DNA from: Ignavibacteria bacterium
Lineage (GTDB): Bacteria > Bacteroidota > Ignavibacteria > Tepidaquicellales > Tepidaquicellaceae
NCBI GenBank assembly: GCA_036262055.1
Contig: DATAJP010000001.1
Coordinates: 1-64,000, forward strand
Length of the DNA stretch: 64,000 nt
Reading direction: 5' to 3'
Shown here: positions 1 through 64,000 of the stretch, piece after piece
How positions within the stretch are numbered: the stretch's first letter is position 1
Layout of the letters: the number at the start of each line of letters is the position of its first letter
Notes under the pieces: model-generated
What the model was told of the DNA's origin: nothing
The model's input: only the letters and a program-made list of their open reading frames with translations
The model's database searches: none
Translations under genes and position numbers: made by a program

Positions 1-2868
1 TCTTGGCGGTCCCCAGTTTCCTCTTACACTGATTCTTTCCTGCCAGTATTCTCTGAAGAATGCATTTGTCTCATATCTTGATGCACCTGTAGGAGTCTGT
101 AAGAATCCGTTATCATTCGGAGTTCCGGTTGACGGATATACTGCGTTAATAATTTCACTGTTAAGCAAATTAATTACATAAATATTGAAGTTTAAGCTTG
201 TCTTCCAGATATCAACCGTCTTATCTATTCTTAAGTCAACTCTGTATCTCCAGTCTGTATATACTTCATTCTTTGATGAAAGAGGAAGCTCTCCCACACC
301 CGTTCCCGTTGCCGAGGTTGACGGCTGTTTTCTCTGATATGGTCTGCCGCTGTTGAACGTAAATAATAAATTTATGCCAAAATTTTGTAAAACACTTCCT
401 GCCCAGCCGGAGGGTGCATCATCTCCAATAAATCTGTAGTCAAGATTTACACTTCCTGTATGTCTCTGGTCATAGTCAAGAGGATATACAAATCTTGGAA
501 GTGTCTGTCCCGTTGTCGGGTCAAGATTGTTTGCAAGAAGGAACTTTGAGTTAAAGTCCGAACCTGTTCCGCTTGAGAACGCAAGTGTATATGCAAGGTC
601 AACTGCAAGACGGTTATACCTTCTCATTGACAGATAAAAATCCATTCCTCTTGCTATTGCAAAGTCATTATTTAAATATGTAGCAAAACCATTAGGAATC
701 CTGTTTGCAGGTCCTTCAACTCTGCCTGCTCCGATAAGGTCTGTTGATTCCTTATAAAATGCAGTTATTCCCATGTCAATGTAATCACCTGCTAAATGGC
801 GTAAGCCAATTTCATATTGTATAACCTTTGTCGGCTGAAGTGATGAGTTCTCTACAACATCCTGTAATGATGTAGATAGGAATCTTCTTAAAGTCTCTTT
901 TGATACATAAAGAAGATTTAACTGAGGCATCTGAATCATCTTTCCATATTGCGCAATAAATATTGTTTTATCTGTAACAGGAAAAGAAAAGCCGAGACGC
1001 GGAGAAACTTCTATTGTAGGTTTTGATTGAACAAAATCATCGTCCGATGCAATTATACCATCGGGTCCTACCACATCATATGAAATATCTCTCAATACTT
1101 CATCGTTAACGTCAAGAAAGTCAACTCTGAAACCGCCATTAAAATTAAAATCTGAGAAACTGACTTTATCTCTTATATAAAAACCTCCCGTTAATGGATG
1201 TTTCTCCTGCGTGCCGTCTGATTGTGTTCCGGTTGTTATAAGAGTGCCGGATGGTGCATCAACAATTTCATACCCATACGAGCTTAAAGAACCTTGATTG
1301 GTTCCGTACCATCTGTCTTTTGCGTCAACGGTCAAATCAGCTAAAGGACTCGGGAAGACAGTCATCTTTCTTAATGTATTGTATTTATATTCCATTCCAA
1401 ATTTTACTTCATGGTCACCGTAATCTTTTGTTAACTTTGTCCATGTAGCATCAATTTTACCGCCGATATAACTTATGTCAAGTTTTTGATAAAGGTTTCT
1501 TACGGTTCCGTATGTTGCAAACAACGATGCAAGATTCGGATCTAATCCACCGAATGAACCCTGAACGGTGGCGGCAGGATTGTAGTTTGTGTCTCCGTAT
1601 AAATAAACATTGTCACCAAATAACGGGTCATACTCTTCATTATAATATTTAAAATATGATGCCTGAATCTCATAGAAAAAATTTTCTGTTATTTCATGAG
1701 ACATTCTTCCATAAAATTGATAATCATTATTATCCTGTACACCGTTTCTGTGAGAATTGGTTGTTAATGCTCCTGTTATAGGGTCAAGCGCTATTACATT
1801 AGAAGTAGAAAATACACGTTGCGTTGAATTTACAATGGATGCACCGAACCTGAAATTAATCGGAATACCGGAATCTTTTATTTCTTTTAAATTGACATTT
1901 AATCTTCCATTGTAAGAATAAGATGAAAATTCATCGTTATGAACCTCTCCACCCGGAAATAATTTTGGTAAATTATTAAATGCCCATGAAGGACCATTAA
2001 TTCTGTTAAAAGCTCTTTCAAAGCTTCCGTAAAAGTTAAGAACCTTTGACAAGCCTTGTGATGGAATCACCGGACCACCAAAAGTAACATTATATAAATT
2101 GTAACCTTGCTTCCGGGTATTGCCGATTTTTGTTATTAATTCATCTGTGATAGCTTCTACCGAACCGGTATAATAATCAGTGCCGGATTTTGTTGTAACA
2201 TTTACAACAGTGGTGAGATTACCATATTCAGCACTAACGCCGCCTGTAATAACCGCAATTTCATTTATAAGTGAGTTAGGAACACTTGCTCTGGTTGAAC
2301 CGTCTAACAAATTTGTTGTAGGATTTCCATCAACATAATAAACGGTTTCATTTGTTCTTCCTCCTCTTATATTAACCGCACCTCCGCGCTCGTCCTGAAC
2401 AGTAGATATAGAATTTGCAATAATATTTTGGAGGCCGTGAACACCTTTGTGTTCAATCTGTTCACTTGAATAGGTTATACCCGTTTGGTTAACGTCGCGG
2501 ATATCTCTTTCAGCGGTTACATTTATCGGACCAATTTCAATTCCTTCAGGAACCATTACTAATTTTAATTTAGTAATTTGATTTGCAGTTACCCTGACAT
2601 TTTGAGTTATCAGCGAATCGAAACCAATAAATGTTGTTATTAAATTATATGTACCGGCATCAAGATTCTGAAGAAGAAATTCTCCATTATCATCCGATGC
2701 GGTAGCATTCTGAGAACCCTGGATTTTAACTATTGCACCCGTTAAAGGCTCGCCGTTGTCATCCGAAATTGTCCCGCTTATGCTTCCAGTTGCTTGTGCG
2801 CGCAAAAGTGAGGGTAGAAGAACAAATAGCAGGAGAAATTGAAACAATATGTATGTTTTGTTTTTCAT
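1..2868 (-). CDS. TonB-dependent outer-membrane receptor, partial (3' end outside window)
   Basis: The open frame runs 956 codons with no stop before the left edge. It starts at ATG 2868, preceded by a strong ribosome site (AAAGGAG). Residues 1-25 are a signal peptide ending in RAQA. Residues about 28-108 form a carboxypeptidase-regulatory-like beta-sandwich (SGTISDDNGEPLTGA), followed by a plug domain at about 115-240 (GGAVNIRGGRTNETVYYVDG, then AEYGN). The rest looks like barrel sequence rich in aromatic strands. This is the SusC/CarboxypepD_reg architecture of TonB-dependent receptors, which take up ligands across the outer membrane using TonB energy. The substrate cannot be told from sequence, and no SusD-like partner is in the window. 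Confidence 0.9.
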   Translation of the reverse strand, partial: MKNKTYILFQFLLLFVLLPSLLRAQATGSISGTISDDNGEPLTGAIVKIQGSQNATASDDNGEFLLQNLDAGTYNLITTFIGFDSLITQNVRVTANQITKLKLVMVPEGIEIGPINVTAERDIRDVNQTGITYSSEQIEHKGVHGLQNIIANSISTVQDERGGAVNIRGGRTNETVYYVDGNPTTNLLDGSTRASVPNSLINEIAVITGGVSAEYGNLTTVVNVTTKSGTDYYTGSVEAITDELITKIGNTRKQGYNLYNVTFGGPVIPSQGLSKVLNFYGSFERAFNRINGPSWAFNNLPKLFPGGEVHNDEFSSYSYNGRLNVNLKEIKDSGIPINFRFGASIVNSTQRVFSTSNVIALDPITGALTTNSHRNGVQDNNDYQFYGRMSHEITENFFYEIQASYFKYYNEEYDPLFGDNVYLYGDTNYNPAATVQGSFGGLDPNLASLFATYGTVRNLYQKLDISYIGGKIDATWTKLTKDYGDHEVKFGMEYKYNTLRKMTVFPSPLADLTVDAKDRWYGTNQGSLSSYGYEIVDAPSGTLITTGTQSDGTQEKHPLTGGFYIRDKVSFSDFNFNGGFRVDFLDVNDEVLRDISYDVVGPDGIIASDDDFVQSKPTIEVSPRLGFSFPVTDKTIFIAQYGKMIQMPQLNLLYVSKETLRRFLSTSLQDVVENSSLQPTKVIQYEIGLRHLAGDYIDMGITAFYKESTDLIGAGRVEGPANRIPNGFATYLNNDFAIARGMDFYLSMRRYNRLAVDLAYTLAFSSGTGSDFNSKFLLANNLDPTTGQTLPRFVYPLDYDQRHTGSVNLDYRFIGDDAPSGWAGSVLQNFGINLLFTFNSGRPYQRKQPSTSATGTGVGELPLSSKNEVYTDWRYRVDLRIDKTVDIWKTSLNFNIYVINLLNSEIINAVYPSTGTPNDNGFLQTPTGASRYETNAFFREYWQERISVRGNWGPPR

Positions 2869-2900
2869 TTTTTCTCCTTTGTTATTTTTAGTTGGTAGAA

Positions 2901-2940
2901 AAAAAATAACCCTCATAAAAAACTACATTTTATGAGGGTT
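2901..2940 (-). terminator. Rho-independent terminator after the 610-aa cargo gene
   Basis: A perfect 13-bp inverted repeat (2908-2920 and 2928-2940, 7-nt loop) is followed on the minus strand by a run of T residues. It lies between the stop of the upstream cargo gene and the start of the TonB receptor gene, so the receptor probably has its own promoter or depends on read-through. Confidence 0.75.
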
Positions 2941-2972
2941 ACAGTAAGTTTAAAAGAACAAAAATAAAAAAA

Positions 2973-4805
2973 CTATTTTACCAGCATCATCTTTTTAATG
3001 TCTTTGAAATCACCTGCAGAGATGGAATAGAAATATAAACCGCTTGCAAGCCGTGATGCGTCAAAAGTTATATTTTGAATGCCGGCATCCTGAGTAGCAT
3101 TAACTAATGATGCTACTTCTTTTCCTAATACGTTATAAACTTTTAGCGTAACAAATTCTTTACGCGGAAGGTTATACGTTATGGTTGTAGATGGATTAAA
3201 CGGATTCGGATAATTTTGTAACAACTTATAATCATTCAGGTTTGTAATGCTGTTGGAAATATTAGTTGTTGCCATCGTCATTTTCCTGTATATCAATGTG
3301 TTTCTTGTCGGTGGCATCAGCAAACCTGTTCCGTTAAAGGAAGACGGACCATCACCCGGGTCTTTCATATATGACATATTAAGTGTATGAGTCAAAGCAG
3401 TTGTTCCCAGGTTCCATTGTGAAATTGACGGGAATCCTTCATCGATTGTCGGAGTATTGGTGATTCTTACCGGCTCAGACCAGTTAGTGCCGTTATTTGT
3501 TGAATACATGTAAAATACATCTCTTGTGTTCCATCCGCGTGCTCCTGTATCTGAAGTAACTACATCAAATGAACAGTATAAAGCGCTGCCGTCTTCTGAC
3601 CATCCGAGTTTTGGGTGGTCAATTGGATATTGGAATGCCCATGTTTGTGTATATGTTCTTGCCATCATCGGAAGATTTACTGTATCTGCAATCACCTGGG
3701 TTGAAGTAACTGTATTACCTGTACCTTTTATTAAGAACAATCTTGTCTTTGCAAATAAACCGTCGGCTGTTCCTGAAGCAACCCAGACCCAATCGTTTGT
3801 TCCCGGTTTGAAAGTTAAATCATGTCCGCCCGCAATATAAACTGTATCCTGATTTCCGTTTTCAAGGAAAGGAGTAAATATATCGAATGCTTCTCCAAAA
3901 GTTGCAGCATTGTCTGTAGAAATTTTCATGTGCACTATCGGACTCTCGAATACATCCATTTCTTGTTCGGGATTTGCAATCATTCCGACTGTCCCGTTAT
4001 TATTGTCAGCTACATTAAATGCCATGTTACTGAATGCTACACCGCCTGCATAAGGAGGAGTGGCAATCCAGAAAACTTGTTTCGGACCAAGCGACGTTCC
4101 ATTCCATATGCAGTAATATAAAGTATCATTTTGTGCGCCTGATGTTGACGATTGAGGTCTTGACAGCATTATTACATTGCCGTTACTTAATACGGAAATC
4201 TGCGGCCAGATAGCACTCGGTGCCTGCGCAAGATATTCTGTGAAAGAACCTAACCCCGGAAAAGCATCAACATATAAATTCGCATTTAAAATTGCGCCCG
4301 GTTGGCTATGATTTGCAATAATTGCTGAACCGTCTGATTTCAGTGCAAGAACTCCATAACCTGCTCTGATTCCCGGAACATTATCGGCAAATGACCATAC
4401 AACCCCGCCGTCCAGTGAAAATGCATATTTTATTCTTCTGGATGTTACACCTGTAGCATCCACAGAATCTGCCTGCATGTCGATAACGTGAAACGCTAAT
4501 GGGTTTGCAGGGTCCTGCTGTATATAATGATTTGACTCACCATTTGTTTTGTAATCATAAAATCCGGAAATTGAAGTCGCAATTTCAGGTCCTATTATAA
4601 CATCGCCTTGAACGAATCCGGCAGCTAATTCCGTAACAAATGGAGGACCTAAAGGGGTTCTGTTGATTGGAATAAGACTGATGCTGCCATTATCATCCTG
4701 CATTCTTTGTACCTGGTTTCTTTGAACCCTGTCTATGGATTGTGCATTTACCATATTTGAAAAAATAATTAAAAAACAAATCAGGAAAGTATAAATCCCC
4801 TTCAT
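2973..4805 (-). CDS. Secreted sialidase-like (Asp-box) protein with type IX sorting domain
   Basis: 610 aa. Residues 1-21 are a signal peptide ending NMVNAQ. The central part carries degenerate Asp-box motifs (SLDGGVVW, STNNGTNW) typical of sialidase/BNR beta-propellers. The last ~80 residues are a Por secretion C-terminal sorting domain, with NYPNPFNP followed by the beta-sandwich ending KKMMLVK. The start has a good ribosome site (AAAGGAGC). The protein is predicted to cross the outer membrane by the type IX system and be released or anchored at the surface. No catalytic assignment is possible, because Asp-boxes are structural. The structured RNA candidate at 4875-4972 lies 70 nt upstream and could be in its leader. 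Confidence 0.85.
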   Translation of the reverse strand: MKGIYTFLICFLIIFSNMVNAQSIDRVQRNQVQRMQDDNGSISLIPINRTPLGPPFVTELAAGFVQGDVIIGPEIATSISGFYDYKTNGESNHYIQQDPANPLAFHVIDMQADSVDATGVTSRRIKYAFSLDGGVVWSFADNVPGIRAGYGVLALKSDGSAIIANHSQPGAILNANLYVDAFPGLGSFTEYLAQAPSAIWPQISVLSNGNVIMLSRPQSSTSGAQNDTLYYCIWNGTSLGPKQVFWIATPPYAGGVAFSNMAFNVADNNNGTVGMIANPEQEMDVFESPIVHMKISTDNAATFGEAFDIFTPFLENGNQDTVYIAGGHDLTFKPGTNDWVWVASGTADGLFAKTRLFLIKGTGNTVTSTQVIADTVNLPMMARTYTQTWAFQYPIDHPKLGWSEDGSALYCSFDVVTSDTGARGWNTRDVFYMYSTNNGTNWSEPVRITNTPTIDEGFPSISQWNLGTTALTHTLNMSYMKDPGDGPSSFNGTGLLMPPTRNTLIYRKMTMATTNISNSITNLNDYKLLQNYPNPFNPSTTITYNLPRKEFVTLKVYNVLGKEVASLVNATQDAGIQNITFDASRLASGLYFYSISAGDFKDIKKMMLVK

Positions 4806-4874
4806 TTTTTTTGCTCCTTTACATTTAATTTTGTTATTGACTTTTAAATAAAATAACCTGAATTTGCTAATACA

Positions 4875-4972
4875 AAGGGCTCAGGTGTAAAGTAAGAAAA
4901 ACCATTCTATGGTTTGTTCCTTCCTTAATCTTACCTGGCGGGGTATAATTTAATTAAGCACCTGATGCCCTT
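4875..4972 (-). ncRNA. Structured RNA candidate; weakly SRP-RNA-like
   Basis: On the minus strand GGGCATCAGGTG (from 4970) pairs with CACCTGAGCCC (ending 4877), an 11-bp helix with one bulged A that two flanking A-T pairs can extend. Inside lie CCCCGCCAGG and GGAAGGAACA, which resemble the conserved tip of bacterial small SRP RNA (normally CAGGTCCGGAAGGAAGCA). The symmetric-loop bases do not match and one base is inserted. An alternative fold has an AAACCAT/ATGGTTT hairpin and a CTTAAT/ATTAAG helix, giving a three-way junction. A TAGTTTA box sits just upstream. It could be a divergent 4.5S RNA or a leader element of the 610-aa cargo gene. Structure is likely; identity is uncertain. Confidence 0.45.
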
Positions 4973-5054
4973 CCTTTTTAAACTATCACCCTTAATATTC
5001 CAGATAATTAAGAACGAAACTAAATTCTACTTTAGTTTTATTTAATTGTCGTCA

Positions 5055-5777
5055 TTATTTAATTAACGTCATTTTCTTTATATCGTTCAAATAAGCCGAG
5101 CTTATTTTATAAAAATAAATTCCGCTTGCAAGATTACTTCCGTCAAACTGGATTTCATTATTACCCGCTGTAAAAAATTGGTTGTCAGCCAAAACCGCAA
5201 CTTCTTCACCGCTTATGTTGTACACTTTCAATGTAACATTTAGTGAAACTGGTAAATCAAAACTAATTGACGTAACAGGATTAAACGGATTCGGATAATT
5301 CTGATTAAGCTTGAAATCTTTATTGGTAAAATCAGACCACGATACATCTATGTCTAAGCTATACTTGTTCCCTTCAACGATTGCATCACTTAGATTGAAT
5401 GTATAAAGCCAGTTACCGCCATTATTTCCGCCGCCTCCATTATTTCCCGGTCCGGTAGGCGAGTAAGCCAAGCCCCAGCCGCCGTCCCAGACAACATCAC
5501 TCGGATATGCTAAAATTTTCACACCTTCAATTTTTGTAACTGAAAAGTTTGTAATTTTATAGCGTCCATTGTGTTGTATTGTAACCCGCGCAATTTCTTT
5601 TGGAACAACGGTAGAATAGTCGATGACTTTAATGTGACCGTTTGAAACAGGAAGACCGGTAACTGTGTTTTTAACCTTGCCGCTAAGCTCTTGGATATAA
5701 ACAGGGTCGCTTGGTCCTGAAATTACAACTCCTGATGTTATCAGAACTAATAATATGTATGATATTACAGTTCTCAT
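5055..5777 (-). CDS. Small secreted protein with type IX sorting domain
   Basis: 240 aa. Signal peptide at residues 1-20 (MRTVISYILLVLITSGVVIS). Residues ~28-90 read like a carboxypeptidase-regulatory/transthyretin-like beta domain (SGKVKNTVTGLPVSNGHIKV). A glycine/asparagine-rich linker (PGNNGGGGNNGGN) follows, and the C-terminal ~80 residues are a Por sorting domain with NYPNPFNP. Probably a surface or secreted adhesion or binding module; no enzymatic motif is visible. It lies between the TrmB-like regulator upstream (37 nt) and the structured RNA downstream, and may be cotranscribed with the regulator. Confidence 0.8.
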   Translation of the reverse strand: MRTVISYILLVLITSGVVISGPSDPVYIQELSGKVKNTVTGLPVSNGHIKVIDYSTVVPKEIARVTIQHNGRYKITNFSVTKIEGVKILAYPSDVVWDGGWGLAYSPTGPGNNGGGGNNGGNWLYTFNLSDAIVEGNKYSLDIDVSWSDFTNKDFKLNQNYPNPFNPVTSISFDLPVSLNVTLKVYNISGEEVAVLADNQFFTAGNNEIQFDGSNLASGIYFYKISSAYLNDIKKMTLIK

Positions 5778-5813
5778 ATTTCCCTCCGATTTTAAAAAGT
5801 TGTAAAAATTTGT

Positions 5814-6680
5814 TTATGCTGTTTTATTTAGTTTATAACTTTTATACTCTTTGATTGTCAATGAGTTCTCCCAGTAATAATGAAAGAGGTCAATCATTCT
5901 TCCGGCGAATTCCTCATTCCGGATTATTATATCCGATTTATTATGTCTCGGTATATGCTTGTCTTCTATATTAATAAAAACAATCTCTCTGTCGAATACA
6001 GTCATGTTAGGCAGTTTCTTATTTGAAATTTTTAAATTTTCACCGCCCTTTTCATAAAACTCGCAAAGCTTAATCAGGTCGTCTATCGTTGCATTGATGC
6101 GGGTTGCATTCTTTATAATTTTAAAATTTAAACTCGCTTCATAAAGGGAATTAATTATACCCCCTTTATTTAGGAACTTCACTGCTGTTTCATCAAGTTC
6201 CGGGGTTATCTGTCCCTCAAGGCGAATCATAAAAAATATTTCTTTTTTCGCCTGTTTGAATAAGTCGATGAATTTAATATGCCTGTGCTGGTTAAAACCC
6301 CTGATTAGCTCTATATTAATAGCGGCATCTTCTTTGTTCTTTTCTGTCTTATGAAGTGGTTTTAACTCCTCAAACGTAGTTATTAACCGGTTAATCTTAT
6401 CTTTCGCGGCGTATTCATAGTCTCTTTCTATTTTATCTGAAATTACATCCGGGTCAATTATCTCAAATTTTGAAATTTTATTAGTTTCAATTTCATTGCA
6501 ATAACCCTTTTCAGCAAATCCTTCAAGTATGTCATAAACTGCCGTTCTTGGTATTTTTGCCTTTTTCGCAATTTCTGTGGCTCCTAAAACTCCGCCTTTT
6601 AAAAGAACAAGAAAGACTTTCGATTCATAGTCTTTAAAACCTAATTCCTGAAGCTTTATTAGTATCTGTTTATCCTGCAA
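5814..6680 (-). CDS. TrmB-family transcriptional regulator
   Basis: 288 aa. Residues ~5-75 are the winged helix-turn-helix of the TrmB family (LQELGFKDYESKVFLVLL, then ATEIAKKAKIPRTAVYDIL), followed by a C-terminal effector-binding-like region. TrmB proteins are mostly archaeal sugar-responsive regulators, with scattered bacterial members. The start must be TTG at 6680, because an in-frame TAG lies four codons upstream and no ATG occurs before residue 150; no Shine-Dalgarno sequence precedes it. Its promoter carries two inverted repeats (separate entries), suggesting autoregulation. The ligand is unknown. The downstream cargo gene may be a target or an operon partner. Confidence 0.8.
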   Translation of the reverse strand: MQDKQILIKLQELGFKDYESKVFLVLLKGGVLGATEIAKKAKIPRTAVYDILEGFAEKGYCNEIETNKISKFEIIDPDVISDKIERDYEYAAKDKINRLITTFEELKPLHKTEKNKEDAAINIELIRGFNQHRHIKFIDLFKQAKKEIFFMIRLEGQITPELDETAVKFLNKGGIINSLYEASLNFKIIKNATRINATIDDLIKLCEFYEKGGENLKISNKKLPNMTVFDREIVFINIEDKHIPRHNKSDIIIRNEEFAGRMIDLFHYYWENSLTIKEYKSYKLNKTA

Positions 6681-6684
6681 ATTT

Positions 6685-6734
6685 GTTGTCTAATCTTTTA
6701 CTGACAACTTTACTAATTATTTAATAATTGTCAA
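6685..6734 (-). promoter_or_regulatory. Promoter with operator-like palindromes for the TrmB-like gene
   Basis: On the minus strand, -35 TTGACA (6729-6734) and -10 TAAAGT (6707-6712) are 16 bp apart. The spacer holds a perfect 7-bp inverted repeat around one base (6715-6729). A second inverted repeat, GTTGTC-N12-GACAAC (6685-6708), overlaps the -10 and the expected transcript start. This arrangement is typical of a repressor-controlled, autoregulated promoter. The regulator's actual binding site is inferred. Confidence 0.5.
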
Positions 6735-6868
6735 TACCAAAAAAATTTATACATATACAGGGGGTTTGTCATTAGAAAAGAATGACGGGGGCTATTCATG
6801 GAAATGTAAAAGAATTGCTATAACTAATAATGGCGGGATTTAAACATCTGCTGGAAAATAAAGAGCTA

Positions 6869-9559
6869 TTAACTATCCTGCACAACTACATTCACCATTT
6901 TATTTTTAACGGTGATTATCTTCTTAATGTCTTTTCCTAAAATATGCTTCTTCACGCTTTCGTTATCGAGAGCTGTTTGTTCAAGTGTCTTATCATCTGA
7001 ATCAAAATCCATCTCTACTTTAGCTCGCACTTTTCCATTAACAGAAAACGCAACCGTTACCGTATCCTGCTTTGCAAGATTTTCATCATATACAGGCCAG
7101 CTTTCATAAGCGAGTGAACTTTCTTTGCTCAATCGGTTCCACAATTCTTCCGATATATGCGGTGCAAAAGGTGAAAGTATAAGAACAAATTTTTCAATTA
7201 TCTTTTTGCTGATTTTATCGAGCTTGTATAAATCATTTATGAAAATCATCAACTGCGCAATAGAAGTATTGAACTTCATGTCACCATCATCTAAATCGTG
7301 AGTAATTTTCTTTATGGTTCGGTGCAAAAATTTTAATTCCTTATCTGTCGGGGCTTTATCAGCAATTTTTTCATTTAAGTTTCCGGTGTTCTCATCTACA
7401 ATCAAACGCCAAACACGATTTAAAAATCTGTTCATTCCTGCAATACCTTCAGTGCTCCACGGTTTTGTCGCTTCTAATGGTCCCATGAACATCTCGAACA
7501 AGCGCAGTGAATCAGCGCCGTATTCATTAATCACCTCATCCGGATTTATAACGTTGCCGCGTGACTTGCTCATCTTCACACCGTCTTCACCAAGCACCAT
7601 TCCCTGATTGAAAAGTTTTTCAAACGGCTCATCGTGAGAAACATATCCCAGGTCATATAAAAACTTCATCCAGAATCTTGAATAAAGCAAATGTCCGACA
7701 GCATGCTCTGCCCCTCCGATATATATATCAACAGGCATCCAGAACTTTTCTTTCTCTTTATCGACTAATTCATCTTTATTCTCAGGGTCGAGGTATCGCA
7801 AAAAATACCAGCTTGAACCTGCAAGCTGAGGCATCGTGTTCGTCTCACGGCGGTATGTTTCACCTGTTTTCTCATCTTTAACATTTATCCAATCGGTAAC
7901 CAGCGCAAGAGGTGATTCACCCGTTCCGCTCGGCTTAAATTCTTTTAAGTCAGGAAGCTCAAGAGGCAAATCGTTTTCACCTAATGCAATATGAGTGTCA
8001 TCTTGTTTATGAAGAATAGGAAACGGCTCTCCCCAATATCTCTGGCGCGAGAAAAGCCAATCGCGCAAGCGATAATTCACTGTTCTCTTTCCGAGATGAT
8101 GCTCTTCAAGCCAGTCAATCATTTTTTCTTTTGCCTCTGAAGTCGGCAGTCCGTTCAGAAATCCCGAGTTAATCGATATACCTTCTTTAGAAAAGCAAAG
8201 CTCACCCGTAGTAACTTTGTTAATGTAATTTATGTATTCAGGTGAATCCTCAAAACCCATTGTCTTCAAACCTCTGCCGGTCAAAATTAATTCACCGGAA
8301 CCTTCAGTATGAACTTTTCTTATAACCTTATCTCCAAGGTCTTCGGGAATGACTACCGGCTCAATTTCTATATTATATTGCTTGGCAAATTCCATGTCTC
8401 GCTCATCATGTCCCGGCACACTCATTATTGAACCCGTTCCATATGACATTAAAACATAATCAGAAATATAAACAGGTATTTCTTTTCCGTTCGCAGGATT
8501 GATTGCAAAAGCTCCCGTGAAAACACCTGATTTTATTTTTGAAAGCTCGATTCTTTCAAGCTCTGATTTTTTCAATGTGTTATCGATATATTTATCAATA
8601 ATATATTTTTGTCCTTCGGTTGTGATTTCTTTCACAAGCGGATGCTCCGGTGCAAGAACTAAAAACGTCGCTCCGAAAATAGTATCAGGTCTTGTTGTAT
8701 AAACTTCAACAAAAGGTTCGCTGTTAGGAATTTCAACCGCAGAGTTAGACTTTATTTTAAACTTTATCGTTGCACCTTCACTTCTGCCAATCCAGTTACG
8801 CTGAATCTGCTTTATGTTCTCAGGCCAATCGATTTTATTCAGTCCTTCAAGCAATCTGTCCGCATAAGCAGTGATGCGAAGCTTCCATTGCTTCATATTT
8901 TTACGGATGACGGTAAATCCCTTTTCAATTTGCTCGGCAACTTCTTCATTTGCAAGAACTGTCCCGAGCTCAGGCGACCAGTTAACAGGACCATAATCAA
9001 GATATGCCAGTCTCTGACTGTTTATGTAATCATTTTTTACTTTTTCAGTCACACCTTTCGGAATTTTTAATTCCGAAATCGGCTTGGCTTTGTTTTCGGT
9101 TTTATCGTAATAAGAATTATACAGCTTCAAAAAAATCCACTGAGTCCATTTAAAAAAATCTTTATCTGAAGTTGAAACTTCTCTGTCCCAATCATATGAA
9201 AGACCAATGTCTACTAACTGACCTTTAAATCTTGCGACACATTCTTCTGTTCTTATTTTAGGGTGAACACCTGTCTTCAAAGCAAACTGCTCCGTCGGCA
9301 AACCAAACGCATCCCATCCCATCGGGTGCATAACGTTGAACCCGCGCATTCTTTTGAAGCGCGCGATTATGTCCGTTGCAGTATATCCTTCCGGATGACC
9401 TACGTGCAAACCGTCTCCGCTCGGATATGGAAACATATCGAGAACATAAAACTTCGGTTTCGTTTTATCCAGTTCTTCAAACGGCGGAGTTCTGAAAGTT
9501 TTATTCTTCTTCCAGTAATCCTGCCACTTCTTTTCTATTTCTATGTGATTATATCTCAT
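6869..9559 (-). CDS. leuS: Leucyl-tRNA synthetase
   Basis: 896 aa, the usual length for bacterial LeuRS. It charges tRNA-Leu in the cytoplasm. Class I signatures are present: the HIGH-type motif HVGH at residues 52-55 inside [20 protein letters not shown], and KMSKS at 662-666. The editing (CP1) insert is recognisable from [19 protein letters not shown], and the anticodon-binding and C-terminal domains are intact. It lies 59 bp downstream of the HIT-family gene on the same strand, with a palindromic repeat in the gap, so the two may share a transcript. Confidence 0.98.
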
Positions 9560-9570
9560 GTATAATTAGC

Positions 9571-9605
9571 TGAAGTCATTCCCGCGCAGGCGGGAATCCC
9601 ATTCT
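9571..9605. repeat. 35-bp intergenic palindromic repeat, copy 1
   Basis: Contains the hairpin ATTCCCGC-GCAG-GCGGGAAT followed by CCCATTCT. An identical 35-bp copy is at 35194-35228. This copy lies between the HIT gene and leuS. It resembles a dispersed REP-like element more than a terminator, since no T-run follows on either strand. Confidence 0.85.
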
Positions 9606-9618
9606 GTATAATAAATTT

Positions 9619-10068
9619 TTACTCAAACAACTTCTGCACTTCTTTCAAATCTTCATCTTTTGCCTGCGGTCCCATCAGCGTCGAAAGATAACCCTGATAC
9701 CTGTCAAAAAATTTTCTCTCAGGTGCATCTTTGTTTTCCCATTTTTCACCGAGTCCATGCAGAGGATAAAACTTTAAGTGAGCGTGATTTACTCCCATTC
9801 CTTCCATCACCATTGCAGTACGCTGAACTTTCATAACGTCATCTATTTTCTTGCCCAATTTTTTTGCTGTCTGCATGTATTTTACATAAACATCATCAGG
9901 CATATCGAAGACATAAGAATCATAATGCTCTTTCGGCATCAAGAGAGCCATTCCTTTTGTGTTCGGGAAAACGTCAAGTATCCCCAAAAAATCATCGTCT
10001 TCATAAATCTTATATGACAGGATTTTCCCGTCCACTATTTTACAAAAAATGCAGTCATCTTTTCTCAT
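9619..10068 (-). CDS. HIT-family nucleotide-binding protein
   Basis: 149 aa, normal for the histidine-triad superfamily. N-terminal CIFCKIVDG and the core motif GVNHAHLKFYP mark a HIT hydrolase or transferase acting on nucleoside phosphate derivatives such as dinucleoside polyphosphates or AMP conjugates. The first two triad histidines are present, including the one expected to be the nucleophile. The third position is Lys (HAHLK), so the triad is altered. Substrate unknown. Located directly upstream of leuS on the same strand. Confidence 0.85.
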   Translation of the reverse strand: MRKDDCIFCKIVDGKILSYKIYEDDDFLGILDVFPNTKGMALLMPKEHYDSYVFDMPDDVYVKYMQTAKKLGKKIDDVMKVQRTAMVMEGMGVNHAHLKFYPLHGLGEKWENKDAPERKFFDRYQGYLSTLMGPQAKDEDLKEVQKLFE

Positions 10069-10204
10069 AAATACCTAAAAATTCAAATAAAATGGAATGC
10101 CTAAAATATACCGTTTTTACCTCATTTTTTCAGTGCATTGAGAGATACTGAATAATCTTGACAAATTTGTGAAAAATATGGAAGTTTTAGAAAATCCAAC
10201 CGCC

Positions 10205-11509
10205 ATGAAAAAGGTAATATTAATTTGCACTTTATTAATCTTTAATTCTTCTTTAGGTTTTACACAAACCGGCTGGCAGGCACAAAATATCTTTTCTGAT
10301 TCTCCATTTGTTTCTATAGACTTCATAAACAATCAGACAGGTTATACTTATTCCTATGTGGGCAGAGTGTATAAAACCACGAATAGAGGTAGTCAGTGGA
10401 GTGACATTGGCTATTGCAATCCTATTTATACACGGGTTTCAACAGGATATGCTAATTCCGACGTATGGTATATTTTATATACCGATCCAGGTTCTAAGTT
10501 TCGGAAATCCACCGATTTTTCAAGCTGGCAAACTGTAAGCTTTCCAAACCCGCCAAGTTATCCGCCAACTTATTACATTACATTGAATGATGTGAGAATT
10601 ATAAATAACAAAGGGTATTGTTTGGCTAATTTAAACGGTTCTGCCGGTTGGGTTGGAGTGTATTCAGGTCTATTATACCATAGTTCAAACAATGGAAATA
10701 ACTGGAGTTGCATATATCAAAAATTCACGCAAGTTTTTAACGATTTTTATATTAAAAATGAAAACGAAATTGGAATATTAGAAAAAACATCTATTCATCG
10801 AACAACTGATGGTGGAATCAATTGGATTACTCAAAGTATTCCGAACATTCCCTCCGCAGCTTCTTCTATTTTATTCTCAAATCCATTTGAAAATATAATT
10901 TTAATTGCAAGGAGCAATTCCAGTTCCGGAAAAATTTGGAGATCATCAAACAGCGGTGCAACTTGGGATTCAGTTTATACTTCAAACACGGTTTTAAATA
11001 AATTGTATTTCGATAATGTTAACAATACGGTTTTTGTAATTGGGAATAATGGTATTATTTTGAAATCAAGTGATGGAGGTTTATCATGGCAAAACCAAAA
11101 CAGCAATACAACTGCCAACCTTACAGATATTTATGCATTCAATAAAGATACAATTTTTATTTCAACAAGCACAGGGCAAATCTTAAAAACTGTAAACGGT
11201 GGCACTGTGGGAATCCAGCAAATCGGTTCTTCAATTCCTAATAAATTTATCCTTCATCAAAATTACCCCAACCCGTTTAATCCTTCAACTAAAATAAAAT
11301 TTGAAATTCCTCAAGGTGATTTAAACAATGTTCAATTGACTGTTTATGACGTTTCAGGAAAAGAAATTTTGACATTGGTAAATCAAAGTTTAAGTTCAGG
11401 TGTCTATGAAGTTGATTTTAATGCCCAGAATCTGTTTAGTGGTATATACTATTATAAATTAACTTCAAATAGCCTTTCCGAAGTTAAAAAAATGGTGATG
11501 ATTAAATGA
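10205..11509 (+). CDS. Secreted Ycf48/Asp-box repeat protein with type IX sorting domain
   Basis: 434 aa from ATG 10205. That start is preferred over an in-frame ATG at 10169 because it begins the signal peptide (MKKVILICTLLIFNSSLGF). At least five repeats of the type S-x-x-x-G-x-x-W (TTNRGSQW, SSNNGNNW, TTDGGINW, SSNSGATW, SSDGGLSW) indicate a beta-propeller like Ycf48 or sialidase folds. The C-terminus has NYPNPFNP and ends EVKKMVMIK, a type IX sorting domain. It is predicted to be exported; function unknown. Related in plan to the cargo gene at 61941-63245. Confidence 0.85.
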   Translation: MKKVILICTLLIFNSSLGFTQTGWQAQNIFSDSPFVSIDFINNQTGYTYSYVGRVYKTTNRGSQWSDIGYCNPIYTRVSTGYANSDVWYILYTDPGSKFRKSTDFSSWQTVSFPNPPSYPPTYYITLNDVRIINNKGYCLANLNGSAGWVGVYSGLLYHSSNNGNNWSCIYQKFTQVFNDFYIKNENEIGILEKTSIHRTTDGGINWITQSIPNIPSAASSILFSNPFENIILIARSNSSSGKIWRSSNSGATWDSVYTSNTVLNKLYFDNVNNTVFVIGNNGIILKSSDGGLSWQNQNSNTTANLTDIYAFNKDTIFISTSTGQILKTVNGGTVGIQQIGSSIPNKFILHQNYPNPFNPSTKIKFEIPQGDLNNVQLTVYDVSGKEILTLVNQSLSSGVYEVDFNAQNLFSGIYYYKLTSNSLSEVKKMVMIK

Positions 11510-11564
11510 TTTTGTGCATAAATTAGTATAATTATTATAATTTAGTCTTTTTGTATTTTTATGA

Positions 11565-12272
11565 ATGCAAAAATTGGATGTTTTATTTTTCGGAACGCAC
11601 CCGGATGACGTTGAGCTGACCTGCGGCGGAACGGTCTATAAGCTTGTAAAATACGGCAAGCAAGTTGGCATTATTGACCTTACCCAAGGGGAATTAAGTA
11701 CGCGCGGAAATCTAACAACACGCAAAAAAGAAACCGATGCTGCTTCAAAAGTCCTGGGTATTTCCGTTCGCGAAAACCTTAAGCTTAGAGATGGAAATAT
11801 TACGAACAACGAAGCTTCGCGAAAAAAAATCATAAATGTTTTAAGAAAGTATCAACCGAAAATAATTTTTGCTCCTTATCCGTTTGAGCGCCATCCCGAC
11901 CATATAAACGCAGGAAACATAATCCGTGATTCAATTTTTTATTCCGGTCTTGAAAAAATAAAAACAGGAAATCAAAATCCATTCCGTCCATCGAAGGTTT
12001 ATTATTATCCGCATCATTATGATATTCCTGTTAGTTTTATAATCGATATATCACAGGAGTTTAAACGAAAGCTTGATTCAATAATTTGCTACCAGACACA
12101 ATTTTTTTCCGGAAAAGAAAAAGGCGGGCCGCAAACTTATATCAGTTCTGAAATGTTTTATAAAAACATTGAAGCAAAAGCGAGATTTTACGGATTTAAA
12201 ATCGGAGTTGAATACGGTGAACCGTATTTTACTTATGATGCAATAAAATTTGACATCGAACAATTGTTTTAA
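11565..12272 (+). CDS. bshB1: Bacillithiol biosynthesis deacetylase BshB1-like (PIG-L family)
   Basis: 235 aa. The PIG-L/LmbE zinc-binding motif HPDD (GTHPDDVELTCGG, residues ~10-22) and the later HPDH (PFERHPDHINAG) are present, and the rest matches the BshB1 pattern (LTQGELSTRGNLTTRKKET). This enzyme removes the acetyl group from GlcNAc-malate in bacillithiol synthesis. The other steps (bshA, bshC) are not in this window. It starts a + strand gene series running to 16169. Confidence 0.88.
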   Translation: MQKLDVLFFGTHPDDVELTCGGTVYKLVKYGKQVGIIDLTQGELSTRGNLTTRKKETDAASKVLGISVRENLKLRDGNITNNEASRKKIINVLRKYQPKIIFAPYPFERHPDHINAGNIIRDSIFYSGLEKIKTGNQNPFRPSKVYYYPHHYDIPVSFIIDISQEFKRKLDSIICYQTQFFSGKEKGGPQTYISSEMFYKNIEAKARFYGFKIGVEYGEPYFTYDAIKFDIEQLF

Positions 12273-12276
12273 AAAG

Positions 12277-12298
12277 CGACAGACAAGAATGTCTGTCG
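12277..12298. repeat. Small perfect hairpin, likely dispersed repeat
   Basis: CGACAGACA-AGAA-TGTCTGTCG gives a 9-bp perfect stem with a 4-nt loop between bshB1 and the exonuclease gene. On the plus strand no T-run follows, so it is not a convincing terminator for bshB1. It looks like a mobile or dispersed palindrome. Confidence 0.6.
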
Positions 12299-12316
12299 TA
12301 CCCAAAAAATTATTTA

Positions 12317-13174
12317 ATGAGCAATAACAATAATAAAGACAGAGAGCGAAGAGTTGAAATGGCGCTTAATCCTTATGATAGAAGAATACTCGTATTCGAC
12401 ATCGAGGTTGCGCCGTATGATTTTGAAACAACTTACAGCGATGATGAAAAAAAATATCTGACAAAATATGCAAAAGGCGATGAAGAAATAAAACTCGCAA
12501 TAGATAATCTTGTTTTCACACCATTTACTTCCGAAATCGTTGCAATCGGAATGCTCGATGCAAGATTTGAACTCAAAGAAGTTGAAAAAGAAATTACCGC
12601 AAAAAGCTTTGCAGATTTGAAAACTGAATTATCGGAACAGCCAAGAGAATGGGAACTAAAAGAAATAATGGGATGCGTGCTTATAAATTCAGAGGATGCA
12701 ACTTTAACCGCAATGCGTGAAAATGTTAAATTTGTCGCTTCCGACGAAAAGGGAATTGTCGAAAACTTCTGGAATTACATAAAGAAAAATCAATATAATC
12801 TTTTTGTTACTTTCAACGGTCGTGAGTTTGATTGTCCTTACATAATGCTAAAATCTCTTGTGCACGGAATTAAGCCGTCATATAACCTAATGAAAGGGAA
12901 TGATTTTAACATTCGTGATTACCACGTTGATTTGATGAAGGAGTTTATTTTCAACAAGCATTCCCCCACAGGTGCGCGCAGAAAGTTCAGTCTGGATTGG
13001 TATTGTAAAAAACTCGGGATTACAAGCCCGAAAACGCACGGCGTTACAGGTGATATGGTCGGAGAACTATATAGGCAGGGCAGAGTTAAAGAAATAGCAG
13101 ATTACTGCTATGAAGACGTTTTTGCAACGATGAAACTCTTTGAAAGGTGGAATAATACATTAAACATAAGATAA
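12317..13174 (+). CDS. Predicted 3'-5' exonuclease, PolB-exonuclease-like (DEDDy)
   Basis: 285 aa. RNase H-like DEDD fold: motif I FDIEVA (residues ~26-31, DxE), motif II FNGREFDCPYI, and motif III YCYEDVFATMKLF (YxxxD). These match the stand-alone family related to the proofreading domain of B-family DNA polymerases. It probably trims single-stranded DNA or RNA; the biological role is not established here. Located 44 bp after bshB1 and upstream of ybaB-recR, a context that fits a DNA repair role. Confidence 0.8.
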   Translation: MSNNNNKDRERRVEMALNPYDRRILVFDIEVAPYDFETTYSDDEKKYLTKYAKGDEEIKLAIDNLVFTPFTSEIVAIGMLDARFELKEVEKEITAKSFADLKTELSEQPREWELKEIMGCVLINSEDATLTAMRENVKFVASDEKGIVENFWNYIKKNQYNLFVTFNGREFDCPYIMLKSLVHGIKPSYNLMKGNDFNIRDYHVDLMKEFIFNKHSPTGARRKFSLDWYCKKLGITSPKTHGVTGDMVGELYRQGRVKEIADYCYEDVFATMKLFERWNNTLNIR

Positions 13175-13227
13175 TTTTTACGTATAATTAATTAAAAGAA
13201 CTAAAATACTTAAAGGAGATAACAAAA

Positions 13228-13566
13228 ATGAACATGGGCAAAATGCAGGATATGCTAAAACAGGTAAAACAAATGCAGGATAAGATGGATAAAATTCAGG
13301 CGGAGCTTGAAAATAAAATCGTAACGGAAGAATCAGGCGGTGGCATGGTGAAAGCAACTGTGAACGGTAAAAATCAGTTATTAAAAATCGAAATTGAAAA
13401 AGAAATTATAAATCCTGAAGACCCTGACATGCTTGAAGATTTAATAATTGCTGCTGTAAACAAAGCGCTCGAAAGCTCTCAGAAGATGGCTTCCGAAGAA
13501 ATGCAGAAAGCAACATCAGGAATGCTTCCTAATATTCCCGGCTTGAACATTCCGGGACTGGGATAA
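13228..13566 (+). CDS. ybaB: YbaB/EbfC-family nucleoid-associated protein
   Basis: 112 aa, standard length. Begins [21 protein letters not shown], the long N-terminal helix of the family, followed by the [21 protein letters not shown] strand region. It binds DNA as a dimer and helps organise the nucleoid. An AAGGAG ribosome site lies at proper spacing before ATG 13228. It precedes recR, a gene order conserved across many bacteria. Confidence 0.95.
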
Positions 13567-13573
13567 ATAATCT

Positions 13574-13650
13574 TGTCATTCTGAGCGAAGCGAAGAATCC
13601 CCTTATAAGAAAAGAATGGGATTCTTCGTCGCAAGCTCCTCAGAATGACA
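13574..13650. repeat. Long imperfect inverted repeat between ybaB and recR
   Basis: Outer arms TGTCATTCTGAG (13574-13585) and CTCAGAATGACA (13639-13650) are exact complements. Inner arms GAAGAATCCC (13592-13601) and GGGATTCTTC (13618-13627) also pair, giving a 77-nt hairpin with an internal loop. The inner part shares GAATCCCATTCT-like sequence with the 35-bp repeat family. Looks like a dispersed REP/MITE-type element. Confidence 0.85.
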
Positions 13651-13686
13651 CATAAATTCAAAATTTTCTTCTCTTTAACGACATCA

Positions 13687-14292
13687 ATGCTTAACATTTC
13701 CGAATCTCTCGAAAATTTAATACAGGAATTTTCAAAGCTTCCTTCAATTGGCAGAAAAACTGCTTTAAGGATTTCCATGTATTTATTGAAACAGCCGCGA
13801 GAAGAAGTAGAAAAATTTTCGGCTTCACTTATCGAAGCAAAAGACAGAATTAAATTTTGTTCGGTATGCTGCAACATAACTGAAGATGAAGTTTGCAGGA
13901 TTTGCTCTTCATCAAAACGTGCCAGAAATATTATCTGCGTTGTTGAGGAACCGCAGGATGTAATTGCCATCGAGAAAACAAATGAGTACCGCGGACTTTA
14001 CCACGTGCTTCATGGAAGGATTTCACCGCTCGATGGCATCGGACCAAACGACATAAAAATAAAAGAGCTTCTGCAAAGATTAGGAGAAATTGAAATTCCC
14101 GTTGATGAAATAATTCTGGCATTAAATCCTGATGTCGAAGGTGAAACAACAATTTTATATCTCAATAAAATTATCAGACCGCTCGATATTAAAACCACAC
14201 GCATTGCACGCGGAATACCAATCGGCTCCGAGCTTGAATTTGCAGATGAAGTAACTCTCGCCAAAGCCCTCGAAGGGAGAGTCGTAGTTTAA
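13687..14292 (+). CDS. recR: Recombination mediator RecR
   Basis: 201 aa from ATG 13687, the usual RecR length; an upstream in-frame ATG at 13645 lies inside the inverted repeat and is rejected. It has the N-terminal helix-hairpin-helix (LPSIGRKTALRI), a four-cysteine zinc finger (C58, C61, C70, C73) and a Toprim domain (ICVVEEPQDVIAIE). It works with RecO (and RecF) to load RecA at gaps. Its stop is immediately followed by the start of the methyltransferase, implying cotranscription. Confidence 0.96.
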   Translation: MLNISESLENLIQEFSKLPSIGRKTALRISMYLLKQPREEVEKFSASLIEAKDRIKFCSVCCNITEDEVCRICSSSKRARNIICVVEEPQDVIAIEKTNEYRGLYHVLHGRISPLDGIGPNDIKIKELLQRLGEIEIPVDEIILALNPDVEGETTILYLNKIIRPLDIKTTRIARGIPIGSELEFADEVTLAKALEGRVVV

Positions 14293-15045
14293 ATGGCTAA
14301 GGGTGAATGGTTCGAAGATTGGTTTTCAAGCAAGTTCTATCTCGAGATTTATCGCCACCGCAACGACGAAGATGCCCGCAATCTTATAAACTTAATTCAA
14401 CGTTACGTTCATTTAAACACTGATGACAAAGCCCTCGATATCTGCTGCGGAGCAGGTCGTCATTCTCTTGAACTTGCACGCCGCGGATTTCATGTCACAG
14501 GCTTTGACCTCTCAAAATTTTTAATTTCCGAAGCAAAAAAATCATATAAGAACAGTCCTGAGCAAAACTTGAAAGTAAAATTTCTCATTAAGGATATGAG
14601 ATATTTTAATTTTAAAAACAGTTTTGAATTAGCCGTAAATGTTTTCACAAGTTTTGGATATTTCGATGACGATAAGGAGAATTTCAGAGTCATAAAAAAT
14701 GCTTCCGACTCAATCAGGAAAAAAGGATATTTCGTTTTTGACTATGTAAACGGCGATAATTTAAGAAAAAACATTGTTCCGCTTTCACGGAACAAATATG
14801 GCAATTTATATATTACACAGAGAAGAAAAATTGACGGTGATTTTGTTATAAAAAACATCAAAATTTCATCAGGCAAGAAAAATTTTGTATACCGGGAAAA
14901 GCTTAAATTATATGGGTTTAATACGATGGAAAAAGTTTTTGGAAAATACGGATTAAAAGTTTATAAATCATTCGGTGATTATTTTGGAAACAAATATTCA
15001 AAGCATAACTCACAGCGAATGATTTTATTTGCACAAAAAAAATAA
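14293..15045 (+). CDS. Class I SAM-dependent methyltransferase
   Basis: 250 aa. Motif I LDICCGAGRHSLELARRG (residues ~47-64) and a following acidic post-I strand (GFDLS) give a Rossmann-fold SAM-binding domain; VNVFTSFGYF is the usual motif after the core. The substrate is unknown; small-molecule or tRNA targets are both possible. The ATG follows directly on the recR stop. Confidence 0.82.
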   Translation: MAKGEWFEDWFSSKFYLEIYRHRNDEDARNLINLIQRYVHLNTDDKALDICCGAGRHSLELARRGFHVTGFDLSKFLISEAKKSYKNSPEQNLKVKFLIKDMRYFNFKNSFELAVNVFTSFGYFDDDKENFRVIKNASDSIRKKGYFVFDYVNGDNLRKNIVPLSRNKYGNLYITQRRKIDGDFVIKNIKISSGKKNFVYREKLKLYGFNTMEKVFGKYGLKVYKSFGDYFGNKYSKHNSQRMILFAQKK

Positions 15046-15060
15046 TACACGAAGTTTAAA

Positions 15061-15654
15061 TTGAGAATCAGATTTTCATATATTGCGGTTTTAATTATTT
15101 TTGTCTCGTTTCTGAGCAGCTGCGGTTTGTTTGATACGCGCGATGTTGAACCGCCAATCGATCCCCGTTCTAACTTCATTCCCCCGACTTCACCTGAGCT
15201 GGTTTTGGTAAATCTGCAATTTGCAATAGCAGAAAAAAATATTGATAATTATATGAAGTGTTTTGTAGATTCAACGTTTGCGGGAGTTTCATACAGATTT
15301 TTTGCCGATGCGCCTACGCAAATTCAATTTCCCATTCTTACCGGGTGGAATATTAACAATGAAAGAATTTATTATACTAACCTTGTCTCGGCAACAAGCA
15401 TTGAGTCTTCTTCAAATTTATTTCTTTCCAATTTTACTATGACGCAGGGGATTGACAGCGCGATTTATGATGCTGAGTATCTGCTTGCATTTAATCACAA
15501 CAGAAACGTAATCCCGAAAACTTCCAAAGGTAAATTGCGTTTTGTGCTCGTTCCCGATTCAAGAAGCTTATGGGGAATAAAAACCTGGAGCGATTTCAAA
15601 ATTGAAGAAAGCGATACAACCTGGAGTTATCTAAAGGCAAGTTTTGTAAATTGA
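15061..15654 (+). CDS. Lipoprotein, NTF2-like fold suspected
   Basis: 197 aa from a TTG start (no ATG is available before the signal). Residues 1-21 form a lipoprotein signal with lipobox LSSC, so the mature protein is lipid-anchored. The mature part has the opening helix pattern LVLVNLQFAIAEKNIDNYMKCFVD and a closing strand (WGIKTWSDFKIEE), suggestive of an NTF2/SnoaL-like cone. No active site is evident. It is paired with the next gene, which has the same plan, and overlaps it by 4 nt. Confidence 0.7.
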   Translation: MRIRFSYIAVLIIFVSFLSSCGLFDTRDVEPPIDPRSNFIPPTSPELVLVNLQFAIAEKNIDNYMKCFVDSTFAGVSYRFFADAPTQIQFPILTGWNINNERIYYTNLVSATSIESSSNLFLSNFTMTQGIDSAIYDAEYLLAFNHNRNVIPKTSKGKLRFVLVPDSRSLWGIKTWSDFKIEESDTTWSYLKASFVN

Positions 15655-16169
15655 AACATTCATCAAAAAATATTGCATTATCTTTTTTTGTTTTATTCAG
15701 CATAATTTTGTTTGCAAGTTGTGATAATTTATTCTCGCCGAAGCTTGATACAAGAACTCCGACTAATATTATCACTGACCAAAAAACAATCGAAGGCTTG
15801 TTCCAAAATTTTAAATACGCATATACATTTAAAGATACTACTGTATATGGTCAGTTATTAAATGAGGATTTTGTTTTTATTTATCGTGACTATGAGCAGG
15901 GCTTTGATGTTTCGTGGGACAGGGCAACCGAAATGAGAACAACAAACGGTTTATTTAACTCCGCTCAGAAGCTTGACTTAATCTGGAACAATATTATTTT
16001 TCAGGCGGGGGATTCGCTCAACACTTCTTTAAAGCGAAGCTTTAATCTTACCATTACTTTTAACCCTAACGAAATAATAAATCTGAACGGGTTTGCCGAT
16101 ATGACAATAACCCGTCCGACTTCAGATTCAAAATGGAAAATAAAACGCTGGCGTGATGAAAGCTTTTAA
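15651..16169 (+). CDS. Lipoprotein, NTF2-like fold suspected (partner of 15061)
   Basis: 172 aa. The TTG start overlaps the upstream stop in a TTGA arrangement, typical of translational coupling. The signal ends in lipobox LFASC. The mature region (IEGLFQNFKYAYTFKDTTVYGQLLNEDFVFIY, ending WKIKRWRDE) resembles NTF2-like proteins and the preceding lipoprotein, so the pair probably arose by duplication and may form a heterodimer. Function unknown. Its stop is 2 bp from the convergent cargo gene. Confidence 0.7.
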   Translation: MKHSSKNIALSFFVLFSIILFASCDNLFSPKLDTRTPTNIITDQKTIEGLFQNFKYAYTFKDTTVYGQLLNEDFVFIYRDYEQGFDVSWDRATEMRTTNGLFNSAQKLDLIWNNIIFQAGDSLNTSLKRSFNLTITFNPNEIINLNGFADMTITRPTSDSKWKIKRWRDESF

Positions 16170-16171
16170 TT

Positions 16172-18709
16172 TTATTTTATCAGCATCATTCGTTTTGTAT
16201 CTTTGAATCCTCCCGCAATAATGTGACAGAAATAAACTCCTGATGCAAGATTTACTCCGCTGAATTCTTCGGTATATAAACCTGCAAGACGTGTTTCATT
16301 TACAAGAGTGGCAACCAATCTTCCTGTAACGTCATAAACACGCATTGTAACGTGCAATTCATCGGGAATGGTGAAAGTAATTTGTGTTAAAGGATTGAAC
16401 GGATTCGGATAATTCTGCAATAACTCAAATTGAATGTCAGTTGGTATGCTTTGCGGAGGTTCCTCTTTTCTGAAAATGCTTCTTCCGTATGTTGCTGCAA
16501 CGACAAAAAATTCGTTCATTTGAGTTGTATAACTTCTCATCTCCGTTACTATAGCAGCTTCGGGCATTCCATCATTCCACCTGAACCAGCTAACGCCGCG
16601 GTTTGTGGTTTTATAACAGCCCATCTCAGTACCTAAGTATAAAACATTTATTTTTTTAGGATTAGTTACAATTGCAGACACCGGAACATTCGGAATATTT
16701 CCTGAAATGTTTGTCCATGTTGAACCTGAGTTTGTTGTCTTATAAACTTTCTTTCCATCCGTTAGTCCCGTCATTAATGCATAAACAATATTTGAATTTT
16801 CCGGATGGGGCGTAACTGCTCTAACGCGCAAACCAGCCGGAAGTCCTCCTGAAATTTCTGTAAAGCTTCCTGTATTTGACTTTAAAAAAAGCCGCTTACC
16901 CGCATCAGCTGTTGCCAAAATAACAAAAATATTTGTCGTATGTCCTTGCAAATAGTATATTGGAAAGAAATCATAAATTTGAGCCGGGAATGCGGCATCT
17001 TGTAATGACCAGGTTGTTCCGTAGTTAGTTGAGTAATATAAACCTGCCTGAGAATTTGTGTAAATTGTTGTTGGCGTTGTTCCAATTGCCCTAATCTTCG
17101 GGTAACCCTGCTGTGATGCGCCAATTCCTGTGCTTATGTCTGTCCATGAATTTCCATTATTGAGCGACATCAAGCGATGAAATGAAAGATTGTCGCCATA
17201 AACTCCTATTGTTCCATATACAAGTGCGCTGTTTGAAGGATCAACTGCGACTCCTCCTCCGTCTCCGCCCCAGTTCACGCCGTATTTCCAGAATAAACCT
17301 CCGTTTGTTGTTCCCGTAAATCCATTATCACGCGAGCCGCCCCAGATTACATCGGGATTGCTCGGACCGACATCAAAATTTACATATTGCGTTATCGGAT
17401 AATAATTTTCTTCGGTTGTATATGATTGTCCTCTGTCATCCGAAAACGAAACTCCTCCGTCATTGGCAACCCACATATTCTGTCCGGTCGAATCCCATAT
17501 TATTTCATGCAAGTCACAGTGCAGATTGTAGCTTGATGTAATGTCAGTTTCTTTCACCCAGTTGTTGCCGTTGTTAGAAGTTCTGTAAAGCCATACTCTC
17601 CCTGCAAATGCCAGCGCAGGATTTGTGGGACAAACACTTACTGTGTTAACATACCAGGCAATTCCGTCAAATACATCTTCATTCAAAGAAGTTCTTGTCC
17701 ATGAAGATTCATCGGCATTGGTTGTATAAACGCCAAGTAATTCATTATTATCGTCTCTTCCCATCAAAGCCCAGATAACGTTTGGAAAGTTTTTGCAAAT
17801 TGAAATTGAAGTTCTGCCGACATTTGAAGTTGGAAGCCCGGGGGTTGTAAGTCTGTGCCAGTTCGTTCCGCCGTTTGTTGATTTATAGATGCCTCCCAAA
17901 CCGCTGTCATTATCCCATAAGGCGCAATAAACAATATCAGGTGACTGAGAGTGTATATCAACATCCGATATTTGCCCATCCAGGTACTTTGTCCAGGTGA
18001 GACCATTGTCATCAGACCTGAAATATCCGCTTACAGTTACAGCATGAATTACATTCGGTCTGCCGGGTGCATAACGTATTTTAAAAAATTGATTTGAGAA
18101 TGCAGATATTTTTATCCAGTTAAGTCCTCTGTTTGTCGTTCTGTATAAGCCGGTTCCGTTGGAAACATACGGCTCGCCTGTCCCGACAATAATGATGTTG
18201 CTGTCAACGGGGCTAATATCGAAACTTCCTATAGCTAAGCTTGGAAGATTATCTGTTAAACATATAGGTTCGCTGCCGTTTGCAACCCATAACCCTCCCG
18301 ATGCCGCTGCGATTTTTAAATTATTATTTGAAAGCCTCATGTCTAGAACTCTGCCGCTGAATTTGCGTACACCGGTTGAATCCATTGCGCTTCCATATGG
18401 ACCAAGCACTTTCCACGGAACAACATTAGAGTTATCAAAATCTTTTTCATCCGGAACCATACGGGTTTCATCCCACATTTTAGTTAGCTGTTCCTGAGAA
18501 AGAATTGCATCTTCGGGATAGTGCGTTATACCGAAATATTCTTTTTGAAAGCCCGGCTCACCGCGCTGGTCAGAAGGTTTTTTGATTTTTACGGTATTTC
18601 TTAAATCGAAAGGTTTATTCTCGAAAGGAGAAAAATAAAATAAACAAAACGCAACAAATAAAACAATCAAAGAAGAAAATAATAAAAGAATTTTTTTAAA
18701 CTTTTTCAT
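16172..18709 (-). CDS. Large secreted Asp-box beta-propeller protein with type IX sorting domain (paralog A)
   Basis: 845 aa. The N-terminal hydrophobic segment (KKILLLFSSLIVLFVAFCLFYF) acts as signal or anchor. Repeated Asp-box motifs (TTNRGLNW, SDDNGLTW, STNGGTNW, TTNSGSTW, TTNRGVSW) indicate one or two seven-bladed propellers of the sialidase/VPS10-like type. C-terminal NYPNPFNP ending DTKRMMLIK is a type IX sorting domain. It is highly similar along its whole length to the next gene (18738-21293), which points to a tandem duplication. Role unknown; the fold suggests surface glycan or polymer binding. Confidence 0.88.
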   Translation of the reverse strand: MKKFKKILLLFSSLIVLFVAFCLFYFSPFENKPFDLRNTVKIKKPSDQRGEPGFQKEYFGITHYPEDAILSQEQLTKMWDETRMVPDEKDFDNSNVVPWKVLGPYGSAMDSTGVRKFSGRVLDMRLSNNNLKIAAASGGLWVANGSEPICLTDNLPSLAIGSFDISPVDSNIIIVGTGEPYVSNGTGLYRTTNRGLNWIKISAFSNQFFKIRYAPGRPNVIHAVTVSGYFRSDDNGLTWTKYLDGQISDVDIHSQSPDIVYCALWDNDSGLGGIYKSTNGGTNWHRLTTPGLPTSNVGRTSISICKNFPNVIWALMGRDDNNELLGVYTTNADESSWTRTSLNEDVFDGIAWYVNTVSVCPTNPALAFAGRVWLYRTSNNGNNWVKETDITSSYNLHCDLHEIIWDSTGQNMWVANDGGVSFSDDRGQSYTTEENYYPITQYVNFDVGPSNPDVIWGGSRDNGFTGTTNGGLFWKYGVNWGGDGGGVAVDPSNSALVYGTIGVYGDNLSFHRLMSLNNGNSWTDISTGIGASQQGYPKIRAIGTTPTTIYTNSQAGLYYSTNYGTTWSLQDAAFPAQIYDFFPIYYLQGHTTNIFVILATADAGKRLFLKSNTGSFTEISGGLPAGLRVRAVTPHPENSNIVYALMTGLTDGKKVYKTTNSGSTWTNISGNIPNVPVSAIVTNPKKINVLYLGTEMGCYKTTNRGVSWFRWNDGMPEAAIVTEMRSYTTQMNEFFVVAATYGRSIFRKEEPPQSIPTDIQFELLQNYPNPFNPLTQITFTIPDELHVTMRVYDVTGRLVATLVNETRLAGLYTEEFSGVNLASGVYFCHIIAGGFKDTKRMMLIK

Positions 18710-18737
18710 TAATAAGATAAAATGAATTTTTAAAAAA

Positions 18738-21293
18738 TTACTTCAGCAGCACCATCCGTTTTGTATCCCTAAATCCTCCTGCATGGATTGTAAGGAAATA
18801 AACACCTGACGACAGATGTGTTCCGTCAAAATCTTCCGTATATAGTCCCGAAAGCCGGGTTTCATTTACAAGCGTGCTGATTAATCTTCCCGTTATGTCA
18901 TATACCCGCAGTGTTACTTTGCTTTCTTCAGGAAGCGTGAACGTAATTTGTGTTATAGGATTGAATGGGTTCGGGTAATTCTGGAATAACTGAAACATTG
19001 TTTCTTCACCGGGAATATTTTGAGGAGGTTCTTCTCTTCTGAAAATTCCTCTGCCATAAGTTGAAGTATAAATGAAAAATTCATTCATAGAAGTCAGAAC
19101 AGGTTTCATCTCGGTAACGATTGCTGCTTCGGGCATTCCTTCATTCCATCTGAACCAGCTAAATCCTTTATTGGTTGATTTATAGCAGCCCATTTCCGTT
19201 CCAAGATATAATACAGCGGAATTTTTCGGATGAACAACAAGATGAGACATTACAACGTTCGGAAGATTTCCCGAAATGTTTGTCCATGTTAAGCCCAGAT
19301 TTTTAGTCCTGTACACTTTTTTTCCTGATTCTGTTCCTGTCATAAGCGCATATGCAACATTATTATTTGCCGGGTCAGGTACTACAGATTTAATCCATAA
19401 TCCTTGCTCAAGTCCTGTTGATCGCTCAACATAAGAAGCGCCATTTGAACTGATATAAAGACGCTTTCCGGTCTCAGCGGATTCAAGCCAGACATAAACA
19501 TTTGTTCTGCTGTTTGCAGGATAATACCCGATAGAAAAGTCATAGATTTTTGCCGGCAGAGCTGCGTCATACAAAGTCCAGTTCATACCGAAATTTTCTG
19601 TTTTATATAAACCTGTCCACGAGTTTGTAAAAAGAGTTGTCGGAGATGTTGGTATTGCGCGGATTTTAGGATACTCTTCCCTCGATGCGCCTATACCGTT
19701 GCTTACATCAAACCAGCTTTTACCAAAATCCATCGTTCTTATTCTGTGGAAAGCTAAAGCTCCGCCATAATTACCAAGTGTGGCATATAGAATAATGTGA
19801 TTAAACGGGTCAAATGCAATACCTCCTCCGTCAGCAGCAGAGGGATACGCATAAATCCATGAATTACCTCCGTTGGTCGTTCCGGTAACGGCATTATCGC
19901 GTGAGCCTCCAAAAATATAGTCTCTGTTGCTTGGTGCAACATCGAAATTAGCATACTGCGTGATGGGATAAAAATTATCCGCTGTTGAAAATGATTCACC
20001 GCCGTCATTTGAGTATGATACACCCCCATCATTCGCAACCCAAACGTCTTGACCGTTAGCTCCCCACAATACTTCATGCTGGTCTGCATGAAGATTTTTA
20101 CCTGCCGTTATGTCGGTATTCTGAAACCAGTTAAGTCCTCCGTTAGTAGTATGATAGAGCCATATCCCGCCGACTAAAGCAACCTGGGGATTGGTTGAAG
20201 AGACACCTATTGCATGCACATACCACCCGAATCCGCCACCTAAAATATCACCCCATTGGGTAGGTGAAACACTTGTCCATAGAACTCCGTCGGAAGCAGT
20301 TTTGTAAACACCAAGAAGAAAATTATTATCATTTCTTCCTATCAGTGCCCATATATTATTTGGTACATTTTTACAAAGCGCTAAAGAAACTCTCCCGACG
20401 TTTGAAGTTGGCAGTCCTTGCGTTGTAAGCTTTGTCCAGTTAGTGCCTCCGTTTGTTGATTTATAAATTCCTCCTAAATTTGTTCCCCTATCCCATACAC
20501 CAATGTGAGCAATATTCGGATCTAAAGGATTGACTATAACATCAGAAACTTCACCTTCAAAATACCTTGTCCAGTTTAAACCGTTATTATCAGACCTGTA
20601 ATATCCGTTTTTTGTCGCAGCGTGAATCACACTCTGGCTGTTTGGAGCATATATTAGTCTATAAAATCCTCTTGGTGTATTTCCCATGCTGATACGCGTC
20701 CAGTTTAATCCTCCATTTGTTGTCCTATGCAATCCTGTACCGTCTAATACGTTTGGTTCGCCTGTTCCCACTATGATAATGTTGCTGTCACCGGGATTAA
20801 TTGCGAAGCTTCCGATAGCAAGACTTGACAGATTATCAGTCATTGGAATCGGGTCTGCTCCGTTTGATGCCCATAAACCTCCTGATGCAGAAGCAATCTT
20901 CAGATTGCCGTTTGTAATTTTTAAATCTAAAACTCTTCCTGTGTACTTGCGTACTCCGGTTGAATCAATCGCTGAACCGTACGGACCTAATTGCCTCCAC
21001 GGAACAATGTTTGAACTGAAATCTTTTTCATCAGGCATGTTTTCAATTTCATCCCACATTTTTAAAAGCTGTTCTTGTTCTAAATCGGCAGATTCAGGGT
21101 AATGTGTCTTACTAAAATATTCTTGTTGAAATCCCGGTGAGCCGCGAAGCTCCTGTGATTTTTTAACTTTGGTTGTTTTTAATACATCGAAAGAATTGTC
21201 GTCATTTGATGAGTCAGCAGAGAAGTAAAAAACAAAAACTAAAATGGTTAATACAGGAAATAGTATCAATAATGAATTTTTGAGCTTATTCAT
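18738..21293 (-). CDS. Large secreted Asp-box beta-propeller protein with type IX sorting domain (paralog B)
   Basis: 851 aa. Same architecture as its downstream neighbour: hydrophobic N-terminus (LLILFPVLTILVFVFYF), conserved motif RGSPGFQQEYFSKTHYPE, multiple Asp-boxes (TTNGGLNW, SDNNGLNW, STNGGTNW, TKNLGLTW, STNKGFSW) and a sorting domain with NYPNPFNP ending DTKRMVLLK. Only 28 bp separate the two genes, so they are probably one transcription unit. No catalytic residues of sialidases can be identified, so the family name does not imply activity. Confidence 0.88.
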   Translation of the reverse strand: MNKLKNSLLILFPVLTILVFVFYFSADSSNDDNSFDVLKTTKVKKSQELRGSPGFQQEYFSKTHYPESADLEQEQLLKMWDEIENMPDEKDFSSNIVPWRQLGPYGSAIDSTGVRKYTGRVLDLKITNGNLKIASASGGLWASNGADPIPMTDNLSSLAIGSFAINPGDSNIIIVGTGEPNVLDGTGLHRTTNGGLNWTRISMGNTPRGFYRLIYAPNSQSVIHAATKNGYYRSDNNGLNWTRYFEGEVSDVIVNPLDPNIAHIGVWDRGTNLGGIYKSTNGGTNWTKLTTQGLPTSNVGRVSLALCKNVPNNIWALIGRNDNNFLLGVYKTASDGVLWTSVSPTQWGDILGGGFGWYVHAIGVSSTNPQVALVGGIWLYHTTNGGLNWFQNTDITAGKNLHADQHEVLWGANGQDVWVANDGGVSYSNDGGESFSTADNFYPITQYANFDVAPSNRDYIFGGSRDNAVTGTTNGGNSWIYAYPSAADGGGIAFDPFNHIILYATLGNYGGALAFHRIRTMDFGKSWFDVSNGIGASREEYPKIRAIPTSPTTLFTNSWTGLYKTENFGMNWTLYDAALPAKIYDFSIGYYPANSRTNVYVWLESAETGKRLYISSNGASYVERSTGLEQGLWIKSVVPDPANNNVAYALMTGTESGKKVYRTKNLGLTWTNISGNLPNVVMSHLVVHPKNSAVLYLGTEMGCYKSTNKGFSWFRWNEGMPEAAIVTEMKPVLTSMNEFFIYTSTYGRGIFRREEPPQNIPGEETMFQLFQNYPNPFNPITQITFTLPEESKVTLRVYDITGRLISTLVNETRLSGLYTEDFDGTHLSSGVYFLTIHAGGFRDTKRMVLLK

Positions 21294-21367
21294 TTGTCAG
21301 GTTTAGGTTTTATGAGGATATCCGTTAGGTAATAGTTAATACGGATAATAAAAAAAGAACTGGTAAA

Positions 21368-21402
21368 AATTACATTTTTTGTAAAAAGAAAAAAATGTAA
21401 TT
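21368..21402 (-). terminator. Hairpin terminator after the L,D-transpeptidase gene
   Basis: A perfect 13-bp AT-rich inverted repeat (21368-21380 and 21390-21402) with a 9-nt loop is followed on the minus strand by TTTACC and a further T-rich stretch. It separates the transpeptidase operon from the propeller pair downstream. Confidence 0.55.
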
Positions 21403-21453
21403 CTTACTTATGTAAGGGGGTGGGTAAAAAGTGTTAATTTCTTAATATTTGAA

Positions 21454-22560
21454 TTATTTCATCAAAAACTTCTGCTGAAGTTCGCTGAAATAATATTTTT
21501 GATATTGCTCGCCGTTAGCAAGAAGCCAGTCAATTACAAAATCAAGCTCCTGTTCGGTCAAACCTTTATTAAATTCTCTTACGAATTCTGCTTTTATGTT
21601 TTCTTTGGTAGAGAGAGTTATCAGCGACGGATCATTTTCTCTTATGTTTATGTTTCTTTGATTTTCATATTTATAAACATCCTTAAACAGTTCAATGTAA
21701 TGTCCGTTCGCATCTTTATTAATATCAAATGTTTTATAAATTATCTGCACCGGAAATTTATCCACTTCTTCAAAATCATATTGCATTGTTCTTTTACTTC
21801 CAATCCAGCCGTTTAAATCTTTTGATTTTATAACTCGCCTTATCAAAAATCTTTTCATCTTATCTATGTTGTCATTATCGGTTCTTACGCAACCATGCGA
21901 CAAGCTTCTGATTTCATCATCAAGTAAATAAGGTTTATTTGTCCCGTGAAAATATCTTAAGGAATTTTCATCGTACCATACGGTAAATAATCCAAGTGGA
22001 TTTTTTGGACCCGGCGGAGTTGCTTCAAGATGCGCAAGCTTCGGGTCAGGGTCTTTCCATGTTGGCCAGTTTCTTATTCTGAACGCAGTGAAGTTTCCGG
22101 TTAGCGTTTTTGTGCTTGGCGCACCCACAACATGATTCCAGGTGTCCAAATAAATTGTATCATTTTGATAAAGCTGATAAATATTTGACTGAAACTGTGG
22201 TATGTTCAACTGCCAGAAAATTTTTGTTGTGTCAGCATTGAAATTCGGTTTAACATAATAACTCCATTCAAAGGTAAGAGATGTATCACCTTTTACTTCA
22301 TCAATTTTTACTACAGGTTTTGATTGTCGTGTGCTTAAAATTTCTTCTATTGCACTTTCGGGAATAATCGGGAAAAATTCGGTGATATGCTCCCGCATGC
22401 TGAGGTCTGCTTGTTCCTGGCTGGACGTTTCTACATAGAATCTTTCGGAATCGTTTCTCGGACTTTCTTGAGAAGCTTCTTTTATGGAATTTGCTTCCTG
22501 AGCAGAAAGCTTTGAGCAAATAATAAAAACAAATACTAAAAGGGTAATAAAATTTTTCAT
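21454..22560 (-). CDS. L,D-transpeptidase (YkuD family)
   Basis: 368 aa. Signal peptide at residues 1-21 (MKNFITLLVFVFIICSKLSAQ). The YkuD catalytic motif is SHGCVRTDN with nucleophile Cys224 and an upstream histidine in YFHG (His205). These periplasmic enzymes cross-link peptidoglycan or attach proteins to it and are insensitive to most penicillins. It is the last gene of a same-strand series behind nucleoside-catabolism-like genes with a 32-bp gap; the functional link is not obvious. Confidence 0.9.
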   Translation of the reverse strand: MKNFITLLVFVFIICSKLSAQEANSIKEASQESPRNDSERFYVETSSQEQADLSMREHITEFFPIIPESAIEEILSTRQSKPVVKIDEVKGDTSLTFEWSYYVKPNFNADTTKIFWQLNIPQFQSNIYQLYQNDTIYLDTWNHVVGAPSTKTLTGNFTAFRIRNWPTWKDPDPKLAHLEATPPGPKNPLGLFTVWYDENSLRYFHGTNKPYLLDDEIRSLSHGCVRTDNDNIDKMKRFLIRRVIKSKDLNGWIGSKRTMQYDFEEVDKFPVQIIYKTFDINKDANGHYIELFKDVYKYENQRNINIRENDPSLITLSTKENIKAEFVREFNKGLTEQELDFVIDWLLANGEQYQKYYFSELQQKFLMK

Positions 22561-22592
22561 GAGTTAATTTAAAACTTAAATATTTATAAAAA

Positions 22593-23477
22593 TTAATAAG
22601 CCATTGTATGCCAGACGGTTTTTATTTCCGTGAATTTAATAATCTGTTCGAGATTATTATTTTCGTTTTTACTGAACCAATCATGCTTATCGGAAAAATA
22701 ATATAAGCGCTTTACGTTGAGCGCGCAAAGCTCCTGAACATTTTTTATTAGTTCTTTATCCGACGTGCACAAATCAACAGCTCTGACATCAAAATGTCCG
22801 CACAAATGAGAAATAAGCTCGCTTTTTTTACCTGTAAGAATGTTAATTGTTCCTGAAGGTACATCACTTGTAGCAATTACCTCCGAAAAGCTTAACGCAG
22901 GAAGCGGATATTTTTCATTTGCAAGAATAACGCATGAGCTTCCGCTTGCAATCACTGAGCAAATTCTTGAAACAAGCGGTATGAATGATAAAGTATCCGG
23001 TAAAACTATTGCAACAATCCCGACAGGCTCAGGAATCGAAAAATTAAAATAATTATTCTGCACAGGATTCACTGTTCCGTATAATTGCATCCATTTATCG
23101 CTGAAACCTGCATAATAAATTACTCTGTCTATTGCAGCTTCAACTTCTTTCTTAGCATTTGATTTCGAAGCACCTGTCGATAAAATTATTTCTTCGATGA
23201 ATTGTTCTTTTCTTCCTTCAAGCATTTCTGCCAGACGGTATAAAATCTGTCCGCGTTCATATCCCGTTTTTGATGACCAGCTTATAAGCCCCGGCGCAGC
23301 AGCCTGAACTGCATTGCGCACATCTTTTTTCGATGCTCGTGATATGTTGCAGATTTTTTCGTTGTTTTTTGGATTTAAAACTTCAAGATAACGCTCCGAT
23401 TCCGTGCGCGCAAACTTGCCGCCGATGAACAACTTATACATTTTTGGAACGCTTAACCTTGTTGAAGTTTTTGCCAT
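22593..23477 (-). CDS. Truncated aldehyde-dehydrogenase-like protein lacking the catalytic domain
   Basis: 294 aa against ~480 for active family members. The N-terminal coenzyme-binding half is recognisable (YKLFIGGKFARTESERYLEVLNP; PEPVGIVAIVLPD; GTINILTG). The sequence then passes to a typical ALDH C-terminal end (FTEIKTVWHTM) without the catalytic domain, so the nucleophilic Cys and general-base Glu are missing. The frame is intact, so this is not an obvious recent pseudogene. It resembles the shorter non-catalytic ALDH domain known from two-domain ALDH16 proteins. It follows two purine nucleoside phosphorylase genes by 5 bp, so a structural role in a nucleoside or deoxyribose catabolic complex is possible (inference). 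Confidence 0.7.
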   Translation of the reverse strand: MAKTSTRLSVPKMYKLFIGGKFARTESERYLEVLNPKNNEKICNISRASKKDVRNAVQAAAPGLISWSSKTGYERGQILYRLAEMLEGRKEQFIEEIILSTGASKSNAKKEVEAAIDRVIYYAGFSDKWMQLYGTVNPVQNNYFNFSIPEPVGIVAIVLPDTLSFIPLVSRICSVIASGSSCVILANEKYPLPALSFSEVIATSDVPSGTINILTGKKSELISHLCGHFDVRAVDLCTSDKELIKNVQELCALNVKRLYYFSDKHDWFSKNENNNLEQIIKFTEIKTVWHTMAY

Positions 23478-23482
23478 ACCTT

Positions 23483-24325
23483 TTATAACTTATTGATTAT
23501 CTCTTCAAGAACATCATTTAAAAACTCGTTCGATTTTTTTAAAGCTTTCTTTCTGTCCTTTTCCATCTCATCATCGTTTCTTTTATCTTCCATCATAACA
23601 TCAGCAACAAGATTTCTTGTAATCAGTCCAATGCCTGCAAATCTCATTCCGCTGTGAACAGCCGCAATGTTTTCAGGAACAAGAGAATATCCGACAACAT
23701 CTGCTCCAATCTCACGATAAAATCTTGCTTCAGCATCGGTTTCGCTCGCAGGACCAATCAATCCTATATAAACACTCTCGTTAACTTTTATTTTATTATC
23801 AATCAAAACTTTTGAGGAACGGTTCAATAATTTTGAGCTGTAAGCATCGCTCATATCAGGAAAACGCACACCGATGTCGCCGTCATTTGGACCAATCAAT
23901 GGGTTATCTCCCATTAAGTTAATATGGTCATATACCAAAGTAAAATCTCCTGTTTCAAACCGCGGATTTAAATGCCCAACTTCATCCAATGAAAGAATTT
24001 TTTTGACACCGCAAAACTTTAACGCATAAATTATGTGTCCGATATCCTGCATCGAAAACCCGTCATAATAATGCAGACGGTTTTTATAGATGAGCAAATC
24101 CTGCTTTCCACACTTCGCAGTCATTATAAAATAATTTCCTGCTTCAACCGGCTTGCTGAAATTATAGGAAAGCTCAGCTAAGTCGATAACGTTATTATAT
24201 TTAATCTTTGACGGCAGGTTAATATCCCCATCAAGTATCAAAGCAGTTTCCGGTTTAAAATTTTTCGGGAAAAATGATTTTATGTAATCTGCGCTCTCGA
24301 GTATTTTATCTTTTTGTTCACCCAT
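23483..24325 (-). CDS. Divergent purine-nucleoside-phosphorylase-like protein
   Basis: 280 aa. It aligns by eye with the neighbouring PNP along its length (NRLHYYDGFS vs GRFHYYEGYS; VGHLNP vs ACGALNP; GPASETDAEARFYREIGADVVG vs GPNLETRAEYRMLRKIGADVVG). The phosphate loop GTGLGG is replaced by LDGDIN, the NAxG loop by LDEVGHLNP, and MSTIPE by YSLVPE. Several substrate-contact positions are therefore lost. It may be a pseudoenzyme partner or have changed specificity. One base separates its ATG from the PNP stop, so the two are translationally linked. Confidence 0.75.
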   Translation of the reverse strand: MGEQKDKILESADYIKSFFPKNFKPETALILDGDINLPSKIKYNNVIDLAELSYNFSKPVEAGNYFIMTAKCGKQDLLIYKNRLHYYDGFSMQDIGHIIYALKFCGVKKILSLDEVGHLNPRFETGDFTLVYDHINLMGDNPLIGPNDGDIGVRFPDMSDAYSSKLLNRSSKVLIDNKIKVNESVYIGLIGPASETDAEARFYREIGADVVGYSLVPENIAAVHSGMRFAGIGLITRNLVADVMMEDKRNDDEMEKDRKKALKKSNEFLNDVLEEIINKL

Positions 24326-24326
24326 G

Positions 24327-25127
24327 TTAAAATTTTTCGACTAATTTTTCTGTTAATAACATTAATTTTTTTTCTGCAATCTCTGCAGACTCGATTATAT
24401 GTTCAAGCAAAGCAACTTTTAAAGTATCCGGAAAACCTTCATCCGTAATAATAGAAATCCCAAGTGTTTCAATTCCGATGTTTGATGCTGTGATAATCTC
24501 AGGAATTGTTGACATCCCGACAACGTCAGCACCGATTTTTCTAAGCATTCTGTACTCCGCTCTCGTCTCAAGATTCGGACCCTGAACAGATGCATAAACA
24601 CCTTTATGAATTTCGATTCCATTTTCCAGAGCAGTTTCCTCCGCAAGATTCAGTAATCTTTCAGAAAACTGCTTAATAGGTTTGTCATCATAAAAAAACT
24701 TTGCGCCTCTCAGCGGATTTGCAAAATGAAAATTCATATATGAAGATAAAAGCATTAGTTCGGTTTTTTTGTAAGTCGGATTCAATGCACCGCAGGCATT
24801 CGAGATTATAAGATTCTTTACTCCGAATGATTTTAAAACATGAAGCGGAAACGTAACATTGTAATGTGAGTATCCTTCATAATAATGAAACCGTCCCTGC
24901 ATCGCAATTATTTTTTTGCCGGCAAGCTTGCCAAAAAATAATTTTCCGTGATGAAATTCTACTGTCGATACAGGAAAATTCGGAATCGTATCATAATCAA
25001 AAACACAGTCGGGTTCGATTTTATTTACAAGTCCGCCCAGCCCGGTTCCTAAAATTATTCCTGTTTCGTATGTATCTTTTACGGTTTGTTCTAAAAATTT
25101 ACAAGCTTCGGCGTGAATTGTGTGCAT
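24327..25127 (-). CDS. Purine nucleoside phosphorylase
   Basis: 266 aa, the trimeric (PNP/MTAP) class. Phosphate loop GTGLGG (residues 27-32), substrate motif QGRFHYYEGYS, NACGALNP, GPNLETRAEYRM and VGMSTIPEI are all in place. It cleaves purine (deoxy)nucleosides with phosphate to a free base and (deoxy)ribose-1-phosphate. The specificity-setting residue after the ISI strand reads ITD rather than the common VTN, so its preferred base is uncertain. Its ATG overlaps the divIVA stop by one base (TAATG). Confidence 0.9.
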   Translation of the reverse strand: MHTIHAEACKFLEQTVKDTYETGIILGTGLGGLVNKIEPDCVFDYDTIPNFPVSTVEFHHGKLFFGKLAGKKIIAMQGRFHYYEGYSHYNVTFPLHVLKSFGVKNLIISNACGALNPTYKKTELMLLSSYMNFHFANPLRGAKFFYDDKPIKQFSERLLNLAEETALENGIEIHKGVYASVQGPNLETRAEYRMLRKIGADVVGMSTIPEIITASNIGIETLGISIITDEGFPDTLKVALLEHIIESAEIAEKKLMLLTEKLVEKF

Positions 25128-25762
25128 TACCTCGTTTCAAAATTTTCATCAAAGGAAGTTGATGGAAAAGTTATGTCGTTGATATTTTCGTTATCATTGG
25201 AAGCTTTTCGGACAGGCTCTTCAGGAAGAATCGAGAGCGAATCTAAATGTTCATTATGCTCATCATGTTCTTGCGAAGATTTCATTTTCGCAAGCTCCAT
25301 TTTGAATATTTTCTTATTCTTCATAAAATCTTCAAACTCGTTCAGCTTGTCGGTAAGAAAACTCTTCGTTTCTTCAAGCAGTCTTTCATTTTTATTCTTA
25401 ATCTCTTCAAGCTCATGTCTTTTGTTAATTATGTCCTCGTTAACATCCTGTCCGATTTTTTTGCTGTTCAATTCAGCTTCACGGACAATCAAATCTGCTT
25501 TGCGTTTTGCGTTGTTAACAATTTCTTCTGCTAAATCCTGTGACTTAACAATTGCTTTCTGAAGTGTAAGCTCATTCTCTTTATAGATGTTTATGTCATT
25601 CGTTAAGCTTTTCACTTTTTCCATCAGGTTCTTATTCTCGACAAGAAGCTTTTCGTAATGATTGCTTACGGTTTCAAGAAACGCCTCGACTTCATTAACG
25701 TCAAATCCCCTTAAAGATTTTCTGAAATCGTTTTTCTTAATGTCCCGTGATGTTAAGTTCAT
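25127..25762 (-). CDS. DivIVA-domain coiled-coil protein
   Basis: 211 aa. The N-terminal 40 residues match the DivIVA lipid-binding domain (SRDIKKNDFRKSLRGFDVNEVEAFLE). A long coiled coil with abundant Lys/Glu/Asn heptads follows, then an acidic, histidine-containing tail (SSQEHDEHNEHLDSL). DivIVA proteins sense curved membranes and organise division or polar growth. The family is typical of Gram-positives but also occurs in several Gram-negative phyla. Cotranscribed with yggS upstream (11 bp). Confidence 0.85.
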   Translation of the reverse strand: MNLTSRDIKKNDFRKSLRGFDVNEVEAFLETVSNHYEKLLVENKNLMEKVKSLTNDINIYKENELTLQKAIVKSQDLAEEIVNNAKRKADLIVREAELNSKKIGQDVNEDIINKRHELEEIKNKNERLLEETKSFLTDKLNEFEDFMKNKKIFKMELAKMKSSQEHDEHNEHLDSLSILPEEPVRKASNDNENINDITFPSTSFDENFETR

Positions 25763-25773
25763 AGTATTTGTTT

Positions 25774-26472
25774 TTAATTATTATAATTTCTATTTCCGAA
25801 AAGATAGCTTCCGACTCTTATCATGTTCGATCCTTCTTCTATTGCTATGTCATAATCCGACGTCATTCCCATTGATAAATATTCAAACTCAGGGTTTGAC
25901 TGTTTCAAATCATCGAACAAAATCATCATGTCGCGGAAATTTTGTCTGATAATTTCTTTGTCTTCGGTTAGTGTTCCGATTGTCATCAAACCCTTTATTC
26001 GTATATTTGCAAGCTGATTAATTTCTTCAACCAGCTTTTTTGTTTCATCTGCATCGACACCCGATTTTGTTGCCTCTTCGCTGATATTAACCTGAACAAG
26101 AATATCAATCACTCGGTTAATTTTTTCGGCATGTTTCTGAATTTCACTTGCAAGTTTAACGCTGTCAACAGAATGAATCAGATAAACAAAATCAATTATA
26201 TACTTTACCTTGTTCGTCTGCAGATGCCCGATTAAATGCCAATTGACATCAAGACCTGAAAGTTCCTCTTTCTTCTTAACCAGCTCCTGAACTTTATTTT
26301 CGCCAATGTCTTTCAAGCCGCATTTATAAATCTCCGAAACATATTCCGCAGGAAACGTTTTGGTAACTGCTACGATTGTAATTTCATCAGGATTTCTGCC
26401 TGCTTTCAAGCATAAATCGGAAACATTTTTTTTCAAAGAACGATAATTTTCGGCAATAAAAGATAAATCCAT
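25774..26472 (-). CDS. yggS: YggS-family PLP homeostasis protein
   Basis: 232 aa, standard length. An alanine-racemase-like TIM barrel without racemase activity, binding pyridoxal phosphate at the lysine of VAVTKTFP. Other landmarks are GENKVQE, NWHLIGHLQTNK and LSMGMTSDYDIAIEEGSNMIRVG. It keeps free PLP at safe levels. It begins a minus-strand series that continues into divIVA, a common neighbourhood for yggS. Confidence 0.95.
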   Translation of the reverse strand: MDLSFIAENYRSLKKNVSDLCLKAGRNPDEITIVAVTKTFPAEYVSEIYKCGLKDIGENKVQELVKKKEELSGLDVNWHLIGHLQTNKVKYIIDFVYLIHSVDSVKLASEIQKHAEKINRVIDILVQVNISEEATKSGVDADETKKLVEEINQLANIRIKGLMTIGTLTEDKEIIRQNFRDMMILFDDLKQSNPEFEYLSMGMTSDYDIAIEEGSNMIRVGSYLFGNRNYNN

Positions 26473-26669
26473 TTTATTAAAATTAACCGTATTTTAAGCA
26501 ACATTCAATTTCAAAAAATAATGTTTTTCAGCTAATTTAATATAAAAAATTGTGTTTTCTATATGCTATATAATCGTTAAATTCTGTAAAATTAGTGTTT
26601 AATTGCTTTTGCTGAAATTTGTATGGGGGATACTTACGTATTTCAGGAAAAGCTGACAAGGTAAGATTA

Positions 26670-27527
26670 ATGAAAGAAAAATTATCTCTTGATGAGATAA
26701 GGCGCCGCTTTGAAAAAGTTAAGCTTATAGTTTCCGATATTGACGGCACACTCATAAATAACGAGGGTGTAATCGGCGAGGAAACTATTAAGATTATTAA
26801 AAAAATCGGCGACAAGGGTGTGAAATTTACGCTTGCAACCCAGAGGGTTCATTCGTCTGTTGTTCCTTTGGCTCAAACACTTAACATTGAAACTGCCCTT
26901 ATAACTCTTAACGGCTCATATATTGCCGATTTAAAAGGCAGCAATCCTGACAAGACTGTTATTAGCCGTAAAAAAGTTGAAAAGGCATTGAAGCTTGCAG
27001 ATAAACATTTCTGCAAAATTGCTTTATGTTATAACGACATGATTGTTTACACGGATGAAAATTCAGTCTTAAAAGATTTTATGGCAAGAATCGGCACGAA
27101 TTACGAATTGATAAGTTCTTATGATAACTATCTCGATAGCGTAATTGAGATTATCATAATGGGAAACGATAAAAGTGTCATAAAAAAAATTCAGTCGAAG
27201 ATGAATTTCCCATTTAAGATGCATTGCAATGCAAAATATTACAGGTCTCAGTCTCATAGTAAAGTTTATAATCTTGAAATAAGACGTTCAAAAATTTCGA
27301 AGAGAACAGGTCTGGAAACAATTGCTAAAAACTTAAAAATAAAGCGTGATGAAGTGGCAGTCTTTGGCGACTGGTACAATGACCGTGAGCTTTTTGATTT
27401 CGGCGGCATAAACATTGCTCTGCAAAATGCAGTTGCCGAGTTAAAGGCAAAGGCAGATTACATAACCGAGTTTTCTAATGAAGATGAAGGACTCGCAAAG
27501 TTCCTGAATCTTGTCTATAATAAATAA
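26670..27527 (+). CDS. Cof-type HAD-superfamily phosphatase
   Basis: 285 aa from ATG 26670, chosen because an AAGGTAAG ribosome site precedes it and the family core begins 20 residues later; an in-frame ATG at 26619 would add 17 residues. Motif I is DIDGT in IVSDIDGTLINNEG, motif IV is FGDWYNDRELF, and the C2-type cap lies between. It dephosphorylates small phosphorylated metabolites; the substrate is unknown. Divergent from yggS. Confidence 0.9.
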   Translation: MKEKLSLDEIRRRFEKVKLIVSDIDGTLINNEGVIGEETIKIIKKIGDKGVKFTLATQRVHSSVVPLAQTLNIETALITLNGSYIADLKGSNPDKTVISRKKVEKALKLADKHFCKIALCYNDMIVYTDENSVLKDFMARIGTNYELISSYDNYLDSVIEIIIMGNDKSVIKKIQSKMNFPFKMHCNAKYYRSQSHSKVYNLEIRRSKISKRTGLETIAKNLKIKRDEVAVFGDWYNDRELFDFGGINIALQNAVAELKAKADYITEFSNEDEGLAKFLNLVYNK

Positions 27528-27581
27528 AAATAATTTTAATTTTTATCTCTGTGCCCTCTGTGGCAAATCAAATTTCATTCT

Positions 27582-29198
27582 ATGAGAAAAATTGTCGAGT
27601 GCGTTCCTAACATTTCAGAAGGTCGCGACGAATCTATCATAAACGCTTGCGCAGAAGCGGTCAAAAAAGTCCCCGGAGTTACATTGCTTGATGTTGACCC
27701 GGGCAAATCAACTAACAGAACTGTATTTACATTCGTCGGAGACCCCGATGCAGTTGTCGAAGGCGCCTTCCAGTTTGCTAAGACTGCTTATGAGTTAATC
27801 GACATGTCAAAGCATAGCGGTGAGCATCCACGCATGGGTGCAGTCGATGTTGTGCCGTTTGTTCCCGTTGCAAATGTAACGATGGAAGACTGTGTTGAGT
27901 GCGCAAAGAAATTTGCAAAACGTGCAGGCGAAGAGCTTGGCGTTCCGATTTATTTATATGAAGAAGCATCAAACAATCCCGATAGAAAATCACTTCGTCA
28001 AATCAGAGCAGGCGAGTATGAAGGCATAAAAGATAAAATCGGTAAAAAAGAATGGAAGCCGGATTTTGGTCCGCAAAAATTTGTCCCGCAGTCAGGAGCA
28101 ACCGCCGCAGGCGCAAGATTCTTCCTCATTGCATACAACGTTAACATCCTCGGCACAAAAGAACAGGCGCATAAAATTGCGCTCAACATCCGTGAGCAGG
28201 GAAGAGGTGAAAAAGAACCGGGAAGACTCAAAGCAGTTAAAGGAATCGGCTGGTATGTCGAAGAATACGGCATGGCACAGGTCTCGATTAATCTCGATAA
28301 CTACAAAATTACACCGCCGCATATTGCTTATGAAGAATGCGCAGCTGATGCAAAGAAAATGAATCTTGCTGTTTGTGGTAGCGAGCTTGTCGGGCTTATC
28401 CCGCTCGAAGCAATGCTCATGGCAGCGGATTATTATATTCAAAAAGAAAATTTATTCATACTCGATGAGAAGCAAAAAATCCGTCTTGTCATCGAGCGTC
28501 TCGGTTTATCTTCCATTTCACAGTTCATCCCTGAGAAGCGTATCATCGAATACATGATTCAGGAAGAAGGAACCGAACCTCTTGCATCTATGAGCGTTCG
28601 TGATTTCGTTGAGCTTGTCGGCGCAAGAACTTCCGCTCCCGGCGGGGGAAGCGTGTCCGCGCTCATTGCCTCGCTCGGCGCAGGACTCGGCGCAATGGTC
28701 GGTTGGATGAGCTATGGAAACAAAAAATTCGAGCATCTCGATGCAACAATGCGAAAGTTAATTCCGCCGCTTCATCAAAAAATGAAGGAGCTTATTTCGA
28801 TGATTGATGCTGATACAAATGCATTCAATGATTACATGCTCGCAATGAAAATGCCTAAGACAAACGATGCCGAAATAAAACTCCGAGATGAAAAAATGCA
28901 GGCAGGTCTGAAAAAAGCTGTTGATGTTCCGCTTAGTGTTATGAAAATTGCAGACTCCTGCTGGGACTCGATGATTGAAATGGCAGCGCACGGAAACATT
29001 GCCTCGAAAAGCGACCTCGAAGTCGGCGCTAAATCTCTCGAGACAGGCATCTGGGGAGCGTTTAAAAACGTTCAGATAAATCTCCCGCAAATCAAAGACG
29101 AAAAATACAAAAAAGAAATTTTATCACAAGGCGAAGCCATTCTCAAAAACGCAGAACAATCTCTGAAAAAAGTCTGCGAAGTTTTGGATAAGAGGTAA
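27582..29198 (+). CDS. ftcD: Bifunctional glutamate formimidoyltransferase / formimidoyl-THF cyclodeaminase
   Basis: 538 aa, the fused form. Residues 1-~310 are the formiminotransferase (VECVPNISEGRD; SKHSGEHPRMGAVDVVPFVP). Residues ~335-538 are the cyclodeaminase (FVELVGARTSAPGGGSVSALIASLGAGLGAMV). It moves the formimino group from formiminoglutamate, the product of histidine breakdown, to tetrahydrofolate and releases ammonia. No other hut genes are in the window. Its base composition is clearly higher in GC than the gene that follows. Confidence 0.95.
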   Translation: MRKIVECVPNISEGRDESIINACAEAVKKVPGVTLLDVDPGKSTNRTVFTFVGDPDAVVEGAFQFAKTAYELIDMSKHSGEHPRMGAVDVVPFVPVANVTMEDCVECAKKFAKRAGEELGVPIYLYEEASNNPDRKSLRQIRAGEYEGIKDKIGKKEWKPDFGPQKFVPQSGATAAGARFFLIAYNVNILGTKEQAHKIALNIREQGRGEKEPGRLKAVKGIGWYVEEYGMAQVSINLDNYKITPPHIAYEECAADAKKMNLAVCGSELVGLIPLEAMLMAADYYIQKENLFILDEKQKIRLVIERLGLSSISQFIPEKRIIEYMIQEEGTEPLASMSVRDFVELVGARTSAPGGGSVSALIASLGAGLGAMVGWMSYGNKKFEHLDATMRKLIPPLHQKMKELISMIDADTNAFNDYMLAMKMPKTNDAEIKLRDEKMQAGLKKAVDVPLSVMKIADSCWDSMIEMAAHGNIASKSDLEVGAKSLETGIWGAFKNVQINLPQIKDEKYKKEILSQGEAILKNAEQSLKKVCEVLDKR

Positions 29199-29199
29199 G

Positions 29200-31677
29200 T
29201 TAAATTGATGCTGAATATGGAAGTGACTTCATATAATTTTCCATAAATATCCAATCAGGATTTCCATTTTTATCTACAGGCAATTTAATCATTTCATCTT
29301 TAAATCTTTTCAATCTTACTTGTCTTCCAAAACTATACTTAGAGGATAATTGTCTTAAAATTGTTAATAAAAATAAATTTATATATTTATTTTCATAATA
29401 TTTTGAATAATCTGAATTCTTAAATAATAAAGTATGGACATTATCATCGCTAAAATATTTATAATCATGATAAAAGACATTGCAAAACATATCTATTGTT
29501 ATTTTATATTCAAATATCCTTTTTGAATCTTTAAATGCATTGTAATCAATGAAATTAGTTATTCCATTATTATAAGCAGATGCTGTTATTAAAGGGGTAT
29601 TGCCATCTAGCCTTTCTATTTCAACAAGACGTTCACCTTTTTCCATTATAAACAATCCGCTTAATTCATCTTGGATTTTAAAATCAGACCATTTTTTAGT
29701 ATTAATTCCTAAATTAACTTTGTTTTTATTAGAGCTTTTCTCACTTATATTACTATCTTTTAATATTTCCCATAAAGTAATTTCATCAATATCTTTTTCT
29801 AACAGATTAAGCTTAAATTTAGTTGTAAAAATAATATTTTCTTTAATCGTTTTTATAAATGATTTATCAGACAAATTACTGTAATCAGCTTTTGAATGTG
29901 CTTGAATTATCCATTCATCATTTACAGTAATTTTAGTTTTTACTAAATCGATGTTATTTTGATATTTTTTTGGATTTATTAATTTTTCAAGAAGGTCTTT
30001 TTTAATAGTAATCCATTTTTTTAAAACATCGGTTCTACCCCTATTTTTTGATAATACTAAACCATCATCTATTAGATTATAAAAAATTACTTCTTTGTTG
30101 TTGTGAGGCGTGTTTGTCTCAAATACCGCAATTGCCGTATGAGTAGAAGCATTTGGTTGAAAAAGTTCACTAGGCATATTAATAACATATTTCAAAGTGT
30201 GTTTTGATAAAATTCTATTTCTATCAATTTCATCTTTTAGATAAGTAGAAAGTGGAGCAATAATTATTCCATATCTACTAACTGTATCTAATAATTTTTC
30301 TAAAAACTGGATTTCTTTTTTAGTTGGATTAACTTTATTATCCCTTCCGCCATAAGGGGGATTAATAAATCCAACGCTTGGCTTCATCTTTAATTTTGAT
30401 AGAATTTGTTTAGCTTTATCTGAAAAAGCATCTATATTAAATATCCTTGATTTACCATCACCTCTAAACAACATATTAGAAATAGCTAAAGAATACATAG
30501 TGCCACTTTTCTCAAATCCTATTAATTGATTTTGTTTTAAAGTTTTTATTCGTCTTTTCTTATCAGCCAAATCTGAGTTTTCAATTTCATCAATTAATTT
30601 GTTCATACCCGCTATTAAAAAAGCACCTGTTCCGCAACATATATCAATTATAACATCATTAGTTTTTATATCAATTAAATCTGTAAATAATCTTGTGATA
30701 TGGTTAGGAGTTAAAACAATACCTTTTTTTACATTAGTTACACCAGCATATCTTAAAAATTCTTCATAAAACTTTCCAATTATATCATAATTTGTTTTTT
30801 TATTGAAAAGAGGGATAACATTATCTTCTAATTCTTTTAATATTTCATTTAATATTTCCGATGAAATTAAATCATTATCCGTTTTAATAAATGACAATTC
30901 ATTTATAAGAACTTCAATTTTTTCATTATCAATACCTTCATTTTGTAAAATTTCTTTAATGGTTGTTGGAATATTTGTAATAATTGTTTTTGGATTCCAT
31001 CCTCCATAACTTTTTTTAAAATCATTTGGGAAATCATCCTTTTCATAAAGACAAATCATTAAAGCACTTAATAAAATTGGTCTTTTTTGCGAATCAAGTG
31101 TTCGCAACATTCTATTAATTTCGCTTGAAGATTTAGTAATATTCTTAGATATTTTTTCTAAATCTATATTCTCAAAATATGCAATATAGTCTTCTTCATC
31201 TAAAATTTCTTTAACATCTATATCTTTTATTTCATTATCTGCAATAATAAAAGTTGATATTAAATGATTATACTCATCATTGATTCTACCGGAAAAAGCA
31301 ATTCCAACAATTCGCCAATCTTTAAAATATTTTTTTGTGGTTTCTTTTTTTATATTACTAGCAAGCAAAAATGACAAATAATGTTTTATGCCATCAATAG
31401 CATATAATTGTGGATCGGTATTGCCTTTTTTGGAAAAATGATATTTTGTGCTATCTTTATTCTCTATTAAAATTAATAATCTTTTATCTTCATTTATATA
31501 AATTAAATCAGGCTCCCCTCGCTTTTCGCTTATTTTTTTACTTGCTATATCTAAACACTCTTGTAGATATTTGTTGTCGGTTTTTCGAAGAATCCATTTC
31601 TTCTTATATTTTTTATTGTCTCTTATGTAATTATAAAGATCAATATCTACCTGTGCTTCATTTTTTCTTTCAGCCAT
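29200..31677 (-). CDS. Single-chain restriction-modification enzyme (type IIG-like): nuclease, N6-adenine methylase, specificity domain
   Basis: 825 aa. Residues ~50-75 hold a PD-(D/E)xK nuclease motif: PD at 56-57 and ENK at 72-74 in EPDLIYINEDKRLLILIENK. Residues ~295-600 are a gamma-class N6-adenine methyltransferase: motif I DICCGTGAF (345-353) and motif IV NPPY (439-442). Residues ~640-825 resemble a HsdS-type target-recognition domain (GNTPLITASAYNNGITNFI). All three functions in one chain fit a type IIG enzyme that both cuts and protects DNA. No separate hsdR/M/S gene is nearby. The gene is far richer in A+T than its neighbours, which suggests horizontal acquisition. Confidence 0.85.
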   Translation of the reverse strand: MAERKNEAQVDIDLYNYIRDNKKYKKKWILRKTDNKYLQECLDIASKKISEKRGEPDLIYINEDKRLLILIENKDSTKYHFSKKGNTDPQLYAIDGIKHYLSFLLASNIKKETTKKYFKDWRIVGIAFSGRINDEYNHLISTFIIADNEIKDIDVKEILDEEDYIAYFENIDLEKISKNITKSSSEINRMLRTLDSQKRPILLSALMICLYEKDDFPNDFKKSYGGWNPKTIITNIPTTIKEILQNEGIDNEKIEVLINELSFIKTDNDLISSEILNEILKELEDNVIPLFNKKTNYDIIGKFYEEFLRYAGVTNVKKGIVLTPNHITRLFTDLIDIKTNDVIIDICCGTGAFLIAGMNKLIDEIENSDLADKKRRIKTLKQNQLIGFEKSGTMYSLAISNMLFRGDGKSRIFNIDAFSDKAKQILSKLKMKPSVGFINPPYGGRDNKVNPTKKEIQFLEKLLDTVSRYGIIIAPLSTYLKDEIDRNRILSKHTLKYVINMPSELFQPNASTHTAIAVFETNTPHNNKEVIFYNLIDDGLVLSKNRGRTDVLKKWITIKKDLLEKLINPKKYQNNIDLVKTKITVNDEWIIQAHSKADYSNLSDKSFIKTIKENIIFTTKFKLNLLEKDIDEITLWEILKDSNISEKSSNKNKVNLGINTKKWSDFKIQDELSGLFIMEKGERLVEIERLDGNTPLITASAYNNGITNFIDYNAFKDSKRIFEYKITIDMFCNVFYHDYKYFSDDNVHTLLFKNSDYSKYYENKYINLFLLTILRQLSSKYSFGRQVRLKRFKDEMIKLPVDKNGNPDWIFMENYMKSLPYSASI

Positions 31678-31856
31678 TTTAAATAGATTTTTTAGTTATA
31701 AGCATAACTAAATTTACGATTTATCGAAGTAATAGTGTCATCCTGTATAAAATATTCTACCAGATTAAGAAATATATCTAAAGATATTAGAATTTTTTAA
31801 TAAAATTTATATAGTAAGAAATGCATACATATAGCATTTTAGGGGTTGTTAAAAAC

Positions 31857-32489
31857 TCACAACGTAAAATACTCTTCCTTGCCTGTATAGTGATGCCGTA
31901 TTGTTCCGGCGCGAACGAGATTGACAAGCGTTCTGCTTGCGCGGCGTTCTGAAATATTCACAAGCTTCTTAAATCCTTTCACGGTAATCTTCTCGTTCTC
32001 ATTTAAAAACTTGAACAACGCTTTTTCGTTTTCACCTATGTTTATCGACAAAGGATTCGTGCTGTTCTGACCTTTGAGAATCCTCAAAGTTTCTTTTGAA
32101 GCAAGAATTGATTTATCATTCAGACGGACGTAACTCTTCATGTTGTCTTCGTCATCTGTGATTAAGTAGTGAGGTTTGTTTTGGCTTTCGGGAATGTGAA
32201 CTACAACAACATCAACGCCTTTTATGAGGACTACTTCGATGTCGTGAAGAACTTCCGGCTCGCAGTAAAACGTTGCGGCGGTTTTTATAAGCTCCATCTG
32301 TTCTTTCTCGCTTTCGACACCGACAAGCGCTTTATTATCATCAACTCCGAAAAGCATATAACCGCCTTTCGTGTTTGCAAATGCAATCATTTCCTTTGCA
32401 ATCTTCTCGGGCGTGGAAAACTTTCGCTTAAACTCGGTCGTGGAATTTTCACCTTCTTCTATTAAATTGTATAACTCGACTAAATACAT
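31857..32489 (-). CDS. AlbA_2/Schlafen-type nucleotide-binding protein with winged helix
   Basis: 210 aa. The N-terminal domain (EGENSTTEFKRKF; KEMIAFANTKGGYMLFGVDD) is the AlbA_2 (divergent AAA-4/Schlafen) module. The C-terminal ~65 residues look like a winged helix (LFKFLNENEKITVKGFKKLVNISERRASRTLVNLV). Such proteins are often regulators or parts of defence loci; the role here is unknown. It lies 179 bp from the restriction-modification gene and 64 bp downstream of ruvX on the same strand. Confidence 0.8.
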   Translation of the reverse strand: MYLVELYNLIEEGENSTTEFKRKFSTPEKIAKEMIAFANTKGGYMLFGVDDNKALVGVESEKEQMELIKTAATFYCEPEVLHDIEVVLIKGVDVVVVHIPESQNKPHYLITDDEDNMKSYVRLNDKSILASKETLRILKGQNSTNPLSINIGENEKALFKFLNENEKITVKGFKKLVNISERRASRTLVNLVRAGTIRHHYTGKEEYFTL

Positions 32490-32553
32490 TTTAAACTCCT
32501 TATTTCAGTTCAAAGAACAATACGTAGCAATATCGGGTAAAACTGATTTCTTT

Positions 32554-32997
32554 TTAATTAATTTTTTTCTCTTTATCCAGATAACCCTGAAGCAAAACCT
32601 GTGCGGCTATTGAGTCTACCAAGCCCTTTTCCTGACGCTTGGATTTTTTTAAGCCCATTTCTGTGATATACGACTCAGCCATTGAGCTTGTCAGTCTTTC
32701 ATCGAACAAAACCACTTCGGTTTTTATTTTGTTCTTTGAAAGAAATTCTTCCAGTTCTTTTTTGAAGCTTTCGACTTTTAGCGTCTGCGGTGTTTTTTCA
32801 GAATTTAAGTTTATCGGATAACCCAGTATAATTTTTTCTATACTCTCTTCTTTTATTAATACTAAGATTTTTTGGAAAAGTTTAATGTCATTTAAAACGT
32901 GGTCTCTTGGAAATGCTATGTTCTTGTCATAGTCGGAAATTGCAATCCCGATTCGTTTCTCTCCATAGTCAATTGCTAAGTACTTAGAAAAGTTCAA
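32554..32997 (-). CDS. ruvX: Putative pre-16S rRNA nuclease / Holliday junction resolvase-like RuvX (YqgF)
   Basis: 147 aa, standard length. RNase H-fold motifs: AIDYGEKRIGIAISD at the N-terminus, FDERLTSSMAE in the middle and KGLVDSIAAQVLLQGYL at the end, with the acidic catalytic residues in place. The family is linked to processing of 16S rRNA 5' ends and to Holliday-junction cleavage. Located 5 bp after the HU-like gene, in the pgsA-HU-ruvX-AlbA series. Confidence 0.93.
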   Translation of the reverse strand: MNFSKYLAIDYGEKRIGIAISDYDKNIAFPRDHVLNDIKLFQKILVLIKEESIEKIILGYPINLNSEKTPQTLKVESFKKELEEFLSKNKIKTEVVLFDERLTSSMAESYITEMGLKKSKRQEKGLVDSIAAQVLLQGYLDKEKKIN

Positions 32998-33002
32998 CTT
33001 AA

Positions 33003-33434
33003 TTAAGTATTTGAAGATTCGGAATCTTGACTTTTTTCGTAGTCTTCTCTGTCTTTTACTGCATCGATGTCTGAACTTTCTTTTAAATAGTTCTTCAGAA
33101 TCTTACCCGGCTTGAAATGCATTTTTCTTCTGCCCGGAACGTAAACAAATTCTCCTGTTTTGAGATTGCGTGCTTTTGGTTTTGGTTTTGTTTTCTTCAC
33201 CTCAAATACACCAAAATCACGTATTTCAATACGGATGACCGGGTCAGCAGTCATAATCAGTTCACGTAAAGACTCAAACAGGGAATCAACTATCAGCTTC
33301 TTTGTAATTTTTCTGCCGACAAGTTTCTCCTCCATTTTGGTCTCAACATCTTTCCGTGTGAGAGTCCTCACTCTATCCGCCTTTTTCCTGCGTCTTTCGG
33401 ACGACTCGTTAAAAGGGTTTTCAGTGATTTCCAT
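33003..33434 (-). CDS. HU/IHF-family DNA-binding protein with extended N-terminus
   Basis: 143 aa, longer than the usual ~90. The HU core spans residues ~23-115 (TRKDVETKMEEKLVGRKITKKLIVDSLFESL; IRDFGVFEVKKTKPKPKARNLKTGEFVYVPGRRKMHFKPGK). An additional basic N-terminal stretch (SSERRRKKADRVRT) and an acidic C-terminal tail (DIDAVKDREDYEKSQDSESS) flank it. It bends DNA as a dimer. Its start overlaps the pgsA end by 14 bp, implying coupling. Confidence 0.9.
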   Translation of the reverse strand: MEITENPFNESSERRRKKADRVRTLTRKDVETKMEEKLVGRKITKKLIVDSLFESLRELIMTADPVIRIEIRDFGVFEVKKTKPKPKARNLKTGEFVYVPGRRKMHFKPGKILKNYLKESSDIDAVKDREDYEKSQDSESSNT

Positions 33435-33987
33435 TTTTTTCTCCTATGGCTTGTTTAAACCTGATAAAATAAAGTATTGAAGAATATATAATTAGTAATA
33501 ATATAATATAATAAAAATAAGAGATAAATTCATTAATAATAGGAACTTGCAGAAGAGCAAACAAAAGCACCAATCCAATGCCAAAAACAGCGATTTTGCC
33601 CGGGATATTGGACATTAATACAATATTATATTTCTCTTTTAAATACAAGCCAAACAGCAAGATAAACAAATCTCTTGTAATAACAGCAATTAAGAACCAA
33701 AGCGGAATAAATCCTTTTGCAAAGATTAAAAGAGCAATGACCGTCACGGAAATTTTATCTGCAAGCGGGTCGATGATTTTACCTGTTTCACTGACTTGGT
33801 TGAGGTGCCGCGCAATATAACCATCGAGTAAATCAGTGACATACATTAAAACCATCAGAGCTATTATTACATTTTTTTTCGTTTCAAATTCAAATAATAT
33901 TAAGTATCCCGTCGGGATAAGTAAAATCAATCTGAAGATTGAAAGAAGATTCGGAATGTAAAGAAGCTCTTTTTTATTTATTGCCAT
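33421..33987 (-). CDS. pgsA: CDP-diacylglycerol-glycerol-3-phosphate 3-phosphatidyltransferase
   Basis: 188 aa. The CDP-alcohol phosphotransferase signature reads DLLDGYIARHLNQVSETGKIIDPLADK, carrying the D-G-(x)n-A-R-(x)n-G-(x)n-D-(x)n-D residues. Several transmembrane helices follow. It makes phosphatidylglycerol phosphate at the inner membrane. Together with pssA and psd in this window it covers the PG and PE branches. Confidence 0.93.
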   Translation of the reverse strand: MAINKKELLYIPNLLSIFRLILLIPTGYLILFEFETKKNVIIALMVLMYVTDLLDGYIARHLNQVSETGKIIDPLADKISVTVIALLIFAKGFIPLWFLIAVITRDLFILLFGLYLKEKYNIVLMSNIPGKIAVFGIGLVLLFALLQVPIINEFISYFYYIILLLIIYSSILYFIRFKQAIGEKNGNH

Positions 33988-34041
33988 CTTTTACTTAATG
34001 AATAAATTAATTATTGTAAAAACAAAATTAACCTTAAAAAT

Positions 34042-35187
34042 TTGAGACGTATATATTTAGATAACGCAGCGACCACACCCATTGCACCAGAAGTTCTCGA
34101 TGCAATGCTTCCGTATATGAGAGAAAATTTTGGAAATGCCTCTTCGATTCATTCATTCGGCAAGCCCGCAAAAGTGCTTGTCGAAGATACGCGTGACCTG
34201 ATTGCGGATTTTATTGGTTCGAAACCCAAAGAAATCGTTTTCACAAGCGGCGGAACCGAAGCAAACAATTTTGCCATAAAAGGACTTGCGATGAACTTTT
34301 TAAACTCGGATAAAAAAAATATTATAACTACAAAAATTGAGCATCTCGCAGTTCTTGATACGGTTAATTATCTAAAAGATAAATTCGGATTTAAGATTTC
34401 TTATCTCGATAATGACGAATACGGAAAGATAAATTTAAGTCAGCTTGAAGAGCTAATCAAGGACGATACGTTCTTAGTTTCGGTGATGCACTCGAATAAC
34501 GAAACAGGTGTGATAAATGATTTAAAAGCGATTTCAAAAATTGCGAAGGCAAAAGATGTTTTTGTTCATTCAGACACAGTGCAGAGTTTTGGAAAAGTAA
34601 GGTTTAAAGTAAATGAATTGGGTTTAGATACCGCAACGATTTCATCTCATAAGATTTACGGACCGAAAGGAATCGGGGCTTTATATATGCGGGACAAAAT
34701 TCCCGTCGAGAAATACCAGCACGGCGGAAGCCAGGAAAGAAACTTGCGCGGCGGAACGGAAAACATTCCTGCAATTGCCGGCTTCAAAAAAGCCGTCGAG
34801 CTTGTGATAAAAAACTTTGATGAAGATGCAGAAAAGATGAAAGAGCTGAATGAATATTTAAGAAAAAAATTAACTCAGGAGTTCGGTGATAAAATAATTT
34901 TTAATACTCCTGAGCAACATTCATTGCCAAATATTTTAAATATTTCAATCAATCTCAAAAAATCCAAAGTAGACCCTGAGATGCTGTTGATATTGCTTGA
35001 TTTGGAGGGTATTGCAGTAAGCGGCGGTTCTGCCTGTACGTCTGGAAGTCATAAGCCGTCACATGTTTTGCTAAATCTCGGTCGTGATGAAAAAACCGCA
35101 TTAGCTTCAATCAGAATTTCATTGGGAAGATATAATACGAAGGGAGATTTGGATTATTTTATACTGGCTTTGAAGGAAGTGATTTAA
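34042..35187 (+). CDS. Cysteine desulfurase (NifS/IscS type)
   Basis: 381 aa from a TTG start at 34042 (MRRIYLDNAATTP is the family N-terminus). PLP lysine is Lys204 in ISSHKIYGPKGIGALY; the persulfide cysteine is Cys332 in SGGSACTSGSHKPSHV. It takes sulfur from cysteine for iron-sulfur clusters, thiolated tRNA or other uses. No iscU or mnmA is next to it here, so the recipient is unknown. The active-site loop is the class I (IscS/NifS) type. Confidence 0.93.
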   Translation: MRRIYLDNAATTPIAPEVLDAMLPYMRENFGNASSIHSFGKPAKVLVEDTRDLIADFIGSKPKEIVFTSGGTEANNFAIKGLAMNFLNSDKKNIITTKIEHLAVLDTVNYLKDKFGFKISYLDNDEYGKINLSQLEELIKDDTFLVSVMHSNNETGVINDLKAISKIAKAKDVFVHSDTVQSFGKVRFKVNELGLDTATISSHKIYGPKGIGALYMRDKIPVEKYQHGGSQERNLRGGTENIPAIAGFKKAVELVIKNFDEDAEKMKELNEYLRKKLTQEFGDKIIFNTPEQHSLPNILNISINLKKSKVDPEMLLILLDLEGIAVSGGSACTSGSHKPSHVLLNLGRDEKTALASIRISLGRYNTKGDLDYFILALKEVI

Positions 35188-35193
35188 TTAGGT

Positions 35194-35228
35194 TGAAGTC
35201 ATTCCCGCGCAGGCGGGAATCCCATTCT
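35194..35228. repeat. 35-bp intergenic palindromic repeat, copy 2
   Basis: Identical to the copy at 9571-9605, same orientation. It fills the space between the convergent cysteine desulfurase and pssA genes and touches the pssA stop. Its hairpin could serve as a bidirectional transcription barrier. Confidence 0.85.
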
Positions 35229-35980
35229 TAATGCGCGATTTTCTCTACCGCTTCTTTTTCTCCCTGCGGTTTTTTCTTTTTGGGTTTCAGAAGCATATAA
35301 ATTCCTCTTATAATCCCGCTGCTTAGGTAAAACAAACAGAAAGCAAACAGACCTTCACCTCTTGTAATTATAATCAGAATAATTGCAATAAAAAGAATTA
35401 CAAACTTCGCAGGATGTTTTTTGAGGTTTGCTTTATTAATTTTCGGTAGAGTGTCGTATTTAATCCTGCTTATCATTAATATTGGAAGCAGGATGGCAAT
35501 AATCCATAAAGCGTAACTACTTGTCTGCGCAGTGAATATTTTATTGTGATAAAATAAAATGTATGAGCAAATTGTTACTGCCGCAATGGGAGCCGGCAGT
35601 CCCTTGAAATAATCCTTATCAAATCCGACAAGCTGAACGTTAAATCTTGCAAGACGTAAAGAAGAAAAAACCATGAACAAAGACGCTACTATGATGCCGA
35701 TTGTTTCAAAGTTTTTTAATTGAATTGTATATAATAAAAACGAAGGGGCAACACCGAAAGAAATGACATCACAAAGTGAATCAAGCTCAACACCGAACTT
35801 GCTTGATGAGTGCAAAAGGCGTGCAACAATTCCGTCAAATCCGTCAAACAACATTGCATAAATAATGAATAAGCATGCCTGCTCAAATTCGCCGTTCATT
35901 GAGTTTATGAGAGACATAAACCCGCAGAAGCCGTTAAGAACGGTAAACAGGGAAGGAACAAAATTTCTTGAAATTAACAC
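35228..35980 (-). CDS. pssA: CDP-diacylglycerol-serine O-phosphatidyltransferase
   Basis: 250 aa. CDP-alcohol phosphotransferase motif DGFDGIVARLLHSSSKFGVELDSLCD near residues 43-68, with about eight membrane segments; the membrane-type PssA. It makes phosphatidylserine, which the next enzyme (psd, 27 bp upstream in the same operon) decarboxylates to phosphatidylethanolamine. The C-terminus is basic (LKPKKKKPQGEK). Confidence 0.93.
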   Translation of the reverse strand: MLISRNFVPSLFTVLNGFCGFMSLINSMNGEFEQACLFIIYAMLFDGFDGIVARLLHSSSKFGVELDSLCDVISFGVAPSFLLYTIQLKNFETIGIIVASLFMVFSSLRLARFNVQLVGFDKDYFKGLPAPIAAVTICSYILFYHNKIFTAQTSSYALWIIAILLPILMISRIKYDTLPKINKANLKKHPAKFVILFIAIILIIITRGEGLFAFCLFYLSSGIIRGIYMLLKPKKKKPQGEKEAVEKIAH

Positions 35981-36007
35981 TTATTTATAATAATTATTAT
36001 AATTGTA

Positions 36008-36673
36008 TTATAACTCTGCAATAATTGTTTCACCGGCTACGACTTTATCGCCGACTTTTACATTGATTGAAACCGCATTTTTGAAAATAATATCCGTTCT
36101 CGAGCCGAACTTTATCATCCCGAATTTTTCGCCTGCAAAAACTTCATCCCCCTCTTTAATAGTGTATACAATTCTTCGTGCAACAAATCCCGCGATTTGC
36201 TTGAATAATACTCTCTTTCCTGATTTTGAAGTTATGCCGATTTCTGTTCTTTCATTCCGCTCGGATGATTTATGGTCGAATGCAACAAGATAATCACCGG
36301 GAATATATTTCAGATAATCCACCATTCCGGTTAGCGGAATATAATTTACGTGAACATTAAGAGGTGAAAGGAAGATGCTGATTTGCGTAAGCTTCTCACC
36401 GGGAGTAAAATAATCACCTTTGTATTCGACTTCTTCGATTAAAACGACTTTGCCGTCGGCAGGGGAGATAAGGTCTTCTTCTTTTTCATTTCCTGTGAGT
36501 TTCCTCAACGGGTCACGGAAAAAATAAAGCGTAAATCCGAAAAGAATAATAGAAAGAACAACTAAAATTATTTTGGCAATAAGGTTAGGAATAAAAAATG
36601 CTACCGCATCTAACAAAATTGTGATAACAAACATTCTAAGAACTACATCTTTTCCGTATGGTGTGATTTTCAA
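36008..36673 (-). CDS. psd: Phosphatidylserine decarboxylase proenzyme
   Basis: 221 aa, the short Psd class. N-terminal membrane segments (IPNLIAKIILVVLSIILFGFTLYFF), SPADGKVVLIEEV, and the self-cleavage site KFGSRTDI, where Gly-Ser splitting yields the pyruvoyl prosthetic group. It converts phosphatidylserine to phosphatidylethanolamine. It sits between purC and pssA, an order common in this bacterial group. Confidence 0.94.
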   Translation of the reverse strand: MKITPYGKDVVLRMFVITILLDAVAFFIPNLIAKIILVVLSIILFGFTLYFFRDPLRKLTGNEKEEDLISPADGKVVLIEEVEYKGDYFTPGEKLTQISIFLSPLNVHVNYIPLTGMVDYLKYIPGDYLVAFDHKSSERNERTEIGITSKSGKRVLFKQIAGFVARRIVYTIKEGDEVFAGEKFGMIKFGSRTDIIFKNAVSINVKVGDKVVAGETIIAEL

Positions 36674-36696
36674 ATAGTTTCTTTTAATTATTCAAA

Positions 36697-37404
36697 TTAT
36701 TTCATAACTCTTTCAAGAACTTCCTGATATGTTTCTTTAACATCTCCAAGGTCAAACCTGAACCGGTCCTTGTCCATTTTTTTATTTGTCTCGGCATCCC
36801 ATAAACGACAAGTATCGGGAGAAATCTCATCCGCAAGAATGATATTGCCGTTTTTTTGTTTTCCGAACTCAAGCTTGAAATCCACAAGCTTCAATCCGCG
36901 CTCAATAAAATATTTTTTTAACAATGTATTTATCTTCAAAGTCATCTCGCGGATTTTTTTTATGTTATCGGCTGTTGCAAGCCGCATTTCATAAATATGG
37001 TCTTCTGAAAACAACGGGTCACCCAGCTCATCTGACTTATAGTAAAACTCAATAAGAGGTCTTGAAAGTTCTTCTCCCTCGGTTAAGCCGAATTTTTTTA
37101 CCAAACTGCCTGCAGCAATGTTTCTGCATACAACTTCAACAGGAACAATTTCAACGCTTTTTACAAGCATTGAATTATCCGATACCTTTTCAACAAAATG
37201 CGTCTCAATCCCGTTCTGCGCGAGGTAATCAAAAATTTTACAAGTGATGTTATTATTCACCACACCTTTGTTCTCAATTTGGTCTTTTTTGACACCGTTG
37301 AAAGCAGTTGCATCATCTTTAAATTCCTGCAAATAAATATCGGGTTTATCCGCAAGCTTATAAATTTTCTTTGCTTTGCCTTCGTATATTAATGTTTTTT
37401 CCAT
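36697..37404 (-). CDS. purC: Phosphoribosylaminoimidazole-succinocarboxamide synthase
   Basis: 235 aa, typical bacterial length. Landmarks are YEGKAKKIYKL at the N-terminus, DDATAFNGVKKD, PVEVVCRNIAAGSLVKKFG, LVDFKLEFGK and LADEISPDTCRLWD. It joins aspartate to CAIR with ATP in purine synthesis. It heads the purC-psd-pssA series; the divergent gap to the permease gene (37405-37523) must hold its promoter. Confidence 0.97.
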   Translation of the reverse strand: MEKTLIYEGKAKKIYKLADKPDIYLQEFKDDATAFNGVKKDQIENKGVVNNNITCKIFDYLAQNGIETHFVEKVSDNSMLVKSVEIVPVEVVCRNIAAGSLVKKFGLTEGEELSRPLIEFYYKSDELGDPLFSEDHIYEMRLATADNIKKIREMTLKINTLLKKYFIERGLKLVDFKLEFGKQKNGNIILADEISPDTCRLWDAETNKKMDKDRFRFDLGDVKETYQEVLERVMK

Positions 37405-37523
37405 ATTAATATTAAAGTGTAATATACTTTCATTGTTCTTAAAAATATAGGAAGATTGATATATGATTTTATAGAAATTTATACTTAATAGCTTTAAAAA
37501 ACTAAAAATATTACTTTGATTAG

Positions 37524-38780
37524 TTGAAAGTTAATTCTGGAAATAGATCCGAACTGCTCCGGGTTCTTACATTAAAAGATGCTGTCGGCATCGGGCTTGG
37601 CGCAATAATTGGTGCGGGAATTTTTGTCGTTACAGGTGTTGCTGCCGGTGTTGCAGGACCTGCGTTTATAATTGGACTTATCATCGCGGGTATAGTTGCG
37701 GGATTCAACGGTTTAAGCTCGGCACAGCTTGCAGCCGTTTATCCGCAGTCGGGTGGAACATATGAATATGGGTACCGCATTTTAAATCCTGCTTTTGGTT
37801 TTTCTGCAGGGTGGATGTTTTTAATCAGCAAGCTCTCGGCAGCGGGTGTAGTTGCAATCGGCTTCGGAAGTTATTTTTATCAGATCGTTCCGGTTGCTTC
37901 TCCATTAACATTATCTGTAATTGCTGTCATTTTTCTTACATTTGCAAATTATTTCGGAATAAAAAAAGCAGGCGCATTAAATCTATTCATAATAAGCATA
38001 ACTTTGCTTTCTCTTTTATATTTTGTTTTCAGTGGGATACCGCAAATTGATGCAGATAATTTTCAGCCATTCAATCCATTTGGAATTTCCGGAATTGCCG
38101 AAGCATCTGCATTATTGTTTTTTGCTTTCACGGGCTATGCGAGGATTGCAACTCTGGCAGAAGAAGTGAAAGAACCGGAAAAAACAATTCCAAGAGCAGT
38201 GATAATAACAATTATATCTGCAATTATTTTATATGCGGCTGTTTCTTATGTCGCTATTGGAGTAATTGGAACTGAACAAATGTCAGGAAGCAAATCTCCG
38301 TTGCAGGTTGCTGTGAATGTTTTGAACACTCCGGGAATAAAAATAATTATAACGCTTGGAGCATCTACTGCAATGCTTGGAGTATTGCTCAGCCAGATTC
38401 TCGGCATCAGCAGAATGATGCTTGCTATGGGAAGACGAAAAGACCTGCCAAAAATATTTGCAAAAGTTCATAATGAATTTAAGGTTCCTCATATTGGAAT
38501 TATAATTACAGGATTAATTATATTATTCATCACAATTGCTGGTTCATTTGAATTCATTGTTCGCGCAGCTTCATTTTCAATTTTAATTTATTACAGTATC
38601 ACGAACATTGCAGCATTGAAACAGCCCAAAGCTGAACAAAGATTCGGAAAAATCATTTCTATATTAGGATTGATAGGGTGTTTAGTGATGTCGGTTTCGT
38701 TACCTGTGGAAGTTATATTAATTGGTGTGGGCTTATTGCTTGCAGGTTTTATTGTAAGATGGATTTTTCACAAAATTTAG
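37524..38780 (+). CDS. APC-superfamily amino acid permease
   Basis: 418 aa, starting at TTG 37524. About twelve hydrophobic segments. The first carries the APC substrate-site motif GIGLGAIIGAGIFVVTG, and LAEEVKEPEKTIPRAVI is the conserved loop after helix 6. An inner-membrane secondary transporter for amino acids; the precise substrate cannot be read. Ends 12 bp before a strong bidirectional terminator. Confidence 0.9.
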   Translation: MKVNSGNRSELLRVLTLKDAVGIGLGAIIGAGIFVVTGVAAGVAGPAFIIGLIIAGIVAGFNGLSSAQLAAVYPQSGGTYEYGYRILNPAFGFSAGWMFLISKLSAAGVVAIGFGSYFYQIVPVASPLTLSVIAVIFLTFANYFGIKKAGALNLFIISITLLSLLYFVFSGIPQIDADNFQPFNPFGISGIAEASALLFFAFTGYARIATLAEEVKEPEKTIPRAVIITIISAIILYAAVSYVAIGVIGTEQMSGSKSPLQVAVNVLNTPGIKIIITLGASTAMLGVLLSQILGISRMMLAMGRRKDLPKIFAKVHNEFKVPHIGIIITGLIILFITIAGSFEFIVRAASFSILIYYSITNIAALKQPKAEQRFGKIISILGLIGCLVMSVSLPVEVILIGVGLLLAGFIVRWIFHKI

Positions 38781-38788
38781 ACAAACAA

Positions 38789-38812
38789 AAAAGGGCTGTT
38801 GCCAGCCCTTTT
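38789..38812. terminator. Bidirectional rho-independent terminator
   Basis: Stem AAAAGGGCTG / CAGCCCTTTT with a 4-nt loop, flanked by A-rich sequence on the left and T-rich on the right. It can therefore stop both the + strand permease and the - strand rpsA transcripts. Confidence 0.85.
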
Positions 38813-38836
38813 AATTTATTAATCAATTAATTCAGT

Positions 38837-40777
38837 TTATTGTTTCGGTTCTTCAGGTTTTGTTTCAGATTTGGTTTCAGGAGCAGGTACTGCCGCTGAA
38901 TTTTCTGCGGTTAAATCAGTTGAAATGTTCGGCTGTGAAAGCTCAGGCATTTCTTCCCCGATTAAGTCTTCAATTCTGAAATCAAGCTGTTCTTCTTTAT
39001 AGTTTTTTGTCTTTTCAAGTATATCCTGAATTGTAAATTTCTTCTGGATTTTGAATCTGTTTAGATAGCTATCAACTTCTTCCTGGTCTTTGTCTTTTAA
39101 GTACTCAAGAACGGATAAAACAACTTTCTTATTGTTTTTATCGAACTCAATGACTTCAGCTTTCAATGCCTGACCCGGTTTGTAAGTATCAGCAAGACTC
39201 TTTATAGGTGTTACCGATAATTGAGAAGCAGGAATAAACGCATCAACACCATCAGGAAGCTCAACGATTAAACCTTTTTCAATCGGTTTAATTATTTTGC
39301 ATTCGGTTTCTGTTCCCATTTTATAATTCGTCTCGAGGTTATCCCATGGATTATCAAGAAGCTGTTTTCTACCAAGTGAAATTCTTTGGTTAGCAACATC
39401 AACACCAAGAATTACAACTTCGAGCTCTTCACCCATTTTCACAAATTCTTTTACGTCGAAGATTTTCTTTGTCCATGACATATCGGAAATGTGGATAAGA
39501 CCATCAACACCCTGCTCAAGCTCAACGAACACGCCGAAGTTTGTTATGTTGCAGACTTTTCCTTTTTGTTTTGTTCCGACAGGATATTTTTCAAGTAAGC
39601 TCTGCCATGGATTAGGAGTTAACTGCTTCATGCCGAGAGAAAGCTTTCTGTTCTCGGTGTCAATGTTCAATACCTGAGCATCAACAAGCTGTCCCATTGT
39701 AACCATCTGGCTCGGGTTAGTTACGTGTTGTGTCCATGACATTTCACTTACGTGAATAAGTCCTTCGATACCTTTTTCGATTTCGATAAAAGCACCGTAG
39801 TCGGTTAATGACACAACTTTGCCTGATACTTTATCACCAACTTTAACTTTTTCGTTGATGTTATCCCATGGATGCGGCTGTAATTGTTTTAAGCCGAGAT
39901 ATACTCTTTGTTTTTCTTTATCAAACTCAAGAACGTGAACTTCAATTTCCTGGTCAAGCTTAACGACATCGCTCGGATGATTGATCCTTCCCCATGAAAG
40001 GTCAGTGATATGAATCAATCCGTCAAGACCGCCAAGGTCAACGAACACACCGAAGTCTGTGATTGCTTTAACAACCGCTTTAAGTGTCTGACCCTTTTGA
40101 ATCGATTTAAGAAGTTCTTCACGCTGTCCCTGCATTGATTCTTCGATGAGGACTTTGTGTGATACGATAATGTTTTCAATTGCGTTATTAATTTTAATAA
40201 CTTTAAACGGCATTACTCTGCCGACATATTCATCATAATCTCTGACCGGCTTGGTATCAATTTGAGAACCCGGTAAGAATGCAGTAAGACCTGTTATGTC
40301 AACAACAAATCCTCCTTTTATTCTTCTTAAGATTTTTCCTTTTACTGTAGCACCGGTCTTATTAGCATCAACAATGGTATCCCACATTTTGATGGACTCG
40401 GCTTTCTTTCTTGAAAGAACAAGCTGTCCTTCTTTGTCTTCAATTTTTTCTAAGAAAACTTCTATTTCATTGCCCACAGCAACAACATCGCGGTCTGAGA
40501 ATTCGTTAATTGAAACTCTTCCGTCTGATTTTGAGCCGATGTCAATTAAAACATCTTCACCGTTTATTGCAACAATCTTGCCTTTAACAAGCTCGTTTTC
40601 TTTTATAACGTTGAAGGTTTTTTCATACAGCTTTAACAGACCATCATACTCATCATCTTCATACTCTCCTGTTTTATACTTTTGAGTGACGATGGTATCA
40701 CGTTTTGTTGAACTAACTTCATTTTGAACTCCATTCGCTGCCGGATTTGTTCTTTCTTTTGTTTCTACTTCTGACAT
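38837..40777 (-). CDS. rpsA: 30S ribosomal protein S1
   Basis: 646 aa with six S1 (OB-fold) repeats: GKIVAINGEDVLIDIGSKSD, KGKILRRIKGGFVVDITGL, KAVVKAITDFGVFVDLGGLD, SGKVVSLTDYGAFIEIEKG, KGKVCNITNFGVFVELEQG and ECKIIKPIEKGLIVELPDG. The C-terminal tail is Pro/Glu-rich (PAPETKSETKPEEPK). It binds mRNA on the small subunit. A ribosome site AAAGGAAT precedes the ATG. The 117-nt gap after cmk is the likely leader. The cmk-rpsA order is widely conserved. Confidence 0.97.
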   Translation of the reverse strand: MSEVETKERTNPAANGVQNEVSSTKRDTIVTQKYKTGEYEDDEYDGLLKLYEKTFNVIKENELVKGKIVAINGEDVLIDIGSKSDGRVSINEFSDRDVVAVGNEIEVFLEKIEDKEGQLVLSRKKAESIKMWDTIVDANKTGATVKGKILRRIKGGFVVDITGLTAFLPGSQIDTKPVRDYDEYVGRVMPFKVIKINNAIENIIVSHKVLIEESMQGQREELLKSIQKGQTLKAVVKAITDFGVFVDLGGLDGLIHITDLSWGRINHPSDVVKLDQEIEVHVLEFDKEKQRVYLGLKQLQPHPWDNINEKVKVGDKVSGKVVSLTDYGAFIEIEKGIEGLIHVSEMSWTQHVTNPSQMVTMGQLVDAQVLNIDTENRKLSLGMKQLTPNPWQSLLEKYPVGTKQKGKVCNITNFGVFVELEQGVDGLIHISDMSWTKKIFDVKEFVKMGEELEVVILGVDVANQRISLGRKQLLDNPWDNLETNYKMGTETECKIIKPIEKGLIVELPDGVDAFIPASQLSVTPIKSLADTYKPGQALKAEVIEFDKNNKKVVLSVLEYLKDKDQEEVDSYLNRFKIQKKFTIQDILEKTKNYKEEQLDFRIEDLIGEEMPELSQPNISTDLTAENSAAVPAPETKSETKPEEPKQ

Positions 40778-40894
40778 TAATTGTTTATTCCTTTGTCCCT
40801 TTGTAAAAAAATCTAAAGACTTTATTACTTCAAAGGGTTTAGTTTGTAAATTCCATCGGCATTATGCCTCCGGCTTGTTTAAAAAAACTCTTAT

Positions 40895-41560
40895 TTAATT
40901 ATTGGGAACGATTCCCATTATTTTCTTATAAAGACAATCTACCTGTTCTTCAATAATCATGTTGGTAGTGTCAATCTCGATTGCATCTTTTGCTTTCTTC
41001 AGAGGACTTTCGACGCGTTTTGTGTCGAGCTCATCGCGCTTTTTAATTTCAAGAATGATTTTTTCAAGCGGAATTTTTTGTCCCAGGTCCATAAAATCCT
41101 GCTGTCTCCTTACTGAACGGGTTTTCAAATCACATGCAAAAAAAAACTTAAAGTTTGCATCGGGAAAAACAACCGTTCCGATGTCTCTTCCGTCCATTAT
41201 AACGCTTTGCTCTTTCGAAAACTGTCTTTGCTTCTCAACGAGATTTTTGCGCACTTCTTTCAGCTTGCTTACTGCGCTGACTTTGTTCGTAACATCAAGC
41301 GAACGGATTTTTTCCGTTATGTCTTCATCATTAACAAAGACTTTATCGTCTTTGAATTCTATGTTAGCGTTTGAAGAAAGCTCAGCGATTTTATCGACTT
41401 CAGTAAGAGGAATGTTATTTTTAAGAACAAGATATGTTATTGCGCGGTACATTGCGCCGCTGTCTATGTATAATACGTTTAACTTCTGTGCAAGTAGTCT
41501 TGCAGTTGTGCTTTTTCCCGTTCCGGCAGGTCCGTCAATCGCAACAATTATTTTATCCAT
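40895..41560 (-). CDS. cmk: Cytidylate kinase
   Basis: 221 aa. P-loop GPAGTGKST at residues 10-18, NMP-binding segment MYRAITYL, and DGRDIGTVVFPDANFKFF. It phosphorylates CMP and dCMP. It lies upstream of rpsA on the same strand and 37 bp downstream of the lipoprotein gene. Confidence 0.96.
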   Translation of the reverse strand: MDKIIVAIDGPAGTGKSTTARLLAQKLNVLYIDSGAMYRAITYLVLKNNIPLTEVDKIAELSSNANIEFKDDKVFVNDEDITEKIRSLDVTNKVSAVSKLKEVRKNLVEKQRQFSKEQSVIMDGRDIGTVVFPDANFKFFFACDLKTRSVRRQQDFMDLGQKIPLEKIILEIKKRDELDTKRVESPLKKAKDAIEIDTTNMIIEEQVDCLYKKIMGIVPNN

Positions 41561-41597
41561 TAAATCTACTCAAATGTTTATTCGTCCGCAAAAAATT

Positions 41598-42218
41598 TTA
41601 TCTGAATTCGTAAGTTACCGCAGTAATTTCAGGCATTACAATAGGACCTAAGAAAGTTGAAACCTCAGGTGTAATTTTTAATTGGAGTTTTCCTGCGTTT
41701 CCCGTGCTTCCGCCAATACCGAATGCGAGATTAAGAATCCTTTCATATCCTATTGCATTAAAAAACTGTACAAGGTCAACACTAACACCAACTGGGATTA
41801 TGGTTTCCTGCCCAACACCCGGTATAGTAACCGGCTGCTCTATGGCACCCGCAACAGTTTCTGTTCCGTCAATCAGCAGTCTCCATCGCATCGATGTCAT
41901 TGTTGCAGTAGCTTGCTTTGTTCCGCCTGTTCCGTCATTAGGATTTTTTGCGAGAACATCCAGTGTAAAGCTTGCAGGCAAACGACCCTGCGCAAAAGCA
42001 GTTGCTAAACTGGCAGCCTCAAAAACACTTAAGTAAGACGGAGAGGTAATATGTGAAATCTGAACTCCTGCGAGCTGGAAATTATGAACCTCGCCAAGTT
42101 TAAACTTCAATCTTTGAAGGTTTTCAAGAGCATTAAGTGCAGCCGAACATCCAAACCCTGAAAAAGTAAAAACACAAAATACTACCGCTAATAACGACAG
42201 ATTTTTAATTTTTTGCAT
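41598..42218 (-). CDS. Uncharacterised lipoprotein (LEA/WHy-like beta domain possible)
   Basis: 206 aa from ATG 42218; a longer frame to 42275 adds 19 residues that would bury the signal peptide, so the inner start is preferred. Signal MQKIKNLSLLAVVFCVFTFSGFGC ends in a lipobox-like GFGC. The mature part has alternating strands (FTLDVLAKNPND; ATMTSMRWRLLIDG; GKLQLKITPEV) reminiscent of LEA-14/WHy beta-sandwich proteins. No recognised function. Confidence 0.65.
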   Translation of the reverse strand: MQKIKNLSLLAVVFCVFTFSGFGCSAALNALENLQRLKFKLGEVHNFQLAGVQISHITSPSYLSVFEAASLATAFAQGRLPASFTLDVLAKNPNDGTGGTKQATATMTSMRWRLLIDGTETVAGAIEQPVTIPGVGQETIIPVGVSVDLVQFFNAIGYERILNLAFGIGGSTGNAGKLQLKITPEVSTFLGPIVMPEITAVTYEFR

Positions 42219-42327
42219 AACATTCAATTTTGTGATTTTTAAGGAATTATTCAATGTAATTATGTAAACAATCATTTATTATATAAATTTCATTCAGGAA
42301 TAGGCATTTTTGGTAAAAGTCTTCCTT

Positions 42328-42356
42328 TTGCATTGATTTCCCTCTAAGTTTATATT
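42328..42356 (+). promoter_or_regulatory. Possible promoter for eno
   Basis: TTGCAT, 17-bp spacer, TATATT upstream of the enolase start, leaving a leader of about 40 nt. The -35 match is weak and the -10 is good. Confidence 0.35.
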
Positions 42357-42400
42357 ATTTTAGGTGTTTATTCCTCAAAAAATAACTCATTTTCTAATAA

Positions 42401-43699
<1,299 letters not shown>

Positions 43700-43720
43700 A
43701 ATTTTAAACAACCCCCTTTG

Positions 43721-43740
43721 TCCCCCTTTATTAAGGGGGA
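43721..43740 (+). terminator. Terminator-like hairpin after eno
   Basis: TCCCCCTT-TATT-AAGGGGGA forms an 8-bp stem followed by TTAAATTTTC. Preceded by a partial direct copy of the CCCCCTTTGT motif, so it may also be a dispersed repeat. Confidence 0.6.
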
Positions 43741-43770
43741 TTAAATTTTCATTACATTATAATTATAAAA

Positions 43771-44808
43771 ATGAAGCTTTCTCAATTTAAGTATCCCATT
43801 CCTAAAAACTTAATCGCAAAAGTCCCTAAATCCCCAAGGGATGCATCGAAGTTAATGGTTCTTCACAAAGACACCGGTGAGGTCGAAGTAAAAAAATTCA
43901 AGAATATAGTTGATTATTTCAATGAAGGCGATGTTCTTGTCGTGAACGACTCGAAAGTTTTTCCTGCAAAGCTTATGGGAACAAAGGAAAAAACACGCGC
44001 TAAGATTGAAGTGTTTTTATTGAGACAGCTTTCTAAAGAAGAAAACATCTGGGACGTTGTTGTTGACCCTGCAAGAAAAGTCAGAATCGGCAACAGAATT
44101 TTCTTCACAAAAAATCTTTACTGCGAGGTAATCGATAATACAACATCTCGCGGAAGAATAGTCCGTTTTAATTATAATAAGGACGATTTCAAAAAATATA
44201 TTGACAAGCTTGGCAAAATGCCGCTTCCTCATTACATAAAACGCGAAGCAACCGAGAAAGATAAAGATACTTTTCAGACTGTATATGCGAAACATGTTGG
44301 TTCTGTTGCAGCCCCTTCCTCAGGATTTAGCTTCACAAAAGAACTTTTAAGCGCCATTCATAAAAAAGGCGTGAAGATTGTTCCGATTACTTTGCACATC
44401 GGACTTGGAACATACCGTCTTGTTGAGGTTGAAGACCTTTCAAAGCACAGAATGGATTCTGAGTATTATGAAATTCCTAAAGAATCCTCCGATATAATCA
44501 ATGTCGCAATAGACAAGAAGAAAAAAGTTGTTGCGGTAGGAACGTCTGTTGTTAAGGCGCTTGAGACAAGTGTCATAACAGGCAAGCACGTTCGTCCCGG
44601 GAAAGGATGGACCGACAAATTTATTCATCCGCCACAAACTGTAAGAGTAGTTGATAGATTAATCACAAATTTCCATCTGCCGCAAAGTACAATGCTTATG
44701 CTTGTGTGTTCATTCGCAGAGAGAGACCATGTAATGAAAGCATATAAAAAAGCAATCAAAGACAAGATGCGTTTTTATGATTACGGTGACATGATGCTTG
44801 TAGCTTAA
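43771..44808 (+). CDS. queA: S-adenosylmethionine:tRNA ribosyltransferase-isomerase
   Basis: 345 aa. Family landmarks FKYPIPKNLIAKVPKSPRDASKLMV, FNEGDVLVVNDSKVFPAKLMG, SVAAPSSGFSFTKELL, THIGLGTY-type TLHIGLGTYRLVEVEDL and LITNFHLPQSTMLMLVCSF are all present. It transfers and rearranges the ribosyl part of SAM onto 7-aminomethyl-deazaguanine in tRNA, making epoxyqueuosine. Confidence 0.97.
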   Translation: MKLSQFKYPIPKNLIAKVPKSPRDASKLMVLHKDTGEVEVKKFKNIVDYFNEGDVLVVNDSKVFPAKLMGTKEKTRAKIEVFLLRQLSKEENIWDVVVDPARKVRIGNRIFFTKNLYCEVIDNTTSRGRIVRFNYNKDDFKKYIDKLGKMPLPHYIKREATEKDKDTFQTVYAKHVGSVAAPSSGFSFTKELLSAIHKKGVKIVPITLHIGLGTYRLVEVEDLSKHRMDSEYYEIPKESSDIINVAIDKKKKVVAVGTSVVKALETSVITGKHVRPGKGWTDKFIHPPQTVRVVDRLITNFHLPQSTMLMLVCSFAERDHVMKAYKKAIKDKMRFYDYGDMMLVA

Positions 44809-44821
44809 ACTTATAAAAAAA

Positions 44822-45538
44822 TTGTTCGGCTGGCTGATAAATTTTTTTAAATCGCTTTTCGGCGGCGGCAGTAATGATAATGGGAATACTACTCCGGTTG
44901 ACCCCGTTCCTCCGCAGCCGCCTGTTGAATCAACGAATAACACTCATAATTTTCCCGTGCTTGACCCCGTAAATCATAACAATTGGCAGATTCAATATCA
45001 TGCTTCTCAGCAGCCCGGAGAATTTTTTCTTAATCCGCCTGCTCCTCCTTTCGGCTCACCATCAGCACCCGGCACAACTCACGCATCGCTTGTAACTTCA
45101 AACTTTACTCTCAAAGATTTTATTATCGAGATAACTGCAAAGACATTATCACAGCTTCGCCAGCCGAACCCAAATCCATTTGAAGTTTTCTGGATACTTT
45201 TTAATTATATGATTGCACCAAACGGAAAGAAAGAAGCAAATTATTTTATTCTGAAAACGAACGGAATTGAAATCGGAACTATGAAAGACGAACTCGGTCA
45301 AACTTTTTTATCAACAGAAAATGACCCTAAGCTTGCTCTTGGAATGGATACACGATATAAATTAATCAAACGCGGACAAAAATTATCGGTGTATATAAAT
45401 AATAATCACGTTAAAGATTTTGATTATTCGGGAAATCATGCGAACAAACAATTATATAATCACAACGGAAAAATCGGACTATACTCCGAAGACTCGCAGG
45501 TGATTGTATCAACTTTTAATTATATGCCGCTCGTATGA
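44822..45538 (+). CDS. Uncharacterised protein with concanavalin/LamG-like C-terminal domain
   Basis: 238 aa from TTG 44822. A short amphipathic N-terminus (MFGWLINFFKSLFGGG) is followed by a proline-rich stretch (VDPVPPQPPVES). The domain from residue ~50 shows strands and an ending HNGKIGLYSEDSQVIVSTFNYM typical of laminin-G/3-keto-disaccharide-hydrolase-like jelly rolls. No cleavable signal is clear, so the location is uncertain. It overlaps ispD by 4 nt (ATGA), so both are translated from one mRNA. Not recognised as a named family. Confidence 0.55.
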   Translation: MFGWLINFFKSLFGGGSNDNGNTTPVDPVPPQPPVESTNNTHNFPVLDPVNHNNWQIQYHASQQPGEFFLNPPAPPFGSPSAPGTTHASLVTSNFTLKDFIIEITAKTLSQLRQPNPNPFEVFWILFNYMIAPNGKKEANYFILKTNGIEIGTMKDELGQTFLSTENDPKLALGMDTRYKLIKRGQKLSVYINNNHVKDFDYSGNHANKQLYNHNGKIGLYSEDSQVIVSTFNYMPLV

Positions 45539-46230
45539 AAAACATCGTCATCATACCTGCCGCGGGTTCCGGCTCACGGTTTGGAAGCAAAACCCCAAAA
45601 CAATTCTTAAAGCTTCCTCCAAAAAACATTGAAGTAATTTCTTATACGATAAAAAAATTTCAAGAAATAAATTCCGTTAATGAAATTATCATTGCAACAA
45701 GCTCGGATAATTTCAAGAAGTTAAAAAAAATAATTTCAGATAATAAGTTTTCAAAAGTTTCGAGAATTGTCGAAGGCGGTGAAACAAGGCATCAATCTGG
45801 TTTTAATGCTTTGCTTTCACTGAAGTGCGGAAAAGATGACAGGATAATTATACACGATGCAGTCCGTCCTTTTATTACAAAGAAAAAAATAAAAGAATTA
45901 ATTAAGCTTTCAATTAAATATCCTGAGCTTGTGCCGGGATTGAAAGTTAACGACACAATTAAAAAGATTGATGATAAAAATTTTATTAGCGAATCCCTTA
46001 AGCGTGAAAATATCTGGCGCATACAAACGCCGCAGATTTTCAGATATGAAATTTTAGTTAAGTCGTTCGAGCATGCTCACAAAACAAAATTCATTGGGAC
46101 CGATGAATCCTCAATCGTAACCAACGCCGGCTATAAAGTGAAAATTGTCGAAGGCGAAATTTCCAACCTCAAAATTACCACTAAAGAAGATTTAAAAATT
46201 ATTAACTTCAATAAGTTATTAATTTCTTAA
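45535..46230 (+). CDS. ispD: 2-C-methyl-D-erythritol 4-phosphate cytidylyltransferase
   Basis: 231 aa. Nucleotidyltransferase motif IIPAAGSGSRFGSKTPKQFLKL at the N-terminus, IIIHDAVRPFITKKKI, WRIQTPQIFRYEIL, and GTDESSIVTNAGYKVKIVEGE. It makes CDP-methylerythritol in the non-mevalonate isoprenoid pathway. It is coupled to the preceding gene. Confidence 0.94.
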   Translation: MKNIVIIPAAGSGSRFGSKTPKQFLKLPPKNIEVISYTIKKFQEINSVNEIIIATSSDNFKKLKKIISDNKFSKVSRIVEGGETRHQSGFNALLSLKCGKDDRIIIHDAVRPFITKKKIKELIKLSIKYPELVPGLKVNDTIKKIDDKNFISESLKRENIWRIQTPQIFRYEILVKSFEHAHKTKFIGTDESSIVTNAGYKVKIVEGEISNLKITTKEDLKIINFNKLLIS

Positions 46231-46279
46231 TTTTATCTTATTGTTAAATAATAAAAATTTCATAGCTTAATTGCTAAAT

Positions 46280-47296
46280 ATGAACGGGCAGATTATAATT
46301 GAATCGTTTGATTCCAAAATTCTCAAAGGCAATCCTCTCGGTGACCCGGCGTTAAGAAAGTTTCCGGTTTATCTTCCGCCGTCTTACGGCAAGTCTAATA
46401 AAAAATTTCCTGTAGCATATCTTCTCACGGGATTTACGGGCAGGGGAATGCAGTATCTTAATATTTCTTTTTTATCAGAGAATATGGAAGAACGTCTCAA
46501 CAGACTGATTGCAGAAAAAACAATGGATGAAATGATCGTCGTTATGCCTGACTGCATAACAAAATACGGCGGCAGTCAATACATCAATTCAACCGCAACG
46601 GGAAATTATGAAAGTTATATAATAGATGAGCTTGTTCCTTATATCGATAATAAATATAACACGATTGCTGATTCGTCTAAACGGGCTGTTTGCGGTAAAT
46701 CAAGCGGCGGATATGGCGCGGTTATTCTTGCGATGAAAAATCCTGATGTGTTCGGATTAATGTGTTCAACTGCAGGAGATATGGCTTTTGAATATTGCTA
46801 TATGTTTGGGTTCCCTGAGTTTGTAATTGACATTGAACCATATGGCAAAGGCGACAAAGGAGTTGCGAATTTTATTAAGAACGAACTGAACTTTAAACAG
46901 CCGAAGCCGAAGTCATTTCATAATATCATTAACAACATCGGAATGGCGAGCTGTTATTCGCCCAACCCTAAAGGGTTCAAAACAAAAGGGTATAATTTTG
47001 ATTTACCGTTTAATATTTTAACGGGAGAGCTTGATGAGCAAGTTTTTAACCGGTGGCTTGAACACGACCCTGTGAGATTGGTCGGCAAATATAAAGACAA
47101 TTTGAAAAAACTTAAGCTCATTTATCTCGATGCGGGAAAGCGTGATGAGTTTGATTTGCATATCGGCGCAAGAATTTTTTGCGACAAGCTTAAGCAAAAT
47201 AAAATAAAATACATTCACGAAGAATTTAATGATGGGCACATGAATATACCTTACCGCAATGACAGAACTTTTGAAATAATCTCGGAGCATCTTTGA
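46280..47296 (+). CDS. Alpha/beta-hydrolase esterase (esterase-D/enterochelin-esterase-like)
   Basis: 338 aa from ATG 46280; a TTG nine bases earlier is also possible. It has PVYLPPSYGKSNKKFPVAYLLTGFTGRG, the nucleophile elbow GKSSG with Ser141, and a C-terminal catalytic His in NDGHMNIPY. No signal peptide is present, so it is probably cytoplasmic. It hydrolyses an ester of unknown identity. Confidence 0.85.
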   Translation: MNGQIIIESFDSKILKGNPLGDPALRKFPVYLPPSYGKSNKKFPVAYLLTGFTGRGMQYLNISFLSENMEERLNRLIAEKTMDEMIVVMPDCITKYGGSQYINSTATGNYESYIIDELVPYIDNKYNTIADSSKRAVCGKSSGGYGAVILAMKNPDVFGLMCSTAGDMAFEYCYMFGFPEFVIDIEPYGKGDKGVANFIKNELNFKQPKPKSFHNIINNIGMASCYSPNPKGFKTKGYNFDLPFNILTGELDEQVFNRWLEHDPVRLVGKYKDNLKKLKLIYLDAGKRDEFDLHIGARIFCDKLKQNKIKYIHEEFNDGHMNIPYRNDRTFEIISEHL

Positions 47297-47348
47297 GTTT
47301 GCCGCGAAGATGTTAAGATTCGAGCAAAAGCTTGTTAAGAAAAGAAAT

Positions 47349-47427
47349 AACACAAAATCACGAAAGCACAAATTATATTAAATTAAAAATCAGTAAATTT
47401 TATTTTGTGATTTAGTGTTTTTGTGTT
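47349..47427. repeat. Imperfect inverted repeat (24-nt arms)
   Basis: Left arm 47349-47372 and right arm 47404-47427 are complementary at 21 of 24 positions, with a 31-nt loop. It lies between the esterase and the asparaginase-like gene and belongs in style to the ACGAA/CACAAAG-rich repeats at 48470-48600 and 61480-61800. Confidence 0.65.
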
Positions 47428-47479
47428 AAAAAATCTTATTATTAAAATCATAAATAAATCATATAAGTCAGCGTTGAAA

Positions 47480-48442
47480 ATGATAGAACCTGTAGTAATA
47501 TCAACCTGGAAACACGGGATAGCAGCTAACGAAGCGGCATATAAAATTTTAAAAGCCGGTGGCAACTCGCTTGATGCAGTAGAGCAGGGGGTTAAAGTTG
47601 CAGAAGACGACCCCGAAGTTTTGAGCGTCGGATACGGTGGATTGCCTGATGACAAAGGAATCGTAACGCTTGATGCGGCATTGATGGATTGGAAAGCAAG
47701 AATAGGTTCTGTGATTTTTGTTGAGAACATTAAAAACCCTATTTCACTTGCGCGTCTTGTGCTTGAAGATACAAACCATACGATACTTGCAGGCGACGGG
47801 GCTTATGAGTTCGCACTGAAAAAAGGATTTAAATCGGAAAATTTATTAACGGAAAATTCATTAAAGAAATATAACGATTGGAAGGCATCAGGTTCGGATA
47901 AACCTGAGGAAATGCATACCGATGATTTTAAATTAACGAAAGCGAAAACAGATTTAATAAATGAAGATGGTCATCACGATACAATCGGTATGGTTGCAAT
48001 AGATAATGAAGGGCATGTATCGGCATCATGCACAACAAGCGGAATGGCATGGAAGCTTCACGGGAGAGTAGGTGACACACCCATTATCGGAGCAGGACTT
48101 TATGTGGATGGTGAAGTCGGCGGGGCAGCATCTACAGGCAGAGGCGAAGAATGTATCCGCGCCTGCGGAAGTTTTTTAATTGTGGAAATGATGCGTCTTG
48201 GTGTTTCACCCAAAGATGCGTGCAGGATTGCCTGTGAGCGTGTTTATAAATTAAATTTATTATCGGATAAAAACCGCGACCATATTTATCAGGTCGGATT
48301 TATTGCGCTTAACACAAAAGGTGAATGGGGAGCTTACAGTGTGCGTGAAGGATTTCAATATGCTGTTTATGAAAAAAATAAAAATGAACTTCATAACAGC
48401 AATTTTTATTTGAATGAAAAATTCGAAGTTACGGATTTATAA
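47480..48442 (+). CDS. N4-(beta-N-acetylglucosaminyl)-L-asparaginase family Ntn-hydrolase
   Basis: 320 aa from ATG 47480. That start is preferred over a GTG at 47423, which lies inside an inverted repeat, because the family normally begins close to PVVISTWKHG. The self-cleavage/nucleophile site is Asp-Thr168 in HHDTIGMVAIDNEG, and GDTPIIGAGLYVD and GGAASTGRGEECI follow. It cleaves GlcNAc-Asn bonds or related isoaspartyl/asparagine substrates after autoprocessing. No signal peptide is seen. Confidence 0.88.
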   Translation: MIEPVVISTWKHGIAANEAAYKILKAGGNSLDAVEQGVKVAEDDPEVLSVGYGGLPDDKGIVTLDAALMDWKARIGSVIFVENIKNPISLARLVLEDTNHTILAGDGAYEFALKKGFKSENLLTENSLKKYNDWKASGSDKPEEMHTDDFKLTKAKTDLINEDGHHDTIGMVAIDNEGHVSASCTTSGMAWKLHGRVGDTPIIGAGLYVDGEVGGAASTGRGEECIRACGSFLIVEMMRLGVSPKDACRIACERVYKLNLLSDKNRDHIYQVGFIALNTKGEWGAYSVREGFQYAVYEKNKNELHNSNFYLNEKFEVTDL

Positions 48443-48604
48443 TTTAACTTTGTAACGAGGCACAAAGACGCGAAGAAAATACTTGCCACGAATTAACACG
48501 AATTGCACTAAAAAATTTTTTATTTTGGCATAAAAGCACGAAGCCACGAAGAAAAAATTAAAGAAGACTTTGAGTCTTCGAGTCTTTGCGGCAAAAAAAC
48601 TGAA
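48443..48604. repeat. Repeat-bearing intergenic stretch
   Basis: Contains GCCACGAATTAACACGAAT (48485-48503), repeated exactly at 61506-61524, several ACGAAG words, and a small hairpin GAAGACT-TTG-AGTCTTC (48563-48579). No ORF is supported. Looks like accumulated dispersed repeats ahead of the amidohydrolase-like gene. Confidence 0.7.
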
Positions 48605-50392
48605 ATGGATAAATTCAAATTCATAAAAAACGCTTTGGTTCTAACCCTCGACAGCAAAAAGTCGGCGGGGTATTTTAACATTCTAATCAAGAATGATAAA
48701 ATTGCCGAAGTATATTATAAAAATGAATTATCAGAAAATGTCCTACGAGAAAGATACCCTGACCTTGAAGTTTACGACTTCAAGAACAAAATAATAATGC
48801 CTGCCTTTTTTAATTCGTTTAAGAACTCCTCTTATAATTATGCTTACGTTTATTTAAGAAAGACAACTTACTCAACTCTTTCATCAAATATTTCTTTACG
48901 TCTTCTTGATAAATTTTTCTGTTCAAAGATTAATGAAATTTATCTTAAAGATTTATTCACGGTAAATTTTACTCAGGGATTGTTGAATGGCGAACTTATG
49001 GTTGCAGAATCATCGCCTTATGTAACCCGTGATTTTTACCGAACTTTTCTTGAAGAAAACGAAACCATACGCCAGTCGGTTATTTATACTTTATATGACA
49101 CTTTTCTGATAAATCATTTCAAGACTGCAAAGAATTTCTTTCTGCTCGGGTTGAAAGCGGAGGAACGTTTAAATAATTATTCGTTAAGTTATCTCAGAAA
49201 AAACCTCAAAGAAGGCGAGAACAAATTACTTCTTGAAATTTTTAACACGGGCTATTATTCCGAAGAAGCAAAAAGAAATTTCAACAGGAGCTTAATAAAA
49301 ATTCTGAATGAATACGGATTGCTTTCAAATAATTTAATTATAACCAACCCGTCTTATATTTATTTAACTGAAATTGAAAGATTATATAATGCGGGTGTTA
49401 ATGTTATTTTCAGTCCGTCTGATTTTTTCAGAATTGCAGAACGCAACATTGAATTTGAGGAGCTTATAAAATCTAATATAAATATTTGCATAGGAACAGG
49501 ATATCTGGGCAGAGGAGTTCTTGAGGAAATTAAAACACTTGCCGGTCTGCTTTTCAAAAGCGGATTTTCGTATGAAGGCTATCTTAGGATGGCAGTTTCC
49601 AATCCCGCGAAGATGTTTGGCTTAACAGACATAATCGGTAGCATTGAAAGAAATAAAATTGCTAATTTAACGGTTTTTGATGTCAATTCGTTAAATTCGA
49701 TTTTGAATATTCCGGAAATTAAATCCGAAAGAATAGCGGAGTTTATTATAGAGAACCTGACTTCGGAAAATATTTCCGATGTTATTCACCGCGGCAAGTT
49801 GGAAGTCAATAATTATCTTGCGGTGTTTTCCGATATAGAATATACCAAGAGCAACTATAAAAAATTAATCGATATAATATATAAAGAAGGAAAATACTTG
49901 GAGTTCAAGGAAAAATATGTAATGCGTAAAAAAGTTGATGAGATTACAAAGAAACCCGATGAGATTTCCTCAATCTTATCAAATGAACGTTTTAATGTTG
50001 AAGTTGAGCCCAAGCAGGAAGATATTGACGCCGTCAGTGATTTTAAGATTATCGGCAAAAAATCGGGCGAGGTTATTGATACATTTGAAACCGAAAAAGA
50101 ATTTGTATCCGATTTAAATATCGAAGACATAATTCTCAACGAAATCGGTTTTATCGGTGAAGGTTTGAATTTCAATATTCCGTCGCTTCTCAAAATACCC
50201 GATGCAAAATCCGAGATGCTCAAAACTTTGCGTCCTGCAACCGAAACCATAGCGGAAAATTATTCAACTGTTTCTGAAGCAGAAGCGGGAAAAAATATAA
50301 AACGTGAATCTGAAACAAAAACCGGAGAAAAAGAATCCGAAGATGTAGTGTTTAAGAAAGAAGTTTTGAGATTTGGATTTGACGAGGAGTAA
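48605..50392 (+). CDS. Amidohydrolase-fold protein lacking metal ligands (predicted pseudoenzyme)
   Basis: 595 aa. The fold of the chlorohydrolase/cytosine-deaminase group is visible: an N-terminal beta segment, KIIMPAFFNSFKNS where active members have PGFVNAHTH, ITNPSYIYLTEIERLYNAGVNVIFSP where active members keep a His, IGTGYLGRG instead of LGTDG, and the ending NPAKMFGLTDIIGSIERNKIANLTVFD. The HxH pair (positions 72 and 74 are Phe and Asn), the third His and the Asp are absent. A ~170-residue acidic, low-complexity tail follows. Probably a structural or binding protein; role unknown. Confidence 0.7.
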   Translation: MDKFKFIKNALVLTLDSKKSAGYFNILIKNDKIAEVYYKNELSENVLRERYPDLEVYDFKNKIIMPAFFNSFKNSSYNYAYVYLRKTTYSTLSSNISLRLLDKFFCSKINEIYLKDLFTVNFTQGLLNGELMVAESSPYVTRDFYRTFLEENETIRQSVIYTLYDTFLINHFKTAKNFFLLGLKAEERLNNYSLSYLRKNLKEGENKLLLEIFNTGYYSEEAKRNFNRSLIKILNEYGLLSNNLIITNPSYIYLTEIERLYNAGVNVIFSPSDFFRIAERNIEFEELIKSNINICIGTGYLGRGVLEEIKTLAGLLFKSGFSYEGYLRMAVSNPAKMFGLTDIIGSIERNKIANLTVFDVNSLNSILNIPEIKSERIAEFIIENLTSENISDVIHRGKLEVNNYLAVFSDIEYTKSNYKKLIDIIYKEGKYLEFKEKYVMRKKVDEITKKPDEISSILSNERFNVEVEPKQEDIDAVSDFKIIGKKSGEVIDTFETEKEFVSDLNIEDIILNEIGFIGEGLNFNIPSLLKIPDAKSEMLKTLRPATETIAENYSTVSEAEAGKNIKRESETKTGEKESEDVVFKKEVLRFGFDEE

Positions 50393-50419
50393 AATATTTT
50401 CTTAAGACTATTAATAACA

Positions 50420-50445
50420 AAAATGCCCCTGAGAAGGGGCATTTT
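50420..50445. terminator. Bidirectional rho-independent terminator
   Basis: AAAATGCCCCT-GAGA-AGGGGCATTTT, an 11-bp perfect stem with a tetraloop, lies between two convergent genes. A-rich and T-rich flanks allow function on both strands. Confidence 0.9.
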
Positions 50446-50471
50446 GTTTAATACAATGTCATTGAAAATGG

Positions 50472-51965
50472 TTATTTAATCAAAGTCATTCTTTTAACTT
50501 CGGTAAAGTCTCCTGAAATTAATTTATAGAAATAAACTCCTGAAGATAAATTAGCTGCATTAAAATCAACACTGTATGAACCCATGTTCATTTCGCTATT
50601 GACTAATGTAGCAATTTCTTTTCCCATTATATCATAAACTTTTAAGGATACATATTCTGATTTAGGAATACTGAAGTTAATTGTTGTTGACGGGTTGAAC
50701 GGGTTAGGATAATTTTGCGACAATGAATAATTGTCAGCAATTGTATTATTATTTCTTATGCCGGTAATAGCATCATATCTGTCAAAATAAACTCTTCGTG
50801 TTCCTGAATTTAAAGCAACAAATACAACTCCGACATCTGCATTGCCTAATTCAATTGCACATGGCGTATAGCCTCTGGTAGAAAATACCGGAGGGTTTTG
50901 AGAAATAGTTGCAGGGGTCGGAAAGGTTGATGGAGTTGTAACCTGGCAGCCAACATACATTAACTTATCTGTTGCGCCAGCACTGTCTTTAACCCAGAAT
51001 AAATCAAGACCGCGGAAAGAACCCGTAGGTGATATTCCTCCTGAGAACCAAAAATTATCAACATTTACATTTGCTGCTATGTCAATCGGAGCTCCAAAAT
51101 TTGTTCCGTTATTAGTGCTTACGATACATTTTAAGGACATTCCCGGGGAAGTTCCTTCAGTGTAAACAATCCATACAACATTCAGATATTTAAAAGGATA
51201 ATACTGCGAACGCGGTGTCCCTGCTGTTAAAACAGCTCCTGAAGGCGAAACAGTTGCCATTGTGCCAGGACCTGATTCTCTATATCCGAACCTGTTAATT
51301 ACAGTCATATCATCACCTGCTCCTCTATAGGTTAATGATAAAGTATCGCCTGATGGAGACATAAACATATTTGGTTTCCAGGTACTTGATGAAACTAAAC
51401 CTGCTCCGCTCCATGTAAAACCGCCGTCAACAGAACCAATTCTTCTCACCTGGTTAAAAGTATTTGACCAGAACAAGTATAAATTATTTGTTGACGATGA
51501 AACAACATCAAAGTGGCTAACATTTGTAGAATCGAATGCATCAAAGGAATTGTTTCCAACGTTAAATCTATAAATTGATCCTGCTATTCTGAAGAAGCAA
51601 TATGTAGAATCTCCGGCTTTTAACATTTTCACCTGGTCTGCAATAAATGCAGGTTGAATGAATGTTCCGTGCTGAGTCCAGTTTGCACCTGAGTTTGTTG
51701 ATTTATAAAAAACCAACCCTCTTCCGTCACTGATTGTAGTATCGTTTATTGCTACCCATATTGTTCCGTCATTGGCTTTAATGCCTCCGATAGGACCTTC
51801 AGGTTCATTATTAACAATCATTACATCATTTCCCCATAAAGGGTTATCCTGTGCAGGCACATTAATATCATGTGAAAATCCGACACTAACATCTTGTGCA
51901 TTAGAAAAGTTGTGAGTTAAAAAAATGAAAGATAAAAAGATAAAAAATTTTGTAAAAATTGACAT
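50472..51965 (-). CDS. Secreted sialidase-like (Asp-box) protein with type IX sorting domain
   Basis: 497 aa. Signal peptide at residues 1-23 (FIFLSFIFLTHNFSNAQ). Asp-box-like motifs STNSGANW, SVDGGFTW and STNNGTNF. C-terminal NYPNPFNP and ending EVKRMTLIK form the Por sorting domain. It resembles the 610-aa protein at 2973-4805 in size and plan. Exported by the type IX system; ligand or substrate unknown. Confidence 0.85.
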   Translation of the reverse strand: MSIFTKFFIFLSFIFLTHNFSNAQDVSVGFSHDINVPAQDNPLWGNDVMIVNNEPEGPIGGIKANDGTIWVAINDTTISDGRGLVFYKSTNSGANWTQHGTFIQPAFIADQVKMLKAGDSTYCFFRIAGSIYRFNVGNNSFDAFDSTNVSHFDVVSSSTNNLYLFWSNTFNQVRRIGSVDGGFTWSGAGLVSSSTWKPNMFMSPSGDTLSLTYRGAGDDMTVINRFGYRESGPGTMATVSPSGAVLTAGTPRSQYYPFKYLNVVWIVYTEGTSPGMSLKCIVSTNNGTNFGAPIDIAANVNVDNFWFSGGISPTGSFRGLDLFWVKDSAGATDKLMYVGCQVTTPSTFPTPATISQNPPVFSTRGYTPCAIELGNADVGVVFVALNSGTRRVYFDRYDAITGIRNNNTIADNYSLSQNYPNPFNPSTTINFSIPKSEYVSLKVYDIMGKEIATLVNSEMNMGSYSVDFNAANLSSGVYFYKLISGDFTEVKRMTLIK

Positions 51966-52045
51966 TTATAACCTCCAATTAGTTTAGAGTTAAATATAAG
52001 GTTAATTTTTTTTTCATTTAACAATAAAATAAATATATCAAATAC

Positions 52046-52345
52046 TTATTTTATCAATTTTTCCAGCACATCCCACGAATAAATTCCGGTGTTGTGTCCG
52101 TCTTTCCAGGTGATTTGGATTGCGTAGTTACCGACAGGTTCAATCTTTTCTATTTCATAGAAACCTTGCGGTTTGAAAGGTGCTTTTATGGGTATGTAGT
52201 TATTAAAAATAACACTCTCGCCTTTGCAGTGAACGCAGGGACACTCATCACGAAGTTTTTGAAGTGATATTTCAGTTGTCTCTCCGCTATCCCATATGAG
52301 TTTTAAGAGGTCATTTGATTTTTGTATTTTTACAGGATATTCCAT
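52046..52345 (-). CDS. DUF971-family (GBBH-like N-terminal) protein
   Basis: 99 aa. The domain found at the N-terminus of gamma-butyrobetaine hydroxylase and in stand-alone bacterial proteins: LIWDSGETTEISLQKLRDECPCVHCKGE, then IQITWKDGHNTGIYSWDVLEKL. The CPCVHC cysteines could bind a metal or iron-sulfur centre; stand-alone members are linked to iron-sulfur protein maturation. Six bases downstream of the MFS gene. Confidence 0.9.
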   Translation of the reverse strand: MEYPVKIQKSNDLLKLIWDSGETTEISLQKLRDECPCVHCKGESVIFNNYIPIKAPFKPQGFYEIEKIEPVGNYAIQITWKDGHNTGIYSWDVLEKLIK

Positions 52346-52351
52346 AATTAA

Positions 52352-53632
52352 TTAGCTGTCTACTTTTTCCAATGCTTCATCGATTCGTTTCACATCATCC
52401 GTTCCGTTAGCTGCCGGAATTACTTTGTGTATGTCAGGGTCTTTTATTGGAGTTTTGTAATCAGTGAATTTAAAATATATATATAATGTATTAATGAGCA
52501 TTATCGCTCCTGAAAACCAGAATATATGATGAAGATGGATTTTGAAAACTATTGCTGAACAAAGCAAAGGTCCAATCATATTCCCGAACAGAGTAAAGCT
52601 TGATGCAATTCCCATCATTCCACCTTTGCGGTCTTCGGGAGCGTTCTTGCTTATGTAAGAATAAAATACCGGCACAAGTCCGCCGACACAAAATCCTAAA
52701 AATGCTCTCACGGGATATAATAAATAAACGATCGGAACTAAATTGTGAAGAAAATATGCAGCCGATGCACATGACATTGCAACAAGAATATTTTTTTTAT
52801 ATCCTTTCCTGTCAACACGCTTTCCCCACCAGGGAGATGAGATGACGGTGAATATTCCTGTGATTCCGAAAATCGAACCTGTGATGGTTCCCATATAAGC
52901 AAAATCAATTTCAAACGTTTCAATGAATAATGCAAATATAGGCTGAGCAAGTGAAATTGAAATGGTTACAAGCGAAATTGAAGTTAATGCAAGAATTAAT
53001 TTTTTATTTTTAAAAGCATACTCAACATTTTTAAATAAAGAAAATCCTGCGGGCTTAAATTCTCGGACAGGTTCTTTAACGTTAATCCATACCATGAATC
53101 CGCTTATAAGGCAAATTACCGATGTTATGAAGAAAACATTTCTGTGTGATGTGATGTCGGCAAGAAATCCTCCGATGAGAGGTCCGATTACAGTGCCTGC
53201 TGAAATTGATGTCTGCAAAATACCAATTGCATAACCGGATTTTTCTTTAGGTGTGCTTGCAGATACAAGCGCAAGTGATGCAGCGATAAAACCGCTTACA
53301 CCGCCCTGAACCATTCTGAAGACTAAAAGCTGGTAGACATTTGCAGATAAGCCGATTAATAATTGAGAGATTGCAAGACCGAAACAAGCACGGAGAACCA
53401 TCGGTTTTCTTCCATATTTATCACCGACAGAACCCCAGATTGGAGTGAAGATAAAGGAAAGTATGAACGGTGCTGCGAATACAAGCCCGCTCCAATGTTC
53501 GACCTCTTTCGGGTCGGTTACGCCTAATTCTCTGACATAGAAGGGGAGGAAAGGGATTACCATACTCATTCCAATCATAGCAAAGAACTGCGCAAACCAA
53601 ATACTATATAGATTCTTACGCCAAAACTCCAT
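52352..53632 (-). CDS. MFS transporter (DHA1/multidrug-type)
   Basis: 426 aa, about twelve membrane helices. The conserved loop between helices 2 and 3 reads GSVGDKYGRKPMVLRA, with a second half-repeat WWGKRVDRKGYKKNI. ISAGTVIGPLIGGFLAD is the motif C of drug antiporters. Proton-driven export of small molecules is likely; the substrate is unknown. It has its own upstream region facing glgP. Confidence 0.9.
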   Translation of the reverse strand: MEFWRKNLYSIWFAQFFAMIGMSMVIPFLPFYVRELGVTDPKEVEHWSGLVFAAPFILSFIFTPIWGSVGDKYGRKPMVLRACFGLAISQLLIGLSANVYQLLVFRMVQGGVSGFIAASLALVSASTPKEKSGYAIGILQTSISAGTVIGPLIGGFLADITSHRNVFFITSVICLISGFMVWINVKEPVREFKPAGFSLFKNVEYAFKNKKLILALTSISLVTISISLAQPIFALFIETFEIDFAYMGTITGSIFGITGIFTVISSPWWGKRVDRKGYKKNILVAMSCASAAYFLHNLVPIVYLLYPVRAFLGFCVGGLVPVFYSYISKNAPEDRKGGMMGIASSFTLFGNMIGPLLCSAIVFKIHLHHIFWFSGAIMLINTLYIYFKFTDYKTPIKDPDIHKVIPAANGTDDVKRIDEALEKVDS

Positions 53633-53778
53633 TTCAATGTAAAATACTCAATTCTATGATTAGTATAAATTCATTTGATTTTACACTAAACCAAACAAAA
53701 TTAAAAATTTTGCAATAGAAATATTGTTTTATAAATTTTAATTTGAAAATTCCCTTTTTTGAAATAATTTTATTCTGA

Positions 53779-55887
53779 ATGCAAGAAATAATAAATCAAT
53801 TACGCGAGCTTTCTTTTAATCTTTACTGGTCATGGACAAACGATTTTTATGAAATTTTTGAGGAAATAAATAAAGATACATGGATTTGGTCTCAGAAAAA
53901 TCCGGTTAAGTTTCTTGAAGTAATTAACCATCAGTATCTTTTCGACATGGTTGAGAAAAGAAACTTAAACGAAAAAATCACAAGCGTATATGTTAATTAT
54001 AAAAAATATTTATCGGAGAAAAAATATTACGATGCAATTTTAGAAGTAAACAATAAACCTAAAGATAATTCACCCCAGATTTGTTATTTGTCGGCAGAAT
54101 TCGGAATCACAAAATGTTTAAAATTTTATTCCGGCGGTCTGGGTGTTCTTTCGGGAGACCATCTCAAATCATCAGCAGACCTCGGCTTGCCTCTTGTTGC
54201 TGTTGGTCTTGGATATCTTTACGGATACTTTACTCAGTTCATAACAGATAAAGGCGTTCAATCGGAGCTTTATGAAAAAAGTGATTTCCACAGAATGCCG
54301 ATGAATCTTTTGACGGATGACCATTATAAACCAGTTAAAGTTTCAATCGAACTTCCCGGTAGAATAGTAAAAGCTCAGGTCTGGGTTGTGAAGCTTGGAA
54401 ATGTAAAGCTTTATCTTCTCGATACCTTTGTAGATGAGAACATGGTTGACGACAAAAGAATAACGGATATACTTTACGGCGGCAACATCGAAAAAAGAAT
54501 TCAACAGGAAATTCTGCTTGGCATTGGAGGTAAGCGGTTGATGAATATGCTGGGGTATGACATAAAAACGTATCACATGAATGAGGGGCATTCGGCGTTT
54601 CTATGCTTTGAAAGAATTAAAACGACGATGCAAAAAAATAATGTTTCGTTTGCTGAAGCAAAGAAGATTTGTTATGAATCAAATATTTTTACAACGCATA
54701 CCCCGGTTCCTGCGGGTATAGATATTTTCACGCGAGAAATGATGGAGCTTTATTTTAAGGATTATGCGGAGAAGCAGCTGAAAATTTCTTTTGATGAGCT
54801 TTTCTATGAAGGAGATTTAATCAGGAATGATGAAGATAATGATAAATTCAACATGGCTTATCTTGCGATTAATAATTCAAAATATGTGAACGGCGTAAGC
54901 AAACTTCACGGCGAAGTATCGCGTAAAATGTGGGATTTACCAAAAGACAGAACACAAATAAAAAGCATAACCAACGGCATCCATACTCTATCATTCATTT
55001 CAAAAACTTCCGAGAGCTTGTATGAAAAATATTATGGACATGACTGGCTTAAGAAAGAAAAAATATGGGAAGCTATCAGCAATCTTTCTGATACTGACAT
55101 CTGGAGAATGAGAAGGCGCAACAGATTAGAGCTTATAAAATTTGTCAGGAATAAAACTTATGATATACTTGTGAGCAAAGGAGAATACGACGAGTACTCT
55201 ACGGATTTATCGGATATACTGAATGAAAACGCTCTGACAATCGGGTTCGCGAGAAGATTTGCTACATATAAAAGAGGGACACTTATTTTCAAAGACCTTG
55301 AGCGGTTGAAAAAAATAATTTCAAACGAATCTATGCCTGTTCAGTTTGTTTTTTCAGGCAAAGCTCATCCCAAAGATATGGAAGGAAAATATTTTATCGA
55401 AGAAATCATATCTTTTACCCAGCAGGAAGAATTTAAAAACAAAATAATTTTCTTAGAAAATTACGAACTTGATGTTGCAAAAAAACTTGTTCACGGCTGT
55501 GACCTATGGCTCAACAATCCGCGTCGTCCTCACGAAGCGTCGGGAACAAGCGGAATGAAAGTCATTCCTAACGGCGGATTGAACTTCAGCATACTTGACG
55601 GATGGTGGGCTGAGGCATACTCACCTGATTATGGCTGGAAAATTGACAGTGTTTCCGAATCTGAAAATCTAACGCAGGAAGAAAAAGACTGGGTTGAAGT
55701 TAACTCAATGTATTCTGTTCTCGAAAATGAAATTATCCCAACATTTTATTTGCGAAATGAAAAGAACATCCCTGTCCAATGGATTTCAAAAATAAAAAAT
55801 TCAATGAGAGACCTTGCAGGATATTTCAACACCGGCAGAATGGTGAGAGAATACTTTGAGGAGTTCTATAGCAAATCTCTTCTTTGA
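53779..55887 (+). CDS. glgP: Alpha-glucan phosphorylase (GT35, short archaeal/Thermus-type)
   Basis: 702 aa. The N-terminal DUF3417-like segment (LRELSFNLYWSW) is typical of the alpha-glucan phosphorylases that are shorter than E. coli GlgP. Core motifs: CYLSAEFGITKCLKFYSGGLGVLSGDHLKS, HMNEGHSAFL, FTTHTPVPAGIDIF, and the PLP-binding region HEASGTSGMKVIPNGGLNFSILDGWW. It releases glucose-1-phosphate from storage glucan. Gene symbol by function; no other glg gene is adjacent. Confidence 0.92.
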   Translation: MQEIINQLRELSFNLYWSWTNDFYEIFEEINKDTWIWSQKNPVKFLEVINHQYLFDMVEKRNLNEKITSVYVNYKKYLSEKKYYDAILEVNNKPKDNSPQICYLSAEFGITKCLKFYSGGLGVLSGDHLKSSADLGLPLVAVGLGYLYGYFTQFITDKGVQSELYEKSDFHRMPMNLLTDDHYKPVKVSIELPGRIVKAQVWVVKLGNVKLYLLDTFVDENMVDDKRITDILYGGNIEKRIQQEILLGIGGKRLMNMLGYDIKTYHMNEGHSAFLCFERIKTTMQKNNVSFAEAKKICYESNIFTTHTPVPAGIDIFTREMMELYFKDYAEKQLKISFDELFYEGDLIRNDEDNDKFNMAYLAINNSKYVNGVSKLHGEVSRKMWDLPKDRTQIKSITNGIHTLSFISKTSESLYEKYYGHDWLKKEKIWEAISNLSDTDIWRMRRRNRLELIKFVRNKTYDILVSKGEYDEYSTDLSDILNENALTIGFARRFATYKRGTLIFKDLERLKKIISNESMPVQFVFSGKAHPKDMEGKYFIEEIISFTQQEEFKNKIIFLENYELDVAKKLVHGCDLWLNNPRRPHEASGTSGMKVIPNGGLNFSILDGWWAEAYSPDYGWKIDSVSESENLTQEEKDWVEVNSMYSVLENEIIPTFYLRNEKNIPVQWISKIKNSMRDLAGYFNTGRMVREYFEEFYSKSLL

Positions 55888-56017
55888 TTACAGAATATTG
55901 ATTTCGTATTTCAGATTTTAAATATTACATTTATTCATTACGCATTACATATTGCTAAGTATATTACTAATTGCAAATTGCTCATTGCAAATTGTTAATT
56001 GTTTAAGTATGTTATTT

Positions 56018-56045
56018 TTGACAAGTGAACATTCATCTTTATAAT
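56018..56045 (+). promoter_or_regulatory. Consensus sigma-70-type promoter for the 827-aa cargo gene
   Basis: TTGACA (56018-56023), 16-bp spacer, TATAAT (56040-56045), exact consensus in both boxes, 18 bases before the ATG at 56064. The predicted leader is only about a dozen bases. Just upstream is a stretch with the word ATTGCAAATTG repeated. Confidence 0.7.
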
Positions 56046-56063
56046 TAAAAACAAGCATTTCAA

Positions 56064-58547
56064 ATGAAAATTTTATACCCTCTTTTAATAACATTAATAA
56101 TAACGCTGTCCATAACAATATATTCACCGGTATTAATCGCCCAGACTGATGATTCAAATTTGAAGTCTGTTGTGAAGCTGCCCGAAGGATATAGTCCTAC
56201 AATAATGGATTTTATAGATGACCCTGTAACAATCGACGGGTATGATAATTTTAATTTAGGAACCGATTTTGGTGAACCATATATCGCAACAAATCCCAAA
56301 GACCCTAAAAACAGCATTTGCGCATTCAACATAAACAGCATTTATTATACAATTAATGGCACCGATTGGATAAGAACTCTTGCAACATTTCCGGGATTCA
56401 GTGTCCTTGGTGACCCGGTGCTTGCATTTGATTCGCTCGGAGTTTGTTATTATGTTCAGTTATACCAAAACGGAGGAACTTATGGGATTTGTGTTATGAA
56501 ATCATTTGATAAAGGAGCAACATGGACAAACTCAGTCAGCGCATTTTCAACAACGGTGGGATTGGCAGATAAAGAATGGATTTATGCAGATTATACGGGA
56601 GGACCTTTTTCTAATAATGTATACATCGGATGGAGGCAGTTTGGGTCAACAGGTATGAGATTCGTGAGAAGCACAAACGGAGGAACAAGCTGGTCTTCAC
56701 CTTTAACTTTTACCGGAAATCAAGGCGCATATGTTTGCGTAGGACCTAACGGTAGTGTTCAGGGCGGCTCGGTTTATTTCGCTTCATTAAATTCAAACTC
56801 GATTTTAGTAACAAGGTCAACTGACGGAGGCGTTACTTTTGGCACACAAATAAATGCAACAGGAACATTTGCTCCCGGAGGAACACCATGCGCAGGAAGA
56901 CAAACCGTAAAAGGATGCATAAGAATGGATTCATTTCCGAGAATGGCTGCTGACAATAGCTACACGGCTTCAAGAGGAAATGCATATATTGTAACGGTTA
57001 TAAATCCTGAAGGTCCCGACATTGCTGATATTTACTTATACAGGTCAACGAACAACGGACTGAATTGGAGTACGGGACTGAGAGTAAATGATGATAATAC
57101 AACGACAGACCAGTGGCTTCCGGCAGTAACGGTTGATAAAAAAACAGGAAAAGTTTTTGTATGCTGGTATGATTCGCGAATTGACCCTGTGAATAACAAG
57201 CGCACTCTTATATACGGAGCAGTTTCAACAAACGGAGGTGTTTCGTTTTTATCTAATGACCCCATATCAAATAAGGACTTTGACCCTGATAGTATGAGAG
57301 TCGTTCAGCCCGGCTCGCATTATTATATTGGTGATTACATTGGAAATTCTCCGATTGAAAATACTTCTTACAACGTTTGGATGGATGGAAGAAACAGAAA
57401 TCTCGGAAGCTACACGGGATATTATCCTGACTATGCTGTAATTGCAAACACTTCATCCATGAATGTTTCCACCGGTGAGACAAGAACAGTTACAGTCAAA
57501 GTTCCTTCAAAAAAGGGTCCTTTCAATGAAACCGTAAAATTTACTGCTACGCTTGATACTCTTCCGTCTTCAGGAACTATAGGGCTTTCTTTTGTAAATA
57601 ATAAAGATTCGGTTACAACAATACCCGATTCTGTCAGATTAAATATTTCAGTTAACGGAAGTGTTCCCGCAAAAAAATATACAGTTATAATTTTTGCAAG
57701 AGGTGTCAATGGAACACCTTCACACTCAAGAAAAGTTGAACTTCTTGTAAATGCATCGCGGTTAACCGTTGCAACAAACAGGTCAACAATCGTTCCTTAT
57801 CAAGTAAACGGTAATAGTTACACAACCCCGCAAGAATTTATTTTCGCAAACGGCTCTAATATTAATCTGAATGCACCTTTATCATTTTTAGCAGGTTCAG
57901 GAAATTATGTGTTTTTAAATTGGTCAAATAGCGGAACGGCTAATCAGAATATTACTATTAATGGAAATACTGATTTGTTTGCATCATATAAAATTCAATA
58001 CAAGCTGCTCGTTAACTCAACCTATGGATTTGTAACAGGAAATAATCAATATTTTGACTCAGCATCAAACGCAACTTTTACTGTAACTCAGAGAGTAATT
58101 AATGTTGGTGGAACGAATTATTATTTCAGAGGATGGACGGGCGGTGGTCCGGGGTCATATACAAGCGCAGACAGTCTCGGTCGCGACACTATTGTAAATC
58201 ATCCTATATTTAATCCGTATGTTGAAACTGCAAGATGGTCAACAGAACCGGCAGGAGTCATAGCCATAAGCTCCGAAATACCGGTTGAGTACAGCTTATA
58301 TCAAAATTATCCGAATCCATTCAATCCACAGACAAAAATAAGATTCGATATTATAAAAACGGGAAATGTAAGAATTATATTATATGATATAACAGGAAAA
58401 GAAGTTAGAACGGTTATAAATGAATCAAAGCAACCGGGAAAATATGAAACAATTTTTGATGCCTCAGGTCTTGCAAGCGGAATTTACTATTATAAGATAA
58501 TATCCAACGGCTTTGTAGATGTCAAAAAAATGATATTTATAAAATGA
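56064..58547 (+). CDS. Large secreted sialidase-like protein with InlB-type repeats and type IX sorting domain (paralog C)
   Basis: 827 aa. Signal peptide at residues 1-~30. The N-terminal two thirds form a sialidase-like propeller with Asp-boxes (SFDKGATW, STNGGTSW, STDGGVTF, STNNGLNW, STNGGVSF). Then come an immunoglobulin-like segment, two divergent bacterial InlB B-like repeats (NINLNAPLSF with YVFLNWSNSG; KLLVNSTYG with YYFRGWTGG), and a Por sorting domain with NYPNPFNP. Full-length similarity to the next gene shows tandem duplication. Role unknown. Confidence 0.88.
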   Translation: MKILYPLLITLIITLSITIYSPVLIAQTDDSNLKSVVKLPEGYSPTIMDFIDDPVTIDGYDNFNLGTDFGEPYIATNPKDPKNSICAFNINSIYYTINGTDWIRTLATFPGFSVLGDPVLAFDSLGVCYYVQLYQNGGTYGICVMKSFDKGATWTNSVSAFSTTVGLADKEWIYADYTGGPFSNNVYIGWRQFGSTGMRFVRSTNGGTSWSSPLTFTGNQGAYVCVGPNGSVQGGSVYFASLNSNSILVTRSTDGGVTFGTQINATGTFAPGGTPCAGRQTVKGCIRMDSFPRMAADNSYTASRGNAYIVTVINPEGPDIADIYLYRSTNNGLNWSTGLRVNDDNTTTDQWLPAVTVDKKTGKVFVCWYDSRIDPVNNKRTLIYGAVSTNGGVSFLSNDPISNKDFDPDSMRVVQPGSHYYIGDYIGNSPIENTSYNVWMDGRNRNLGSYTGYYPDYAVIANTSSMNVSTGETRTVTVKVPSKKGPFNETVKFTATLDTLPSSGTIGLSFVNNKDSVTTIPDSVRLNISVNGSVPAKKYTVIIFARGVNGTPSHSRKVELLVNASRLTVATNRSTIVPYQVNGNSYTTPQEFIFANGSNINLNAPLSFLAGSGNYVFLNWSNSGTANQNITINGNTDLFASYKIQYKLLVNSTYGFVTGNNQYFDSASNATFTVTQRVINVGGTNYYFRGWTGGGPGSYTSADSLGRDTIVNHPIFNPYVETARWSTEPAGVIAISSEIPVEYSLYQNYPNPFNPQTKIRFDIIKTGNVRIILYDITGKEVRTVINESKQPGKYETIFDASGLASGIYYYKIISNGFVDVKKMIFIK

Positions 58548-58584
58548 TTATTCATAGAATTTTATAAAATTTACTATAGTTTTC

Positions 58585-58607
58585 AAAGAGATAAAAGTAT
58601 ACTCTTT
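58585..58607 (+). terminator. Weak terminator-like hairpin
   Basis: AAAGAG / CTCTTT 6-bp stem with an 11-nt loop, followed by TTG, 38 bases after the stop of the 827-aa gene. The rest of the gap to 58804 is AT-rich with nothing else recognised. Confidence 0.3.
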
Positions 58608-58804
58608 TTGAAATAAGTTTATTAAATTATATACTTAATATTTAACTGATTGAGCTTTTACATCTGAAGTAAAAATATGTTTATTATTAGGATTTAAGCA
58701 AATAACAGGTTTCCCCGTATATCCCTAATCAATTTTAATTTAATAAATAAATACATAAATTTGAGTAATTAATAATTTTACTTATTTAACCTAAACATTT
58801 ACAA

Positions 58805-61285
58805 ATGAAGAAAATCATTCTTTTCTTAATTATCCTTGGCGGGGTAGTTTCAATCGGTTTGCGTGACCAGCTCGGCGGTTGGGATGATGACCCAAATCTC
58901 GATCAGATTCCTGCTAAATACAGGGAGCATGCTCAAAATTATATTCAGGATTTTCCGGCTGCGGTTGTTATAACAGACACATCGGGCTATGATGAATATC
59001 ATCTTGGGAATGCATTTGCCGAGCCGCATATGTCAATAAACCCGCAAGACCCCAAACAAATTTTTGCCGCATATAATACTAATGTTACTTACAGAACTCT
59101 CGATGGAATTAATTGGGAATCTGTAACTCCGAATATTCCAAGCGCTGCAGGAGACCCTGTAACTGCGTTTGACAGCTTGGGAAGATTGTATTATGACAAT
59201 ATGTATGCTCCCGGTGGAAATATAACCGGAACCAAGCTTGCATATTCGGATAATGTCGGAACTCAATGGTTAGGAATTGTTGATGCGAACCTTGGTAATG
59301 ATAAAAACTGGATTGCTGCTGACCAGAGCGCAGGTCCATATTCAAACCACGTATATGGAGTAATGACCCCCGGAAATATTGCCCGTTCGACAAACCGTGG
59401 GCAAAGTTTCAGCATAGTTGGAGGATTCACAAATCAACTTCCCGGTATGATGGTTGCAGTTGGTCCAAACGGAAATATTCAAGGAGGAACGGTTCATATA
59501 GTTACAGGAACAGGAAGTTCTATTACACCAACCTGGGCATTTCATAAATCAAATGATGGCGGTGCCTCATTTACAACAGTTGGCGTGCATAGTTATGCAA
59601 ACGGTGTGGGTGATTATATCGGAAACCGAAACAGCGTTCAAAATATGAGAACAAGACCATATCCTTTCATAGCTGCTGATAATAGTTATGGTCCTTATAG
59701 AGGAAGATTTTATATGATTTATGCATCGAATGACCCTCCGGGTCCGGGTAATAAACCTGATATATGGTGCAGATATTCCACAGACCAAGGTGTTAGCTGG
59801 TCTAATCCTCCTGTAAGAGTAAACGATAACCCTAATCCGACCACAAGCAATGAATGGTTTCCTTCAATATGGTGCGATAAAAATAACGGTCGTTTATATG
59901 TAAAATGGCTCGATACAAGAGATTGTCCTACATCCGATAGTGCATTGGTTTATGGTTCATATTCAACAAACGGCGGACAAACTTTTGTAACTAACCAAAG
60001 AATTTCAAGTAAAAAGTTCAGAATCAACTGCACTACTTGCGGCGGCGGCGGAACACCTGCATATCTTGGTGACTATGATGCAATGATGTCGGTCGGCGGT
60101 TCAGCGGGAATTACCTGGACTGATTTCAGATTCGGTAATTTTGCTTCATTTTTCGCTTATTTCCCTGATTATGCTGTTAAAACAAGTGCGACTTCAGTCG
60201 GAATACCTCTCGGCGGAAACGGTAACGTTGTTGTATCTGTTCCTTCAGCTAAACTTTATTCTGATAACGTAACTTTCACTGCAGCTCTTCAAACACCTCC
60301 AACTACCGGCACAATTTCTTTAACGTGGCAGGGAGGCAATAATACTGTTACATCAATTCCGGGACAAGTTACTCTTAATATTGCTGCAACTGCAAATGTT
60401 CCGGCAGGTTCATATACCGTTCACATAGACGGAAGAGGACCCGGAGGAATTCCTGCGCATAGAAGAACCGTAACAGTTCTAATAAACTCTTCGGTATTGA
60501 AAATAGCAACTAACAGACCCGGGGTAATAAATTATACAGTAAACGGAACTTCTTATAATCAGCCGCAGGAATTTATATTTCCGAACGGAACGAATGTCAA
60601 TATTTCTACTCCTGCGGATTTTACAACACCTTCATCAAAATATACCTTCCTTAACTGGTCGAATGGTGGAAACGCAACACAAACCGTTACACTCAACAGT
60701 GATTTAAACCTTGTTGCTACATATAAAGTAGGATATAAACTTCTTGTAACATCTACTTATGGAACTGTAACAAATCACAATCAGTTTTTTGATTCAGGTG
60801 GTGTGGCATGGTGGTGCGTTACTCCGAGGGTTGTAAATGTAAGCGGACAAAATTGGTATTTCAAAGGATGGAACGGTTCCGGTCCTAATTCATTTACAAG
60901 TCCCGATAGCTCCGGCAGAGATACCTGTACAGGTGTAGACCATATGCTTAACTCATTTGTTGAGATAGCCAGATGGTCAACCGAGCCGCATGCCATTCAT
61001 AACATTAGTTCGGAAGTTCCTTCTGAATATAAGCTTCATCAGAATTATCCGAATCCTTTTAACCCGGTTACAAGGATTAAATTCGATATTATAAAATCAG
61101 GTAATGTTAAAATTGTAGTCTATGACCTGCTTGGAAAGGAGGTGGCGGTTCTCGCCAATGAGTTCCTGCCTATAGGAAGGTATGAAGCTGACTTCGATGC
61201 TTCGCATCTTGCAAGCGGAATTTATTACTATAAAATAACAACACAGGATTTCGTATCAGTTCGGAAAATGATGCTGTTGAAATAA
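58805..61285 (+). CDS. Large secreted sialidase-like protein with InlB-type repeats and type IX sorting domain (paralog D)
   Basis: 826 aa. Same order of parts as its upstream neighbour: signal segment (KKIILFLIILGGVVSIG), propeller with DGGASF/STDQGVSW/STNGGQTF boxes, a short cysteine pair region (NCTTCGGGG), InlB-like repeats (YTFLNWSNGG; WYFKGWNGSG), and NYPNPFNP ending VRKMMLLK. It probably arose by duplication of paralog C. Terminated by a strong palindrome at 61328-61351. Confidence 0.88.
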   Translation: MKKIILFLIILGGVVSIGLRDQLGGWDDDPNLDQIPAKYREHAQNYIQDFPAAVVITDTSGYDEYHLGNAFAEPHMSINPQDPKQIFAAYNTNVTYRTLDGINWESVTPNIPSAAGDPVTAFDSLGRLYYDNMYAPGGNITGTKLAYSDNVGTQWLGIVDANLGNDKNWIAADQSAGPYSNHVYGVMTPGNIARSTNRGQSFSIVGGFTNQLPGMMVAVGPNGNIQGGTVHIVTGTGSSITPTWAFHKSNDGGASFTTVGVHSYANGVGDYIGNRNSVQNMRTRPYPFIAADNSYGPYRGRFYMIYASNDPPGPGNKPDIWCRYSTDQGVSWSNPPVRVNDNPNPTTSNEWFPSIWCDKNNGRLYVKWLDTRDCPTSDSALVYGSYSTNGGQTFVTNQRISSKKFRINCTTCGGGGTPAYLGDYDAMMSVGGSAGITWTDFRFGNFASFFAYFPDYAVKTSATSVGIPLGGNGNVVVSVPSAKLYSDNVTFTAALQTPPTTGTISLTWQGGNNTVTSIPGQVTLNIAATANVPAGSYTVHIDGRGPGGIPAHRRTVTVLINSSVLKIATNRPGVINYTVNGTSYNQPQEFIFPNGTNVNISTPADFTTPSSKYTFLNWSNGGNATQTVTLNSDLNLVATYKVGYKLLVTSTYGTVTNHNQFFDSGGVAWWCVTPRVVNVSGQNWYFKGWNGSGPNSFTSPDSSGRDTCTGVDHMLNSFVEIARWSTEPHAIHNISSEVPSEYKLHQNYPNPFNPVTRIKFDIIKSGNVKIVVYDLLGKEVAVLANEFLPIGRYEADFDASHLASGIYYYKITTQDFVSVRKMMLLK

Positions 61286-61940
61286 ATTAGTTTATAAAGT
61301 ACTTAAAGTTTGTAATGCTGTAAAGTTAAAGCCCCGACATGTCGGGGCTTTTTTATTTCTCCCAACAAAGCGAGTTACTCCATTCTATCCCGACAAAGGG
61401 TCGGGACCTCACTTCGTTCCGTTTTTTAGCTACAGAGTTCAGAGAGAAAAATAAAATCATTCCGATAAAGCCATGAAGAACGCAAAGAAGTACAAAGGAA
61501 ACTAAGCCACGAATTAACACGAATGCCACGAAATCAACACCCCCGCCGCTTCGCGGCACCATTCTTCAAAAGGAGGATTTTCCATTCTATTTTTTTATTC
61601 TATTCATTCTATTTTTTCTTCAAATGATTGAGTTTTGATTTGCATTTGCAGAATTTTCTGAAATTCATTCTATTATAGAATGGATGTTTTGATTTTAATT
61701 TAGTTTTGAAGAATTTTCATTCTATTTTTCATTCTATTTTTTTTGTAAGTCACAAAGAACACAAAGAAGCACAAAGAAAACTGAAGGAGCATGAATTAAT
61801 ACGAATTACCGAAAATCACTTAATGAAATTTATTTATAAAAGATTTTTTATATGAGGATAATCGGGTTGGAATGGGGAGAGTAATACGAATTATTTAAGC
61901 AATAACCCCGACAGGTCGGGACTTCTGATAAAATAATAAA
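61286..61940. other. 655-bp intergenic region: terminator plus degenerate repeats, no gene seen
   Basis: No credible coding frame. It holds the terminator palindrome, a second CCCGAC/GTCGGG pair near 61907-61925, six copies of CATTCTAT (61381, 61583, 61605, 61666, 61718, 61730), an imperfect ~45-nt tandem unit (61630-61674 and 61684-61726), and CACAAAG/ACGAA-rich words shared with 48443-48604. Probably a sink of dispersed repeats or remnants of a small element. Confidence 0.7.
61328..61351. terminator. Rho-independent terminator (perfect 24-bp palindrome)
   Basis: The stem AAAGCCCCGACA/TGTCGGGGCTTT is followed by TTT on the plus strand, 42 bp after the 826-aa gene. The GC-rich core stands out in an AT-rich background. 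Confidence 0.88.
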
Positions 61941-63245
61941 TTATTTTATCAGTAGCATCTTTTTAGTTTCTTTAAAATTATCTGTTATGAGAGTATAGTA
62001 ATATACACCACTTGATAAATTATTTGCGTTAAACTGAACTTCATAAGTCCCTGCCGATAATTTTCCATTAAATGCTTCGAAAATAAATTCTCCTATAGAA
62101 TTATAAATTAGTAGCTTTACGTTTGTCGTTTGTCGTTTGACCGAAAATCTAATTTTCGTATTGGGATTAAACGGATTAGGATAATTCTGAAACAGTTTAT
62201 ATTCACTGGGCATTTCATTTCCTATTTGTTCAATTGCTGAAAGTCCACCACCATCGGTCGTGTGAACAATTTGACTTCCTGCAGACCATCCCTTATTACT
62301 ATCTATAAATTGTATTTTAGTATAACCAGCTTTAGGTGTTGTTTGCACAAACCAATTTTCGCCTCCATCGGTAGTATGTAAAATTTTTGCAAAACCGCAT
62401 GCTATCCAACCTTTGAGACTATCAACAAAGTAAACATCATTATTACCCGAACCTGTAGGTGTAGGATCAATTTGAGTAACCCAATTCTGACCCCCATTTG
62501 TTGTTTTAAAAATACCATTTAATTGATTTGAACTAGTATTAGCAAGCCAACCGATATTTTTATTTATAAAATACATATTATTTATTCCAGTAGGAAATGA
62601 GACCTGTTGTATCCAATTTTGTCCGCTGTTGGTTGTTTTAAATAATCGTATATTTTGACATACAGACCATCCTGTATCATTATTAATAAAAAAAAGTCTA
62701 GATGGTCTGAAGCTTACACCTAATTGAAGTTGCCAGTTTATTCCACCATTTGTTGTTTTATAGACTCCTCCATCAAATAAGTCATCACTGCATACCCAAC
62801 CGGTATCAACAGTGGTAAAAAATAAATCTGTCAAAGGATAAGCAGATAACCCCGTAACATTAAACCAATTTATTCCTCCATCTGTGGTTTTAATTATTAC
62901 TCCGGGTGGAGCTGAACCCACCGAATAACCCGTATTTTCATTAATTAACTGCAATGCTGTAAGATAATATTTGTTTTGATATTGAATACTCCAATTGTTT
63001 CCTCCATTTGAAGTATAAAAAATATATGCTGAATCATTTGTATTTTTTCTTGCTGTAGCCCATCCTTTTAATGAGTCTATAAAATATATATCAGTTATTA
63101 GTACATCAGTTCTTGGTAAAGTTTGCTGATACCATCCGGGAGGAATAGATTGAAATGTGAATGCGAAAAAAAGAAGTATGGTTGCAGGGTATAATATCCC
63201 GCCAAGGCGAGACTTCGTTAAGCTCAGTTTTCTTAGTTTGTTCAC
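61941..63245 (-). CDS. Secreted Ycf48-like repeat protein with type IX sorting domain
   Basis: 434 aa. The N-terminus (KLSLTKSRLGGILYPATILLFFAFTF) is a basic-then-hydrophobic signal. It has regularly spaced photosystem-stability/Asp-box repeats, each with a G-W strand and an Asp-box: TSNGGNNW, TTDGGINW, TTNGGINW, TTNSGQNW, TTNGGQNW, TTDGGENW. C-terminal NYPNPFNPNTKIRF ending ETKKMLLIK is a type IX sorting domain. Same plan as the gene at 10205-11509. Function unknown. Confidence 0.86.
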   Translation of the reverse strand: MNKLRKLSLTKSRLGGILYPATILLFFAFTFQSIPPGWYQQTLPRTDVLITDIYFIDSLKGWATARKNTNDSAYIFYTSNGGNNWSIQYQNKYYLTALQLINENTGYSVGSAPPGVIIKTTDGGINWFNVTGLSAYPLTDLFFTTVDTGWVCSDDLFDGGVYKTTNGGINWQLQLGVSFRPSRLFFINNDTGWSVCQNIRLFKTTNSGQNWIQQVSFPTGINNMYFINKNIGWLANTSSNQLNGIFKTTNGGQNWVTQIDPTPTGSGNNDVYFVDSLKGWIACGFAKILHTTDGGENWFVQTTPKAGYTKIQFIDSNKGWSAGSQIVHTTDGGGLSAIEQIGNEMPSEYKLFQNYPNPFNPNTKIRFSVKRQTTNVKLLIYNSIGEFIFEAFNGKLSAGTYEVQFNANNLSSGVYYYTLITDNFKETKKMLLIK

Positions 63246-63359
63246 CTTATCCGTACTTGAATAAATTTAAGAAAAGGATAAATAATTACAAAGGGAATAA
63301 GAATTTAAGAATGATATAAAAATGTAATTTTTTTGAGAATATATGTGTTAAAGTCATAT

Positions 63360-64000
63360 ATGAGAGCAAGTTCCGAAAAGGTTTTAAAAGAAACCGGTAA
63401 AATAAAGAAATCACGTAAGAAGAAAGGAACTCTGATTGTAATCGGCGGACATGAAGACAAAACCAATCAGGGTATTATATTAAAAATAATCGCTAAGAAA
63501 ATCGGTTCGGGAAAGCTTGTGGTATTACCTTTTGGAAGTGAGTATCCTGATGAAATGATAGATATTTATAAAAAAGCATTCAGGAGAGCAGGAATAAAAC
63601 ATCTGAGTTTTATTAATATTATGAACAGGAAAGATTCGAGAGAAATTGCAAAATTAAAAGTTTTAAAAAATGCAAGCGGAGTTTTTTTTACGGGAGGCGA
63701 CCAGCACAAGATAAATTCATTAATTGCTTATACTCCTTTTTGCGATGCAGTGAAGATGATTTACGAAAAAGGCGGATTAGTTGCAGGAACATCGGCAGGA
63801 GCTTCGGCATTATCCCAGACAATGATTGTTTATCCGCAGCATAAGCACGAAGTTGAAGACATTGACCATAATGAGTTTGATATGGCGCCCGGACTCGGCT
63901 TATTGCCCGATGATATACTTATCGACCAGCATTTTTCGCAAAGAAGCCGTTTCGGAAGATTGTTGAGCGCAGTAGCAAGAAACCCGCGTCTTCTTGGGGT
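63360..64000 (+). CDS. cphB: Cyanophycinase, partial (3' end outside window)
   Basis: 213 codons from ATG 63360 to the right edge. Peptidase S51 features: GTLIVIGGHEDKTNQG, GVFFTGGDQHKINSL, the nucleophile Ser145 in AGTSAGASAL, and DQHFSQRSRFGRLLSAVARNPRLLG. It splits cyanophycin (Asp-Arg polymer) into dipeptides. No cyanophycin synthetase is in view; it may start just beyond the edge or be absent, in which case the enzyme would use imported polymer. No signal peptide is visible. Confidence 0.92.
   Translation, partial: MRASSEKVLKETGKIKKSRKKKGTLIVIGGHEDKTNQGIILKIIAKKIGSGKLVVLPFGSEYPDEMIDIYKKAFRRAGIKHLSFINIMNRKDSREIAKLKVLKNASGVFFTGGDQHKINSLIAYTPFCDAVKMIYEKGGLVAGTSAGASALSQTMIVYPQHKHEVEDIDHNEFDMAPGLGLLPDDILIDQHFSQRSRFGRLLSAVARNPRLLG

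Follow-up and report, generated by a model that had tools for sequence, protein, structure and literature searches.

A free-standing ALDH16-type pseudo-domain as the probable detached second subunit of a split aldehyde dehydrogenase 16 in an Ignavibacteria bacterium

Introduction

Why should a bacterium keep a gene for what looks like half an aldehyde dehydrogenase (ALDH) behind two genes of the purine nucleoside phosphorylase (PNP) family? The gene in question, here called d2, occupies 22593..23477 on the minus strand of a 64,000-nucleotide stretch (hereafter the window) from the start of an Ignavibacteria contig, and encodes 294 amino acids with zero internal stops. An earlier note on this DNA described it as the coenzyme-binding half of an ALDH joined straight to the C-terminal end of such an enzyme, with the catalytic Cys and Glu omitted, and suggested that it might serve as a scaffold for deoxynucleoside breakdown. 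Two features of the superfamily frame the problem. In ordinary ALDHs neighboring subunits swap two elements, a hairpin and the C-terminal strand, and human ALDH16A1 has a two-domain architecture in which the second domain is a pseudo-domain.

Results

The gene run and its surroundings

The run lies on the minus strand and begins at 25774..26472 with a gene placed there by position and spacing, whose product we take to be a YggS/PLP-homeostasis-like protein. It is followed by a DivIVA-domain protein (25127..25762, minus strand; Pfam DivIVA, 3e-29), and the order of both is kept in relatives. Next come the two PNP-family genes, PNP1 (24327..25127, minus strand) and PNP2 (23483..24325, minus strand), the latter separated from d2 by 5 nt. 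Terminator-like sites were no more frequent than chance would give, and promoter-like sites exceeded the chance figure by little (26 against 19.2, sd 4.2).

A secreted L,D-transpeptidase-like (YkuD) protein is encoded 32 nt after d2 (21454-22560), a place that it keeps in many relatives of the family. Farther along are tandem genes for two similar secreted proteins of ∼850 aa each (16172-18709 and 18738-21293), with BNR/sortilin-like repeats recognized by eye and, at the end, an NYPNPFNPxTxIxF segment, as is typical for the sorting domains of type IX secretion. On the other side of the run, 27582-29198 encodes a 538-aa protein that appears by eye to be a fused glutamate formiminotransferase/cyclodeaminase; it is ∼80 per cent identical in two relatives (G003 and G017), and there too its gene is close to the operon.

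d2 is an ALDH fold without a catalytic domain

The Pfam Aldedh profile matches d2 over profile positions 4-232 of 461 (residues 25-258, E 1.4e-40), and together with a profile alignment against the partner protein d1, introduced below, this delimits a Rossmann-like half at residues 12-258 (22704..23444, minus strand). Nothing follows profile position 232 except a C-terminal strand, and the region of the catalytic Cys and Glu is missing; judged by its sequence, d2 is thus not an ordinary catalytic ALDH (PF00171), in which both residues would lie in the same chain. A poorly conserved linker (residues 262-281; 22635..22694, minus strand) takes the place of the catalytic domain and leads into the strongly conserved strand FTEIKTVWHT (residues 282-291; 22605..22634, minus strand), in which F282, E284, K286, T287 and W289 are invariant. 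The chain ends in 13 residues, FTEIKTVWHTMAY, equivalent to the C-terminal strand of ALDHs, and the direct joining of the two ends described in the earlier note is therefore confirmed. In the d2 proteins of G003 and G017 (L067:10180-11238 and L068:8235-9233) the linker carries an extra 40-60 repeat-like residues (VILRER...DSSG) before the strand, as if an in-frame mobile repeat had been inserted.

The second conserved element is an oligomerization hairpin at residues 129-147 (the MQLYGTVNPVQNNYFNFS region; 23037..23093, minus strand), located by hhalign comparison of the d1 and d2 profiles and containing V136, N137, F144, N145, F146 and S147, all invariant across 24 orthologues. The description of this half as coenzyme-binding holds for the fold but probably not for the coenzyme: the NAD-contact motifs of the catalytic partner (PWNFP, VIKSAE and FTGST) are not kept in d2, and NAD binding is consequently unlikely. 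An AlphaFold model of d2, computed from an input of six sequences only, had a mean pLDDT of 38.8, too low for the model to be of use.

Both halves of ALDH16 are encoded in the genome

In a phmmer search of the PDB, the top match to d2 was the bacterial ALDH16 structure 6mvr (E 6.4e-52), with the next kind of protein at 6e-33. Residues 12-289 of d2 align to residues 501-762 of the 767 in 6mvr, which is the second, non-catalytic domain of ALDH16, and the match extends into FTEIKTVWHTMAY. By these comparisons d2 has the makings of an ALDH16 pseudo-domain, with a Rossmann-like fold and a protruding flap and no catalytic domain, and the likeness to this domain that the earlier note saw in a separate gene is borne out.

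The genome encodes seven full-length ALDHs in addition to d2, and one of them, d1, is the evident partner. This 484-aa protein (G000:C2:992436-993890) is encoded directly downstream of deoC, the identity of which was confirmed with TIGR00126, on a contig other than that of d2; a full-length ALDH beside deoC is thus found where the earlier note had supposed that a partner might be encoded, elsewhere in the genome. The best PDB match of d1 is domain 1 of 6mvr (residues 26-475, E 1.1e-155; next kind 6.6e-131). It retains the catalytic Cys (GHVCCAG) and the Glu of LELGG, and so resembles a competent catalytic first domain of the bacterial type (the residue aligned to its Cys is Ala in 6mvu). Since d1 best matches the first domain of ALDH16 and d2 the second, the genome, as read from these alignments, encodes both halves as two genes.

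The nearest known system is the ALDH16 of Loktanella sp. (PDB 6mvr, 6mvs, 6mvt and 6mvu; Liu and Tanner 2019, as reviewed in PMC8160307), whose two domains, a catalytic first half and a pseudo second half, are matched in order and over nearly their full length by d1 and d2. The Loktanella enzyme, however, is a single 767-aa chain, whereas here d2 lies on contig C1 and d1 on contig C2; the two domains do not share one polypeptide, and we therefore speak of a split ALDH16 rather than of ALDH16 proper. Human ALDH16A1, compared by description, has the same two-domain build but lacks the catalytic residues that d1 keeps. The literature that we searched, which included only a minority of subscription papers, contained no description of a split ALDH16.

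d1 and d2 occur together, usually beside deoC

Orthologues of d2 were found in 31 of 59 relatives (55-68 per cent identity, ∼290 aa), and d1 was present in 30 of these 31 as against none of the 28 relatives without d2. The exception, G013, is a draft of 92 per cent completeness in which d2 was present and d1 was not found. No genome had d1 without d2, either among the 59 relatives or among 395 genomes of the phylum, and free d2 (in this survey an open reading frame of fewer than ∼420 aa) and free d1 occupied exactly the same 67 of the 395.

The shortness of d2 and the absence of its catalytic half might be taken to mean that a full-length ALDH has recently suffered a deletion here and is decaying into a pseudogene. 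A full-length ALDH at the same locus in relatives, which the earlier note had named as the refuting observation, was looked for and not found; the orthologues, throughout the order and the phylum, are ∼290 aa long. Among close pairs dN/dS was 0.035-0.078 for d2 and 0.029-0.056 for d1, figures that are rough given that synonymous sites approach saturation in several pairs; such low values indicate purifying selection and mark both as functional genes. The conserved orthologues and the dN/dS values rule out a recent deletion for all practical purposes.

In the 67 genomes d1 and d2 lie <200 bp apart in 57 and <1 kb apart in 61, are separated by 6.4-6.6 kb in two, and fall on different contigs in four, the window genome included. 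The usual order at Bacteroidota loci is deoC-d1-d2, and the same order is found in a single record from an actinomycete, Nonomuraea gerenzanensis (DeoC 59 per cent, d1 66 per cent and d2 45 per cent identical). Five further genomes of the phylum carry a fused ALDH16 gene (open frames of 806-1061 aa), which adjoins deoC in every case, and in Sinorhizobium and Agrobacterium a fused ALDH16 directly follows an annotated deoC.

Within the window family d2 lies mostly behind the PNP genes, with two members (G005 and G007) in which it still adjoins deoC-d1. A genus of another family, g100, also has d2 and d1 on different contigs (L136 of G087; G069 and G182). It thus seems that d2 separated from deoC-d1 more than once.

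This separation invites the thought that d2, at least where the genes lie apart, is a free-standing regulatory or binding pseudoenzyme that works independently of d1, all the more so as human ALDH16A1, without catalytic activity, reportedly acts through protein partners (PMC10650815). Against this, d1 was never seen without d2 in either survey; a separated d1, as in the window genome, still lacks oligomerization elements of its own, and the strand motif of d2 stays conserved after relocation. We regard an independent role as unlikely on these grounds and favor the reading of d2 as a subunit that has moved away from the gene of its partner.

Common ancestry with fused ALDH16

The NAD-domain halves of free and fused d1 and d2 were placed in a tree with the other ALDHs of the window genome. 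Free and fused d2 formed one long branch (support 100/100) with the other ALDHs of the genome outside it, the free d2 sequences (99/95) and the fused ones (100/93) each grouping on its own side of the branch, and fused d1 also formed one group (98/90). This topology argues for common ancestry of d2 with the second domains of fused ALDH16, and one fission or one fusion would be enough to account for the free and fused forms.

Complementary losses in d1 and d2

The chain of free d1 ends 11-14 residues after SGFGRE in 27 of 28 proteins measured (the exception, G391, has a low-complexity tail), whereas in the two other ALDHs of the window genome for which this motif allowed a measurement the chain continues for 20-36 residues beyond GxGR and includes the strand (FTEAKNVCIKY and YTETKHIHI). 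In the hhalign profile alignment the hairpin of d1 is also shorter, by ∼11 residues, than its counterpart in d2. In sum d1 lacks the C-terminal strand and most of the long hairpin, and d2 retains exactly these two elements, such that d1 could only receive in an exchange and d2 only give. The classic ALDH dimers and tetramers (ALDH1, ALDH2 and betaine aldehyde dehydrogenase) share the fold and likewise use the hairpin and strand for oligomerization, but there every subunit both gives and receives, in contrast to the division of labor that would obtain in the split enzyme.

The PNP neighbors

PNP1 scores 291.5 bits against NF006054 (cut-off 218) and keeps the catalytic motifs of the family, but lacks the interface loop that ends in RFPDM. 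PNP2 presents the reverse: it is recognized by Pfam PNP_UDP_1 (1.2e-26) and falls below the NCBIfam PNP cut-offs, the catalytic motifs GTGLG, SNAxG and GMST are absent from it, and it retains the loop (23846..23926, minus strand), identified by motif comparison and by reference to calf PNP loop 141-168. This reciprocal pattern holds in 24 of 24 genomes (23 scored and the window), and PNP2 is a degenerate and, on the strength of its motifs, apparently non-catalytic paralogue.

Both proteins belong to the family of trimeric PNPs of the calf and human type. In the calf enzyme the subunit interface is made by loop 141-168, from which Phe159 reaches the active site of the neighboring subunit, although replacing Phe159 alone with Ala changes activity little (PMC9916683). 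Nine outgroup PNPs, drawn from families elsewhere in the class and each a single protein, have retained the RFPDM-ending loop as well as the catalytic motifs (GTGLG, RFHxYE, SNAxG and GMST), and one outgroup genome (G049) contains a second, more divergent PNP that is also without the loop, so that loop loss alone is not unique. The complementary loss suggests that PNP1 and PNP2 form a hetero-oligomer, likely an obligate one, in which PNP2 would supply the interface loop, though strict alternation of two subunits is impossible in a cyclic trimer.

Does d2 belong to this assembly? It might be expected to, for most genomes of the window family that carry d2 have it behind PNP1-PNP2 in a single gene run, the gap to PNP2 in the window is 5 nt, and the PNP, d2 and d1 genes fit one pathway; a scaffold joining the PNPs and the ALDH into a single deoxynucleoside-breakdown complex was proposed in the earlier note. 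However, almost every genome of the order carries the PNP1-PNP2 tandem, and 12 of the carriers have neither d2 nor d1, which means that PNP2 is not bound to the presence of d2. Across most of the phylum, moreover, d2 stands with deoC-d1 and no relative of the window PNPs is nearby: its distribution tracks d1, not the PNPs. The scaffold is not borne out and strikes us as highly improbable, and on the same distribution we reject a d2-PNP complex as the main function. PNP2 is a neighbor that the split-ALDH16 model does not require. As for the idea that two degenerate enzymes mark an undescribed complex, PNP2 and d2 are indeed both degenerate, but each seems to belong to a separate hetero-oligomer, in which it completes a catalytic partner of its own.

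Discussion

We conclude that the window gene, which is not an artefact, most likely encodes the detached second subunit of a split ALDH16, a variant of the known enzyme. Homology, co-occurrence with d1, linkage to deoC, shared ancestry with fused ALDH16, complementary loss and purifying selection are what the analysis shows, and from them we consider it quite probable that d2 donates structural elements to d1 in an acetaldehyde-oxidizing heteromer. In such a heteromer d2 would dock on d1 as the second domain of ALDH16 docks on the first, and would contribute its hairpin and C-terminal strand in trans. The resulting d1.d2 heterodimer would copy the protomer of ALDH16, which in turn mimics the classic ALDH dimer, and would probably be doubled to a heterotetramer; ALDH16 for its part is a dimer of two-domain protomers that resembles the ALDH tetramer. 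Two observations count against this model: in the window genome d1 and d2 lie on different contigs, where co-expression is not evident, and G013 has d2 without d1.

The putative substrate follows from gene linkage. DeoC yields acetaldehyde and glyceraldehyde-3-phosphate (PMC6365646), and as d1 adjoins deoC, acetaldehyde is the most likely substrate. The holoenzyme would then oxidize the acetaldehyde released by DeoC during deoxynucleoside breakdown, at the end of a pathway leading from PNP through phosphopentomutase and DeoC to ALDH16. Three PGM/PMM-family proteins of the genome are candidates for the phosphopentomutase, none assigned with certainty.

We are evenly divided on whether the gene run holds two helper pseudo-subunits that act in trans, with d2 providing strands to d1 and PNP2 a loop to PNP1. 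If the complementary loss in PNP1 and PNP2 has been read correctly, theirs would be a second case in which a homo-oligomer has become a pair of catalytic and helper subunits, and one deoxynucleoside pathway would contain two obligate hetero-oligomeric enzymes derived from known homo-oligomers or single chains.

ALDH16 is poorly understood, and its extra domain has no agreed role. Human ALDH16A1 has been linked to gout, and an unproven connection with the purine-salvage enzyme HPRT1 has been proposed (PMC10650815). An ALDH16 that is naturally encoded by two genes offers a system in which the second domain can be added or removed freely, and the linkage of both split and fused ALDH16 to deoC in several lineages provides a concrete substrate hypothesis, namely acetaldehyde from deoxyribose-5-phosphate. 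The ∼290-aa 'aldehyde dehydrogenase' open reading frames that lie beside deoC in Bacteroidota may be re-annotated from fragments to subunits.
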